This document shows positions 1 to 64,000 of a DNA stretch of 64,000 nt, in pieces (within the stretch, counting starts at the first letter, position 1; each line of letters starts with the position of its first letter). Where the stretch lies: NCBI RefSeq assembly GCF_003113495.2, contig NZ_CP084506.1:3162001-3226000 (forward strand). Direction: 5' to 3'. A model generated the notes under the pieces. It did not search any database. It was not told where the DNA came from and saw only the letters and a list, made by a program, of their open reading frames with translations. Source of the DNA: Edwardsiella tarda ATCC 15947 = NBRC 105688 (lineage in GTDB: Bacteria; Pseudomonadota; Gammaproteobacteria; Enterobacterales; Enterobacteriaceae). The position numbers and the translations under genes were made by a program.

Positions 1-27
1 TTAGCGTTATTCGAACAAGAGCTCTAA
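1..27 (+). CDS. argR: Arginine repressor, C-terminal end only
   Basis: The first nine codons read LALFEQEL followed by TAA. This matches the end of enterobacterial ArgR, which finishes ...ELFDQEL in E. coli. ArgR is the hexameric arginine-dependent repressor of arginine biosynthesis, and its C-terminal domain holds the arginine-binding and hexamer surface. Nothing upstream is visible. The call rests on this short tail, on the terminator just downstream, and on yhcN being the next gene, which is also the E. coli order (argR-yhcN). Confidence 0.7.
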   Translation, partial: LALFEQEL

Positions 28-73
28 ACGCGCACGCACGGCGTGATGCCGTGCCTCATGCGATGTGCACAAC

Positions 74-96
74 AAGCCCGCTCGTCGGGCTTTTTT
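74..96 (+). terminator. Rho-independent terminator of argR
   Basis: Arms AAGCCCG and CGGGCTT (74-80, 86-92) enclose a five-base loop and run into a T tract at 91-96. The position, about 45 bases after the argR stop, is typical. Confidence 0.85.
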
Positions 97-402
97 ACAC
101 CCGCCCCCTGCGCACTTCATCCTCTCCGCGATCTCACACCTTGTCAGCCTAGGTCACTAAACAGCGAACGCATTTTTAGCAAAAATCAATAATTCATTGT
201 TATTAATTGCTTTTTTTAATTGCTGTTCTTTTTTCCGGCGTTATTTAGTCCATTAGGATCTATCCCATAGATAGAAAACCAAAAAATAACATAAGGGATG
301 ATTAGCATGGTATTAATAATATCGGTTATTAGTATATACTGCGTAATGAGAGATAAATCACATTTTTAACCAGGCTACATGCCAAAGCAGAGGAGTAACA
401 CA
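97..402. other. AT-rich upstream region of yhcN
   Basis: This stretch has no convincing open frame. It becomes very AT-rich from about 170 to 370, which contrasts with the GC-rich surroundings and is typical of a regulated promoter region bound by nucleoid proteins. I could not fix a -35/-10 pair. A loose dyad (ATTAATAAT, then ATTAGTAT) lies near 321-345. Confidence 0.4.
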
Positions 403-681
403 ATGAAAATTAAAATGGCTATCGCCACCCTATGCACCCTTTCCGTACTCTCTTTCGCCGGCGTTGCCGCCGACACAGCACAGGTCAAGGAGATCAACAC
501 CGCACAGGCCAACCACCTACAACCTATTGGGGTGATCAGCGTCGCCGGGTTAGATGGTACTGAAGCCGACATCGGCCAACAGTTAGCGACCAAAGCGCGC
601 CTGCAGGGTGCCAGCGCCTTTCATATCATCGAAGAACGGATCGATGGAAGCTACCATGCTACTGCATTGATTTACCGCTAA
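403..681 (+). CDS. yhcN: YhcN-like periplasmic stress protein (DUF1471)
   Basis: A 92-residue protein with a signal peptide (MKIKMAIATLCTLSVLSFAG, cleavage near residues 22-23) and a small DUF1471/YhcN domain ending in the family's typical HATALIYR. E. coli YhcN is a periplasmic protein linked to peroxide and acid stress and biofilm formation; its molecular action is unknown. The start at 403 is preferred over an upstream ATG at 379 because AGAGGAG lies just before it and the signal peptide then starts correctly. It is the first of four DUF1471 genes in the window. Confidence 0.88.
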   Translation: MKIKMAIATLCTLSVLSFAGVAADTAQVKEINTAQANHLQPIGVISVAGLDGTEADIGQQLATKARLQGASAFHIIEERIDGSYHATALIYR

Positions 682-920
682 GGCCCCGCTATAACGCAGA
701 GCCCCCACAACGCCGTCCGCCGCATCTCGCCATGCTAGCAGTAAAAAACGTTTACATCGCCGATGGCCGTGATAACGCGCTAAACAGGCAGATGAAAGAC
801 CTTAACATGCGCTCTTCGCCACGCTGGTGAGATTGAACGCCGCCAACCATCGGGCCAAGCCAAAACCGATTGGCAGGCACGCGGCTAAACGTCCGTTTCC
901 GTGGGCAATACAATAGAAAG
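682..920. other. Intergenic region with no supported gene
   Basis: The gap between yhcN and the mpl terminator has only short, compositionally odd frames on both strands and no ribosome-binding sites that support them. A partial PurR-like core (AAACGTTT) near 747-756 lacks the conserved outer bases. I see nothing else. Confidence 0.4.
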
Positions 921-944
921 AAAGCACAGCCTAGGCTGTGCTTT
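921..944 (-). terminator. Perfect palindrome, likely mpl terminator
   Basis: A perfect 24-base dyad centred on CCTAGG starts with AAAGCACAG and ends with CTGTGCTTT. On the minus strand it lies 35 bases after the mpl stop and is followed by a pyrimidine-rich run, so it probably ends mpl transcripts. It could also act on the plus strand for yhcN. Confidence 0.65.
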
Positions 945-978
945 CTCATTACACCCTCTCTTTCACGAGGGGCGACGC

Positions 979-2349
979 TTAGTGTTGAGCCCCTTTCTGC
1001 GCCAACGCCTGCAGTAGGCGTTCATGAATACCGCCGAATCCCCCGTTGCTCATCACGAGGATATGGTCTCCCGGCTGCGCATTCTTGACGATCATATCGA
1101 CCAACGTATCGAGATCGGCACTCCAATGTGCCGGTTGTACACAGGCCTCAGCCACCTCAACCACCTGCCAGGGAATATGCTGCGGCTGATACAGGTAGAC
1201 CTCATCTGCCCGCCCCAACGCCGGTGCCAACTCATTCTTACACACGCCCATCTTCATGGTGTTCGAGCGCGGTTCCAACACCGCCAAAATACGTGCCGTA
1301 CCGCCTACTTTGCCGCGTAAAGCCGCCAACGTAGCCAAGATCGCCGTCGGGTGATGGGCGAAATCGTCGTAGACAGTGACGCCATAGGCTTCGCCACGCA
1401 ACTCCAGGCGGCGACGCGCATTAATAAAGCTGGCCAACGCCCGGCACGCCTCGGCAGGCGGAACGCCGACATGGCGAGCGGCGGCGATCGCCATCAGCCC
1501 ATTATGCATATTGTGTTCACCCACCAGTGACCACTGCACCTCGCCGACACGTTCGCCATCCAGGGTCACGACAAAGTGGCTGGCATCTGGCGACAGTTTT
1601 TGTGCATGCCAAGCCGCCCCCTCGCCACTCTGCTCCTGCTCGCTCCAACAGCCCATAGCCAGGACTTGCTTCAGGTTCGCATCGTTCGCCGGCGAAATAA
1701 TCCGCCCCTTGCCCGGAACCAAGCGTACCAAATGATGGAACTGTTTCTGAATCGCCCGGAGATCATCGAAAATATCCGCATGATCAAACTCCAGGTTATT
1801 CAGAATCAACGTGCGCGGACAGTAGTGAACAAACTTGGAGCGTTTATCGAAGAAGGCACAATCATACTCATCCGCCTCGATAACGAAGAATGGGCTATCG
1901 CCCAGGCGCGCCGATACCTCGAAGTTTCCCGGCACGCCACCGATGACGAAACCAGGTTGATAACCGCACGCTTCCAGGATCCAGTTTACCATCCCGGCCG
2001 TTGTCGTTTTGCCATGCGTGCCCGCAACCGCGATCACCCAGCGATGGCGTAAAACTTCATCATGCAACCACTGCGGGCCTGAGACGTAAGGAATGTTGCG
2101 TTCTAGGATCGCCTCAACACACGGGTTGCCGCGCGCCATCGCATTCCCGATGATCACCAGATCCGGTTGCGGATCCAGATGGGCAGGATCATAGCCCTCC
2201 AACAGAGTGATACCCTGCTGTTGCAATAGCGTACTCATCGGTGGGTAGACGTTGGCATCTGACCCGGTAACCTCATGCCCCAGCTGACGCGCCAGCAAGG
2301 CTAGCCCGCCCATAAACGTGCCGCAGACTCCAAGAATATGAATGCGCAT
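979..2349 (-). CDS. mpl: UDP-MurNAc tripeptide ligase (Mpl)
   Basis: A 456-residue Mur ligase that joins recycled L-Ala-gamma-D-Glu-meso-DAP tripeptide to UDP-MurNAc in cytosolic peptidoglycan recycling. It carries the Mur ATP-binding loop GTHGKTTT, a conserved NNLEFDHADIF segment and the C-terminal FAHHPTA region seen throughout the family. Length matches E. coli Mpl. The start at MRIHILG (2349) is chosen over one seven codons upstream because it matches the family N-terminus. It is divergent from fbp across about 170 bases, as in E. coli. Confidence 0.97.
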   Translation of the reverse strand: MRIHILGVCGTFMGGLALLARQLGHEVTGSDANVYPPMSTLLQQQGITLLEGYDPAHLDPQPDLVIIGNAMARGNPCVEAILERNIPYVSGPQWLHDEVLRHRWVIAVAGTHGKTTTAGMVNWILEACGYQPGFVIGGVPGNFEVSARLGDSPFFVIEADEYDCAFFDKRSKFVHYCPRTLILNNLEFDHADIFDDLRAIQKQFHHLVRLVPGKGRIISPANDANLKQVLAMGCWSEQEQSGEGAAWHAQKLSPDASHFVVTLDGERVGEVQWSLVGEHNMHNGLMAIAAARHVGVPPAEACRALASFINARRRLELRGEAYGVTVYDDFAHHPTAILATLAALRGKVGGTARILAVLEPRSNTMKMGVCKNELAPALGRADEVYLYQPQHIPWQVVEVAEACVQPAHWSADLDTLVDMIVKNAQPGDHILVMSNGGFGGIHERLLQALAQKGAQH

Positions 2350-2516
2350 AATACTTCCAGTTGATTGCATTGATTTAGTTCACATTCTAACGCTGACTCC
2401 CGCGTCGGCGAAAGGAAATTGCCTAGGAATGCCCCGATACATTAGCTAAAATACGCTGCGAAAACGTTGGCGGTTTGTAAAAAAAATCGCTACTCCTCAC
2501 AATCAGGAAATGTGAC

Positions 2517-3521
2517 ATGAAAACGCTAGGCGAGTTTATCGTCGAAAAACAGCAGGACTTTCCTCACGCTACTGGTGAGCTTACCGCTCTTCTCTCCGCA
2601 ATAAAACTGGGCGCCAAAATCATCCACCGCGATATCAATAAGGCGGGGCTGGTCGATATCATCGGTGCCAGCGGCGTTGAAAATATTCAGGGTGAAGTAC
2701 AGATGAAGCTTGATCTGTACGCCAACGAGAAACTCAAGGCGGCACTGAAGGCGCGTGGCGAAGTGGCGGGGATCGCCTCCGAGGAGGAGGATGACATCGT
2801 CATCTTCGAGGGTGACCGGGCCAATAATGCTAAATATGTCGTGCTGATGGATCCACTGGACGGCTCCTCCAACATTGATGTCAATGTCTCTGTCGGAACT
2901 ATTTTTTCTATCTATCGCCGTATCACGCCAAGCGGCACGCCGGTGACGCGTGAAGACTTCCTCCAGCCAGGCAACCGCCAGGTCGCGGCAGGCTATGTGG
3001 TGTATGGCTCCTCAACCATGCTGGTTTATACCACCGGCAATGGGGTACACGCCTTCACCTACGATCCCTCGCTGGGGGTATTCTGCCTCTCCCACGAGCG
3101 TCTGCGCTTCCCACATAATGGCAATATGTACTCCATCAACGAAGGCAACTACATCAAATTCCCGTTGGGCGTGAAGAAGTACATCAAATACTGTCAAGAG
3201 CAAGATAGCGAGACACAACGCCCCTATACCTCACGCTATATCGGTTCGCTGGTCGCCGATTTCCACCGCAACCTGCTGAAGGGTGGCATCTACATCTACC
3301 CAAGCACCGCTAGCCATCCGCAGGGTAAGTTGCGTCTGCTGTATGAGTGCAACCCGATGTCATTCTTGGCCGAACAGGCCGGAGGCAAAGCCAGCGACGG
3401 CTTCCGTCGTATTCTGGATATCGAGCCAGACCACCTGCACCAGCGTTGTCCTTTCTTTGTCGGCAGCAGCGCAATGGTCGACGATGCCGAACATTTCATG
3501 CACCAATTCCCCGACGAATAA
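2517..3521 (+). CDS. fbp: Fructose-1,6-bisphosphatase class 1
   Basis: A 334-residue enzyme that hydrolyses fructose 1,6-bisphosphate to fructose 6-phosphate, the committed gluconeogenic step, in the cytosol. The metal and phosphate motif [10 protein letters not shown] is intact, as are the substrate-binding NEGNYIKF and [13 protein letters not shown] segments and the LYECNPM region near the C-terminus. The length equals the family norm. It is transcribed divergently from mpl. A 29-base dyad at 3569-3597 follows the stop and may end fbp transcripts. Confidence 0.98.
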
Positions 3522-3568
3522 TCCCGCGCCAGACAAGGCGCATTACGCGTCATACTCTGTTCATTTGT

Positions 3569-3597
3569 GGAGTGGCGGCTATAATAGCCGTCACTCC
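3569..3597. promoter_or_regulatory. 29-base dyad over the ppa -10 region
   Basis: Arms of 14 bases (3569-3582 and 3584-3597) pair at 13 of 14 positions around one central A. The centre contains TATAAT (3580-3585), 41 bases before the ppa start, so the dyad covers the likely -10 element. It could be a fbp terminator, although only a weak T run follows, or an operator on ppa. No strong -35 is visible. Confidence 0.5.
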
Positions 3598-3625
3598 ATT
3601 TCTGGTTTGATGAAAGGAAACCGAC

Positions 3626-4156
3626 ATGAGCTTGATCAACGTCCCGGCCGGTAAAGATATGCCGGAAGATATCTATGTAGTGATCGAAATCCCGGCTAAC
3701 GCCGATCCGATCAAATATGAAATCGACAAAGACACTGGTGCCCTGTTTGTAGACCGCTTCATGTCTACCGCCATGTTCTACCCGTGCAACTACGGCTACA
3801 TCAACCACACCCTGTCTCTGGACGGCGATCCGGTTGACGTGCTGGTCCCGACTCCGTATCCGCTGCAGCCAGGTTCTGTGATCCGCTGCCGCCCGGTCGG
3901 CGTGCTGAAGATGACCGACGAAGCGGGCGAAGATGCCAAGCTGGTCGCCGTTCCGCACAGCAAACTGACCAAAGAGTATGATCACATTAAAGATGTGAAC
4001 GATCTCCCGGAACTACTGCGTGCCCAGATCGCCCACTTCTTTGAACACTACAAAGATCTGGAAAAAGGTAAGTGGGTCAAAGTTGACGGCTGGGATAACG
4101 CCGATGCAGCCAAGGCCGAGATCATCGCCTCTTTCGAACGCGCTAAGAACAAGTAA
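3626..4156 (+). CDS. ppa: Inorganic pyrophosphatase, family I
   Basis: A 176-residue cytosolic enzyme that hydrolyses pyrophosphate to two phosphates and so pulls nucleotide, tRNA-charging and coenzyme reactions forward. The signature DGDPVDVLV carries the metal-binding aspartates, and the conserved YPCNYGYI precedes it. Nearly every residue matches E. coli Ppa. An AAAGGAAA ribosome-binding site lies before the ATG, and a strong terminator follows. Codon use looks highly adapted, as expected for an abundant protein. Confidence 0.98.
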
Positions 4157-4172
4157 TCGCTTAACGTGTTAA

Positions 4173-4202
4173 AAAAACACCGCCTCATGGCGGTGTTTTT
4201 TA
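4173..4202. terminator. Bidirectional terminator between ppa and ytfP
   Basis: Arms of 12 bases (AAAAACACCGCC and GGCGGTGTTTTT) enclose a TCAT loop. The A and T tracts on both sides allow it to serve both ppa (+) and ytfP (-). Confidence 0.92.
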
Positions 4203-4206
4203 TTCC

Positions 4207-4557
4207 TCACGCTACCTCATCATCACGCTTTAGCCAATCACCGCTAGCGATACGCGGCAATCCACTCACCTCGTTGAGATAGATGTAGATCCAGGCGACG
4301 CCATACGGCGTTTTAATCAACTCGCGCCGATAATCCTTACTGTTACTCTTCAGCTCATCCAGCTCCGCCAAGATCGACGAGGTAATGCGATACACTTCGC
4401 AATAGACCCTCCCCTCACCGGGTACTACCGCTGGATAATGGCCCAGATCATACAGCTCGTAGCCCTCCAGTACATAATCGCCCAGCCAGGTGGCATTGGT
4501 CATCCAGTGGCTGTTGCCCTGCTTACGGCGCAGACTTCCGTAGACAATCACTCGCAT
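4207..4557 (-). CDS. ytfP: YtfP, gamma-glutamylcyclotransferase-like
   Basis: A 116-residue protein with the N-terminal YGSLR signature of the AIG2/gamma-glutamylcyclotransferase-like fold and a conserved YGVAWIYIY strand near the middle. The in vivo substrate of E. coli YtfP is not settled, so I give only the fold family. It starts two bases after the tamB stop on the same strand, so it is translated as the last gene of a tamA-tamB-ytfP operon, the conserved enterobacterial arrangement. Confidence 0.93.
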   Translation of the reverse strand: MRVIVYGSLRRKQGNSHWMTNATWLGDYVLEGYELYDLGHYPAVVPGEGRVYCEVYRITSSILAELDELKSNSKDYRRELIKTPYGVAWIYIYLNEVSGLPRIASGDWLKRDDEVA

Positions 4558-4559
4558 GG

Positions 4560-7500
4560 TTAAAACTCAAACTGATAGAGCAGATCAAGTGCCTGATTCA
4601 CGCCAGACACCGCTTCCAGGTACAGATTCGGCATCAGGCGGTAACGCAACGTCAGCGTGGCCAGTGAATCGAAGATCCCCACGCCATACTTCACCTGTAG
4701 CCCCGGCAGAACATAACCGCTGACCACGACCTGAGAACTGTCACCCACCCCTTGTGAATCCAACGTCAAATTACTCACGCCGAAGGTTTCGCCGATTTTA
4801 CCCACCAGCTTACCACTCTGCGCGACGCCTAGACCGATCAACATCGACGTCATCGCATTACTGTCCGCGCCGGTGCTATCCAACCCTTGGCCACGCAATA
4901 GATATGATAGGGCTTGTTGTTGTGACATTGCCGGATCTGAGAATACTTCCAGTTTCGGTTGATCGGCAAGTCCCGTGACACGAACGCCTACCGTAACATC
5001 GTTCGCCGTCGACTCCGGATTACGTATTGCTTCGATATTAAGTAGCGGATTACCCGGAGGGCCAGCGAACAGCAACTCTCCTTGACGGATCAAGAGATCC
5101 TGGCCGTAAGCGGCAAACCGCCCCTGCGGGATCATGATCTGACCATTCAGTCCCAGGCCATTCTGGTTCTGAATCACCTTCAACTCGCCCTTGAGCGCCG
5201 CCTTGAGACCGAAGGCCGAAAGGCGCACATTGTTGCCGATGGCGATGGTCAGATCGGTATGCAGCGGAATCGAGGCGGTCACGGGCTTGATCGGCTGATG
5301 GGCATTATTCAGCATCACCTCATCGGATGAGACGCCGACTGCACTCTCCGGTAACTCTTGCACCGTGATACGCGCCCAAGGAATGTCCACGCGTCCATTG
5401 AGCGACAGCTGATTCGGTGACGCGTCGAACACGATGTTCGGCGAGACATCGAGGCGTACCATCGGCGGTACCGTTACTCGCAGACGAGTCCCGCTGGCGG
5501 CGATGCTGGCTCGCCAGGCGTTCAGATTACGCCAGTCGGCGTTACCCGACAGATTCAACTGGCCCTGAGAGGTCTTGATCACCCCCTGCAAGGTCGAGCT
5601 CATCCCCACAAAGTTGATCGCCAGGTTGGCATCGGTGACATCGATCGGCATAAATTGTCCATCGATATCTACCCCCTCCAACGCCAGGCGGCCATATAAC
5701 TGTGGATGCAGCGTCGTCCCCCCCAAGCGCAGCGCGGCGTTCAGCATCCCCTGCACCTTCTCCCCTTTCATCAAGGCCGGGTTTAACAACGCTAACGAGA
5801 AACGATCGATGTCGATATTACCGGACAGGTTGCGCGCGCCCAGTAAATTGGCGACACGCACGTCGCCGCGCAGCTGACCATTGCCGGCGATGCCGAGCAG
5901 CCAGGTTAACCGTGCCTGCCCCTGCGCCAACGTCGCCTCCAGCGTCGCCTGACTCAGGGTGATCGGTAACTTATTGCCCTGTACATTCTGCGTAATGTTG
6001 ACCCCATCGCCCTTCAACGTGATACGCGCCTGTGGTAACCCTTGCCCCGCCTGCCAGGTCGCCTGCGCTCGCCCTGTAAAGCCCCCACTCAGATGGGTAT
6101 CCGGCCCCAAGAAGGGTTGCAACATCGCCAGATCGAAACGCTCTAACACCAGGCTGGCATGACCGCTTTCCCCGACCTCAATGGTCTGCGGCACGCACAA
6201 TCGGGCATGAGGGTTAGCCCAGCAGTGCGGGCCGATGGCCATCTGTTGCTTCGCGACACCGTAGTTCAGGGCGATCGGGCGAGTCAGACGCCACTCCCCA
6301 ACCGGGGTGGTAAAGTCGGTATTCGTCAGGGTGCCACTCCAGCTACGCTTATCTTGCGCCAGGCTACCGTTCAGCGTCAGCTGGCCGGCGAGCGGGGTCC
6401 CCTGCACCACCAACTGGAGGCGGTGCTGGCGCTCATCCCCCCCAGCACGTAGGGTGAGCTGGCTTATGGCGATCTCACCCTGCTGCAACTGATCCACCCG
6501 CAGATCCACCTTTCCTTGGATCTGCTTATCGGAGCGTACATCCCCCAACAACGCCAGGCGCCGAATGGTCAGCTCCTGCCAACGTAGCCCGTTAGCCTGT
6601 AGATCGGCCAATAACTGCGGCGCCTGACTATCGCCGCGCAGCTTCAGCATGCCACGCGCCGTACCGGCCAAGCCCGGCAAGGTACCATCCAGGTGTGGAG
6701 CATCGATGCGCGCATCCAGTGACCAGCGCTTTTCCGCCAGATCGCCATTAATGTCGATGCGGTTACGCCCCAGCGCAATATGCAACTGCGGGATCTGCCA
6801 CTGCCCGGCCTGGTTACCGCGCAACTGACCGCGCACATCGACCACATTCTGTTTAATCCGCCCTGCCAACTGCAACTGGGGGACGTTTAACTGCCAACTC
6901 CCGCCGTACAGGCTACCGCGCGTCTCCAGCTTGCCTGTCAATTTCGAGGGCCACTCGGGCCATTGGCGACCGGTATTGATCCCCGCCAGTGTCAGATTGG
7001 CGCGCCAACTGATCGCCTTGCTCCAGTCGGCCACCCCCTGTACCTCCGCCTGACCATCCAACGCCGCCAGCTGTAGTTTACTCAGGGTAAACTGCCGCTC
7101 ATTGCCGTTCCCCTTTAGGTCGACACGGGCATCGGGTAGCCCCTTACCCCTGAAATCTCCGCTCAATTGCAGGCGATAATCGTGCGCGCTCCCAGCGAGA
7201 CGCAGCTTCAACGCATTAACCTGGTAATCCGGCGTCGCGCTCAATGGCCAGCGTAGAGCGTTACTATCGAGTGCCAGCGACAACGGTAACCCCGCCTTAG
7301 CCAGTTGGGTCTCACCCTGCAAGGTTGCCCGCAGCGGGCCTGAGAGGTTGGCGTCAAGCGCCAGCGTGCCGTACAACGCCCCGGAGAGTGCCAAACGTAG
7401 CTTTTCTCCCGTCAAGGGCGCCTGATTGACGCTCGCGTTCAACCGTAGATCCAGCGGCCAGTCGCCGCTGAAGCGTGCGCTACCCCGTGCCGTCAACGCC

Positions 7501-8336
7501 CCTTGTTTCGCCAGGATCTTCAGGGTATGCAATGTCAGACGTTGTTGGTCCACGGCCGCCCGCAACTCCAGCGAGGAGATATCTACCTCGCTCGCCGCCC
7601 GGATCTGTACCTGCTCCGCCGAGATACGGCTGATCGCCACATCCAGTGGTAGATCCAATCCGCTTAGGGCTGGCAACAAGGGACGTGCGAACAACGCCGT
7701 CAACGTCTCGCCCAATGGCTCAGGCATGGTCTGTCGTGTGCCCGGCTGATGAGACGGAGGCGGCGGCGGTGATGCGCTATCTGGCGGTAATACGATGCGC
7801 AGCCCCTGAATATGGCTCGGCAACACGCTCACACGCTGCTCCCGCCAGGCCGCCCCGCTACGGAGCGACGTCAAGGCAATAGCCGTCCCATCCACATTAA
7901 CTTGCACATCATTGAGACGCAGCAGACGCACCAGTAATGGGTAGGGTGTGCTTAAGCGCCCCAATGGCTGCGCCGGCGCCACTTGCGGCTCGCTCGGCGG
8001 TAACGCCTGTGTATTCACATCGACCCGGACCCGCTGTGCGCTCAGCACATTCAGGCAGAGTTCGCTCTGCTTCAGGCACCCCATATCCAGCGACAGATGA
8101 AACTGCCCAACCTGTACGGCCACGCCCGGCATCTTATAGCCGACATCGCTTAGGGTCAGATCGCGCCAGCCCCCCTCCACACGGCCAATCTCCAAACCGG
8201 GAACCCAGCGGGCAGCGGCATTGAGTGCCAGGTGTAATCCGCTCTGGGTCATCAGCGCGCCCAACAGCGCCACCAGCAACAGCAGTAGCCCCAATAACGC
8301 CATCAACACATAGCGCGAGATGTTATACAGCCTCAT
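4560..8336 (-). CDS. tamB: TamB, inner-membrane subunit of the TAM complex
   Basis: A 1258-residue AsmA-like protein anchored in the inner membrane by one N-terminal segment (about residues 10-30, rich in Leu) and extending across the periplasm as a long beta-taco repeat. It ends with the conserved TamB/DUF490 C-terminal domain and a terminal LYQFEF. It works with TamA in outer-membrane protein assembly and, in more recent work, in phospholipid transport to the outer membrane. Length matches E. coli TamB (1259). Its ATG overlaps the tamA stop by four bases, so the two are translationally coupled. Confidence 0.96.
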
Positions 8337-10069
8337 AACTCAGGCCCCAGTCCGATGTAAAACTGCAAATCGTGTTTATCCTCACTGCCGACCGGTACGG
8401 CTAAGTTGAGCCGGATCGGGCCGACCGGCGAGACCCAAATCAGCCCGACCCCCGTACCGGTGTGAAAATTACTCTTCGTAATGTCATTGACCGCCTCACC
8501 GGAGTCGATGAAAGCGCCGCCCCACCACTTACCGCTCAGATTGTATTGATACTCTAACGAGCCGGTCACCAAGCGTGAGGCCCCGGTCAACTTACCCTCG
8601 CTATCTTTGGGCGAAATCGACTTGTACTTATAGCCGCGGATACTACGATCGCCGCCGGCGAAGAAACGTAGAGAAGGAGGAACCTTATTAAAATCATTGG
8701 TTTCAATCCACCCCAGATTACCACGCACCACGAAACGATGTTTCTCCGCCAGGGTACGGATCCAGACGTTCTGCGCCTGGATCACCGCGAAATCGACCGC
8801 CGATCCCCAGCTCATGTTGGAGACCTCTAACGAGTAACGCTGCGTATCGCCCCAGGTCGGCATCAAGCCGCCGCGTGAACGGGTCCGGTTTACGCTGACA
8901 CCGGGATAGAGCAGCATGGTGGTCTCGGTGGTATTACCCTGGGTAAAGTGATCGAGGCTCCAACGCAGGTTGATCCCGCGCTGCCAACCACTGGACAGAT
9001 CCCAATAACGCGCCAGATTCAGGGTCGTCGAGTCAGACTCCGTGTCATTCAGATCGGTACGCTGAAAACCGCCCTGCACCAGGTAGTACTGCTCCAGCGG
9101 ATTCTTCAGCAGCGGGATCTTATAGCTGAAGTCCACTGTCTGCTCCGGCACGGAGAGATTGAGCGAGGTATCGAGACTATGGCCATAGGAGTTCGTCCAG
9201 GGACGCTTCCAACCGAGCTTAAGCCGTGGGCCGACATCGGTGGCATAGCCGCCCCCGAGATCGACCATGTTACGGCTGCGCGGCGTTACCACCGCCTGCA
9301 TCGGCAGGCTATGATCCGCCCCGACCGCTTTAAAATCGGGTGAGACCACCACGGAGTTAAACCAGTTGGTCGCCGACAGATTGCCACTGAACTTGGCCAA
9401 GTCGCCGGCATTGTAATAGTCGCCCTGCTTGAAGGGACGTAGATTCTGTAAATAGGGCGTGCGGATCTGCGAGCCGCTGAACTGCACGGCACCGAAGCGG
9501 TAACGCGGCCCACTGTCGAATTCGATGTCCCAATAGGCCTTATGCTGATCTTCGATGACTCCGAGCTGGTGTACCGGCATGGTGGCGTCGAAATAGCCAC
9601 GCTGCAGCGCCAGCGAGTTCAGGGCACTCTTGAGACTATCGTAGTCACCCTGGTCCAGAACACTGCCAATGGGGGGCAAGGATGACGCGAGTAACGCCTG
9701 GTAGGTGGGATCATCCTTAGCCTCCCCCCGGATACGCACATTCACGCCGGCGATGCGCACCGGTTCACCCGGCGTCACCTGAGCGATCAATTGCGGGCGC
9801 GAGAAGGCCGATCCCGGACGAAAGGAGAACTCGATCGTGGGCTGAAAATAACCCAAGGCGCGTAAACCTTGGCGAATCGCATCCGCGGCACGCACCCGAA
9901 AACGGCCATCGTTGCTGATCTCATCCTCCGCGATGGTCGACAGCGTGGCATTCACATTCTTTTGCAGCCGTCCGCTTAATCCCTCCACCACCAACTTCAG
10001 TTGTGCGGCATGCGCCAATGGCGCGGCCAATAATAGACACAGTAGGCCAACCTTAGGCAATCGTGGCAT
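8333..10069 (-). CDS. tamA: TamA, outer-membrane Omp85 subunit of TAM
   Basis: A 578-residue Omp85-family barrel with a signal peptide (about residues 1-21, ending AHAA), three POTRA domains (about 22-265) and a 16-strand barrel to the C-terminus. The barrel contains the Omp85 motif GGDRSIRGY that locks the barrel interior, and ends in a typical outer-membrane strand (FYIGLGPEL). GGGAG lies five bases before the ATG. It is the first gene of tamA-tamB-ytfP and divergent from msrA. Confidence 0.96.
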
Positions 10070-10343
10070 GCAAACTCCCGCAGTAAACTTAACGCTAACA
10101 CTCTTTCCACCGCTGAACTTCCGCGCGCTGGCCTAGGCGCAGGCTCCCCTCCTACGGCGTACTCATGCGGACATATTGTGCGCAAAGCCGGCGTGGGATA
10201 CAACGAAACAGGAAAATCATGATTATTCGAGATTAGACTGTTTTCCACAATACAACGATTAACCTCTCATAGATGACGGCTCCGTGTACGTTTTCAGATT
10301 TTTCGCCGTTCAACTGCCTATTTATTAGCGTTTGGAGGATATT

Positions 10344-10976
10344 TTGCACAACGATCACGATAGCTTACCGCTGACCCCCGCCCAGGCGCTGCCCGGACGT
10401 AGCCAAGCGATGATCATTACCCCACAGCATGCGGTTAACGGCCATGCGTTGTACGGCGTCCCTGCCGGTATGGAAGAGGCGCTCTTCGCTATGGGCTGTT
10501 TCTGGGGGGTTGAGCGCCTATTCTGGCAACAGCCTGGTGTATATAGCACCGCCGCTGGCTACAGCGGTGGCTTGACGCCTAACCCCACCTATCGCGAGGT
10601 CTGTAGCGGGCAAACCGGTCACGCCGAGACGGTACGCGTGGTATTCGATCCGGCGCATATCGACTACCCGGCGCTGCTGCGCCTATTCTGGCAAAACCAC
10701 GATCCAGCTCAAGGCATGCGCCAAGGCAACGACATTGGTAACCAATACCGTTCGGCGTTATTCCCGCTGACGCCACAGCAGCAGCAAGCCGCGCAGGACA
10801 GCCGTATACGATTTACTCAGGCGATGCGGCAGGCGGGCGATCTCCGCCCCATTACGACCGAGATCACGCCCGCGGGCCCCTTCTACTATGCCGAAGAGGA
10901 ACATCAACAGTACCTGTATAAGCACCCGCAAGGGTATTGTGGTTTGGGCGGCATCGGCGTATGTCTACCCGAATAA
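10344..10976 (+). CDS. msrA: Peptide methionine-S-sulfoxide reductase A
   Basis: A 210-residue cytosolic repair enzyme that reduces methionine S-sulfoxide in proteins using thioredoxin. The catalytic cysteine is Cys52 in GCFWGVE, and the C-terminal [16 protein letters not shown] tail supplies the resolving cysteines ([14 protein letters not shown] here). I place the start at TTG 10344 because GGAGG (10334-10338) sits five bases upstream and the length then equals the family norm; a TTG at 10332 overlaps that ribosome-binding site and is unlikely. It is divergent from tamA, as in E. coli. Confidence 0.95.
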
Positions 10977-11068
10977 GAGGAAGATGCCCTCCTAATCAGT
11001 GCCATAGCAAAGAGTTAGATAGCTAACGGGTAGATTTTCACCACTAGCTGGTTGCTTGTTGCTCCTGC

Positions 11069-11250
11069 TATACTAACCGGGTCATACTGCGCCCAGCCAT
11101 CCGATCTGGCGCGCTGTCTGACCCGGGTTTGATGATACAACCCGGTAAACTCCGGGGGGATCCTCTACCGGCCCCAATACACAATATTCCTGATGGCGTC
11201 ACACCGCCTTTCCGGCCTCCCGGACCGTTCCCGGTTAATACGGATAGATT
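11069..11250 (+). promoter_or_regulatory. GC-rich structured leader of ytfL
   Basis: A TATACT box at 11069-11074 is followed by about 175 bases holding seven CCGG-type blocks before the ytfL ATG. GACCCGGGTT (11120-11129) can pair with AACCCGG (11139-11145; seven pairs, nine-base loop). It can also pair with AACCGGGTC (11075-11083) if transcription begins further upstream. No open frame fills the leader. The -35 is weak. The possible role is riboswitch-like or attenuating control, by inference only. Confidence 0.45.
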
Positions 11251-12600
11251 ATGTTAAACAGTATCTTACTGATTATTATACTGATCGCGATCAGTGCCTT
11301 TTTCTCGATCTCGGAAATATCTCTGGCCGCCTCACGCAAGATGAAGCTGAAAACCATGGCGGACGAGGGCGATATCAACGCGGCGCGCGTCATGGCGTTA
11401 CAAGAGCAGCCCGGCTACTTCTTTACCGTGGTGCAGATCGGCCTCAATGCCGTCGCCATCCTCGGTGGTATCGTCGGTGATGCCGCGTTCTCGCCGACTT
11501 TTCGCCTGTTGTTCGACCGCTTTATGCCGCTGGATGTTTCCCAACAAGCCAGCTTTATCTGCTCCTTCGTGTTAGTCACCGGCAGTTTCATCCTGTTCGC
11601 CGACCTGACACCGAAGCGCATCGGTATGATATCCCCCGAAGCGGTGGCCGTACGGATTGTCAACCCGATGCGTTTCTGCCTGTTACTGTTCCGCCCGTTG
11701 GTGTGGTTCTTTAACGGCCTGGCTAACCTCATCTTCCGCCTGTTCAAGATCCCCATGGTGCGTAAGGATGATATTACCCCAGACGATATCTATGCCGTGG
11801 TCGAGGCCGGTGCGCTGGCCGGTGTGTTGCGTAAGCAAGAGCACGAGATCATCGAGAATGTATTTGAGCTAGAGTCACGTACTGTTCCCTCCTCGATGAC
11901 ACCGCGTGAGAGCATCATCTACTTCGACCTGAGCGAGAGCGAAGAGGGCATCAAGGAGAAGGTATCGACCCATCCTCACTCCAAGTTCTTAGTCTGTGAT
12001 GGCGCCATTGACCACGTCGTGGGTTATGTCGACTCCAAGGATCTGCTTAACCGTGTACTCGGCAACCAGAGTCTGGTGCTCAGCAGTGGAGTGCAAATCC
12101 GTAACGTGTTGATCGTGCCGGATACCCTGACACTCTCCGAAGCGTTGGAAAGCTTTAAGAATGCGGGGGAAGACTTTGCCGTCATCCTGAACGAGTATGC
12201 CTTGGTGGTCGGGGTAATCACGCTCAATGATGTCATGACCACCCTGATGGGCGATCTGGTCGGCCAAGGGCAGGAGGAGCAAATCATTGCCCGTGACGAA
12301 AACTCATGGTTGGTCGAGGGCGTCACCCCGATCGATGACGTGATGCGCGTACTGGATATCGAGGAGTTTCCCCAGTCCAGTAACTACGAAACCATCGGCG
12401 GTTTCATGATGTATATGCTGCGCAAGATCCCGAAACGTACCGACGCGGTCAAATACGCGGGGTATAAATTCGAGGTAGTGGATATCGACAGCTATAAGAT
12501 CGATCAGCTGCTGGTCACGCGCCTCGCGGAGCGTCTCCCCGCCAGCCAGCCCGACGAAGCGGGCAACGAGAGCGAATCCTCTCAACCGGCAGTAAAATAA
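11251..12600 (+). CDS. ytfL: YtfL/PaeA, CNNM-CBS polyamine efflux protein
   Basis: A 449-residue inner-membrane protein of the CNNM/CorC family. An N-terminal DUF21 membrane domain (about residues 1-190) begins MLNSILLIIILIAISAFFS and carries SEISLAASR; two CBS domains (about 200-330) and a C-terminal CorC/HlyC domain follow. The Salmonella homologue PaeA is required for survival with cadaverine or putrescine in stationary phase and is thought to export polyamines. The protein is close to E. coli YtfL throughout. It has a long GC-rich leader and is alone on its transcript. Confidence 0.94.
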   Translation: MLNSILLIIILIAISAFFSISEISLAASRKMKLKTMADEGDINAARVMALQEQPGYFFTVVQIGLNAVAILGGIVGDAAFSPTFRLLFDRFMPLDVSQQASFICSFVLVTGSFILFADLTPKRIGMISPEAVAVRIVNPMRFCLLLFRPLVWFFNGLANLIFRLFKIPMVRKDDITPDDIYAVVEAGALAGVLRKQEHEIIENVFELESRTVPSSMTPRESIIYFDLSESEEGIKEKVSTHPHSKFLVCDGAIDHVVGYVDSKDLLNRVLGNQSLVLSSGVQIRNVLIVPDTLTLSEALESFKNAGEDFAVILNEYALVVGVITLNDVMTTLMGDLVGQGQEEQIIARDENSWLVEGVTPIDDVMRVLDIEEFPQSSNYETIGGFMMYMLRKIPKRTDAVKYAGYKFEVVDIDSYKIDQLLVTRLAERLPASQPDEAGNESESSQPAVK

Positions 12601-12657
12601 TCTGCAGGCGGCATGGCCGCCTCACTCTCCTCTCGACGCAATCTGACTGACTGCGCC

Positions 12658-12864
12658 TCAGGCCATCTCCGCCTGTAGGCGCACGACCTGGCGGTTAATC
12701 TCCGACATCACACTGAGATGGCGTTTATCACGTACCTTCGGCAACAGAATACGTCCCATATCAAATTCAAAGGCGCCGATACCATGAATGTAAAGACGAC
12801 CACGAAATAGCGTCTTGACGTATTTAGCGACCAACAGCGGGTTATACCGCTGAAAGATTTTCAT
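12658..12864 (-). CDS. ytfK: YtfK, stringent-response modulator (DUF1107)
   Basis: A 68-residue protein almost identical to E. coli YtfK, which stimulates SpoT-dependent (p)ppGpp accumulation during phosphate and fatty-acid starvation. The start MKIFQRYNP at 12864 matches the family, and GGGAG lies eight bases before it; a longer frame upstream has no such support. E. coli ytfK belongs to the Pho regulon, but I can see only a poor Pho-box candidate in the upstream region here. Confidence 0.94.
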
Positions 12865-13218
12865 TTTTATTTCTCCCTCTATCACGCTCGTAGTAAGGCA
12901 ACCTTTCCTCTGCCAAAACGGCACACGAGCGCAGCGCACGATGGACGTTAACTATAGACAGCTTTACCTATGATTAGTGCAAACAGAGCCGAATATTTCG
13001 CTAAATTTACCTTAGCTGACAGAATGGTATGCAAAAAGTAATAGGATTTTTTATATTTATATATCGTTAATCGCGCTTTCTAGAGGAAAATCGGAATATC
13101 TCACTGTCGCACCGATTGGCGCGACGAGAAGGAAAGCGCACAAGGGTAGCCCTGGGCGCGACACTTGCCCGGCGCGTCTCGCCCCTCAGCGAGGGGAGCA
13201 CGCCGAGCGTAGACGGTA
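12865..13218. other. ytfK promoter region and cysQ 3' hairpins
   Basis: Positions 12960-13090 are AT-rich and should hold the ytfK promoter. Positions 13095-13200 are GC-rich and contain several short hairpins, the clearest being CCCCTC-AGC-GAGGGG at 13182-13196, which begins 22 bases beyond the cysQ stop. None has a T tract on the minus strand. No gene is supported. Confidence 0.45.
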
Positions 13219-13959
13219 TCAATATAATGAGACGCGGAATCCCGGATTAAGCAACGACTCGGCCGGTGTGTAGTCCAACGTTTTACCTTGCCAATCACGT
13301 ACCTGAGCGCCTGCCGCCTGAGCGATGGCATGACCCGCCGCGGTATCCCAAACATGCGTCGGCCCAAAGCGGGGATAAAGCTGAGCCGCACCTTCCGCCA
13401 CCAGGCAGAACTTCAGCGATGATCCGACCATCATCGTCTTATGCTCACCCAACTGTTGCAGATAGTCCGTCAACTCCGCGTCACCATGCGAGCGGCTAAT
13501 CACCACCACCGGCGGCGCCACATTGCGCACACTGATCGCCATGCGCACGCCATCCAGCTCCTTCCAAGCCTTGCCCTCACTGGCGGCATACAGTACCCCG
13601 CTCACGGGAACATAGACCACACCCAACGTTGGCACACCTTGCTCGATCAGGGCAATGTTAACGGTAAACTCGCCATTGTGTTGCAGAAACTCTTTAGTCC
13701 CGTCCAACGGATCCACCAGCCAATAACGCTGCCAGTCACGCCGCTGTGCCCATGCCGGCGGTGCCTCTTCTGACAACAGAGGGATGTGTGGCGCAATCTG
13801 TGCCAGACCCTGCTTAATCAGCGCATGTGCCGCTAAATCGGCCGCCGTCACCGGCGAGTCATCCCCCTTATAGGCCAAGTCTAACGGCTGCGAGCCCTGA
13901 TACACCGCCATAATCTCTGTACCTGCCGCACGCGCTAGCTGACACACCTGTTCTAACAT
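13219..13959 (-). CDS. cysQ: 3'(2'),5'-bisphosphate nucleotidase CysQ
   Basis: A 246-residue member of the lithium-sensitive phosphatase family that converts 3'-phosphoadenosine 5'-phosphate to AMP and so relieves inhibition of sulfate assimilation; it acts at the inner face of the membrane. The metal-binding motif [12 protein letters not shown] and the second motif WDTAAGHAI are intact. The start [10 protein letters not shown] at 13959 gives exactly the E. coli length; the longer frame upstream has an unrelated Arg-rich leader. It is divergent from ytfE. Confidence 0.96.
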
Positions 13960-14150
13960 ACGCTTCCCTCCCTCTGAGTTAAACGTGACGATGACACGCC
14001 CTTTCACCCTCCGTCGTGCCTGACGGTATGGACGCACCCATACCGTTCATCATCGGTTTTACCAACAATAAACGCCAGCGTACCGCGTAATTTCCTCTCC
14101 ATGCTACGGCAATTTCACTGCACGTCATCAACAGGGATGGCATCGAAACT

Positions 14151-14173
14151 AAATTGCATTTAAAATACAACTT
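14151..14173 (+). promoter_or_regulatory. NsrR operator upstream of ytfE
   Basis: AAATTGCATTT and AAATACAACTT form an 11-1-11 inverted repeat that fits the enterobacterial NsrR consensus (AAGATGCATTT type). It lies 25 bases before the ytfE ATG, where a bound repressor would block the promoter. ytfE is the best known NsrR target, and nsrR itself is in this window at 24031-24453. Confidence 0.85.
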
Positions 14174-14198
14174 ATGCAATTACCCTAAGGAGTCCATC

Positions 14199-14864
14199 AT
14201 GACCTATCGCGATCGCCCGCTCGGTGAACTCGCCATCAGCATCCCTCGTGCCACACGCCTCTTCCGCCAGTACCAATTAGATTTTTGTTGTGGCGGTAAA
14301 CAAACCCTTCAGCGTGCGGCAGCCCGTCACGCTCTAGATTTAGACGCCCTGGAGCGTCAACTGGCCGAGTTGGAACACCACCCCTCTACTCAGCGAGACT
14401 GGCAACAGGCCCCCCTGGCGGAACTGACCGCCTTCATCGTTAGCCGTTATCATCAACGCCACCGCGAACAGCTTCCCGAATTGGCGTTGATGGCACAGAA
14501 GGTCGAACAGGTGCATGCCGATAAGGTTGGCTGCCCGCGCGGGTTGGCCAAGCAGCTTGACTCACTACGCCAGGAGTTGGACAGTCATATGATGAAGGAG
14601 GAGCGTATTCTATTTCCGCTGATCGAACAGGGGGAGGGAGCGCGTTGCCAGGGACCGATCTCGGTCATGGAGCATGAGCATCGTGACGCAGGAGAACTAC
14701 TCGACGTCATCCGCTTCCTGACGGATAACATGACGCCGCCACAGGGCGCTTGTACCACCTGGCGAGCCCTATATGCCGGTATTAACGAGCTGGTTGATGA
14801 CCTAATGGCGCACATCAGCCTGGAAAATAATCTACTGTTTCCTCGTGCGCTCGCGGGTAGCTAA
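14199..14864 (+). CDS. ytfE: YtfE/RIC, di-iron repair of iron-sulfur clusters
   Basis: A 221-residue di-iron protein that restores iron-sulfur clusters damaged by nitric oxide or oxidants. The N-terminal ScdA-type domain carries [10 protein letters not shown]; the C-terminal hemerythrin-like domain (about residues 75-220) supplies the His and Glu ligands, for example in [22 protein letters not shown] and [13 protein letters not shown] start 15 codons upstream would lie within the NsrR operator; MTYRDRPLG at 14199 is preceded by AAGGAG and matches E. coli. Expression should be NO-inducible through NsrR. Confidence 0.96.
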
Positions 14865-14876
14865 AACGGCCAAAAA

Positions 14877-14906
14877 AAACGGGGCCGTACCACGCCGGCC
14901 CCGTTT
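14877..14906. terminator. Bidirectional terminator between ytfE and fklB
   Basis: Eleven-base arms (AAACGGGGCCG and CGGCCCCGTTT) with an eight-base loop, an A run to the left and T-rich sequence to the right. It lies between two convergent genes and probably serves both. Confidence 0.9.
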
Positions 14907-14924
14907 CCTCGCTGGCAGAAACCC

Positions 14925-15545
14925 TTAGAGGATATCCAACAGCTCGACGTCGAAAATCAACGCGCTATACGGTGCGATCGCGGCACCGGCACCACGCTCG
15001 CCATAGGCCAGCTGATGCGGGATGTACAGCTGCCAGCGAGAACCGACCGGCATCATGCTCAGCGCCTCGATCCAGCCTGCGATCACGCCACCGACCGGGA
15101 ACTCCGCCGGCTCGCCACGCTGCTCGGAGCTATCGAATACCGTACCGTCGACCAGGCGACCCGTATAGTGCACACGCACCTTATCCTGACGAGAGGGGAT
15201 GGCGCCTTCACCCTGCTTCAACACCTTGAACTGTAAACCGGATTCCGTCACGGTCACATCGTCCTGCTGTGCATTCTCGGCGAGAAAGCGCTCACCGGCT
15301 TCGGCCAATGCCTTCTGCTGCTCACGACGCACCGCATCGGCGCGCTCATGGATCTCACGCAGTGCGCGATGTACTGTCTCAACCGGCACTGCCGGCGCAT
15401 TCCCTTCCATCGCATCGCGCAGACCTGCCAGCAACGCCTCCGGCTGTAAACCCTGCAGGCCAGACTCATTGAGCTGCTGACCGACCTGAAGACCGATACC
15501 ATAACTTGCTTGCGCTTCTATACTGTCAAAAGCCGGGGTCGACAT
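14925..15545 (-). CDS. fklB: FKBP-type peptidyl-prolyl isomerase FklB
   Basis: A 206-residue FKBP22-type isomerase. The N-terminal helical dimerisation domain (about residues 1-95) includes [12 protein letters not shown], and the C-terminal FKBP domain (about 96-206) includes [18 protein letters not shown] and [12 protein letters not shown]. Length matches E. coli FklB (206). It catalyses prolyl cis-trans isomerisation in protein folding; no signal peptide is present. A purine-rich AAAAGGAAA precedes the ATG. E. coli has cycA between fklB and ytfE; here they are adjacent. Confidence 0.96.
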
Positions 15546-15794
15546 GATGTTTCCTTTTCGTCACAGAAAGTAGAACGCGCAGCATAGCAGCGCCGTTGCG
15601 ATGGGTAAAATGTTGTCGCGATAAGGGTGACTTTTGTCAGCGAAAAAGAAACAATGACCGCCTCGCTATTGTCGCCATCACCATCTCTGGCGATCACGGT
15701 GATTTTTCGGATTGTTATCCTATTTATGCCACTTCGGAGCCACTAGGCTGAGTATGGCCCGGATGGCGCGGCCTATCACGCGAGTGAGGTTAAC

Positions 15795-16430
15795 ATGGGC
15801 AGAATTGCGCCCAAAAAGAGTAAGAGTCCCGGCTATGATGCACTCTTCAGCCGGACGCAATGGTTACGTCTGCGCTCACGCTTGAGCCGCCCCACCCTAC
15901 GAGTAGGTCCCGATGATCTCCGGCGTAGCTGGCAATGGGGCCGAACGGAACTCGTTACCCTCTGGCACCTGCCGGATCAGTTCGGCTGGATGTCACCATT
16001 ACCCGCCTTCCACCGTCGCGGGATCATCGCCGCCGCCACCCTACTGCTGCTGGCGCTATTGTGGCCGGCAGCCGATCCTGCGCCATCCGCCTTCCCGGTC
16101 GAACGGAGTGTCGACACGGAACCGATGCAAGCCGAACTGCAAGAGGCGGAGCCCACGCCGGAGCAGACTGCCTGGCAAGAGTATCTGATCCAGCCGGGAC
16201 AAACCCTGGCACAATTGCTACGCGATCATAATCTCGATGTCACCGATGCCTTCGCCATGGCCCGCGTCGAGGGTGAGGATCGGCCACTAAGCAACCTCAA
16301 GGCCGGGCAACATGTCCTGATCCGCCACAACGCCCAAGGACAGATCCAGGCATTGAAAATCGAGACCACGGCGAATCAACAAGTCACCTTCCGCCGGACC
16401 CTCGATGGCAGTTTTACGCGTCTGCCTTGA
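15795..16430 (+). CDS. ytfB: YtfB, OapA/LysM-like cell-division protein
   Basis: A 211-residue bitopic inner-membrane protein. A cytoplasmic Arg-rich N-terminus (about residues 1-75) is followed by one membrane helix starting near HRRGIIAAATLLLLALL, a Pro/Glu-rich linker and a C-terminal OapA/LysM-like domain (about 130-211) with SNLKAGQHVLIRHN. E. coli YtfB binds glycans and affects division, and an OapA homologue in Haemophilus affects colonisation. The N-terminal 40 residues look longer than in E. coli; the central linker is shorter. The 3' end overlaps the convergent DUF488 gene by 17 bases. Confidence 0.88.
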   Translation: MGRIAPKKSKSPGYDALFSRTQWLRLRSRLSRPTLRVGPDDLRRSWQWGRTELVTLWHLPDQFGWMSPLPAFHRRGIIAAATLLLLALLWPAADPAPSAFPVERSVDTEPMQAELQEAEPTPEQTAWQEYLIQPGQTLAQLLRDHNLDVTDAFAMARVEGEDRPLSNLKAGQHVLIRHNAQGQIQALKIETTANQQVTFRRTLDGSFTRLP

Positions 16431-16782
16431 TCTGTTCCAACAACCAGTCGCGCAACGCCACGGCCTGATTACAATGGCTATCGCGACTGCCATAGAGCAA
16501 GGTGATCGCCTCGCCCTGGTGCAGCAATTGCACCAGCGGCTGCCAGGTCTCCGGCGCCGCCGCCAATTCATCCCGATAACGCGCGACAAAGCCCGGCCAA
16601 TCCAACGTCGCATGATGAAACGCTTGGCGTAATGCCGTCGAGGGTGCCACCGCCTTCAGCCAACAGACACCCTCGAGGCGTGCCTTTGCGATGCCGCGCG
16701 GCCAGAGACGATCGGTAAGAAAGGTATGGGGGGGAAAGGGTGCCTGAACGTCATACACCCGCAGCAGCCTGATCGGTGCCAT
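16414..16782 (-). CDS. DUF488 family protein (YeaO-like)
   Basis: A 122-residue protein with the DUF488 features LTDRLWPRG near residue 25, a WPGFVARYRDEL helix and the late motif LLYGSRDSHCNQAVALRDWL. The family is widespread and its function is not established. GGAGG lies seven bases before the ATG. It stands alone between convergent ytfB, whose end it overlaps by 17 bases, and rplI. I recall no counterpart at this position in E. coli. Confidence 0.85.
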   Translation of the reverse strand: MAPIRLLRVYDVQAPFPPHTFLTDRLWPRGIAKARLEGVCWLKAVAPSTALRQAFHHATLDWPGFVARYRDELAAAPETWQPLVQLLHQGEAITLLYGSRDSHCNQAVALRDWLLEQIKADA

Positions 16783-16858
16783 GATGTTGCCTCCACGTGA
16801 TGCCCATTTAAGAGCAGAGTGTACGCCATGAGGTCGCTGGGTGGCAGGCTAAAAAAAC

Positions 16859-16884
16859 AAAACGCCGGCACAAGGCCGGCGTTT
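16859..16884 (-). terminator. Terminator of the rpsF-rplI operon
   Basis: AACGCCGGC and GCCGGCGTT pair around a five-base loop. On the minus strand this is followed by a T-rich run (A-rich 16852-16862 on the plus strand), 20 bases after the rplI stop. Confidence 0.9.
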
Positions 16885-16904
16885 CAGGTCATTGCGAGAG
16901 TTGA

Positions 16905-17354
16905 TTACTCAGCAACAACAACCACGTTCAGCTGAGCGAATACGTCGCTGTGAACCTGGAAGTGAACTTCGTGATCACCCAGGGTACGCAGCACGCCATT
17001 CGGCAGGCGAACTTCGCTTTTCGCAACAGCAACACCGGCAGCGGTCACTGCATCGGCGATGTCACGGGTACCGATAGAACCGAACAGTTTACCTTCGTCG
17101 CCCGCTTTGGACGCGATAGTAACGGTGGCCAGTTCATTGATCTTCGCAGCGCGGGCTTCGGCAGCGGCCAGAGTGTCAGCCAGTTTGGCCTCCAGATCGG
17201 CGCGACGAGCTTCGAAGAACTCGATGTTTTTCTTGGTAGCCGGAACAGCTTTGCCGGTCGGAACCAGGAAGTTACGAGCATAACCTGCTTTAACGTTAAC
17301 CTGATCACCCAGGCTACCCAGGTTTGCTACTTTATCAAGCAGAATAACTTGCAT
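16905..17354 (-). CDS. rplI: 50S ribosomal protein L9
   Basis: A 149-residue protein with the L9 N-terminal RNA-binding signature [19 protein letters not shown] and YARNFLVP, a long connecting helix and a C-terminal domain ending in VVVVAE. L9 binds 23S rRNA near the L1 stalk base and helps maintain reading-frame fidelity. It is the last gene of rpsF-priB-rpsR-rplI and lies 42 bases after rpsR, just before the operon terminator. Confidence 0.98.
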
Positions 17355-17396
17355 TACCTTATCCTCTCAAAAGTCGTTAATTGACAACGCAGCCGA

Positions 17397-17946
<550 letters not shown>

Positions 17947-17954
17947 AGCGACAA

Positions 17955-18362
<408 letters not shown>

Positions 18363-18390
18363 TTACGGATTATTCAGCCTCCTGTCGGGG

Positions 18391-18436
18391 TCAGCCGCAG
18401 CCCATGGAGGCAAGGAACGTATTTGTGGGCGGCTGA
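18391..18436 (-). promoter_or_regulatory. Candidate S6:S18 autoregulatory leader hairpin
   Basis: On the minus strand, TCAGCCG pairs with CGGCTGA and, inside it, CCCA pairs with TGGG, leaving a three-base CTG bulge on the 3' side and a 21-base apical loop. A bulged stem in the rpsF leader that mimics 16S rRNA is a described S6:S18 binding motif in bacteria, E. coli included. The bulge sequence should be compared with the published motif. Confidence 0.5.
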
Positions 18437-18449
18437 AAAATGACGCGTC

Positions 18450-18478
18450 ATAATACTGACGACAGCAAGGAAACTCAA
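18450..18478 (-). promoter_or_regulatory. Promoter of the rpsF operon
   Basis: On the minus strand TTGAGT (18473-18478) and TATTAT (18450-18455) are 17 bases apart, a near-consensus sigma-70 promoter. It would start transcription about 90 bases upstream of rpsF and include the candidate leader hairpin. Confidence 0.75.
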
Positions 18479-18650
18479 GCCATGGTGCAAATTAATTACG
18501 GCACACTGTAGACCATGGCGTACGACGCCCCCGGAAAAGCGTAGAAAAGCTGCTAGAATTAAAAATGGGTGACAAGAACGTGATAGTCATCACAACTCAT
18601 CAGGACGATGCTCAATAAACGCGACGGATATGATCCGTAAGGAGCCTCCG

Positions 18651-18926
18651 ATGAAAACCTCCCGCCTTTTGCTCACGCTGTGTCTGCTCGGACTGAGCGT
18701 GACCGCCAACGCCGCCAGCGAGATTAGCGGCAACCAGGGAAACGCGCTGATGGCACGAGAGTTCGCCGTCATCAGCGTTAATCATGATGTCATCAACGTG
18801 CAGGATGCTATGGCCGATATCCGTGCGCAGGCCGCCACCGAGGGTGCCGCCTACTATCAGATCATCGCCATCCACGAACCCCTTGCCAATGGGCAAATCC
18901 ACGTCAGCGCCGTGCTATATCACTGA
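18651..18926 (+). CDS. yjfY: YjfY-like periplasmic protein (DUF1471)
   Basis: A 91-residue protein with a signal peptide (MKTSRLLLTLCLLGLSVTANA, cleavage near residue 22) and a DUF1471 domain ending HVSAVLYH. yjfY flanks rpsF in E. coli as it does here. The start at 18651 has AAGGAG seven bases before it; the upstream frame at 18630 gives no proper signal peptide. The molecular role is unknown; family members respond to stress and affect biofilm. Confidence 0.85.
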   Translation: MKTSRLLLTLCLLGLSVTANAASEISGNQGNALMAREFAVISVNHDVINVQDAMADIRAQAATEGAAYYQIIAIHEPLANGQIHVSAVLYH

Positions 18927-18971
18927 CGTCCCCGCCTCCCCATCCGCCGCGCCATCTGGCGCGGCGTTGCA

Positions 18972-19721
18972 TCATAGCTTTTCACGGAAAAATGCGACGC
19001 CTTGCGTCAAGGCCGACGTGGTGATCTTATGGGCAATACCCGGCGCGGTGATGAAGCGAACCTGCCCCATCAAATCACGCGCCGCCAACGCCTGGACTAA
19101 GCGCTGGCTCTCATCGGCCGGGACCAGATCGTCGGCCAGCCCATGCCAGATCAGCAACGGCTGATCCGCCAACTGTGCCAAGCGCTCGCTGACATCATAC
19201 TCGGCAAGTGCCGCGACCCGTTGCTGCACCCACTCATGATCCGCCTCCGTCGGTTGATAGTCACGGGGGAAAAGGTGCTGTGATAACGACAGGTAAAAAC
19301 CCGACCCCATAAAGCTGGCCGTGGCGCGCAGCCAGGGATAGCGTGCCTTGGCCCCCAAGGCCGTCATGCCCCCCAACGAGGCTCCCGCCACGCCGACACG
19401 CCCATCGAGGATCAGACCCGCGCTCTGGAAATGGTCATACAGCAGCGGGAGTTCATCGATATTACTCTGCAAAATATCCCAGAAATGAGCCAAGCGGCGA
19501 CGAGCATCACCGTCATAACGCTGGCCATGTCCATCGGCCTCGGGCAGCAGTACACGGAAACCGGCGGCGGCCAGCGCATAGCCGAAGTAGGAGTACATCT
19601 CCTTCGAGGAGGTGAAACCATGATAGAAAAATATCGTCGGTAATGGCATCTCGCGCTGACCCGCAGGCGCAGCATGCAACACAGGGATACCGGCAACCGT
19701 CTGCTCGAACATCTCCACCAT
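18972..19721 (-). CDS. yjfP: YjfP, alpha/beta-hydrolase esterase
   Basis: A 249-residue alpha/beta hydrolase, the same length as E. coli YjfP, which has carboxylesterase activity on short-chain esters. The oxyanion region FYHGFTSS and nucleophile elbow GASLGG are clear; the catalytic acid (LADDLVPADES) and a late histidine (APGIAHKI) complete the triad. The start MVEMFEQTV at 19721 has GGAG upstream and fits the family; 21 extra residues upstream do not. The physiological substrate is unknown. Confidence 0.92.
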   Translation of the reverse strand: MVEMFEQTVAGIPVLHAAPAGQREMPLPTIFFYHGFTSSKEMYSYFGYALAAAGFRVLLPEADGHGQRYDGDARRRLAHFWDILQSNIDELPLLYDHFQSAGLILDGRVGVAGASLGGMTALGAKARYPWLRATASFMGSGFYLSLSQHLFPRDYQPTEADHEWVQQRVAALAEYDVSERLAQLADQPLLIWHGLADDLVPADESQRLVQALAARDLMGQVRFITAPGIAHKITTSALTQGVAFFREKL

Positions 19722-19891
19722 ACATTGGCTCCAAGGCAATAGAGATAAGGCTGGCATCATCGCCCGAAGCCGTCGCCTAGGCAAGTCTCCTGCACCTCAC
19801 TCAGCGACGCCGATTTCCCCGGGCAATCCCCGACAAGCGGCGCTAAAATAATCGCAGCCTCACCCCTTTTCTCAGCCGACGGATAAACCCC

Positions 19892-20203
19892 ATGAAGATC
19901 GATAAACTGACTCTGGCCCTACTATTGCCCCTGCTGTTAAGCGCCTGCAGCGTGATGGAGGGTAAACCCTTCCCGCCGCCGCCGCCGATCGCCGGCCACG
20001 CCCAAGAGCTCCGCCGCGACCAGACCGAAGGATTGAGCAAGATGTGGAACATCACTGCCAGCGTATATGGCAGCCCGATGAACGTGCAGGAAGTGATCCA
20101 GCAGCGAGCGGATGCCGCCGGAGCACGCTACTACTATATCGTGATGCTGCAGGAGACGTCGGTACCGGGGCAGTGGTACAGCGTGGCAACGCTTTACCGC
20201 TAA
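19892..20203 (+). CDS. bsmA: BsmA-like lipoprotein (DUF1471)
   Basis: A 103-residue lipoprotein: signal sequence with lipobox LLSAC (lipidated Cys near residue 20), a proline-rich linker PFPPPPPIAGH, then a DUF1471 domain ending in ATLYR. E. coli BsmA (YjfO) is linked to biofilm stress and motility. The linker and RRDQTEGL segment match BsmA specifically. It is followed by a long-loop inverted repeat and yjfN in the same direction. Confidence 0.9.
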   Translation: MKIDKLTLALLLPLLLSACSVMEGKPFPPPPPIAGHAQELRRDQTEGLSKMWNITASVYGSPMNVQEVIQQRADAAGARYYYIVMLQETSVPGQWYSVATLYR

Positions 20204-20238
20204 TCGACTGTTTTTAACAAAGTTTACATAACGCCAAT

Positions 20239-20286
20239 AAAAATCTACACCCGCTGTTTCATTATAAACCAGTCGTGTAGATTTTT
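20239..20286. repeat. 12-base inverted repeat with a 24-base loop
   Basis: AAAAATCTACAC (20239-20250) and GTGTAGATTTTT (20275-20286) are perfect complements. With the trailing T run this may be the bsmA terminator, but the loop is unusually long and holds an AT-rich TATAAA, so it may instead frame a yjfN promoter or operator. Confidence 0.6.
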
Positions 20287-20374
20287 TGGCCGCGTTCGCA
20301 CTCTTAGGTGTGGTATGAGGAGGTATCGCGCAGCCAAAGTTCCCCCGCTGGACGGGCTAGAACCGGGAGGTGCC

Positions 20375-20650
20375 ATGAGTCGTTCTCCGCTACTCACATC
20401 ATTACTGCTCTCTATCGGTCTGATCGGTACCGCTGCACAATCGGCCGAGTATGCGCAGGCTGATCAGGTCACCGATTTCAACCAGATGGACTTACTCTCG
20501 TTACAAGGTATTCTCGGCGATCCGCAGGATGTGGAGCGCACCATCGCGCACCAAGCCGATCGGCGCGGCGCCAGTTACTACCGGATCCTGAGTATGCGCG
20601 AGGAGGAGGGGCAAATGGGATGGCGGGCAACAGCGGCACTCTACCGCTAA
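20375..20650 (+). CDS. yjfN: YjfN-like periplasmic protein (DUF1471)
   Basis: A 91-residue protein with a signal peptide (about residues 1-24, ending QSA) and a DUF1471 domain ending TAALYR; DLLSLQGILGDP matches YjfN closely. In E. coli YjfN has been reported to enhance activity of the periplasmic protease DegP. GGGAGG lies just before the ATG at 20375, and the frame upstream of it lacks a signal peptide. It forms a pair with bsmA. Confidence 0.87.
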   Translation: MSRSPLLTSLLLSIGLIGTAAQSAEYAQADQVTDFNQMDLLSLQGILGDPQDVERTIAHQADRRGASYYRILSMREEEGQMGWRATAALYR

Positions 20651-20702
20651 GAGAGCGGCGTCGGACTCTCAGGGCGCCAGCAAGCCGGCGCCCCATCGTC
20701 GA

Positions 20703-21446
20703 TCAACGCGCCGCGCTACGCTGGCGAACCGCCTCAAACAGGCAGATCCCCGTGGCGACCGAGACGTTAAGCGAAGACACGCTTCCCGCCATCGGGATAC
20801 TGATCAATTCGTCGCAATGCTCACGCGTCAGACGGCGCATACCATCGCCCTCGGCGCCCATCACTAACGCCATCGCGCCCGCCATCTTGCTCTGATACAG
20901 CGAGTGATCCGCTTCGCCGGCCGTGCCGATGATCCAGATATTTTCTTCTTGCAACAGGCGCATAGTCCGAGCCAGATTGGTCACCCGGATCAACGGCACG
21001 CTCTCTGCCGCCCCACAAGCGACCTTCTTAGCGGTCGCGTTCAGTTGCGCGGAGCGATCGCGCGGCACGATCACCGCATCGATGCCTGCGGCATCGGCGC
21101 TACGCAAGCAGGCGCCCAGGTTATGCGGGTCGGTCACGCCATCGAGGATCAGTAGGAATGGCGGATGATCCAACGAGGCGAGCAGATCGGGCAAATCGTT
21201 CTCCTGATATTGCCGGCCCGGTTTGACGCGTGCCACGATGCCTTGGTGTACGGCACCCTCCACCTTCTCATCCAGCCATTGGCGCTGGGCGACCTGTACC
21301 CGAATGCCGCCCTCCTCCAACTGTTGTAACAGCGGCAGCAGGCGACGATCCTCGCGGCCCTTCATGACAAATACTTCTAAGAAACGCTGCGGATCGCGCT
21401 CCAACAGGGCTTTGACGGCGTGAATGCCGTAAATGATTTCACTCAT
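20703..21446 (-). CDS. rlmB: 23S rRNA Gm2251 2'-O-methyltransferase
   Basis: A 247-residue SpoU/TrmH-family enzyme that methylates G2251 in the peptidyl-transferase P loop of 23S rRNA. The N-terminal substrate-binding domain starts [16 protein letters not shown]; the knotted SPOUT domain holds [27 protein letters not shown] and [17 protein letters not shown]. Slightly longer than E. coli RlmB (243). It is downstream of rnr on the same strand, separated by two strong hairpins. Confidence 0.96.
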
Positions 21447-21468
21447 AATCGTCAGATTTATTACTCAT

Positions 21469-21532
21469 CGCCGGCCCCATAAGGGGCCGGCGTTAGATGG
21501 GTCGATGGGCGGCGGCCAAGCCGCCCGTATGA
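21469..21532 (-). other. Two strong hairpins between rnr and rlmB
   Basis: CGCCGGCCCC-ATAA-GGGGCCGGCG (21469-21492) is a perfect 10-base-pair stem, and GGGCGGC-GGCCAA-GCCGCCC (about 21507-21526) is a second one. Neither has a T tract. They lie in the 95-base gap of an apparent nsrR-rnr-rlmB operon and may be RNA processing or stabilising elements, or weak attenuators. Confidence 0.6.
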
Positions 21533-21541
21533 CGCACCGGC

Positions 21542-23992
21542 TTAGCCAGCGCTCTTGTTGCGTGCCCGCTTCGCCTTGGTGGCGGCGGCAATTTTACGCG
21601 TCTGCGCCGACGGCTTCTTACTCTTGCCGTTGCCCTTCCCTTTCTTGGCGGGCGTCGCAGCATCGCCACGACGGAAAGCACCATCTGGCTCAAAATTGGC
21701 CGGCATCTTACCACCGCGTCGTGCAGCACGCGATGGCTTCTTCTCTTTACCGTTGGCGGTCTGCTTCGCCTTGACGCGCGCCGTCTTGCCCGCGCCGCGT
21801 ACACCACGTGCCGTCGAAATCAGCGCGAAGTCAATCTTACGCTCATCCAGATGTACCGCATCCACCTTCACCTCGACCTTGTCACCCAGGCGATAAACCT
21901 GCCCAGAGGACTCGCCGATCAGGCGCTGCCCCACTTGGTCGAAACGGTAGTAGTCATTATCCAGCGTCGAAACATGTACCAGCCCATCGATAAACAGATC
22001 GTCCAGGCGTACAAAGAAGCCGAAGCCGGTCACGCTGGTAATGATGCCACCATAGGTCTGACCGACGTGGTCCTGCATGAAGTCACACTTCAACCAATCG
22101 GAGACGTCACGGGTCGCCTCATCGGCGCGCCGTTCGGTCATCGAGCAGTGTTCCCCCAGCTGCAGCATGTCCTCCACGTGGTAGTGCCAGCCACCGCTCG
22201 GTGTCCAGCGCTCCGTACGCCCCTGCTCACGCGCCAGCAGATACTTGATGCCGCGGTGCAACGACAGGTCAGGATAACGGCGGATCGGCGAGGTGAAATG
22301 CGCATAGGCCTGTAGCGCCAACCCGAAGTGGCCGCGGTTCTCCGGATCGTAGACCGCCTGCTTCATCGAGCGCAGCAACATGGTCTGCAACATCTCGTGA
22401 TCGGGACGATCGGCGACCTGATCCATCAACAGCGCATAATCCTTCGGCTCCGGCTGTGTCCCGCCGCCCAGGGAGAGCCCCAGCTCCGCCAGGACGGTGC
22501 GCAGCGCCATCACATGGTCTTCGCTGGGCTTGTCATGAATACGGAACAGCGCCGGCTCGTGGTATTTCTCCATAAAGCGCGCCGCCGAAATGTTGGCCAA
22601 GATCATACATTCTTCGATCAGCTTATGCGCGTCGTTGCGAACCGTCGGCTCGATGCGCTCGATGCGCCGCTCGGCGTTAAAGATAAACTTGGCTTCTTCC
22701 GTCTCGAAAGAGATCCCGCCGCGCTGCTCACGGGCATGATCCAACGCCTTATACAAAGCATGCAACTCTTCTAGCGGCTTGACCAACGCATGATAGTGCT
22801 CACGCAACTCCTGGTCGCCAGCCAAGATGTGCGCCACCTTGGTGTAGGTCAGACGCGCATGAGAGCTCATCACCGCCTCGTAAAACTTATAGGAGGAGAG
22901 GCGCCCACTGGCGGCTATGGTCATCTCGCATACCATGCACAGGCGATCGACCTGTGGGTTAAGCGAGCATAGCCCATTGGAGAGCACCTCCGGCAGCATC
23001 GGTACCACCTGAGAGGGGAAATAGACGGAGTTACCACGGCTACGCGCCTCGTGGTCCAGCGCGGTGTTGGGGCGTACATAGTAGCTGACATCGGCGATGG
23101 CGACCCACAGGCGCCAACCGCCACCACGCTTCTTCTCGCAATACACCGCGTCATCAAAGTCGCGTGCGTCCTCGCCATCGATGGTCACCAGCGGTAGATC
23201 GCGCAGATCCACGCGCCCGACCTTGGCTTCCTCCGGTACCTGTTCGCTGAGATCGGCCACCTGGCGCTCAACCTGCTCCGGCCAAGTATGAGGAATTTCA
23301 TGGCTACGCAGTGCGATATCCACCGCCATGCCGGTCCCCATGTTGTCGCCCAGTACCTCGACAATCTTGCCGACGGCCTTGGTCCGACGCGTTGGGCGCT
23401 GGGTCAGCTCGACCACCACCACGTAGCCCATCCGGGCACCGGCGATCGCCTCGGCAGGGATCAAAATATCGAAGCTTAGGCGGCCATCATCCGGCACCAC
23501 AAACCCGGTACCCGCGTCGGTAAAGTAACGCCCAACGATCAGGCCTGCACGTGGCTCCAGCACGCGCACGACACGAACCTCCTTGCGCCCGCGCCGATCG
23601 CTGCCGGTCACCTGGGCCAAGATCACGTCGCCATGCATGCACATCTTCATCTGTTCCGGCGACAGGTAGAGATCATCCTTCTGCCCTTCACAACGCAGGA
23701 AACCAAAGCCATCGCGGTGGCCGATCACCGTACCTTTGATCAGATCGAGACGTTCCGGTAAGGCGTAACACTGGCGGCGGGTAAAAATCAGCTGCCCATC
23801 GCGCTCCATGGCGCGTAGTCGGCGGCGCAGCGCCTCCAGATCATCGTCACTGGTCAGCGCTAACTCCTGCGCTAGCTCCTCACGGCTGACCGGCTTCTCG
23901 CGCTTGGCCAGGTGCATCAGAATAAATTCACGACTGGGGATCGGGGAGGCGTATTTTTCGGCTTCGCGTTCCAGATAGGGATCTTGTGACAT
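21542..23992 (-). CDS. rnr: Ribonuclease R
   Basis: An 816-residue 3'-5' exoribonuclease that degrades structured RNA, matures rRNA and acts in trans-translation quality control. An N-terminal winged-helix, two cold-shock domains, the RNB catalytic domain (about residues 260-590, with DARDFDDAV) and an S1 domain (about 645-725) are followed by a Lys-rich tail that in E. coli aids unwinding. Length is close to E. coli RNase R (813). It follows nsrR and precedes rlmB, as in E. coli. Confidence 0.97.
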
Positions 23993-24030
23993 TGGGGTTC
24001 CTCCGTTGTCATCAGCATGCTGCCGCGGGA

Positions 24031-24453
24031 CTAGACCAGCAGCAGTTTATAAAGCGGTGAGTTATGTTCTATCAGGTCGGCCAAGGTGCATTTATCCAAC
24101 TCTGCCAAGAAGGCTTCCGTCGCACGCTGTAGCACAGGCTTCAACCGGCACGCCGGCGTGATATGGCAAAACGACTGCGAACAGTTAACCAGTGTCAACG
24201 GCTCCAGCTCACGCACCACGTCACCGATGCGGATCTCGCTAGCCGGACGCCCGAGGCGGATACCGCCATTCTTACCGCGTACCGCGGCGACAAAGCCGGC
24301 CCGACTAAGCTGGTTGATTATCTTGACCATGTGATTACGCGACACGCCATAGACTTCCGTCACTTGGCTGATGCTGGTCATCTGCCCCTCTGGCAAGGCG
24401 GCCATATACACCAGGGCGCGCAAGCCAAAATCGGTAAAACTGGTTAACTGCAC
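24031..24453 (-). CDS. nsrR: NO-sensitive Rrf2 repressor NsrR
   Basis: A 140-residue Rrf2-family repressor. The N-terminal winged helix ([13 protein letters not shown] is the recognition region) is followed by three cluster-binding cysteines, Cys91, Cys96 and Cys102 ([14 protein letters not shown]). Nitric oxide destroys the iron-sulfur cluster and derepresses targets such as ytfE and hmp. The start is GTG at 24453 with AGAGG upstream, as in E. coli. First gene of nsrR-rnr-rlmB; a target operator is visible at 14151-14173. Confidence 0.97.
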
Positions 24454-24740
24454 GAATACCTCTATTTATCACACCGCATCGGCGGTGAGTCGTGGAGAAG
24501 GGTCGGCCTGGCGTACACCACCACGCCTCGTCACGGCGAGGAGAACGCCCCCACCGCTCACGGATACGGTAGATCGCGCGAGGCGAGGGAGGGGAACTAG
24601 GCTAGACTCCATAACAACACACGTTCTCAAGGTGCCTGAATCGTTAGGGAGACTACCTATACTGGATAATAAACCAGCCAGATGAAAGCGACTAATTTAT
24701 TTAGTGATATCGGCGAGGATTGAGCCGATACGCGGAGGCG
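24454..24740. other. nsrR upstream region
   Basis: Between the nsrR start and the purA terminator there is no supported gene. The half next to nsrR (24470-24590) is GC-rich with several short stem-loops on the minus strand, suggesting a structured leader. The distal half is more AT-rich and should contain the promoter, but I cannot place it firmly. Confidence 0.4.
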
Positions 24741-24773
24741 AAAACAACAAACCGGCCCATAGGCCGGTTTGTT
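24741..24773 (-). terminator. purA terminator
   Basis: Twelve-base perfect arms (AACAAACCGGCC and GGCCGGTTTGTT) with a CATA loop, followed on the minus strand by GTTTT, 19 bases after the purA stop. Confidence 0.9.
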
Positions 24774-24791
24774 AACGACGGTACGACGCGC

Positions 24792-26099
<1,308 letters not shown>

Positions 26100-26189
26100 T
26101 CACCACGTTGTTAAAAATGGATTCTACCATCTCACTTTTCAGCTTTCAGCTCTTTTTCGCACACGATTGCGCAAATTTTGTCTGACATA

Positions 26190-26390
26190 TCATCCACCGA
26201 GGCGACTACGCAACATGTAGTAGATCACCAGCCCGGCAACCACTAGACCACCGCCATAACGGCGCAATAATCCATCAGGCAACTGCGTCATGGTGGCGAT
26301 CATTCGCCGCCATGCCTGCGGAAAAAGCATTGGCCCCAACCCCTCGACTACCAATACCAGCGCCAACGCCATCCAAATCGTCGAATTCAT
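26190..26390 (-). CDS. yjeT: YjeT, small inner-membrane protein (DUF2065)
   Basis: A 66-residue protein with two hydrophobic segments (starting MNSTIWMALALVLVVEGLG and, later, GGLVVAGLVIYYML). It matches E. coli YjeT closely. The function is unknown; in E. coli it is the last gene after hflC, ahead of purA. Here an acyltransferase gene separates it from hflC. GGGGGAAAG precedes the ATG at 26390, which is chosen over an upstream in-frame ATG. Confidence 0.92.
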   Translation of the reverse strand: MNSTIWMALALVLVVEGLGPMLFPQAWRRMIATMTQLPDGLLRRYGGGLVVAGLVIYYMLRSRLGG

Positions 26391-26580
26391 CTTTCCCCCG
26401 TGAACGACCCCTCGGGCCGAGTGTCTGAATAAGGTGCGCGATTCTATAATTGGAAGCACAGAACGCCAAACTCCACGTGCTTAGCCCGCCATGCCTACGC
26501 ACGGCGTAATTTTCAGAACACTCCTTAGCCAATATGGCATAACATCCGCTATAATCCGCCAACTTTTTTCAGGAGGCGAA

Positions 26581-27693
26581 ATGAAACCAGGGCGCAACCA
26601 CTTCTTTGACATTTTGCGCGTCGTATCGGTGCTCTTCGTGATCACCTCGCACTATAGTTATATGTTCGATACCAGCAGCGTGCTGACCTTCCCGCGTGAG
26701 TATCTGACCGCAGGCATCGGCCGATTGGGTGTCTCATTTTTCTTTATGATCTCGGGCGCGCTGGCCTACCTGTCGCTACGCAAATATGCGGCCGGCGAGT
26801 ATTACCTGCGACGCGTCTATTCGGTGTTGATCCCTTACAACATCGCCTATTTTGGTATGGCGCTACTGCTGTTGGCACTGAGCGCCTTCTTCATTTACCC
26901 CAATAATCCGCTGGCCGAGGTCGGGCCGAGCGGTAGCCGATCAGTGCTGGATATGTTGCCCTCGGTACTCGGCTTCGACCATTACCTGCACGGGGTGTAT
27001 GAGATCAAGACGGTCTATTTCACCGGGGAGTGGTTTATCGGGTGCATCATTCTGTTGTATGCCATCTCACCATTGATTTACCGCGCTATGGTACGCTACC
27101 CGATGTGGACCATGCTGGCTACCGTCGCCATCACACTGGCCGCCTATGATACCCGCGTCACGAATCCCTATTGGTCGGCGCAGGTGCGTATCAGTGACTT
27201 CACCTTCGGGATGCTGTTTATCCATCTGCAGATCCAGTTTACCCGTTACGCTCGCCCATTGGCGCTGCTGGCTGGGTTGTTGATCACCGCCGGCGTCACC
27301 TGGGCACATCTCAGCCACCAGACGGTGCGTGAGGTGCTATTCCCCCTGGCGCCGGTGAGTCTGTTGTTCGCCGTGGCTTTCTTCTTCATCGTCCAGGCGC
27401 TCTACCAGCTGCTGCACCCCTGGCTCAGCCGGCCGCAGGTCAGTCAGGTTCTGCTCAGCCTCGCCTCGCGCGCCTATATCATCATGCTGTTGCAACATGT
27501 GGTGGTGATCTTCCTCAGTGCCAATCTGGACATGTCGGTACTCAATGCCACACAGGCCATCGCCCTATACCTGATCGTACTGGTGGCCATCGAACGCCTG
27601 TCGGTCCTGTTTAAGCCCCTGGCGGTGAAGACCGAGCGTCTGCTGATGAGCAAGACGCTGCGCCGCAATGTCGGGCAATTGCCCACCGCCTGA
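26581..27693 (+). CDS. Acyltransferase-3 family membrane protein
   Basis: A 370-residue protein with about ten membrane segments and the acyltransferase-3 (OafA/OatA/WecH-like) fold. NHFFDILRVVSVLFVITSHYSYMF holds the conserved family Arg and His near residues 15-30, shown here only by position, and LGVSFFFMISG is the second family motif. Such proteins O-acetylate or succinylate surface glycans. No SGNH domain or glycan cluster is attached, so the substrate is unknown. AGGAGG lies before the ATG. It breaks the usual hflC-yjeT adjacency and has its own terminator. Confidence 0.88.
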   Translation: MKPGRNHFFDILRVVSVLFVITSHYSYMFDTSSVLTFPREYLTAGIGRLGVSFFFMISGALAYLSLRKYAAGEYYLRRVYSVLIPYNIAYFGMALLLLALSAFFIYPNNPLAEVGPSGSRSVLDMLPSVLGFDHYLHGVYEIKTVYFTGEWFIGCIILLYAISPLIYRAMVRYPMWTMLATVAITLAAYDTRVTNPYWSAQVRISDFTFGMLFIHLQIQFTRYARPLALLAGLLITAGVTWAHLSHQTVREVLFPLAPVSLLFAVAFFFIVQALYQLLHPWLSRPQVSQVLLSLASRAYIIMLLQHVVVIFLSANLDMSVLNATQAIALYLIVLVAIERLSVLFKPLAVKTERLLMSKTLRRNVGQLPTA

Positions 27694-27716
27694 CCACTAG
27701 GCTTCGCATCATCATC

Positions 27717-27742
27717 AGGGATACCTACGGGTATCCCTTTTT
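27717..27742 (+). terminator. Terminator of the acyltransferase gene
   Basis: AGGGATACC and GGTATCCCT pair around TACG and run directly into TTTT, 24 bases after the stop. Confidence 0.9.
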
Positions 27743-28117
27743 ATGCGCCATTCCCCCTCAACACGCCGGCACGCTTACCACATGGCCGACTCGTTGGGAA
27801 TAGTCGCGACATCAAACACGCCCAACGCCGCGGGGTGAACCCGGCAATAAACGCATGTCTACGGGCAAGAGGGGGCGATAGCGAATAGTTGTCGGACGAA
27901 CCAAACCACGTTAGCAAGAGGACCTTCAAGGAGGTCATCACTATACGTGGAGGCCTCATGTGCGCTGAGGCTGATCACGATAGCGTCCCTAGGACGACTG
28001 ACGCCTTGCAGGGCGGAGAATCCCTCCAAGCCGCACATTACCCAAGCGGGCCACAAATAAAGCCCCAGATGCCTCTTGTCGCCCCTTCTCGCCCCTCGCC
28101 GCGGTATACGCCAGAGC
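27743..28117. other. Gene-free gap between the acyltransferase gene and hflC
   Basis: Frames here have no ribosome-binding sites or recognisable protein features. The middle contains a run of short dyads (GACCT/AGGTC near 27923-27938, GAGGCCTC near 27951, CGTCC-CTA-GGACG near 27985-27997) between two terminators, which would suit an untranslated RNA or a decayed gene. Confidence 0.4.
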
Positions 28118-28147
28118 ATAAAAAAGGGATGCCCATGGGCATCCCTT
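28118..28147 (-). terminator. hflC terminator
   Basis: A perfect dyad with arms AAGGGATGCCC and GGGCATCCCTT, followed by a T tract on the minus strand, 20 bases after the hflC stop. It ends the long minus-strand superoperon. Confidence 0.92.
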
Positions 28148-28166
28148 CGCGGTGTCATAATTCGGC

Positions 28167-29168
28167 TTACTTGCTGCCTTTACCATCCGGTGACTTCATG
28201 TACTTGAAGAAGTCGCTATCCGGGCGCAGCACCATCACATCCTGGCCAGCCTTAAAGCTATTCTCATAGGCCTTCAGGCTACGGATAAAGGCGAAGAAGT
28301 CGGGATCTTTACTGAAGGCATCGGCAAACAGCTTAGCCGCCTCGGCATCCCCCTCACCCCGAATGATACGCCCTTCACGCTCCGCTTCCGCCAGGGTACG
28401 CGTTACCTCGTAGTCGGCGGTGGCGCGCAGTTTCTCAGCCTCCTCCTGCCCTTGAGAGCGATGACGGCGGGCTACCGCCTCACGCTCAGCACGCATACGC
28501 TGGTAGATAGCGTCGGAGACTTCCGTCGGCAGGTTGATCTGCTTGATACGCACATCCACCACCTGGATCCCCAGGGCCGCCATGCTGTTCGGGTTGACCG
28601 CCGGCGCCTTGCCGTTCGTCTCCCGCGCCACACGCGCCGCCGCGCTGGCGATGGCATCATCGGCTTCGGTCGGGGCCGCCGCATCGTCTACCGTACCGGT
28701 GTTCAATGCATTGCGCACATCTTCCATCAACTTACCGCGTGAGTCGGTAACGATATCCTTGATATCCAGACGACCAATCTCGGAACGCAGACGGTCGCTA
28801 AACTTACGCTTCAGCAACACCTCGGCCTGAGAGATATCGCCACCGCCCGTCGCCAGGTAGTAACGACTGAAGTCACTGATACGCCACTTGATATAGGAGT
28901 CGACGATCAGATCCTTCTTCTCCTTGGTCACGAAGCGATCCGCCTGGTTATCCATGGTCTGGATACGCGCGTCCAACATCTTCACCGATTCAATAAACGG
29001 TATCTTCAGATGCAGACCCGGCGCATACACCAGCGGCTTATTTTCGTCATCACGCAACACCTTACCGAAGCGCAGCACGATACCGCGCTGCCCTTCTTGT
29101 ACCACGAACAGAGAAGCATACAACGCGACCAGCACGACGATGAGAATCACTAACAAAGACTTACGCAT
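28167..29168 (-). CDS. hflC: HflC, subunit of the HflKC membrane complex
   Basis: A 333-residue SPFH/band-7 protein with one N-terminal membrane anchor (starting MRKSLLVILIVVLVALYAS) and a large periplasmic part. With HflK it forms a cage around FtsH and modulates its proteolysis of membrane proteins and CII. The band-7 start EEGQRGIVLRFGKV-like segment (VQEGQRGIVLRFGKV) and the coiled coil near residues 215-270 are present. Its ATG overlaps the hflK stop by one base (TAATG), indicating coupling. Confidence 0.97.
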   Translation of the reverse strand: MRKSLLVILIVVLVALYASLFVVQEGQRGIVLRFGKVLRDDENKPLVYAPGLHLKIPFIESVKMLDARIQTMDNQADRFVTKEKKDLIVDSYIKWRISDFSRYYLATGGGDISQAEVLLKRKFSDRLRSEIGRLDIKDIVTDSRGKLMEDVRNALNTGTVDDAAAPTEADDAIASAAARVARETNGKAPAVNPNSMAALGIQVVDVRIKQINLPTEVSDAIYQRMRAEREAVARRHRSQGQEEAEKLRATADYEVTRTLAEAEREGRIIRGEGDAEAAKLFADAFSKDPDFFAFIRSLKAYENSFKAGQDVMVLRPDSDFFKYMKSPDGKGSK

Positions 29169-30424
29169 TAATAATCTCTCCCCAGACGAGTGGTATCGTT
29201 ACGCTGAGCGTTGACGCGACGCTGGTCCATCACGCTGCTATCCGTGCTACTGCTGCTACTGCTGGCCGATTTGTTACTGGCCTGCGGCGGGTTGAGACGG
29301 ATCAGGCTGGTATCCTTGCTGTCGCTCGTCTGCGCCGCGCCCTTATCGCCACCACGCATGATCTGATCCAACGGCAGCACCATCAGGTTGTTGCTCTTGT
29401 CGTCGACCAGCACCTTACGGGTTTGACCCAATACGCGCTCCATGGTCTCCAGATACAAACGCTCACGGGTGATCTCCGGCGATGCCTTATACTCCGGCAA
29501 CAGACGAGAGAAACGCCCGACCTCACCCTGGGCCTCAAGCACGGTACGGTCCTTATACGCCTTGGCGTCTTCCAGGATACGCTGTGCCTGACCATTGGCG
29601 CGCGGCTGCACCTCGTTGGTGTAGGCTTCTGCCTCACGGATGTACTGCTGCTCGTTCTCACGCGCGGCGATGGCGTCATCAAAGGCTGCCTTCACCTCTT
29701 CCGGCGGGCGCGCGGCCTGGAAGTTAACGTCCAGGATAGTGATCCCCATATGGTATGGACGGATGATCTCCTCCAACACCTTCTGGGTATCATTACGGAT
29801 AACGGTACGCCCTTCCGTCAGGATGGTGTCCATGGTGTACTTGCCGATCACCGCACGCAGGGCACTGTCTGTCGCCTGGCGCAGGCTGTCATCGGCATTG
29901 GTCACGTTAAACAGGTACTCTTCCGGATTGGTTACCCGGTATTGTACGTTCATCTCGACGCGCACCACGTTCTCGTCGGAGGTGAGCATCACCCCAGAGG
30001 CGGCCAGTTCACGCACCGACTCGACGTTCACCGGGATAACATCATCGATAAAGGTCGGCTTCCAGTTCAGGCCCGGTTGCACCAGATGGCTGAACTTACC
30101 AAAACGTGTCACGACGCCACGCTCCGCTTCCTTGATGGTGTAGAAACCGCTGGCGGCCCAGATCACCACCACGGCAGCTACGGCGAGGCCGACCACCTTC
30201 TTCGCACCGATCGATGAGCGTGGGCCGCCCGCCGAGCCATTGCTTTTACCTCCGCCGAGGCCGCCCAGCTTCTTACTCATCTTACGGAACAGATCATCCA
30301 GATCCGGAGGCCCCTGGTCGCGCCCCCCCTTATTATTGTTTCCGCCGGAGTTGCCGCCATTGTTATTGCTGCTCCCCCACGGGTCGCGGTTCTGTCCGTT
30401 ATTACCGGGCTGATTCCACGCCAT
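29168..30424 (-). CDS. hflK: HflK, subunit of the HflKC membrane complex
   Basis: A 418-residue SPFH/band-7 protein. The cytoplasmic N-terminus (about residues 1-75) is rich in Asn and Gly (repeated NNGG), followed by a membrane segment (VVGLAVAAVVVIWAASGFY) and the periplasmic band-7 domain beginning IKEAERGVVTRFGKF. The C-terminal tail is Ser-rich (SASSSSSST). The start MAWNQPGNN at 30424 matches E. coli; four extra codons upstream do not. It partners HflC in regulating FtsH. Confidence 0.97.
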   Translation of the reverse strand: MAWNQPGNNGQNRDPWGSSNNNGGNSGGNNNKGGRDQGPPDLDDLFRKMSKKLGGLGGGKSNGSAGGPRSSIGAKKVVGLAVAAVVVIWAASGFYTIKEAERGVVTRFGKFSHLVQPGLNWKPTFIDDVIPVNVESVRELAASGVMLTSDENVVRVEMNVQYRVTNPEEYLFNVTNADDSLRQATDSALRAVIGKYTMDTILTEGRTVIRNDTQKVLEEIIRPYHMGITILDVNFQAARPPEEVKAAFDDAIAARENEQQYIREAEAYTNEVQPRANGQAQRILEDAKAYKDRTVLEAQGEVGRFSRLLPEYKASPEITRERLYLETMERVLGQTRKVLVDDKSNNLMVLPLDQIMRGGDKGAAQTSDSKDTSLIRLNPPQASNKSASSSSSSTDSSVMDQRRVNAQRNDTTRLGRDY

Positions 30425-30482
30425 GCTTCGCTCCATTCTTCATTGATTGGTGTTCCTCAGGACTCAATCTAGCAGGCAATTG

Positions 30483-31763
30483 CTAAACGATAAAGCTTAT
30501 CAATTCCTGTTGTTGCTTGCAGAGACGACGCCAGTCAACGACCGGCATACGGACCTGGAGTCCGATGCTGCCATCCTCTTCAATCCATTCCTTTTCGATT
30601 GCCTGAAGCTGGTAAAAACGGCTGCGCAAACGCCCTGCCGCTGGCGGCAGACGCAGCGTATAGCTGGCGATCTCACCGCCCAGACGTTCACTTAACGCCT
30701 GGAATATCAAATCCATCCCGCAGCCCTGCTGGGCCGATACCCAGACACGCCACGGACGGTTTTCTTCATCACGATCGATACGCGGCGCAAAGTCCGGCAG
30801 CATGTCGATCTTGTTCATCACCAACAACACCGGGATGCCATCCGCCCCGATATCTGCCAGTACGGTATTGACCGCGTTGATATTCTCATCGACCCGCGCG
30901 TCCGATGCATCAACGACGTGTAATAAAAGTGAAGCCTGCCGGGTTTCCAGCAACGTGGCCTTGAAGGCCGCGACCAAATCGTGCGGTAAATGGCGGATAA
31001 AGCCGACGGTATCGGCCAATACCGTCGCCCCGACATCATCGACCTCGACCCGACGCAGGGTGGGGTCTAGCGTGGCGAACAGCTGATCGGCGGCATAGAC
31101 GCTGGCCGTCGTCAGGGTATTAAACAGCGTCGACTTGCCGGCGTTGGTATACCCCACCAAGGAAACCGTCGGGATCTCGGCGCGCACTCGTGCTCGGCGC
31201 CCCTGCTCGCGCTGTTTCTCTACCTTCTCCAGACGCCCCAGGATCAAATGGATGCGATCGCGCAACAGACGACGGTCCGTCTCCAACTGCGTCTCGCCCG
31301 GCCCACGCAGGCCGATCCCCCCCTTCTGGCGTTCCAGGTGGGTCCAGCCACGCACCAGGCGGGTCGCTAAGTGGCGTAACTGAGCCAGCTCGACCTGCAA
31401 CTTACCTTCATGGGTACGTGCCCGTTGGGCAAAGATATCCAGGATCAGCCCAGTGCGATCGATGACACGGCACTGACATAGCCGCTCCAGGTTACGTTCC
31501 TGCGCTGGCGACAACGGATGGTCGAACAGCACCACCGAGGCGTCGGTCTCGGCGACAGCTTGGGCGATCTCTTGCGCCTTGCCCTCGCCAACAAAGTATT
31601 TGGGATGTGGTGCCTTACGGCTACCCGTAATGACGCGCAACGCCTGCACGCCTGCTGAGGAGACCAGAGATTCAAACTCACTCAGATCTTCGCTATCTTT
31701 TTCCTGAGAAAAATAGATATGAACCAATACGGCCTGTTCACCGGCTTCGTAACGGTCAAACAA
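30483..31763 (-). CDS. hflX: Ribosome-splitting GTPase HflX
   Basis: A 426-residue GTPase that splits stalled or heat-damaged 70S ribosomes. An N-terminal HflX domain ([12 protein letters not shown] near residue 55) and a coiled coil precede the G domain with P loop GYTNAGKST, switch [10 protein letters not shown] and NKID. The start is TTG at 31763, with GAGAGG eight bases upstream, giving [10 protein letters not shown] as in E. coli. It lies between hfq and hflK in the conserved superoperon. Confidence 0.97.
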
Positions 31764-31861
31764 AGGAGAAACCTCTCAAACGGCATAGTCCGATGAGAAC
31801 GGAGAGCGCAGATGACGATTCGCCATCACGGCTCCCCGACGGGACTGACCAACAATACGCC

Positions 31862-32173
31862 TTATTCAGCGTCATCGCTGCCCTGAGTGGACTGGGAAGC
31901 GGCCTGACCGGCGTGATGATAGTTACTGCTACCCGTGCTGCCTGCACCCGCATTACCGCTATGGTGAGACACCGGACGGGAAGGGACCACAGTAGAAATC
32001 GCGTGCTTATAGACCATCTGGCTGACCGTGTTCTTCAACAGAATGACAAACTGATCAAAAGATTCAATCTGACCTTGCAGTTTAATACCATTCACCAAAT
32101 AGATCGAAACTGGGACACGTTCACGACGCAGCGCGTTCAAGAACGGGTCTTGTAAAGATTGCCCCTTAGCCAT
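31862..32173 (-). CDS. hfq: RNA chaperone Hfq
   Basis: A 103-residue Sm-like hexamer that pairs small RNAs with mRNAs. The Sm core (about residues 7-66) is nearly identical to E. coli, with [19 protein letters not shown], the proximal-face YKHA and the rim arginines in RRER. The C-terminal tail (after PVSHH) is low-complexity and variable, rich in Ser, Gly and His, ending in acidic residues. It lies after miaA with a 164-base gap that likely holds an additional promoter. Confidence 0.98.
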
Positions 32174-32337
32174 TCTATCTTTTCCTTATTTGCTAGTTGC
32201 TTGTTGTATATAACAATCGTTCAGTACTAAGAACCCGATGGTTCTAATCAAAATAAACTGCGTAAAAAATGCGCACGGTGTACTATCCGGTTCACAAAGG
32301 CCAAGCAAACGCACAGCCATAGCCCAATTGTACACAA

Positions 32338-33291
32338 TCAGTCAAGCGATGCACTAACAACCTGTGCCACGCAATCCAGTGCCTCAGCGGGCTTGTCGCT
32401 GTCCAGCCACTGCACGGACTCCCATCCACGTAACCAGGTCATCTGCCGCTTCGCCAACTGACGGGTAGCGCAAATGCCGCGGTAAACCATCTCATCATAA
32501 TCAATTTCACCGGCCAAATAGGACCACATCTGGCGGTAACCGACACAACGCACCGACGGCAGATCGGGATGCAGATCGCCCCGGGCAAATAGCTTACGGG
32601 CTTCCTGTTCAAATCCGGCCGCCAACATTTGCTGAAAGCGCAACGCGATACGCTGGTGCAGCAATTCACGACTCGACGGCGCGATGGCAAATTGGCTGAC
32701 GCTATAAGGCAACGCTTCCCCGCTAATGCGAGTCAGTTCAGTTAAAGTGTTACCCGAAACGAAAAAAACTTCCAGTGCGCGGCTCAGTCTCTGTGGATCA
32801 TTCGGATGAATACGTGCCGCCGCCACAGGATCGATACGCGCCAACTCATGATGCAAGGCCTGCCAGCCCTGTTCACGCGCCTGTTGCTCGATGCGCGCAC
32901 GTACGCCTGCATCCGCGGGCGGTAACGGAGATAACCCCTCTAACAGAGCCTTGTAGTACAACATGGTGCCGCCCACCAGTAGCGGAATACGCCCCTGCGC
33001 GGTGATCTCGGCCATCTCACGCAACGCATCGGCGCGAAAGTCAGCGGCAGAGTAACTCTGCAGCGGATCACGAATATCGATCAGTCGATGCGGGGCCCGC
33101 GCCAACTCCTCTGCGCTAGGCTTAGCGGTGCCAATATCCATGCCGCGATAGATCAACGCCGAGTCGACGCTGATAATCTCCAGCGGAAAGCGCTCACGCA
33201 GCGCCATAGCCAACGCTGTCTTGCCCGAGGCGGTCGGCCCCATAAGAAAAATTGCCGGAGGTAATTTCTGCATCTGCTTGTCGTTACTCAA
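32338..33291 (-). CDS. miaA: tRNA dimethylallyltransferase
   Basis: A 317-residue enzyme that adds dimethylallyl to A37 of tRNAs reading codons beginning with U, the first step to ms2i6A. The P loop [11 protein letters not shown], the [18 protein letters not shown] region and the tRNA-binding [20 protein letters not shown] are clear. The apparent start is TTG at 33291, overlapping the mutL TGA by three bases; an ATG six codons later is possible but gives a shorter N-terminus than usual. It precedes hfq. Confidence 0.95.
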
Positions 33292-35237
33292 CTGGGTTGT
33301 TCCGCCTGGCGTAATCGCGCCACGGCGGGGTGTAAATCCAACGGCTGCAAAAGCGCCAGGGGCGGCGACTTTACCAGTTGGGGCGCAAGACGTTCAAGAT
33401 CGGCCAACAGCTGTACCGCCTGCGCCAGTGTCCATCTCTCCGCCTCCTCACCCTGCCAATGATCGGCCAGCCAAGTCGCCACGCTCGCGAGATCACACGC
33501 CGCTGCCGTCGCCAGGTAGCCTAACAGTTGCGGGATCAGGCGCGGCAAGTTTTGTTGCCGTAATGGCAGTGGAGCCGCGTGTAATAAGGCATGCTGGCGC
33601 TCCAGTGTCAGTTGGATACCCAGCTGCTGTAACAGGCCCGCTTGTGCCTGCAACGCGCATCGCTCCGCCTCCTCCAGCGTCAGTCGTACCGGGATCAACA
33701 ACGGCTGCGCCTTCAACGCCTCATCCGCGGCCGGTAACAGCTGTACCCGCAACAAGCAGCGGCGGCCATAGTCGAGATTGAGCAATGCCACCCCCGACCG
33801 ACTCTCGGTCAAGGCGATCCCCTCGGCGCACAGGGTCAACACGCGTCCCAGCGTCTCTGTCGTCATCTCGGAGCGATCGGCGACACACAAACTTGGCGCA
33901 ACCGGCGACGCATCGGCACTCGCCGGAGTCGGTGACGAGGTCAAGACGGGCGATGACGCCGCGGCGGCCTCCTGCGCACGACTGGCCGGCCCCCGCTCCG
34001 CCGCCAGTAGACGCTGATAAAGCTCGCCCTCCCGGCGACGAAAAATCTCGCCGGCGGGCAGGCGCGGAGTGGCTCCGCCACGCGTAACGGCATGGGCCGG
34101 TGCGAGGGGTGCCTCCGTCGTGGGTCGGGTAAATCGGTTCTCCCCCGCCGAGGCACGGTTTTCGAGCGCTCGACGCGGTGCAGGCTCTGCCTCCCTAAGC
34201 GTGGGTTCGGCAGCGGGAGCGGCCGTCAGCGCAGTCGGGGACGCCTGCTGCAACACCTCGACCACCGCCTGATAGATAAAGTCATGCACCAGACGCGCCT
34301 GATGGAAGCGCACCTCATGCTTAGCCGGATGCACATTGACATCGACCTGACGCGGATCGATCTCCAGATACAGCACATAAGCGGGCTGATGCTCATCGTT
34401 CAACCGATCCTGATACGCCTGACGAATGGCATGCGTGATCAGGCGGTCACGCATCATGCGTCCATTGACGTAACAGTACTGTAGCTCGCCGATCTGACGC
34501 ATCCCTTGCGGTGCCGCCACCCAACCGTGAATGGAGAGATCGTCGTGCCGCCAGGTCACCGCCAAGGCATGCTGTATAAACGGTGCACCGCAAATAGCCG
34601 CCAAACGACGCTCATGCGCCTCCCCCTCCCGTACCGCTCGATACTGACGCACCGTCTTACCGTTATGTTGGAGGCTCAGGGTAATGTCAAAGCGAGCTAA
34701 GGCGATACGCCGCACCACCTCATCAATATGCGCGAATTCGGTCTTCTCGGTACGCAAGAACTTACGCCGCGCCGGGGTGTTATAGAACAGATCCAACACC
34801 TCGACTGTGGTACCCACGGGGTGTGCTGCTGGCTTGACCGTCACCGCCATCTCGCGCCCTTCGGCATACGCCTGCCATGCCTCAGCCTGCTCGGCGGGCC
34901 GCGACGTCATGGTCAGTCGCGATACCGAGCTGATGCTCGCCAACGCCTCACCGCGAAACCCCAGACTCACGATCGCTTCAAGATCATCCAACGTACTGAT
35001 CTTACTGGTGGCGTGACGCGCCAGCGCCAAGGCCAGCTCCGCCTTACCGATGCCGCCACCATTGTCGCGGATGCGGATCAGCTTAGCGCCGCCGCGCTCG
35101 ATATCGATGTCGATACGCGTCGCGCCCGCATCCAAGCTGTTTTCTACTAACTCCTTCACCACGGATGCCGGACGCTCGACCACCTCACCGGCGGCAATCT
35201 GGTTAGCCAACTGTGGTGGTAAGATCTGAATCGGCAT
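33288..35237 (-). CDS. mutL: DNA mismatch repair protein MutL
   Basis: A 649-residue GHKL ATPase that links MutS recognition to MutH and UvrD. The N-terminal ATPase domain (about residues 1-335) has [24 protein letters not shown] and [10 protein letters not shown]; a long Ala/Pro/Ser-rich linker (about 340-450) precedes the C-terminal dimerisation domain. As in E. coli, which uses MutH, the linker and C-terminus show no obvious endonuclease DQHA motif. Somewhat longer than E. coli MutL (615), mainly in the linker. It is 16 bases downstream of amiB and overlaps miaA. Confidence 0.97.
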
Positions 35238-35253
35238 AGCGCTATCCTTTGGG

Positions 35254-36921
35254 TTAACGCGACGGGATGCGCAGTCGTTGCCCCAACTGCACCTCGTCGC
35301 TCTTCATTTTATTCGCCTGGCGAATCGCCTCCATGCTGACGCCATATTGTGCGGCGATACGCGTCAGCGTGTCGCCACGCTTCACCAAATGAGTCACTGA
35401 CTCACGACTCGCCGCCGGGCGAGAGACGGCACGCTCCTGCGCCGGAACCTTCAGACGCTGACCGACCCAGACCCCCTCTTTCTTCAGGTTATTGAGCCGC
35501 ATCATGCCGCTCAGGGTCGAGCCGTAACGATTGGCGATCCCCAGCAGCGTCTCGCCGCGCTGTACCACATGGATCTGTGTCGCAGACGGCGTCGTCGCCG
35601 TAGCCCGGGTGGTGCTACCGGCCGCGGTGGCTTTCAGCGGCCGGTTTTCCACTTTTGGGCCATTTTGCAATGGGTGCGCCAGAAAGTAACTGCGTACCCC
35701 CAGATAGATCGCGCGGGCGACCCGCTCCTGATGCTGGCCATTCCCCAGCAGACGCTCCCCTTCGCTATTACTGATAAAGCCGGTCTCCACCAGCAACGAG
35801 GGAATATCCGGGGAACGCAACACACCTAGACTGGCGTGCTCCGGATGACGCTTGTGCAACCGACCGACGCTCTGCATCTGACGCAACACCTGGACTGCCA
35901 CGTCGTAGCCGACCCGTTGCGAGTGGCCGAATTGCAGATCCAAGACCGTCTGGCTGAGGTACTTATCCTGATTACTGTTGGCCAGTACGTCGCCGGCGCC
36001 GCCCAGCAATTCGGACTGCTTCTCATGTTGCTCCAACCAGCCGGCCATCTCGCTATTGGCACGCCGATTAGAGAGCACCCATACGGAGGCGCCATTCGCG
36101 CTGCGATTCGGCGCGGCATCGGCATGAATCGAAATCAACAAGTTAGCCTTCTCTCGCCGCGCGACGTCAGAACGCCCCATCACCGAGATGAAATAATCGC
36201 CGCTACGCGTCAGTACCGGCTGAAACATCGGGTCCTCGTCCATCAGCCCCTGCAATCGGCGGGCGATCGCCAGGGTGACATCTTTTTCTCGGAGTCCGCC
36301 CTGACCGATGGCGCCGGGATCCTGACCACCGTGCCCGGCATCGATCGCCACCACGATACGGGAACCATCATAGCGCCCTCGGTTCTTGGCCGTCTGTACC
36401 GGCACCGCCGGTGTCGATGCCGCTCTCGCCTCCGGGGCTGGTGCCGCCGGGCGGGTACGGGCATGGAACGGATTCTTACCCGACGCGGCGGGCTCTGGCG
36501 CCGCGCTGGCGCGCTTAGGCGCGGCACGCTCCTCCGCCCGAAGGGTCAAGACCGCCCGATGACCACTACGGCTTAGCGTGACCCGGGCGGGTTGCGTAAT
36601 ATCGAACACCAGTAACACTTTACCCGCGCGCTGCTCGCCGCCGTCACGAATGCGGCTAAGCATGTTCTCCCCACTAAACTGCATCGGCAAGCCGCCCGTG
36701 ATACGCTTACTCTCGGCGATCTCGACTAAGACTCGATCGGGGTTACGCACGACACGTTGAGTCAATTGTGGCGGGGCATTAAAGCTCAGCGTGACCACCG
36801 CCTGGCGATCGCCATTGCTCACCTGAATATTGGTCAACTGGGCGGCGGAGGCCATCGTAGCCAGGCACCACCCCAGCGTCAGGGGGAAGATAAAACGCAA
36901 AAACCGCTGCAACAACCTCAT
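35254..36921 (-). CDS. amiB: N-acetylmuramoyl-L-alanine amidase AmiB, two LysM
   Basis: A 555-residue periplasmic amidase that splits septal peptidoglycan under EnvC control. Signal peptide (ending ASAAQ near residue 27), AMIN domain (about 28-125), Ala/Pro-rich linker, Zn-dependent Amidase_3 domain (about 185-410) with [22 protein letters not shown] and VETGFISN, then two LysM domains (about 455-500 and 510-555). E. coli AmiB is about 445 residues with one LysM, so the second is notable. The start is ATG 36921; a TTG one codon earlier is equally spaced from AAGGGA. Confidence 0.95.
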
Positions 36922-36935
36922 CAATGCCCGTCCCT

Positions 36936-37400
36936 TTATTGCCGATCCAAGGCGGCCATCACTGCCTGGCCATGTACGCTGTGCGCCTCGATCACCGCCT
37001 GGCGCGCGCCGCCACTATAGGTCAGGTGCAGCGTAATATCCGGCTCCGGCAGGAAGCCCATCCCTTGCTGCGGCCACTCCACCAACAACAGCGCATCTTG
37101 GGCAAAATAATCACGGATCCCCATAAACTCCAGCTCCTCGGGATCGGCTAAGCGATATAGGTCGAAGTGATACACCGGACGCGGCGTCAGCAGATAAGGC
37201 TCAACCAGGGTATAGGTCGGGCTCTTCACCGTTCCCTGATGCCCCAAGGCCTGTAGGAACCCCCGGCTAAAGGTGGTCTTACCCGCCCCTAAATCACCAT
37301 ACAGGTAAATCACAGTGGCAGAGTGACAGGCGCGCGCCAGCGCGTCGCCCAGTGCGATGGTTGCCGCTTCGTCCGGCAGTTGCAGTACGAGACTTGTCAT
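36936..37400 (-). CDS. tsaE: TsaE, ATPase for tRNA t6A synthesis
   Basis: A 154-residue P-loop ATPase ([14 protein letters not shown]) that works with TsaB, TsaC and TsaD to make N6-threonylcarbamoyl-adenosine at A37 of ANN-decoding tRNAs. The conserved FHFDLYRL-like segment ([19 protein letters not shown]) and VEWPQQG are present. It lies between nnr and amiB, with gaps of 30 and 11 bases, the standard enterobacterial order, so it is probably co-transcribed with both. Confidence 0.96.
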
Positions 37401-37430
37401 AGTTGTATTGTTCGTTCTGGTCGTTCAAGT

Positions 37431-38927
37431 TCAAGGATTTACCCAACGCCTGATCTCAGGCAGCAGATCGCTGGCCAACATGCCGCGCGTCCCCTCACGC
37501 TGCGCCAGCACATCGGCGGCAACGCCATGCACGACAGCGCCTGCGCAGGTGGCATCATACAGCGGGAGCTTTTGTGCCAGCAAACCGCCAATGATACCAG
37601 AGAGTATGTCACCCATCCCGCCGCTTGCCATCCCGGGATTACCAATATCAGCAATCGCACGCCGTGTCCCATCGGCAATCAGTGTGCCCGCCCCCTTCAA
37701 CAACGCGACCCCACCGTAGCACCGCTGTAATGCGCATACCGCGGCGGGCCGATCCCGCTCGATCTGGGCGATGCTGCATCCCAATAGGCGGGCCGCCTCA
37801 CCGGGATGCGGCGTGATCACCCGACGCGCATCCGTAGAGGGCGCTTCAGCCAGCAGGTTAAGGGCATCGGCATCCCAGAGCATCGGCCGCTGACAGTCAA
37901 CGATCGCCGCCAGAGCGCGCCGTCCCCAGTCTCGCCGCCCCAATCCCGGGCCGATCGCGAGCACATCGGCCCAGGCGAGCGCCTCGTGTAATGCCGCCGG
38001 ACTCCACGCCTCGACCATCAGCTCAGGACACGCCGCCAATAACGGCGCGACATGCTCCGCCCGCGTCAGTACCCGCACCAGTCCCGCGCCGCTACGTAAC
38101 GCGGCCTGACCGGCGAGACGAATCGCCCCCCCCATGCCATGATCGCCGCCGATCAGCAGCAATCGCCCCTGCTCCCCCTTATGAGCCAACGGCGAGCGTG
38201 GCGGCAACCACCCCGCCAGATCCTGACCATCCAGACGACGCCATGGCCAGCGCTGTGCCGCCAGCCAGCCGGAGAGCCCGAGGGGGTCGCAATGCAGTTG
38301 CCCCACCACGGCGCGCGCCTGCCCGGTCAATAACCCCGGCTTCAGGCAGATAAAACTTTGGGTATGCTCGGCCTGCACCACGGCCCCGAGAGCAATGCCC
38401 GTGTCGGCATTCAATCCCGAGGGGAGATCGAGCGCGACCACCGGGGCGGGATGGGCGTTGATCGCGGCGATCAACCCATCATAGGGCGCACGCGGCGCGG
38501 CGTGTAGACCAATGCCCAACAAGGCGTCGACGATCACCTCTGCTTCCGGCAACGGCAGCATGGCTGGCTGTACACATCCGCCCGCCTGCAACCATTGCGT
38601 GCGCGCCTGCTGCGCCTCTATCGGGAGCGCCCCATCTCCGGCGACAGCCAACAGCGTCACGTGAATGCCACTGGCGCGCGCCAGGCGCGCCACCACATAC
38701 CCGTCGCCACCGTTATTGCCATGTCCACACAGGATCAGCCAGTGACGTGCACAGGGATAGTATTGGCGTATCCGATTAAAAGCCGCCTGACCGGCGCGCT
38801 GCATCAGGTCCGCCAGCGTGATGCCGTGCGCCTGCGCGGCGTGCTGCTCTGCGTCACGTACCCAATCCGCTGGCGCGACATAGTGTGCTAAACTGCTGGC
38901 GTTTCCGTAGCAAGAATGGCCCATCAT
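37431..38927 (-). CDS. nnr: Bifunctional NAD(P)HX epimerase and dehydratase
   Basis: A 498-residue repair enzyme for hydrated NADH and NADPH. The N-terminal YjeF epimerase domain (about residues 1-220) has CGHGNNGGDGYVVARLA; the C-terminal ADP-dependent dehydratase, a ribokinase-like domain (about 225-498), has DADALNLLAE and NPGMASGGMGDILSG. The start at 38927 has GAGGGG seven bases upstream, which lies within the queG coding region. The first codons of the two divergent genes share bases, as in E. coli. It starts the nnr-tsaE-amiB-mutL-miaA-hfq-hflXKC run. Confidence 0.95.
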   Translation of the reverse strand: MMGHSCYGNASSLAHYVAPADWVRDAEQHAAQAHGITLADLMQRAGQAAFNRIRQYYPCARHWLILCGHGNNGGDGYVVARLARASGIHVTLLAVAGDGALPIEAQQARTQWLQAGGCVQPAMLPLPEAEVIVDALLGIGLHAAPRAPYDGLIAAINAHPAPVVALDLPSGLNADTGIALGAVVQAEHTQSFICLKPGLLTGQARAVVGQLHCDPLGLSGWLAAQRWPWRRLDGQDLAGWLPPRSPLAHKGEQGRLLLIGGDHGMGGAIRLAGQAALRSGAGLVRVLTRAEHVAPLLAACPELMVEAWSPAALHEALAWADVLAIGPGLGRRDWGRRALAAIVDCQRPMLWDADALNLLAEAPSTDARRVITPHPGEAARLLGCSIAQIERDRPAAVCALQRCYGGVALLKGAGTLIADGTRRAIADIGNPGMASGGMGDILSGIIGGLLAQKLPLYDATCAGAVVHGVAADVLAQREGTRGMLASDLLPEIRRWVNP

Positions 38928-40068
38928 GACTCATCCCCTCGATCTGCATCAGTTAGCCCAACATATCAAGCAATGGGGCCTATCGCTAGGATTCCAGCAG
39001 GTCGGGATCGCCGATACGGATTTGCGGCTTGAAGAGGCGCGGTTACAGGCGTGGCTGGATCAAGGTTATCATGGGGAGATGGCATGGATGGCGCGCCACG
39101 GCATGATGCGCGCTCGCCCCGCCGAGCTGTTGCCCGGAACCCTACGGGTGATCAGTGTGCGCATGAACTATCTGCCCCCCCATGCGGCCTTCGCCTCGAC
39201 GCTGAACGATCCGATGCGCGGCTACATCAGCCGCTATGCCTTGGGACGCGACTACCATAAGGTGCTACGTGGCCGTCTTAAGCGATTGGGAGAAATGATT
39301 CAGGCGCACTGCGGCGGCACGCTCGGCTTCCGCCCCTTCGTCGACTCAGCTCCCCTACTGGAGCGCCCTTTAGCGGCCAAGGCCGGTCTCGGCTGGAGCG
39401 GAAAGCATTCGCTGCTGATCAATCCGCAGGCTGGCTCCTGGTTTTTCCTCGGCGAGCTCTTGGTCGATCTGCCGCTACCTATCGACACGGCGCAAGAGGC
39501 CCAATGCGGCCGCTGCGTCGCCTGTATGACCACCTGCCCGACCGGGGCCATCGTCGCGCCATACACCGTGGATGCACGGCGTTGTATCTCGTATCTGACT
39601 ATCGAAGCGGAAGGCGCCATTCCTGAGGATCTACGCCCGTTACTCGGCAATCGAATCTATGGTTGCGACGATTGTCAGATGATCTGCCCCTGGAACCGCC
39701 AGGCGCCATTGAGCGAAGAGGCCGACTTCCGGCCGCGCACGGCGCTACACGCGCCCGCGTTAACCACCCTATTCACCTGGGACGAGGCCACCTTCCTACG
39801 CATGACGGAAGGCTCGCCCATCCGCCGCATCGGCTATCAGCGCTGGTTACGCAACCTGAGCGTCGCCTTGGGCAATGCACCTTACACGGCCGAGATCGTC
39901 GAGCTATTAACACGCCGCCTGGGGATCAGTGCACTCATTGATGAGCACATTCACTGGGCGTTGGCGCAACAGTTAGCCAAACGCGACGCACACAACGTTG
40001 AGGTCATCAGCAACCAACAACGTCGACTGATCCGTGCCGTCGAGAAGGGGCTGCCGCGCGACGCCTAG
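38926..40068 (+). CDS. queG: Epoxyqueuosine reductase
   Basis: A 380-residue cobalamin-dependent enzyme that reduces epoxyqueuosine to queuosine at tRNA position 34, the last step of queuosine synthesis. Two ferredoxin-like 4Fe-4S motifs are present: CGRCVACMTTCPTG (about residues 189-203) and CDDCQMICPWNR (about 245-257). A C-terminal HEAT-like region follows. Length is close to E. coli QueG (379). It is divergent from nnr with overlapping start codons, and is followed by the datA-like region. Confidence 0.97.
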   Translation: MTHPLDLHQLAQHIKQWGLSLGFQQVGIADTDLRLEEARLQAWLDQGYHGEMAWMARHGMMRARPAELLPGTLRVISVRMNYLPPHAAFASTLNDPMRGYISRYALGRDYHKVLRGRLKRLGEMIQAHCGGTLGFRPFVDSAPLLERPLAAKAGLGWSGKHSLLINPQAGSWFFLGELLVDLPLPIDTAQEAQCGRCVACMTTCPTGAIVAPYTVDARRCISYLTIEAEGAIPEDLRPLLGNRIYGCDDCQMICPWNRQAPLSEEADFRPRTALHAPALTTLFTWDEATFLRMTEGSPIRRIGYQRWLRNLSVALGNAPYTAEIVELLTRRLGISALIDEHIHWALAQQLAKRDAHNVEVISNQQRRLIRAVEKGLPRDA

Positions 40069-40099
40069 TCACGCGAGCATGCTAACAAGCTACACAGAC

Positions 40100-40275
40100 C
40101 CGCTGTGTATAAAAATAAAATTTTGTTGTTATTCAACCCTCAGGCCAAATGCAAGTGAACCATATCTCGATTTTTTGCTTATTTTTATACTTATAAATCA
40201 AATTGTTATAATCTTGATGCTTTTTTGCTCGCAAGCGAAGGGGCGAAGAGGTGGCTGAAATCCTGTGGATAACTC
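40100..40275. other. datA: Probable datA locus (DnaA boxes plus IHF site)
   Basis: Two DnaA boxes lie on the minus strand: TTATACACA (40104-40112) and a perfect TTATCCACA (40264-40272). Between them is a perfect IHF site, AATCAA-N4-TTA (40196-40208), in very AT-rich DNA. In E. coli, datA is the non-coding locus next to glyVXY and queG where DnaA boxes and IHF stimulate hydrolysis of DnaA-ATP to limit initiation. Position and contents both fit. Weaker boxes may lie near 40129 and 40328. Confidence 0.75.
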
Positions 40276-40361
40276 TGTTAATGGAAGTATGAGCAATCAC
40301 TGCAGACTGCGCAGAGTATCGTGATGATGTGCTTGAGATAGGGTAAAACGAAGAAGAAAAT

Positions 40362-40437
<76 letters not shown>

Positions 40438-40488
40438 AGAGTGATGCTTCTGGCATCGACACCATAACAGTAATGGTGTTTTGAAGTT

Positions 40489-40564
<76 letters not shown>

Positions 40565-40615
40565 AGAGTGATGCTTCTGGCATCGACACCATAACAGTAA
40601 TGGTGTTTTGAAGTT

Positions 40616-40691
<76 letters not shown>

Positions 40692-40738
40692 AATGGTACT
40701 GCTTTTTTTCATCCAGCCGCACAGCGACCTTCTAAATT

Positions 40739-40814
<76 letters not shown>

Positions 40815-40877
40815 GTCGCGTAACCGAACGGCCTACATCTGAAAAACTTCACAATTCCGTCTCGGTACGGGGAGCGC

Positions 40878-40905
40878 ATTATACGGAGATTTTTATCTCC
40901 CGCAA
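40878..40905 (-). promoter_or_regulatory. Stable-RNA-type promoter of the tRNA-Gly cluster
   Basis: On the minus strand TTGCGG (40900-40905) and a perfect TATAAT (40878-40883) are 16 bases apart, followed by a GC-rich discriminator (GCGCTCCCC). This architecture is typical of growth-rate and ppGpp-controlled tRNA promoters. Confidence 0.85.
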
Positions 40906-40986
40906 GCCCCCCAAGACGAAAAAGTCAGATAAATTGACTGACTGCCGATAAAAGCGCCGCAGCGTACACATTATCGGCAAATAGGC

Positions 40987-41532
40987 TTACAGGCGAATAA
41001 AATTACTACGGTAATAGGCCAACTCGGCTACCGACTCGCGGATATCATCCAATGCCTGGTGGGTATTCTGTTTGTGGAAACCCGCCAGAATCTCCGGCTT
41101 CCAACGCCGCGCCAGCTCTTTCAGGGTACTGACATCCAGATAACGGTAATGGAAGTAGCGTTCCAGTTCGGGCATATAGCGGAACAGGAAGCGGCGATCC
41201 TGGCCGACACTGTTGCCACAGATCGGTGAGACCCCCGCCGGCACCCATTGGCGCAGGAATTCCAGCGTCGCTTGCTCGGCGGCGGCCGCATCGTAGCGGC
41301 TCTCCTTCACCCGCTGCACCAAGCCGCTAGCAGTATGGGTGCGTACGTTCCACTCATCCATCAGTGCTAGCTGGGCGTCGTCTTGATGCACCGCGATCAC
41401 CGGCCCCTCGGCTAACACGTTTAATTCGGCATCGGTCACCAGTGTGGCGATCTCGATGATCCGGTCGCGCTCGGGATCCAATCCGGTCATCTCCAGATCG
41501 ATCCAAATCAGACGTGTTTCGCTTGCACTCAT
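40987..41532 (-). CDS. orn: Oligoribonuclease
   Basis: A 181-residue DEDDh 3'-5' exonuclease that finishes RNA decay by degrading dinucleotides, including pGpG from c-di-GMP turnover. The motifs [14 protein letters not shown] (Exo I), a central Asp region and [10 protein letters not shown] (Exo III) are intact. Length and sequence match E. coli Orn. It lies upstream of the tRNA-Gly cluster on the same strand and is divergent from rsgA, as in E. coli. Confidence 0.97.
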
Positions 41533-41683
41533 AGTTCCCCCGGCAAATAGTATGAATTAGTGCGGCGTGTCTACGACGATCGTTATGATGCTCAATTGCG
41601 AGACACAGCCCAGCGTGTATCATAGACACTTTCCGCGCTGTGGGCGATCGCCACAGTGCCGCAGCCAAGAGAGTGAGGCGCAG

Positions 41684-42727
41684 TTGAGTAAAAAAAGACT
41701 ATCGCACGGCCAGCAACGGCGGATGCACGCCAACCACCAGCGTCGTCTACAACAGACGGAGCCTAGCGTGGAGCTGGACGATACCCTGTTCGGTGACACC
41801 CAGGAGGGGGTAGTCGTCAGCCGTTTCGGCAAACATGCCGACGTTGAGGCCGCAGATGGCACTCAGCAGCGCTGTAACATCCGCCGTACCCTACCGTCGC
41901 TGGTCACCGGCGATCGGGTGGTCTGGCGTCCTGCCACGCAGGCGGGTAGCAAGGGCATCGTCGAGGCGGTGCATCCGCGTAGCTCGGTACTGACCCGGCC
42001 AGACTACTACGATGGCGTGAAGCCGATCGCCGCCAATATCGATCAGATCGTTATTGTTTCGGCGATCCTGCCGGAACTCTCGCTGAATATCATCGATCGT
42101 TACCTGGTCGCCTGCGAGACATTATCCGTCGAACCGCTGATCGTACTGAATAAAGTCGATCTGTTGGATGCCGAAGGGCGCGAGTTCGTCGACGAGGCCA
42201 TGGCCATCTACCACGACATCGGTTACCGCGTGGTGCTGGTCTCCAGCCACAGCGGAGAGGGGATGGCACAGTTACAAGATCTGCTCACCCAGCGCATCAG
42301 CATCTTCGCCGGCCAGTCCGGGGTGGGGAAATCCAGTCTGCTCAACGCGCTGTTGCCAGCCTTGGAGAGCCAGATCGAGGTCGGCGCGGTCTCCGACAAT
42401 TCGGGATTAGGCCAGCACACCACCACCGCAGCCCGGCTCTATCACTTCCCCCATGGGGGTGACGTGATCGACTCGCCGGGGGTCCGTGAGTTCGGCCTAT
42501 GGCATCTGGATGCCGAGCAGATCACTCAAGGATTCATTGAGTTCCGCGACTACCTGGGTAGCTGTAAGTTCCGCGACTGCAAACACGACAACGATCCGGG
42601 TTGTGCGTTGCGCGAGGCCGTCGAGCGCGGCGAGATCGCCGAAACGCGTTTTGATAACTATCATCGTATTCTGGATAGCATGACGCAGGTTAAACTGCGC
42701 AAGAACTTTACCGGCGGCGGCCATTAA
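41684..42727 (+). CDS. rsgA: Small-subunit biogenesis GTPase RsgA
   Basis: A 347-residue circularly permuted GTPase that checks late 30S maturation. An OB-fold (about residues 30-110), G domain in G4-G5-G1-G2-G3 order (NKVDLL, then [15 protein letters not shown], then [11 protein letters not shown]) and a zinc domain ([14 protein letters not shown]) are present. The start is TTG at 41684 with GAGG upstream, giving the family's [13 protein letters not shown]; the longer frame from 41567 adds an unrelated sequence. Confidence 0.96.
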
Positions 42728-42865
42728 CGCTGTCGGCGTTCCCCCAGCGTCCTAATCAGGGACGCGGGGCATAACACGGCGCTGCGCGAAGCGCTATGAC
42801 TCCCTGTACGACCCGGCGGCACACCAGGCCGCCGGTAGACTATCTTGTTGGACAAAGAGGCTAAC

Positions 42866-43759
42866 GTGCTCGATAGCATTAAAATCAAACTGCAATATTT
42901 ACTGCCGAAACAGGCGCTGACCCGTTTGGCGGGTTGGGCCGCCGACAAACAGGGCGGCTGGCTGACGCAGAGCGTCATCAAGGGCTTTGCCCGTTACTAC
43001 GGCATCAATATGCAGGAGGCGCTTTACCCCGATCCCGCGCACTATAAGACCTTCAACGACTTCTTCGTTCGCCCGCTACGCGACGGCGTGCGGCCAATTG
43101 CCGAGTTCGACGATGGCGTGGTGCTTCCCGCCGATGGCGCCATCAGCCAGTTAGGGCCGATCGAGGCGGGTCGTCTGCTGCAAGCCAAGGGGCACGATTA
43201 TACCCTCGAAGCGCTCTTGGCGGGCCAGTACCAACTAGCACAGGAGTTTACCAGTGGCCAGTTCGTCACCACCTATCTCTCACCGCGCGACTATCATCGG
43301 GTGCATATGCCCTGTGATGGCCGTCTACGGGAGATGATCTATGTACCCGGCGATCTGTTCTCGGTGAATCCACTGACCGCCGCCAACGTCGCCAATCTGT
43401 TTGCCCGTAACGAGCGCCTGATCTGTATCTTCGATACCGCTGTCGGTCCCCTAGCCCAGATCCTGGTCGGTGCCACCATCGTCGGTAGCATCGAAACCGT
43501 CTGGAGCGGCTGCGTCAACCCGGAGCGGGCCGGCATCATCCGTCGCTGGACCTACCCGAGCGAGGGTGACGGTGTCATCACGTTGAAGAAAGGGCAAGAG
43601 ATGGGCCGCTTCAAACTCGGTTCCACCGTGATCAACCTGTTTGCCGCCGGGCGTATCCAGTTCGACGCTGCCCTGAGTGCAGGGAGCATCACCCGGATGG
43701 GACGCGAGCTGGGCCATGTGCCCACGGCGACTCACGCCGCACAGCCCGCCACAGAGTAA
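42866..43759 (+). CDS. psd: Phosphatidylserine decarboxylase
   Basis: A 297-residue membrane-associated proenzyme that makes phosphatidylethanolamine. It self-cleaves between Gly252 and Ser253 in the LGST motif, creating the pyruvoyl cofactor; YHRVHMP holds the catalytic Asp-His region. The start is GTG at 42866 with AGAGG five bases upstream; a TTG at 42845 lacks such a site. It ends about 25 residues before E. coli Psd (322), whose extra acidic tail is absent here. The mscM gene follows, as in E. coli. Confidence 0.96.
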
Positions 43760-43817
43760 CCATCTCGGCGCGGCGTTAAACGCCGCGCCGCTCGTCATGC
43801 CATCGCGAGGGTCGACC

Positions 43818-46800
43818 ATGCGCCTGATCCACCGTCTCCTCCTGACCGGGCTGCTGGCATTCTGCCTGCCGATACTCGCTCAGGCTACGCTCAACGAACG
43901 CCAACTCACCCTCGATCTGAAACAGGCCGAGGCCGCCAAAAACGCTCCCGCCCAAACCGAGACCGTCGAGGCGCTACAGAGTGCGCTGAGTTGGATCGAC
44001 GAGGCGAAGGCCGCCAAACAACGTAGCCAACAGTACCGCAAGACCATCAGCGACTTCCCGCGCCTTACCCGCGAGCTACGCCAACAGTTGAGCGATGAAA
44101 GCAGTCCGCCGCCCACGATCCAGCCCCCTGCCGACGAGGCGGAGCAGCAGATCCTGCAAATCAGCAGTCAACTGCTGGAGGTGGCGCGCCAACTGCAACA
44201 GGAGCAAGATCGCGCACGCGACATCAGCGATTCCCTAGGGCAGGTAGTACAGCGCCAAGCCTCGGCGCGCAAGGCACTCAGCGAGGCCGAGCGCCGCCTA
44301 CAGGAACTTACCGTCACTGAAACGGCCCTCTCTCAGGCGCAATCCGCCCAGCTCCAGGCCGAGGTGGCCGCGCGTAAGGCGCAGGTCGATGAGCTGGAGC
44401 TGGAACAATTGTCGGCCAGCAACCGGCAAGAGTTAGTACGCTTACAGAGTGAGGTGTTGAGCAGACGCCATGAGCGCCTCGACCTGCAGCTACAGGGGCT
44501 ACGCAACAGCCTGAACAGCCAACGCCAACGCGAGGCGGAAGAGGCGTTGGAACGGACACGACGCCTGGTGGAGCAGAGCGATAACCTGCCGCAATCCATC
44601 ATCATGCTGCTGACGCAAAACCAGACCCTGTCGCGCGATCTCAATCAACAGGCACAACATCTGGATGAGATCGCCACCCGCCAACGCGTCATCGCCGGGC
44701 AGACCCAGCAGGTGCGCCAGGCGCTAAACACCCTGCGCGAGCAGGCGCAATGGCTAAGCGTCTCCCCGGCGCTCGGTGAGACGCTACGCGACCGCCTGGC
44801 ACGCCTGCCGGAGATGCCCAAACCGCAGCAACTCGACAGCGATATGGCTCGCCTCCGCGTACAGCGCCTGCACTACGAGAGCCAACTGGCCGACCTGACG
44901 CCGGCCGATCAGTATCGGCAGAACGACGGTGAGCCGCTCAGCACCGCCCAACAACGCCTGCTGACACCGCAGCTCACCATGCAGCGTGAGTTGCTGAATT
45001 CCCTGCTGTCGGGCTGCGATAGTCAGATCCTGGAGCTGACCAAGCTCAAGGTCGCCAATACTCAGTTGATCGATGCCCTGACGGCGGTACGCGAAGCCAC
45101 CCATCGCTACCTCTTCTGGGCGGCGGACATCGATCCGGTTGGCTTCGGCTACCTGCTCACCACCCTACGCGATCTGGATCGTCTGCTATCGCTGGATACC
45201 CTGGCGCAGCTCAGCCAGGCGGCGCTGATGATGGTCAGCGACCGTAGCACGCTACTCCCACTATGCGGCGCCCTACTCCTGGTGGGCTTCAGCATCTACT
45301 CACGCCGTCACTACCGCGCCTTCATGGCCCGCGCCGCCGGGCGCGTCGGCAAGGTCAATCAGGATCATATCTCACTGACCCTACGCACCCTGTTATGGTC
45401 GATCTTGGTGGCGCTGCCACTGCCAGTACTGTGGGCCGCACTCGGCTATGGACTACGTAATGCCTGGCCCTATCCGGTGGCTGTCGCCATCGGCGATGGC
45501 GTCAGCGCCGCGCTACCGGTGTTGTGGGCCTTCATGATTAGCGCCGCCTTCTCCCGCCCCGACGGCCTGTTTATCGTCCATTTCGGCTGGGGAGAGCGCC
45601 AGGTACGGCGGGCGATGCGCTACTATCGCATGTCTATCTGGATCATCGTGCCGCTGCTGATGGCCGTAGTCACCTTTAACAATCTGGCTGACCATAGCTT
45701 CAGCGCCACCCTGGGACGCGCCTGCTTTATCATGCTGTGTATCGCCCTACTGCTGCTGACCTCAAGCCTGTATCGCGCCGGGATCCCGCTCTACCTCAAC
45801 CGCGCCGACTCGGGGGAGAATCTGCTGAACTACCTGCTATGGGGGGGCTTACTCTGCGCGCCGCTGGCGGCGATCTTCGCCGCTCTGCTCGGTTACCTCG
45901 GCACCGCCCAAGTATTGCTGGCACGCCTAGAGACCTCCGTCGCCATCTGGTTCGGTTTATTGATGATCTACTCGGTGATCCGGCGCTGGATGTTAATCCA
46001 ACGCCGGCGCATCGCATTCGATCGCGCCAAGCAGCGGCGCGCCGAACGGCTCGAGAAACGGAGTCGTCACGAGGAGGATGGCCTGCATCCCGCCGCGATT
46101 GAAGGTAGCCAGGAGGCAGAAGAGAGCATGGTGGATCTGGATGCCATCAGCGATCAATCGCTGCGTCTGGTGCGTTCAATCCTGACGCTGGTCGCGCTGA
46201 TCTCGCTGATCTGGCTCTGGTCAGAGTTACACTCTGCCTTCGCCTTCCTGGAGAATATCCGCCTGTGGGATGTGACCGCCAACGGTGTCGGCGGCGAAAC
46301 GCTGCAGCCGATCACCCTGGGGGCCGTATTGATCGCCATCCTGGTGATCCTGGTGACCATCCAACTGGTGAAAAACCTACCCGCGTTGCTGGAGTTGGGA
46401 CTCCTGCAACATCTGGATCTCACCCCGGGTACCGGCTACGCCATCACCACCATTACCAAGTACCTGCTGATGATCGTCGGTGGGCTGATCGGCTTCTCGC
46501 TGCTGGGTATCGAATGGTCGAAGCTACAGTGGCTGGTGGCCGCGCTGACCGTCGGTCTGGGCTTTGGTCTCGGAGAGATCTTCGGCAACTTCATCTCTGG
46601 CCTGATCATCCTGTTCGAAAAGCCGATCCGCATCGGCGATACGGTCACCATCCGCGATCTGACGGGTACCATCACTCGGATCAACACCCGGGCCACCACC
46701 ATCTCCGACTGGGATCGCAAGGAGATCATCGTACCCAATAAGGCCTTCATCATGGAGCAGTTCATCAACTGGTCACTCAGCGATCCCATCACTCGCGTGG

Positions 46801-47135
46801 TGTTGACGGTGCCGGCCGAGGCCAGCGCCAACAGCCAGCAGGTGACAGAGTTACTGCTCCAGGCCGCCGGGCAGTGCTCGTTGGTACTCGATACTCCTCC
46901 GCCGGAGGCCTATCTGGTCGACATTCAGCAAGGGGTACAGATATTCGAGTTGCGCATCTATGCCTCGGAGATGGCGCACCGCATGCCGCTGCGCCATGAG
47001 TTGCATCAGCTGATCCTGGCCGCCTACCGCCAACACCAACTGGTACTGCCCTTCCCACCGATCCAGATCGGACGCGACTCGCTGCGCCCGGCGCGTAGCG
47101 CCTCATCACGCGCCTTCAACAGCGGCGGTTTATAG
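43818..47135 (+). CDS. mscM: Miniconductance mechanosensitive channel MscM
   Basis: A 1105-residue MscS-superfamily channel (YjeP type) that opens under membrane tension during osmotic downshock. Signal peptide (about residues 1-24), a large Gln-rich periplasmic coiled-coil region (about 30-480), several membrane segments (about 480-850) and the C-terminal MscS pore and beta domains (about 860-1085), with GLGFGLGEIFGNFISG in the pore helix and VNTRATTISDWD-like INTRATTISDWDRKE. Length matches E. coli YjeP (1107). The ATG at 43818 has GAGGG upstream; it follows psd. Confidence 0.95.
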   Translation: MRLIHRLLLTGLLAFCLPILAQATLNERQLTLDLKQAEAAKNAPAQTETVEALQSALSWIDEAKAAKQRSQQYRKTISDFPRLTRELRQQLSDESSPPPTIQPPADEAEQQILQISSQLLEVARQLQQEQDRARDISDSLGQVVQRQASARKALSEAERRLQELTVTETALSQAQSAQLQAEVAARKAQVDELELEQLSASNRQELVRLQSEVLSRRHERLDLQLQGLRNSLNSQRQREAEEALERTRRLVEQSDNLPQSIIMLLTQNQTLSRDLNQQAQHLDEIATRQRVIAGQTQQVRQALNTLREQAQWLSVSPALGETLRDRLARLPEMPKPQQLDSDMARLRVQRLHYESQLADLTPADQYRQNDGEPLSTAQQRLLTPQLTMQRELLNSLLSGCDSQILELTKLKVANTQLIDALTAVREATHRYLFWAADIDPVGFGYLLTTLRDLDRLLSLDTLAQLSQAALMMVSDRSTLLPLCGALLLVGFSIYSRRHYRAFMARAAGRVGKVNQDHISLTLRTLLWSILVALPLPVLWAALGYGLRNAWPYPVAVAIGDGVSAALPVLWAFMISAAFSRPDGLFIVHFGWGERQVRRAMRYYRMSIWIIVPLLMAVVTFNNLADHSFSATLGRACFIMLCIALLLLTSSLYRAGIPLYLNRADSGENLLNYLLWGGLLCAPLAAIFAALLGYLGTAQVLLARLETSVAIWFGLLMIYSVIRRWMLIQRRRIAFDRAKQRRAERLEKRSRHEEDGLHPAAIEGSQEAEESMVDLDAISDQSLRLVRSILTLVALISLIWLWSELHSAFAFLENIRLWDVTANGVGGETLQPITLGAVLIAILVILVTIQLVKNLPALLELGLLQHLDLTPGTGYAITTITKYLLMIVGGLIGFSLLGIEWSKLQWLVAALTVGLGFGLGEIFGNFISGLIILFEKPIRIGDTVTIRDLTGTITRINTRATTISDWDRKEIIVPNKAFIMEQFINWSLSDPITRVVLTVPAEASANSQQVTELLLQAAGQCSLVLDTPPPEAYLVDIQQGVQIFELRIYASEMAHRMPLRHELHQLILAAYRQHQLVLPFPPIQIGRDSLRPARSASSRAFNSGGL

Positions 47136-47142
47136 CGGCAAT

Positions 47143-47168
47143 AAAAAACCCGCGCCTCGGCGCGGGTT
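47143..47168. terminator. Bidirectional terminator between mscM and epmA
   Basis: AACCCGCGCC and GGCGCGGGTT pair across a minimal loop. An A run to the left gives a T tract on the minus strand for epmA; the plus-strand side (TTGT) is weaker. Confidence 0.88.
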
Positions 47169-47198
47169 GTGGGAGCTTACGTTAAACGTATCGAGGAT

Positions 47199-48176
47199 TC
47201 AGGCGCGATCGACAGAGAATGCGATCACCTCGCTGAGACGCTCGGCCGATAGTGCCAGCATGATCAGACGATCCACCCCCAACGCCACCCCGGAGCTATC
47301 CGGCATGCCATGGGCCAACGCCGCCAGCAGATGTTCATCGAGCGGCTGTTGCGGTAAGCCCAACGCGGCGCGCTTGCGATTGTCCTGCTCGAAACGCAGA
47401 CGTTGCTCGTCGGCATCGGTCAATTCGTGGAAGCCGTTAGCCAACTCCACACCACGGTAGTAAACCTCGAAACGCTCCGCGACCCGATGATCTTCGGTAC
47501 TGATCTGCGCCAAGGAGGCCTGACTGGCCGGAAAGTGATAAACGAATGCCGGACGCTCTTTACCGATATGCGGCTCGACGCCGAAGGCGAACAGCAGCTG
47601 CAACAGCGTGTCGCGATCCTCTTCTTTATCGGCGACATTGCTTAAATCTAATTTGGCCGCCGCTTCGCGTAACTGCGTTTTATCCGCCGAAAGCGGGTCG
47701 ACATCCAGATGGCGAATAAAGGCCTGTTGATAGGAGAGCGTTTCGGCGCTCTCGCACTCCAGTACCTGTTGCAATAAGTCATCGACCTCATTCATCAGGC
47801 GATACATATCATAGTGCGGGCGATACCACTCTAACATGGTAAATTCCGGGTTATGATAACGACCAGACTCTTCGTTGCGGAAGCTACGGCACAACTGATA
47901 AATCGGCCCACTACCGGCAGCCAGCAGGCGCTTCATATGGTATTCCGGGCTGGTCATCAGATACAGCGTCATTCCCTGCGCCACGCCGGGACCGACAAAG
48001 TGGGTCTGGAAGGGAACCAAGTGAACATCCGTGATCGTGGCCTGACTCATCGACGGGGTGTCGACTTCCAATACGCCGCGATCCGAGAAAAAGCGCCGGA
48101 TGGTAGCCATGATACTGGCGCGTTTCAACAAATTGGCCACAGGTGCACTGGGTTGCCAGCTTGCCGTATCGCTCAT
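47199..48176 (-). CDS. epmA: EF-P lysyltransferase EpmA
   Basis: A 325-residue class II lysyl-tRNA-synthetase paralogue without the anticodon-binding domain; it attaches (R)-beta-lysine to Lys34 of EF-P. Class II motifs include [20 protein letters not shown] and [14 protein letters not shown]. Length matches E. coli PoxA/GenX (325). Its substrate-making partner epmB and its target efp both lie in this window. It is divergent from frdA across a 421-base regulatory gap. Confidence 0.97.
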
Positions 48177-48597
48177 GATGATAACTCCGAAATAAAACAG
48201 GATGGGCAGTCTACTCGCTTCTCGTCATAGATGACAGCGCTCGTGGCGGGAGAGCGCCGCCGATGCCTAGGTGACTAATAGATTATTGAGCGAACTATAT
48301 ACATTGGCTTAAAAAGCAAATAAAACATATTAAAAATAGAATATAACGACAGAAACATTATTAAGATCACGTTTTGCTATTTTTTCCCGCCTTAAAAAGG
48401 ATAAAACACCCAACCACATCAATTTTCCACTACTTCAATATGGGTATAATTTTCGAATTCGAACTTAAAAAACACAACCATTCCCATGCTTCATTAAAGA
48501 CGGCGACCACCCATGTGCTACCTTTCTTTAATATGCAGTCTGGAATGGTTCTTTGTTTTTAAATGTTACTTTACCATTGAACACCCGGAGGAATGCA
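48177..48597. other. frd promoter region
   Basis: The 421-base gap between epmA and frdA is AT-rich (notably 48270-48480) and has no supported gene. A TATAAT at 48445-48450 lies about 150 bases before frdA, with a degenerate FNR-like site 5' of it. Sequence from 48480 to 48590 would be the frd leader. Confidence 0.5.
48409..48450 (+). promoter_or_regulatory. Candidate FNR-type promoter of frdABCD
   Basis: TATAAT (48445-48450) predicts a start near 48457. An FNR half-site, ATCAA (48418-48422), then lies in the right half of a site centred near -41.5, the class II FNR position. The left half (CCCAA) does not match TTGAT, so FNR binding is a moderate inference, supported by known FNR control of frd in E. 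coli. Confidence 0.4.
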
Positions 48598-50397
48598 GTG
48601 CAAACCTTTAACGCAGACCTTGCCATCGTCGGGGCTGGGGGTGCTGGCTTACGAGCAGCGATTGCCGCCGCCGAGGCCAACCCTCAACTGAAGATTGCCT
48701 TAATCTCAAAAGTCTACCCGATGCGCAGCCATACTGTGGCGGCGGAAGGCGGTTCCGCGGCCGTCACTCAGGCTCATGACTCTTTCGATTTCCACTTCCA
48801 TGACACCGTTGCCGGTGGTGACTGGTTGTGTGAGCAGGATGTCGTCGACCACTTCGTGCATAACTGCCCGCGTGAAATGACCCAGTTGGAACTGTGGGGC
48901 TGCCCGTGGAGCCGTAAGCCTGACGGTTCGGTCAACGTCCGTCGTTTCGGCGGGATGAAGATCGAGCGCACCTGGTTTGCCGCGGATAAGACCGGCTTCC
49001 ACATGCTGCACACGCTGTTCCAAACCTCACTGAAATACCCGCAGATCCAGCGTTTCGACGAGCACTTCGTGCTGGATATCCTGGTAGATGAAGGGCAAGC
49101 TCGCGGCCTCGTCGCCATCAACATGATGGAAGGCACCATGGTGCAGATCCGCGCCAATGCGGTCGTTCTCGCCACCGGCGGTGCTGGACGCGTCTACCGT
49201 TACAACACCAACGGCGGTATCGTGACCGGCGACGGGATGGGGATGGCATTTAAGCACGGTGTTCCGTTGCGTGATATGGAATTCGTGCAGTATCACCCGA
49301 CCGGCCTACCGGGCTCAGGTATCCTGATGACTGAAGGCTGCCGCGGTGAAGGCGGTATCTTGGTGAACAAAGACGGCTACCGTTACCTGCAAGACTACGG
49401 TCTCGGGCCGGAAACACCGCTGGGCGAGCCGAAGAACAAATACATGGAACTGGGTCCGCGCGACAAAGTTTCTCAAGCTTTCTGGCACGAATGGCGTGCA
49501 GGCCGCACCATCTCTACCCCGCGTGGCGATGTGGTGTACCTCGACCTGCGTCACCTCGGCGCCAAAAAGCTGCGCGAGCGTCTGCCGTTCATCTGTGAAC
49601 TGGCCAAGGCCTACGTCGGCGTCGATCCGGTCAACGAACCGATCCCGGTACGCCCGACCGCACACTACACCATGGGTGGTATCGAAACCGATCAGCACTG
49701 TGAGACCCGCATCAAGGGCCTGTTCGCCGTCGGCGAATGCTCCTCTGTCGGTCTGCATGGGGCTAACCGTCTCGGCTCTAACTCCCTGGCTGAACTGGTC
49801 GTCTTCGGCCGTGTCGCCGGTGAAAGCGCCATGCAGCACGCACTCCAGGCCACTCCGGCCAACGGCGCTGCACTGGATGCACAGGTGAAAGACATCGAGG
49901 GCAACCTCAAGGCACTGGTTAACCAGGAAGGCAACGAAAACTGGGCGACCCTGCGTGATGAGATGGGTGTCTCAATGGAAGAGGGTTGCGGTATCTACCG
50001 TACCACCGACCTGATGCAGAAGACGGTCGATAAGCTGGCCGAGCTGAAAGAACGCTTCAAACGCGTCAAGATCACCGATACCTCCAGCGTATTCAACACC
50101 GAACTGCTGTATGCCATTGAGCTGGAGCATGGTTTGAACGTCGCCGAGTGTATGGCTCACTCCGCCATCAACCGTCGCGAATCCCGTGGCGCCCATCAGC
50201 GTCTGGATGAAGGCTGTACCGCACGTGATGATGTGAACTTCCTGAAACACACGCTGACCTACTTCAACGAAAGTGGCGCACCGCGCATTGAATACAGCGA
50301 TGTGAAGATCACCAAACTGCCGCCGGCCCAACGTGTATACGGTGCCGCCGCAGAAGCTCAGGAAGCGCAGAAGAAAGAGGAAAAAGCGAATGGCTGA
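48598..50397 (+). CDS. frdA: Fumarate reductase flavoprotein subunit
   Basis: A 599-residue subunit that reduces fumarate to succinate in anaerobic respiration at the cytoplasmic face. The FAD-binding [13 protein letters not shown], the covalent-FAD His in [10 protein letters not shown], and catalytic-site segments [21 protein letters not shown] and [10 protein letters not shown] are intact. The start is GTG at 48598 with GGAGG upstream, giving [12 protein letters not shown] as in E. coli MQTFQADLAIVG. It overlaps frdB by eight bases. Confidence 0.98.
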
Positions 50398-51124
50398 GAT
50401 GAAAAACCTGAAAATGGAAGTCATGCGCTACAATCCGGAACAGGATGCTGAGCCGCATTTCGCGACCTATGACGTACCGTATGACGAAACCACTTCCCTG
50501 CTGGATGCCCTGCTGTATGTGAAGGACAATCTGGCGCCGGACCTCTCCTTCCGTTGGTCCTGCCGTATGGCTATCTGCGGCTCCTGCGGGATGATGGTCG
50601 ATAACGTGCCGAAGTTGGCCTGTAAGACCTTCCTGCGCGACTACCCGAACGGGATGCGCATTGAAGCGTTGGCCAACTTCCCGGTCGAGCGCGATCTGGT
50701 GGTCGATATGACCCACTTTATCGAGAGCCTGGAAGCGATCAAGCCGTATGTCATCGGTAACGATCGTAAACCGGAAGAAGGGACTAACAAGCAGACACCG
50801 GCAGAGATGGAGAAATACCATCAGTTCTCCGGCTGCATCAACTGTGGTCTGTGCTATGCCGCCTGCCCGCAGTTCGGCCTGAACCCGGAGTTCATCGGTC
50901 CGGCCGCGATCACCCTGGCTCACCGCTACAACCTGGACAACCGTGACCACGGTAAGAAAGAGCGTATGCCGGTGCTGAACACCCAAAACGGTGTTTGGAG
51001 CTGTACCTTCGTCGGTTATTGCTCAGAAGTTTGCCCGAAACACGTGGATCCGGCTGCGGCTATCCAGCAGGGCAAGGTAGAAAGTGCCAAAGACTTCATG
51101 ATCGCAATGCTGAAACCGCAATAA
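50390..51124 (+). CDS. frdB: Fumarate reductase iron-sulfur subunit
   Basis: A 244-residue subunit that carries electrons from menaquinol to FrdA through three clusters: the 2Fe-2S motif [12 protein letters not shown] (about residues 57-70), the 4Fe-4S motif [12 protein letters not shown] (about 148-160) and the 3Fe-4S region [14 protein letters not shown]. Length equals E. coli FrdB. The start at 50390 overlaps the frdA end by eight bases; the extra residues of the longer frame are out of family. Confidence 0.98.
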
Positions 51125-51140
51125 GGGAGACTCGATTGCA

Positions 51141-51539
51141 ATGACGACTTCAACCAAACGCAAACCCTATGTGCGGGGTATGTCATCTAACTGGTGGCAA
51201 AAGCTAGGTTTCTATAAGTTCTACATGCTGCGCGAGAGTTCAGCGTTGGAGAACGTCTGGTTCAGCATCGTGCTGATCTATGGCGTCTTCTCGCTGAAAG
51301 ACGGGGCCGCTGGCTGGGAAAGCTTTGTCGCTTTCCTGCAAAACCCGCTGGTACTGGTCCTGAATATCATCTCCCTGCTGCTGGCCGTGCTGCATACCAA
51401 GACCTGGTTTGAGCTGGCGCCGAAAGCGGCCAACATCGTGGTCAACGATGAGAAGATGGGTCCGGCACCGATCATTAAGGCGCTGTGGGCTGTCACCATC
51501 GTCGCAACCGTGGTGGTTCTGGGCCTGGCCCTGCTGTAA
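51141..51539 (+). CDS. frdC: Fumarate reductase membrane anchor FrdC
   Basis: A 132-residue integral membrane protein with three helices that, with FrdD, anchors the complex and forms the menaquinol site. The N-terminus [21 protein letters not shown] and the later [12 protein letters not shown] match E. coli FrdC. GGGAG lies before the ATG. It is 16 bases after frdB. Confidence 0.97.
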
Positions 51540-51554
51540 CCGAGGAGAAAGCAG

Positions 51555-51911
51555 ATGAACAATAAAGTGTACAAACGTTCTGACGAGCCGGTTTTCTGGG
51601 GCCTGTTTGGCGCTGGCGGCATGTGGGGTGCCATCTTTGCCCCGGCCGTGATCCTGATCGTCGGTATCCTGTTGCCGCTGGGCATGTTCCCGGATGCGCT
51701 GACCTTCGAACGCGCACTGAGCTTCAGCCAGAGCATCATCGGCCGTATCTTCTGGCTGCTGATGATCATCCTGCCGCTGTGGTGTGGTCTGCACCGTCTG
51801 CATCATATGATGCATGACCTGAAGATCCACGTCCCGGCCGGTAGCTGGGTATTCTATGGCTTGGCCGCTATTCTGAGCGTTGTGGCGCTGATCGGGATCT
51901 TTACCCTGTAA
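51555..51911 (+). CDS. frdD: Fumarate reductase membrane anchor FrdD
   Basis: A 118-residue three-helix membrane protein that completes the FrdABCD complex. [18 protein letters not shown] at the start and [14 protein letters not shown] near residue 80, with the conserved His residues, match E. coli FrdD. GAGGAG precedes the ATG; frdC lies 15 bases upstream. A terminator follows within 20 bases. Confidence 0.97.
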
Positions 51912-51927
51912 TCCGCCCTCGCACAGT

Positions 51928-51955
51928 AAAAGCCTCCTACGGGAGGCTTTTTTTA
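51928..51955. terminator. Terminator after frdD, shared with sugE
   Basis: AAAAGCCTCC and GGAGGCTTTT pair around TACG with a T7 run on the plus strand; the A run on the other side permits use by sugE on the minus strand. Confidence 0.92.
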
Positions 51956-51965
51956 TGGCTTGCGA

Positions 51966-52283
51966 TCAGAGGCTACTCAGCTTCAGGCCCACGATACCCG
52001 CGACGATCAGGGCCAAGCTCAACAGACGCAACAGGCTAGCCGGCTCACCCAGTAGGATGATGCCCATTATCGCCGCGCCAACGGCGCCGATGCCGGTCCA
52101 GACTGCATAGGCGGTACCGGCGGGTAAGGTTTTCATCGCATGTGCCAATAGCAGTACGCTGGCTACCATCGCCACCAAAGTAATGAGGCTGGGCCACAGA
52201 CGGGTAAATCCATGGGAAGACTTCAGACTGATAGCCCAGACGACCTCTAAGAGGCCTGCGATCAACAACACAATCCACGACAT
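51966..52283 (-). CDS. sugE: Guanidinium exporter SugE (Gdx)
   Basis: A 105-residue small multidrug resistance protein with four membrane helices and the essential Glu13 (GLLEVVW). [19 protein letters not shown] matches E. coli SugE/Gdx, which exchanges guanidinium for protons. The ATG at 52283 is chosen for family match; a TTG four codons earlier lacks a ribosome-binding site. The upstream paired hairpins look like a guanidine-II riboswitch. E. coli has ampC and blc between frdD and sugE, and ecnAB between sugE and efp; all are absent here. Confidence 0.94.
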
Positions 52284-52302
52284 GATAGGGTCCAACGCGT
52301 GA

Positions 52303-52346
52303 CAGGGGCGTCCCTGAGAGGAATGGCCTGCACGGGACGTCCCGTG
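52303..52346 (-). promoter_or_regulatory. Candidate guanidine-II (mini-ykkC) riboswitch
   Basis: On the minus strand two hairpins, CACGGG-ACGT-CCCGTG (52331-52346) and CAGGG-ACGC-CCCTG (52303-52316), are joined by 14 bases. The second ends 20 bases before the sugE ATG. Paired short stems with ACG-containing tetraloops are the hallmark of guanidine-II riboswitches, which control such exporters. The consensus loop is ACGR; here the fourth base is T or C, so it is an atypical member or a look-alike. Confidence 0.6.
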
Positions 52347-52431
52347 ACAGGAGGAGCCGTAGCGGCCCCGTGAGCCTTGTCACCCTACCTCGCGCACAAG
52401 ATAAAACCAAGCACCAGCAGGTGACCGGCGA

Positions 52432-52458
52432 AAAAAAACCGCGCTTAGCGCGGTTTTT
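52432..52458. terminator. efp terminator
   Basis: CCGCGC-TTA-GCGCGG flanked by A8 on the left and T5 on the right; it follows the efp stop on the minus strand by 14 bases and may also work on the plus strand. Confidence 0.9.
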
Positions 52459-52472
52459 ATCGTGACGATGAC

Positions 52473-53039
52473 TTACTTCACGCGGGAGACGTATTCGCCG
52501 GAGCGGGTGTCAACCTTGATCACTTCACCGATCTGAACGAACAACGGCACCTTCACTACTGCGCCAGTGGTCAGGGTGGCCGGCTTACCGCCAGTACCGG
52601 CGGTATCACCCTTCAGGCCCGGATCGGTATCCACGATCTCCAGTTCAACGAAGTTCGGCGGAGTAACGGCGATCGGCTGGCCGTTCCACAGGGTCACTAC
52701 GCACTCAGCCTGATCCAGCAACCACTTGGCATTGTCGCCAACGGCTTTGGCGTCAGCAGCCAGCTGTTCGAAGGTATCGTTGTTCATGAAGTGCCAGAAC
52801 TCACCGTCGTTGTACAGGTAAGTCAGGTTCACATCCATCACGTCGGCGCCTTCGGCGCTATCGGTGGACTTGAAGGTCTTCTCAATCAGCTTGCCAGTCA
52901 GCAGACGGCGCAGCTTAACGCGTGCAAAGGCCTGGCCCTTACCCGGTTTGACGAACTCACTGGATTCGACGGCGTAAGGTTCGCCATCCATCATGATTTT
53001 AAGACCGGAGCGGAAATCGTTGCTAGAATACGTTGCCAT
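52473..53039 (-). CDS. efp: Translation elongation factor P
   Basis: A 188-residue factor that relieves ribosome stalling at polyproline stretches. The KOW-like domain I carries the modified Lys34 in VKPGKGQAF, where EpmA adds beta-lysine; two OB domains follow. Length and sequence match E. coli EF-P, including the C-terminal [11 protein letters not shown]. It is divergent from epmB with only 42 bases between the two starts. Confidence 0.98.
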
Positions 53040-53081
53040 AAAGGCCCTCTGAATAATTTACTTGGTAGCTTAGCCAAAAAA

Positions 53082-54110
53082 ATGGCACATATTGTAACCC
53101 AAAAAGGGCAGCCGAGAGAAGATTGGCTGCAACAACTTGCCGACGTTGTCACCGACCCCGCCGACTTACTGGCTCAACTGAGCCTCGCCGACCATCCCGA
53201 ATGGCGTGCGGGCTGTGAGGCACGCCGCCTGTTTCCTTTGCGGGTACCACGTGCCTTCATTCGTCGGATGCGCCCCGGCGATCCCCAGGCCCCCCTATTG
53301 CGCCAGGTGATGAGTGATGCCGCCGAGTTTATCGAAACGCCCGGCTTCTCCACCGATCCCCTAGAAGAGCAGCATAGCGTAGTACCCGGCCTGCTGCATA
53401 AATACCAGAACCGCGCGCTGTTGCTGGTCAAAGGGGGCTGCGCCGTCAACTGTCGCTACTGCTTCCGCCGCCACTTCCCCTACCAAGAGAATCAGGGGAC
53501 CCGCGCCAACTGGCAGCGTGCGCTCGAGTACCTCCGCGAACACCCAGAGTTAGATGAGATCATCTTTTCCGGCGGTGACCCACTGATGGCGAAAGATCAC
53601 GAGCTCGACTGGCTATTCAGCCAACTGGAGTCGTTGCCACACCTTAAGCGCCTACGCATCCATAGTCGCCTACCGGTGGTGATCCCGGCGCGTGTCACCG
53701 AGACACTATGCCAACGTATGGCCGAGTCCCGTCTGCAGATGCTACTGGTCACCCACATCAATCACGCTAATGAGATCGATGAGGCGCTCAGCGCCGCCAT
53801 GCAACGGCTAAAACAGGCCGGGGTGACCTTGTTGAATCAGAGCGTGCTGTTGCGTGGTGTCAATGATAATGCCGATACCCTGGCCGCGCTGAGCAATGCG
53901 CTGTTCGACGCCGGTATTCTCCCCTACTACCTGCACGTACTGGATAGAGTTCAGGGCGGAGCCCACTTTATGGTGCCGGACGACGAAGCACGTGTTCTGA
54001 TGCATGGACTCTTGGCCCGGGTATCTGGCTATCTAGTTCCACGCCTGACGCGCGAGATCGGCGGTGAACCGAGTAAAACCCAACTTGATCTGCACCTGCG
54101 TCAACGCTAA
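53082..54110 (+). CDS. epmB: EF-P lysine 2,3-aminomutase EpmB
   Basis: A 342-residue radical-SAM, PLP-dependent enzyme that converts L-lysine to (R)-beta-lysine for EpmA. The cluster motif is CxxxCxxC in CAVNCRYCF (about residues 120-128), and the PLP lysine lies in the C-terminal GGEPSKTQLDLHLR region. Length equals E. coli EpmB. MAHIVTQ at 53082 has no good ribosome-binding site (a run of A precedes it), so translation may be weak. The long frame further upstream runs antisense through efp and is discounted. Confidence 0.95.
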   Translation: MAHIVTQKGQPREDWLQQLADVVTDPADLLAQLSLADHPEWRAGCEARRLFPLRVPRAFIRRMRPGDPQAPLLRQVMSDAAEFIETPGFSTDPLEEQHSVVPGLLHKYQNRALLLVKGGCAVNCRYCFRRHFPYQENQGTRANWQRALEYLREHPELDEIIFSGGDPLMAKDHELDWLFSQLESLPHLKRLRIHSRLPVVIPARVTETLCQRMAESRLQMLLVTHINHANEIDEALSAAMQRLKQAGVTLLNQSVLLRGVNDNADTLAALSNALFDAGILPYYLHVLDRVQGGAHFMVPDDEARVLMHGLLARVSGYLVPRLTREIGGEPSKTQLDLHLRQR

Positions 54111-54159
54111 CGCTTCGTTATCGCCTCCAGCATAACGCACCGACGCGTTACTCTATGAT

Positions 54160-54187
54160 GTAGCCCGCCCCACCCTGTGCGGGCTAC
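54160..54187 (+). terminator. Hairpin after epmB
   Basis: Nine-base arms GTAGCCCGC and GCGGGCTAC with a ten-base loop, 50 bases after the epmB stop. The following T run is weak (TTGTCC), so termination is likely but not certain. Confidence 0.6.
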
Positions 54188-54391
54188 TTGTCCGCCTCTT
54201 CTCGCCTTGATCCGCCAAACCTCAACAAACACTAAACTCAATCCATTAAGTTGCCAATCTCACTATAAATTTTAACTTCTATTTAAATTGAAGCGATCCA
54301 GCTACGTGCATTAACCAGTCATTTACGTTATAACCACATTGCAGTAAATCATCATACCAATAATAGTAACTTGAGTTAGATAGGGAAATTT

Positions 54392-55945
54392 ATGCCTGCT
54401 TACCTACCATTCCTACTGGGGATCTTGCCGCTCGTCGTCATGATTATCCTGATCCTCAAAGTCAAAACCCCCATTCATTACGCCGTGTTACTCACCTTGG
54501 CGCTGACGCTAGCGGTCACCGGGCTGTATTGGCATACGCCATTACAAACGCTCGGCTCGGCATTGATCTATGGAGCATTAAAGGGATTGTGGCCGATCAT
54601 CATCGTGATCCTCGGCGCCATCTACAGCTATAACCTGATGCTGAAGACCGGCAGTATGGATGTCCTACGCGATGTACTCGCCACCGTCAGCGACGATAAA
54701 CGCATTCAAGTGTTACTGATCGCGTGGTGCTTCGGCGGTTTCCTCGAGGCTGCTGCGGGCTATGGCACCGCCGTCGCTATTCCTATCGGTATCCTGATCG
54801 CTCTGGGTTTTAACCCACTCAAGGCCGCCATCGCCTCCCTGGTCGCCAACACTGTTCCCACCGCTTTCGGCGCCGTCGGAATCCCCGTGTCGATCCTGGC
54901 CGAGCAAGTCAATCTGCCCGTCACCGCCCTCAGCGGTACCATCATCGCCCAGTTGGCGTTATTTAATATCCTGCTGCCCTTCGTCATCGTCGCCATCATC
55001 GGCGGTGGAGTCAAAGCGCTGCGTGGCATGGTCGGCCTGACGCTGATGTGCGGTATCGCGACCTTGATCCCACAGTATCTGGTGGCCATCAAACTGGGCG
55101 CCGAACTTCCCGCCTTCGCCGGTAGCCTGGTCAGCCTGATCGTCGTTACCCTGATGGCGAAAGCCCGGCGCACAGCAACTGCCGACGAGTACCGCATCGA
55201 CGGCGCTCATCTGTCAGGGAGTCGCCGTTACTCCGCCGCACAACTACTGCGTGCCTGCGCCATCTATATCCTGATCTTTATCTTCATTCTGCTCTGTTCA
55301 CCGTTGTTCCCAACCCTGCGCGCAACCGTCGCCCAGGTCGCTAGCGTAATCACCTTCCCGCTCGCCGATGGCCATGCATTGCGCCTGAAGATCGACTGGA
55401 TCGCGACCCCTGGCGTACTGATCATTATCGCAACCCTGATCGGTGGTCTCATTCAAGGGGCGACCTTCAGCCAGATGATCCGTGTCTTCGCCGCCACCGT
55501 ACGGCAACTGAAGAACTCGATCATCGCCATCTGCGCCATCGTCGCCATGGCGACCGTCATGGACGTCAGCGGCCTGATCGCCACCTTGGCGCAGACCCTG
55601 GTTGACGTCACCGGCGGCGGCTACCTGTTCATCGCCCCGATCATCGGTGCCCTGGGGACCTTCGTCACCGGTAGCGACACCAATTCCAACGTGCTGTTCG
55701 GCAAACTGCAAACCATGGCGGCTGAGCGGCTACACGTCGATCCGTTATGGCTGGCGGCGGCCAACACCTCCGGTGCAACGGGCGGCAAGATGATCTCGCC
55801 GCAGAGCATCGCCATCGCCGTCTCGGCCACCCGAATGGAGGGGCAAGGCAGCGCCATCATGTCTGGCACCCTGAAATATTGCTGCGCCTATATCGTGATC
55901 CTCGGGTTGAAGGTCGGTCTGGTTTACTACCTTTTCATGGCTTAA
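54392..55945 (+). CDS. lldP: L-lactate permease
   Basis: A 517-residue LctP-family transporter with about 13 membrane segments that takes up L-lactate (and probably glycolate) with protons. GGFLEAAAGYGTAVAIPIGI and FVTGSDTNSNVLFGKLQ are family-conserved loops. AGGGA lies before the ATG. It heads an operon with lutABC. About 190 bases of AT-rich sequence upstream (54200-54391) should hold the promoter; no regulator gene of the LldR or LutR type is adjacent. Confidence 0.93.
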   Translation: MPAYLPFLLGILPLVVMIILILKVKTPIHYAVLLTLALTLAVTGLYWHTPLQTLGSALIYGALKGLWPIIIVILGAIYSYNLMLKTGSMDVLRDVLATVSDDKRIQVLLIAWCFGGFLEAAAGYGTAVAIPIGILIALGFNPLKAAIASLVANTVPTAFGAVGIPVSILAEQVNLPVTALSGTIIAQLALFNILLPFVIVAIIGGGVKALRGMVGLTLMCGIATLIPQYLVAIKLGAELPAFAGSLVSLIVVTLMAKARRTATADEYRIDGAHLSGSRRYSAAQLLRACAIYILIFIFILLCSPLFPTLRATVAQVASVITFPLADGHALRLKIDWIATPGVLIIIATLIGGLIQGATFSQMIRVFAATVRQLKNSIIAICAIVAMATVMDVSGLIATLAQTLVDVTGGGYLFIAPIIGALGTFVTGSDTNSNVLFGKLQTMAAERLHVDPLWLAAANTSGATGGKMISPQSIAIAVSATRMEGQGSAIMSGTLKYCCAYIVILGLKVGLVYYLFMA

Positions 55946-55993
55946 TTGATTGAATTTAAATGTTTTACTATTACACAATGGAGAGCCTTCGTC

Positions 55994-56713
55994 GTGAACG
56001 TTAACTTCTTTGTCACCTGTCTAGGCGATGTCCTCAAGTCGCGCATGGCGCGCGACTCGGTACTACTGCTGGAGCAGCTGGGTTGTACGGTGCATTTCCC
56101 CGAAAAACAGGGATGTTGTGGGCAACCTGCCATCAACGGCGGTTATGTCGCCGACGCCATTCCCGGAATGAAAAACCTGATCCGCGCGCTGGAGGAAAAT
56201 GACGATCCGATCATCTCGCCGGCGGGTTCGTGCACCTATGCCGTCAAGAGCTATCCCACCTACCTGAGTGCCGAGCCCGACTGGGCGCTGCGGGCCGAAC
56301 GGGTCGCCAATCGGATGGTGGATCTGACCTCTTTTATCGTCAATACATTGGGCGTTAAAGATGTGGGCGCGCGCCTGCCTGGGCGGGCGGTCTATCACCC
56401 CTCCTGTAGCCTGCTACGCAAGATGAAGGTACGCGATGAGCCGCTGATCCTGCTCAATCATGTACAAGGATTGGAGCTACAACCCTTTGCCGATGCCGAG
56501 ACCTGCTGTGGCTTTGGCGGCACCTTCTCCGTGAAGATGGCCGAAATCTCCGGCGAAATGGTGAAGGAAAAGGTCGGCCATATGATGGAGGTCCAGCCGG
56601 ACTACCTGATCGGCGCGGACATCAGTTGCCTGATCAATATTGGCGGCCGCATGCAGCGTGAAGGGGTGCCGGTCAAAGTGATGCATATCGCCGAAGTCTT
56701 GATGTGCCGTTAA
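55994..56713 (+). CDS. lutA: LutA/YkgE, lactate utilisation Fe-S subunit
   Basis: A 239-residue protein of the glycolate-oxidase/heterodisulfide-reductase-like family with two CCG-type motifs, GCCGQPA and TCCGFGGTF, likely binding an iron-sulfur cluster. It is the same length as E. coli YkgE. The start is GTG at 55994, giving MNVNFFVTCLGD; the GGAG at 55980 is ten bases upstream. With LutB and LutC it oxidises L-lactate to pyruvate. Confidence 0.92.
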   Translation: MNVNFFVTCLGDVLKSRMARDSVLLLEQLGCTVHFPEKQGCCGQPAINGGYVADAIPGMKNLIRALEENDDPIISPAGSCTYAVKSYPTYLSAEPDWALRAERVANRMVDLTSFIVNTLGVKDVGARLPGRAVYHPSCSLLRKMKVRDEPLILLNHVQGLELQPFADAETCCGFGGTFSVKMAEISGEMVKEKVGHMMEVQPDYLIGADISCLINIGGRMQREGVPVKVMHIAEVLMCR

Positions 56714-56723
56714 GGAGGATGCT

Positions 56724-58145
56724 ATGTCGCTACAAACCAGCGAAATGAAGTTTAAGGAGCGCATCCGAGTCCAATTGGACGATAGCGTGATGCGCAAAGC
56801 CGTGGCTAATGCCCAGGAGCGCATTGGTGCCAACCGGCAGAAGATGGTGGATGAACTCGGCCACTGGGAAGCGTGGCGTGACCGCGCCGAACAGATCCGT
56901 GACCATGTCCTGGATAATCTCGATGCCTACCTGTATCAGCTGTCGGAGAAAATCGAGGCCAACGGCGGTCACGTCTACTTCGCCAAGACGAAAGAGGAGG
57001 CCACACGCTACATCCTGCAGGTCGCTCAAGCCAAAAACGCCAAGAAAGTGGTCAAGGCCAAGTCGATGGTCACCGAAGAGATCGGCATGAACCATGTCCT
57101 ACAAGAGGCGGGTATTCAGGTCGTGGAAACCGATCTCGGTGAGTATATTCTCCAGCTCGATCAGGATCCGCCCTCTCATGTGGTGGTACCCGCGATCCAC
57201 AAGGATCGTAATCAAATCCGGCGAGTATTGCATGAGACGCTGGGTTACGACGGGCCGGAGACCCCGGAGGCCATGACACTGTTCATCCGCCAGAAGATCC
57301 GCCAAGATTTCCTCAGCGCCGAGATCGGCGTCACCGGCTGCAACTTCGCCGTCGCCGAAACGGGATCGGTCTGCCTGGTAACCAACGAGGGGAATGCCAG
57401 GATGTGTACCACCTTGCCCCCTACCCATATCGCCGTGATGGGGATGGAGCGCATCGCCCCCACCTTCGAAGAGGTGGATGTGTTGATCACCCTGCTGGCA
57501 CGCAGCGCGGTCGGTGCCCGGTTGACCGGTTATAATACCTGGTTGACTGGGCCGCGCCTGGCCGATGAGCTCGACGGCCCGCAAGAGTTTCATCTGGTGA
57601 TCGTCGACAATGGCCGTTCGGCGGTACTCGCCTCTCCCTTCCGCTCGGTACTACGCTGCATCCGCTGCGGCGCCTGCATGAACACCTGCCCGGCCTATCG
57701 TCACATCGGTGGGCACGGCTACGGATCGATCTACCCCGGCCCGATCGGGGCGGTGATCTCGCCGTTGCTCGGCGGCTATGCCGCCTTTAAGGATTTACCC
57801 TACGCCTGCTCGCTATGCACCGCCTGCGACAGTGTCTGCCCGGTGAAGATCCCGCTCTCTCAACTGATCCTACGCCACCGCCGCACGATGGTAGAGGCGG
57901 GACTCCCCCCACGCGCCGAGCAACGCGCGACCCGGTTGTTCACTTATGCCAATAGTCATCCCGCCATCTGGAAAGTGGGGATGATCGCCGGCGCACATGC
58001 CGCCCGCTGGTTTATCAAGGGCGGAAAGGCGCCGATCAACGTCGGCGCGCTGGCCGAATGGACCGAGGCGCGCGATCTACCGCAAGCCGATGGTGAGAGC
58101 TTCCGCAGTTGGTTTAAACAGCACCAGGCGCAGGAGAAGAAATGA
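56724..58145 (+). CDS. lutB: LutB/YkgF, lactate utilisation Fe-S subunit
   Basis: A 473-residue subunit. The N-terminal LUD domain (about residues 60-300, with GVTGCNFAVAETGSV) is followed by two ferredoxin-like motifs, CIRCGACMNTCP (about 311-322) and CSLCTACDSVCPVK (about 357-370), and a C-terminal helical part. AAGGAGG gives a strong ribosome-binding site. It begins ten bases after lutA and overlaps lutC by four bases. Confidence 0.94.
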   Translation: MSLQTSEMKFKERIRVQLDDSVMRKAVANAQERIGANRQKMVDELGHWEAWRDRAEQIRDHVLDNLDAYLYQLSEKIEANGGHVYFAKTKEEATRYILQVAQAKNAKKVVKAKSMVTEEIGMNHVLQEAGIQVVETDLGEYILQLDQDPPSHVVVPAIHKDRNQIRRVLHETLGYDGPETPEAMTLFIRQKIRQDFLSAEIGVTGCNFAVAETGSVCLVTNEGNARMCTTLPPTHIAVMGMERIAPTFEEVDVLITLLARSAVGARLTGYNTWLTGPRLADELDGPQEFHLVIVDNGRSAVLASPFRSVLRCIRCGACMNTCPAYRHIGGHGYGSIYPGPIGAVISPLLGGYAAFKDLPYACSLCTACDSVCPVKIPLSQLILRHRRTMVEAGLPPRAEQRATRLFTYANSHPAIWKVGMIAGAHAARWFIKGGKAPINVGALAEWTEARDLPQADGESFRSWFKQHQAQEKK

Positions 58146-58840
58146 TGAATACCCGCGATGCATTCCTGGCAAACATCGCTAGCCAGCTCGGACGTGAGGT
58201 GCGCCATACCCCGCTAGCACGCCCACAACCGATCAACGACTATGCCCAGACTCGCCTGACAGAGTTGAGCCTGCAGCAGCGCTGTGATGCCTTTATCGAT
58301 GTCGCCAGCAACGTCATGCTGGCGCACTGTGAGCGTTGTAGCGTAGCCGAGGCCCCTCAGGCTGCGCTACGCCTCTGTGAACGTTATGGCCGCTCGCCGA
58401 CTATCGTCAGCGGCGATGAGCGCCTGGCTCAGTTGGGGATCAGCGAGCTGCTGGTGCGCGAGTGCCCCGCGACGCTCTGGGACCCGAGCAACGGGGAGGC
58501 GAATCTCCATCTGGCGGAGCAGGCCAAAGTCGGCGTCGTCTTCGCCGAATACGGCCTGGCCGAGTCGGGTGGTGTCGTGCTGTTCTCCTCCGCCCAACGT
58601 GGACGCGCCCTTAGCCTGCTACCGGAATCCTCGATCTTCGTTCTACGTCAGAGCACCATCCTGCCACGCGTCGCGCAGCTGGCTAGCCAGTTACACCAAC
58701 AGGCGCTACGCGGAGAGCGCATGCCGTCGTGTATCAACCTAATCGGTGGCCCTAGCTCCACCGCCGATATCGAGCTGATTAAGGTGGTCGGCGTACATGG
58801 ACCCATCCATGCCGCCTACCTGATCATCGACGACTGCTAG
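58142..58840 (+). CDS. lutC: LutC/YkgG, lactate utilisation LUD subunit
   Basis: A 232-residue LUD-domain protein (DUF162) with GVVFAEYGLAESGGVVL and INLIGGPSSTADIEL near the C-terminus, the segments conserved in LutC. It is required with LutA and LutB for L-lactate oxidation in other bacteria. The ATGA overlap with lutB indicates coupling; a second ATG one codon later is possible. It ends the operon. Confidence 0.92.
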   Translation: MMNTRDAFLANIASQLGREVRHTPLARPQPINDYAQTRLTELSLQQRCDAFIDVASNVMLAHCERCSVAEAPQAALRLCERYGRSPTIVSGDERLAQLGISELLVRECPATLWDPSNGEANLHLAEQAKVGVVFAEYGLAESGGVVLFSSAQRGRALSLLPESSIFVLRQSTILPRVAQLASQLHQQALRGERMPSCINLIGGPSSTADIELIKVVGVHGPIHAAYLIIDDC

Positions 58841-58907
58841 CCGCCTCTCAGCCATGGGGCCATGGCATGACGCCCCCGCCCGCAGGGCGTTATACCTCCC
58901 ATAAAAA

Positions 58908-58934
58908 AAGCCGCAGCCCTCGGGGCTGCGGCTT
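58908..58934 (-). terminator. yjeI terminator
   Basis: AAGCCGCAGCCC and GGGCTGCGGCTT pair with a three-base loop, with a T7 tract on the minus strand. The plus-strand side lacks T, so lutC may use the weaker ACGCCC/GGGCGT hairpin at 58869-58890. Confidence 0.9.
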
Positions 58935-58958
58935 AAACCATTCGTTCTACTCGGTCAC

Positions 58959-59306
58959 TCAGTTCGGGCACTTATAAACTTGACCGCTCATCTTGCTATC
59001 CAGCGGTGCGAAGCTGGACCAAAAACCTTCGCTCGGGCTAACGGCGCCGTAGACGACATTCCCGCCCATCGCGGCGGCTTTGTTACGCAGATCGTTAGCG
59101 GCGGCACGCATGGAGCTCGTTTCGCCACCCTGACCGGACAACCAGTTACTCTGCGTCCCCGTGGCCTCGCCCAGCAGTTGGCATTCGGCTCCCGGCTTAG
59201 TATCAGTAAATTTCACCTGCTGGCCGGCGGAAGACAGCTGAGTCATGGAACTGCACCCAGCCAGCAGCATGACGGCTGCCAGACCCAGTAACCCTTTAAT
59301 CCGCAT
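58959..59306 (-). CDS. yjeI: YjeI-like lipoprotein (DUF4156)
   Basis: A 115-residue lipoprotein: signal sequence with lipobox LLAGC (lipidated Cys near residue 18) and a DUF4156 domain with GAECQLLGEATG, NDLRNKAAAMGGNVVYG and C-terminal GQVYKCPN. Function is unknown. The ATG at 59306 has GGGGA five bases upstream; longer frames upstream do not begin with a signal sequence. It lies beside groEL as in E. coli. Confidence 0.9.
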   Translation of the reverse strand: MRIKGLLGLAAVMLLAGCSSMTQLSSAGQQVKFTDTKPGAECQLLGEATGTQSNWLSGQGGETSSMRAAANDLRNKAAAMGGNVVYGAVSPSEGFWSSFAPLDSKMSGQVYKCPN

Positions 59307-59467
59307 CTTATTCCCCATTTGATGTGTAAATGTTATCCGAATAATACCAGAATCCATTGCCAACACTTAATGAATGTGTTGCGCGGCTACGCTGGTGGGC
59401 TTAAGACACCCCTAGGGATCCCGGTATGCTTTTGCATAGTAGAGTATTCCCACGCGCTTAAGCCACA

Positions 59468-59497
59468 ATGATATGACAAAATTTCGTGTCATATCAT
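59468..59497. promoter_or_regulatory. Perfect dyad between groEL and yjeI
   Basis: ATGATATGAC (59468-59477) and GTCATATCAT (59488-59497) are exact complements with centres 20 bases apart, about two helical turns. It lies 162 bases upstream of yjeI. It looks like an operator for an unknown dimeric regulator; there is no T run for termination. Confidence 0.5.
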
Positions 59498-59507
59498 ACG
59501 CCAGATA

Positions 59508-59533
59508 GAAAAAAACCCCCGCAAAGCGGGGGT
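59508..59533 (-). terminator. groEL terminator
   Basis: ACCCCCGC-AAA-GCGGGGGT followed by a T-rich run on the minus strand, 29 bases after the groEL stop. Confidence 0.92.
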
Positions 59534-59561
59534 CTTCGGTCGACGGAGTCGGTTAGGGGGA

Positions 59562-61217
<1,656 letters not shown>

Positions 61218-61264
61218 TTAAATTCGTTCAAATTGGATATTGCGAGCGCTTGCCAATGCGGCGA

Positions 61265-61591
<327 letters not shown>

Positions 61592-61650
61592 TTAGGGTTG
61601 AAAGCCGGGCACGGGTATTTACACCGTGTTCCGGACTCATGTCTTGCTAG

Positions 61651-61677
61651 ATTGGGGCGCCGTTTTCCACCTTCAAG
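61651..61677 (-). promoter_or_regulatory. Sigma-32 heat-shock promoter of groESL
   Basis: On the minus strand CTTGAAG (61671-61677) and CCCCAAT (61651-61657) are 13 bases apart, close to the sigma-32 consensus CTTGAAA-N13-14-CCCCATNT. Transcription would start about 85 bases upstream of groES. Confidence 0.92.
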
Positions 61678-61815
61678 GGGGCCACGACAAAAAAATTCGC
61701 TTTTTTTTAACCTGCAAAGGTCAAAGATGCAACCGGGACGTGATAGTGGCCTGCCTCGACGACAGGCCATAGAAAAAGAGAAGAGCGAGAAGCTAACGAG
61801 TATGCCTGCCGCGGG

Positions 61816-62289
61816 TTACTTATGATCCAGATGGCGATGATCGTCATCCTTGCGCTCGAACTCACCGTCGAAGGTCTGCCCCCCACCACCGCCACCAAAA
61901 CCGCCGCCCCCCTCGCCCGGGCCACCACCACGGTAGAAGCGGAAATAAGGAAGCAGTTTCAATGCCAGATGCTTCTGCACTGGTGGCAACATCAACAGTA
62001 GACCGAGGAAGTCGGTAAAGAACCCAGGGACGATCAATAGCAGGCCCGCCATCACCAGCGACACACTCTTGATCATCTCGGCGGCAGGACTCTCACCCTG
62101 CGCCAGCTTCTGCTGGATCTGTATCAGGGTTTTCATACCTTGATTTCGCACCAACGAGGCACCGAGACATGAAGTCAGGATCACCAACAAAAGCGTCAAC
62201 GCGACCCCTAAAACAGCCGCGACTTTGATGAAGATCGATATTTCTATATAGACATATAAAAATATCAGGATGAAAGGCAACCAGCACAA
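61816..62289 (-). CDS. fxsA: FxsA, inner-membrane protein
   Basis: A 157-residue protein with about three to four membrane segments and a Gly-rich cytoplasmic tail (GGGPGEGGGGFGGGGGG) ending in RKDDDHRHLDHK. E. coli FxsA overproduction relieves F-plasmid exclusion of phage T7; the normal role is unclear. The start is TTG at 62289, with AGGAG seven bases upstream, where E. coli uses ATG in the matching position. Divergent from aspA. Confidence 0.93.
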   Translation of the reverse strand: MCWLPFILIFLYVYIEISIFIKVAAVLGVALTLLLVILTSCLGASLVRNQGMKTLIQIQQKLAQGESPAAEMIKSVSLVMAGLLLIVPGFFTDFLGLLLMLPPVQKHLALKLLPYFRFYRGGGPGEGGGGFGGGGGGQTFDGEFERKDDDHRHLDHK

Positions 62290-62653
62290 AGGATGTCTCC
62301 TAATTAAACGACTGTTTCACTATCTACACGAATGTAAATAAAAAACGACTACTTTAAAAATAAAATTATATTGGCGTCAAAAAAAGCGTCAATATAATTT
62401 GTATGATGTTATTTTCATCACCAGATAACCCCTACCTCGTGCGGGTTATTTACATTAACTGTGAGTATTATCACAGATATGATAATCAAAGGGATAAGAT
62501 ACACCATATAGTGATCTAGGTTCATACTTTTCCCTCCCGGCAGCATATGATCGTGTCCATAAAAGAGAGAACGGTGAATTCTCTCTGTTGTTCCTTAAAG
62601 AAAATTAATTTATTAGCTAATTTACTATTCGGCATCAATGAAAGAAGGTTCTC
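62290..62653. other. fxsA-aspA divergent regulatory region
   Basis: 364 AT-rich bases without a supported gene. It holds the CRP site below, a likely aspA -10 (TAAGAT, 62495-62500) and a seven-base-pair hairpin ATAACCC/GGGTTAT (about 62425-62450) of unclear use. Confidence 0.55.
62460..62475 (+). promoter_or_regulatory. CRP site of aspA
   Basis: TGTGA-GTATTA-TCACA is a perfect CRP core. Its centre (62467.5) is about 40 bases before a start predicted from TAAGAT at 62495-62500, the class II activator position. CRP control of aspA is known in E. coli. Confidence 0.85.
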
Positions 62654-64000
62654 ATGTCAAATAACATCCGTATTGAAGAAGATCTATTAGGCACCCGTGA
62701 AGTTCCTGCTGACGCTTATTATGGCGTCCACACCCTGCGTGCGATGGAAAACTTCTATATCAGCAACAACAAAATCAGCGATATTCCTGAATTTGTTCGT
62801 GGCATGGTAATGGTTAAAAAAGCGGCGGCCATGGCTAACCGTGAACTGCAAACCATTCCGCGTAAAATTGCTGACACCATCATCCTGGCCTGCGATGAAG
62901 TCCTGAATAATGGCAAGTGCATGGATCAGTTCCCGGTAGACGTTTTCCAGGGCGGCGCCGGTACCTCTGTCAACATGAACACCAACGAAGTACTGGCTAA
63001 CATCGGCCTGGAGCTGATGGGTCACAAGAAAGGTGAATACCAGTACCTGAACCCGAACGACCATCTGAACAAGTGCCAGTCCACCAACGACGCTTACCCG
63101 ACCGGTTTCCGTATCGCCGTTTACGCTTCCATCATGAAGCTGATCGATGCGATCACTAACCTGCGCGAAGGTGTTGACCGTAAGGCTGAAGAGTTCAAAA
63201 ACATCCTGAAAATGGGCCGTACTCAGCTGCAAGACGCTGTGCCGATGACCCTGGGCCAGGAATTCCACGCATTCAGCGTACTGCTGAACGAAGAAGTGAA
63301 AAACCTGCATCGTACCGCTGAGCTGCTGCTGGAAATCAACCTGGGCGCTACCGCGATCGGTACCGGTCTGAACACCCCGGAAGGCTACCAGAAACTGGCT
63401 GTACAGAAACTGGCTGAAGTGAGCGGTCTGGCATGTGTACCGGCCGAAGACCTGATCGAAGCCACCTCTGACTGTGGTTCTTACGTCATGGTTCACGGCG
63501 CGCTGAAGCGTACCGCGGTCAAACTGTCTAAGATCTGTAACGACCTGCGTCTGCTCTCCTCTGGTCCGCGCGCTGGCCTGAACGAAATCAACCTGCCGGA
63601 ACTGCAGGCTGGCTCTTCCATCATGCCGGCTAAAGTTAACCCGGTTGTGCCGGAAGTCGTTAACCAGCTGTGCTTCAAAGTCATCGGTAACGATACCTGT
63701 GTTACCATGGCCGCTGAAGCCGGTCAGCTGCAGCTGAACGTTATGGAGCCGGTTATCGGCCAGGCGATGTTCGAATCCATCTCTCTGCTGACCAACGGTT
63801 GCTACAACCTGCGTGAGAAATGCATCGACGGCATCACTGCCAACAAAGAAACTTGCGAAAAATTCGTCTTCAACTCTATCGGTATCGTTACCTACCTGAA
63901 CCCGTTCATCGGTCACCACAACGGCGACATCGTTGGTAAGATCTGTGCCGAAACCGGTAAGAGCGTACGCGAAGTCGTGCTGGAACGCGGCCTGCTGACC
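62654..64000 (+). CDS. aspA: Aspartate ammonia-lyase, 3' end cut by window
   Basis: 449 codons are visible of a family length near 478, so about 29 residues are missing at the window edge. The enzyme deaminates L-aspartate to fumarate, feeding fumarate respiration. The fumarase/aspartase signature [11 protein letters not shown] is intact, with [10 protein letters not shown] and NEVLANIG earlier. Codon use is highly adapted. A TTCTC-spaced ATG at 62654 with AAGAAGG upstream is the start. Confidence 0.98.

Follow-up and report, generated by a model that had tools for sequence, protein, structure and literature searches.

A probable datA locus beside queG in an Edwardsiella species, with an arrangement of DnaA and IHF sites conserved in relatives

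The DNA analyzed here is a stretch of 64,000 nucleotides from an Edwardsiella genome (the window), and we place the datA locus of this species at 40104-40284 with a probability of about 0.92, a figure that includes the mechanism carried over from Escherichia coli. Minimal datA is described in excerpts from PMC5742627, PMC5835720, PMC10950094, and PMC10380432 as requiring DnaA boxes 2, 3, and 7 and one IHF site, with the essential boxes sharing one direction, box 7 being of low affinity, and a further box, box 4, being stimulatory. In the window, the equivalent of box 3 (TTATACACA, 40104-40112, minus strand) and that of box 2 (TTATCCACA, 40264-40272, minus strand) both match the consensus, on which alone their predicted affinity is judged, and are 160 bp apart. 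Between them is a putative IHF site, WATCAANNNNTTR, which has no mismatch to the IHF-binding-site consensus AATCAAATTGTTA (40196-40208, plus strand) and is the equivalent of the datA IBS. These three sites lie at the coordinates and on the strands given for them in the earlier note, whose reading of the stretch as a datA-type locus is supported by gene order, site order, orientation, and spacing, all of which agree with E. coli datA. That note did not include the box 7 position, which ends the locus (CCATTAACA, 40276-40284, minus strand, 3 bp from box 2) and keeps the ACA end but has 3 mismatches to the consensus. Nor did it mention that two other E. coli boxes are poorly matched: where box 1 would lie, the window offers nothing better than 2 mismatches (1 in E. 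coli), and where the box inverted against box 3 would lie, nothing better than 3 (1 in E. coli).

The surroundings of the locus are those of E. coli datA, as had been claimed. To the left lies queG (38926-40068, plus strand), a 380-aa ORF with 72% identity to E. coli QueG and 93% identity to the QueG of Edwardsiella hoshinae, and to the right lie four tRNA-Gly(gcc) genes (40362-40814, minus strand), the transcription of which is directed at datA. The order nnr, queG, gap, tRNA-Gly genes, orn, rsgA, and psd is that of E. coli K-12, with orn named by tblastn and nnr, rsgA, and psd by reading of the ORF translations. The gap between queG and the first tRNA-Gly gene measures 293 nt and has a GC content of 38.9%. 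The DNA at 40100-40275 is indeed AT-rich (35.8% GC against 57.4% for the whole window), although five other patches of the window are equally so. The predicted datA lies ∼387 kb from oriC (10.2% of the four-contig assembly), compared with 467 kb (10.1%) in E. coli; a BLAST search that used the oriC region of E. coli located oriC of the Edwardsiella genome upstream of mnmG.

In E. coli K-12, datA likewise lies between queG and the tRNA-Gly array, with co-oriented boxes 3 and 2, an IHF site between them, and box 7 positioned 3 bp past box 2. For K-12 we infer that box 3 is TTATTCACA, box 2 is TTATCCACA, and box 7 is TTGTAAACA, 3 bp from box 2. Under this assignment, box 3 to box 7 spans exactly 183 bp, which is one of the minimal datA lengths in excerpts from PMC5742627 (the other being 262 bp); 187 bp is given in excerpts from PMC10380432. 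The corresponding span in the window is 181 bp, and the offsets of the IHF site and box 2 from box 3 are 92 and 160 in the window and 93 and 162 in E. coli. The IHF core reads AATCAAATTGTTA in the window and TATCAATAGGTTA in E. coli datA. Box 7 is weaker in the window than in K-12 (3 mismatches against 2), and box 1 and the box inverted against box 3 are poorly matched by comparison. The alignment with E. coli datA that had been proposed as a check proved uninformative. Pairwise identity was 52%, with 27 of 40 positions identical in the elements and 75 of 128 in the spacers, so that the elements were not clearly favored, and the IHF site was displaced by the aligner. This alignment, the degenerate box 7, and the poor matches to box 1 and the inverted box count against the datA reading.

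The earlier note had made its reading depend on conservation in close relatives, and the boxes are conserved there. Among 111 queG loci, one being the window itself (L002) and at least one genome being represented twice (L003 and L032), 103 have the two boxes at a spacing of 159-164 bp, exactly 161 bp in 64 of them; at 152-171 bp and with at most one mismatch in each box, the count is 104. The 80 named loci are the best 80 of 352 when ranked by similarity of queG, which biases them towards close relatives, and one queG search matched 41 genomes, 11 of which yielded no locus. Of the 103 sequences from box 3 to box 2, 101 are distinct. Box 2 is an exact consensus box in all 103 loci and box 3 in 102. 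The IHF site, the conservation of which was also in question, lies at +91 to +94 and has 0, 1, 2, or 3 mismatches in 52, 36, 12, and 3 loci, respectively; 0 or 1 mismatch is thus seen in 88 of 103 loci, whereas windows taken from the same spacers as controls do so in 33 of 2,575 cases. Every one of the 103 loci retains the ACA end of box 7, together with a 3-bp spacer that reads, on the plus strand, CTC (66 loci) or GTC (37 loci). Three mismatches in box 7, as in the window, are found in 10 of the 103 loci, E. hoshinae among them. As assessed by an alignment of 23 representatives, the right arm is otherwise little conserved.

The box pair is absent in six of the 111 loci (L025, L026, L027, L029, L030, and L031), all from other families of the order. 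One of these, L029 (family f25), has queG, three tRNA-Gly genes, and orn in the datA order, yet no datA-like box pair between them, so this gene order alone does not imply datA. The contig of L049 ends 142 nt past queG and is too short to show a box pair. At L023 (family f11), the boxes are 165 bp apart and the box 2/7 composite is preserved, with no good IHF site; L115, of the same family, likewise has a datA-like box pair. At L028 (family f5), the arrangement is present with an IHF site that has 2 mismatches.

Two further blocks have fixed places between the boxes. Relative to box 3, the motif TTGNNNNTCAA starts at +19 to +26 in 83 of the 103 loci, whereas none of 1,676 control windows has it; CAAGNGATC lies at +44 to +53 in 53 of the 103, against none of 1,333 control windows. 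In the window, the first block is retained as TTGTTATTCAA (40126-40136), and the second is present as a degenerate copy, CAAGTGAAC (40152-40160), from which the GATC has been lost. No DnaA box was seen in either motif. The TTGNNNNTCAA block is not named in the excerpts from the literature on which this account draws.

Conservation was also assessed regardless of gene order, in an order-wide sample of 394 genomes, using the pattern TGTGNAWAA-N148-157-TGTGGATAA. This pattern was found in 30 of 34 genomes of the family, compared with 1 of 34 for a shifted-spacing control, and the four family genomes without it measure 0.8-1.2 Mb each. In other families, it occurred in 29 of 360 genomes. Many of these matches look like chance, since the shifted-spacing control gave 17 of 360. 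Families f8 and f27 have recurring, apparently homologous matches at datA-like spacing that start with TGTGAAAAAGTTT or TGTGCAAAAGTTT. A stricter pattern, to which part of box 7 was added, was present in 177 of 295 family genomes. Counted by hand from a rounded table, these comprise 174 of the 194 genomes that reach 2.5 Mb and 3 of the 101 below that size. In 15 of the 20 larger genomes without a match, both boxes are present 158-164 bp apart and differ from a slightly relaxed pattern by 0 to 2 mismatches; the IHF sites of these 15 have 0, 1, 2, or 3 mismatches in 5, 6, 3, and 1 genomes, respectively. As judged from these pattern matches, datA-like sites are general in the larger genomes of the family. 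In most of the smaller genomes, searched with the strict pattern only, no match was found.

Several genomes depart from this picture. G486 has a broken queG, a box spacing of 154 bp, and no IHF site; its queG match (G486:C1:616529-617601, L174-L176) is in three pieces, and the locus is possibly a decaying datA. In G452 (L171, 3.3 Mb, with full-length queG), no datA-like sites were seen in the 600 nt after queG. The match in G419 covers the first 287 residues of QueG only, and the stretch searched there may consequently be the wrong one. G493 and G529 gave no queG match.

By analogy with the work on E. coli, the sites and spacing observed in the window would act after initiation, when IHF would bind at 40196-40208 and bend the DNA between the boxes. 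This bend would unite ATP-DnaA at box 3 with ATP-DnaA at boxes 2 and 7, the resulting DnaA oligomer would hydrolyze its ATP, and ADP-DnaA would leave, by which premature re-initiation would be restrained (DDAH). The partner proteins are encoded in the genome. DnaA shares 92% identity with its E. coli counterpart and retains R281, R285, L290, and R334, the residues named for DnaA action at datA and in DDAH in excerpts from PMC5742627. IhfA, IhfB, and both HU proteins score above the NCBIfam cut-offs, and Hda was recognized, the part of it that was scored reaching 264.5 bits, slightly short of its cut-off (268).

Could the sites be a chance cluster of motifs in AT-rich intergenic DNA? Taken singly, the motifs are weak evidence and near chance in the window, which is what such a cluster would predict: TTWTNCACA has 4 matches against 2.4 expected (24 of 100 shuffles reach 4), and the IHF consensus has 2 against 0.98 expected (26 of 100 shuffles reach 2). 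Two more DnaA-box matches, ∼100 bp apart, lie elsewhere in the window, at 10241-10249 and 10342-10350. The combination behaves differently. In 400,000 sequences simulated from a first-order Markov model of the 293-nt gap, at least two DnaA boxes with an IHF site occurred 19 times, two same-orientation boxes at 159-164 bp occurred 6 times, and no sequence showed the E. coli-like arrangement in full. The three-site pattern, moreover, has a single occurrence in the whole genome, and these two results argue that the combination of motifs is not due to chance. Considering also that the spacing is conserved in 103 of 111 queG loci, and that each of the 30 pattern-bearing family genomes has just one match, we reject a chance origin, which we regard as scarcely credible.

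Real sites could still serve another end. The locus might be a DnaA titration site only, which in this Edwardsiella species would bind up DnaA without promoting ATP hydrolysis. This would suit the degenerate box 7, since box 7 is needed for hydrolysis in E. coli, according to excerpts from PMC5742627 and PMC5835720. Titration has no obvious need, however, for an IHF site at a fixed offset, which 88 of 103 loci keep with no more than 1 mismatch, or for a box 7 position whose ACA end and 3-bp spacing are kept in all 103, and we find this explanation improbable. Less probable again, indeed very unlikely, is that the region is a terminator or promoter of queG or the tRNA operon and that the boxes are conserved on that account. 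A promoter-like match (10 of 12 positions, with TG before the -10 element; 40184-40212, plus strand), which may be due to chance, does overlap the IHF site, and in excerpts from PMC10950094 E. coli box 2 and the IHF site are reported to affect read-through. But a search of 40060-40900 gave no terminator-like site, the RNA fold of 40260-40361 does not stand out from those of shuffled sequences (z -0.70), and loci without adjacent tRNA genes keep the arrangement. The terminator search gave 2 sites in the E. coli stretch, where ∼1.0 would be expected by chance. A structured RNA was rejected as well: Rfam on 39900-41000 gave the four tRNAs and one sub-threshold match, to YrlA, inside the tRNA array (34.7 bits, cut-off 69), and the fold score is the one given above. 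We retain the datA reading: the Edwardsiella element is almost certainly an orthologue of a known type of element, in a species new for it, and useful as comparative evidence. Within E. coli, datA is conserved among the 59 strains compared in excerpts from PMC4585315. No literature on its conservation beyond E. coli strains was seen in a word search, which cannot separate datA from "data."

Two other DnaA-binding regions bear comparison with the locus. The DnaA box 6 bp past the annotated E. coli oriC feature, which we take to be box R4, lies in the sequence ACAGAGTTATCCACA, which is common to this oriC-side box, to E. coli datA at boxes 7/2, and to the window. The shared sequence would fit two DnaA molecules bound head to tail. 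This reading carries little weight, because neither of the two TTATCCACA boxes next to the oriC of the Edwardsiella genome itself shows the ACAGAGTTATCCACA flank; their flanks are different, which also counts against the datA reading. In contrast to the oriC-side box, there is no origin at the window locus, oriC being ∼387 kb away. DARS2, the DnaA-reactivating sequence upstream of mutH, is like datA a cluster of DnaA boxes working with IHF, but it differs, according to excerpts from PMC8682772, in its surrounding genes, its opposed core boxes, and its opposite effect. The Edwardsiella genome has a DARS2-like stretch upstream of mutH (G000:C1, ∼632,200, L152), with two TTATCCACA boxes and 76% identity to E. 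coli over 97 bp.

The tRNA-Gly genes bear on what times IHF binding. The extra tRNA copy that had been pointed out is present: the window has four tRNA-Gly(gcc) genes, compared with three in E. coli K-12 and three in each of the three same-genus genomes with a long enough locus (L003, L004, and L005). Three of the four genes start 127 bp apart with an identical spacer (40362-40691). Because these 127-bp steps are repeated here and there is one such step in the same-genus genomes, the extra gene looks like a tandem duplication. In excerpts from PMC10950094, the loss of IHF from E. coli datA is attributed to read-through from the tRNA-Gly operon. Of the 103 loci, 56 have a tRNA-Gly gene no more than 450 nt from the queG stop and 43 do not; in the other 4, the contig is too short to tell. 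Five of the 43 have their tRNA-Gly at 663-949 nt, a distance at which read-through is possible, 6 have it at 1.4-3.8 kb, and 32 are without it in the 1.5-4 kb examined. In 38 of 99 testable loci, then, the datA sites are kept with no tRNA-Gly within 1 kb of the queG stop. Among the 43 loci with none within 450 nt, the IHF site is as well preserved as in those with adjacent tRNA-Gly (0 or 1 mismatch in 38 of 43 and 47 of 56, respectively). These loci do not represent that many independent events, as they fall into few groups (Pectobacterium and its kin, Xenorhabdus, Photorhabdus, and single others). As judged from reading of the translations, the gene directed into datA resembles ahpF in Pectobacterium aroidearum and a transporter gene in Xenorhabdus kozodoii; at L053, L076, and L077, the closest ORF with 140 codons or more is directed away from datA.

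Considering these 38 loci, the tRNA read-through model for IHF timing cannot be general as stated. Whether the timing of IHF at datA is in general independent of the tRNA-Gly operon, and set by other transcription or by a signal within datA itself, is to our minds an evenly balanced question. The TTGNNNNTCAA block is a candidate for a timing element of the latter kind. Both this block and the persistence of datA without a near tRNA-Gly gene may be new points.

Taken together, these findings would carry the anatomy of datA beyond E. coli, to most of the larger genomes of the family. They point to the features that selection keeps: boxes 3 and 2, the IHF site between them, and the ACA end of box 7, all held at distances that vary by a few bp. 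They also offer natural variants, namely loci without an adjacent tRNA, loci with a weak box 7, and a family genome without datA-like sites at queG, which would be suited to asking what times IHF binding at datA.
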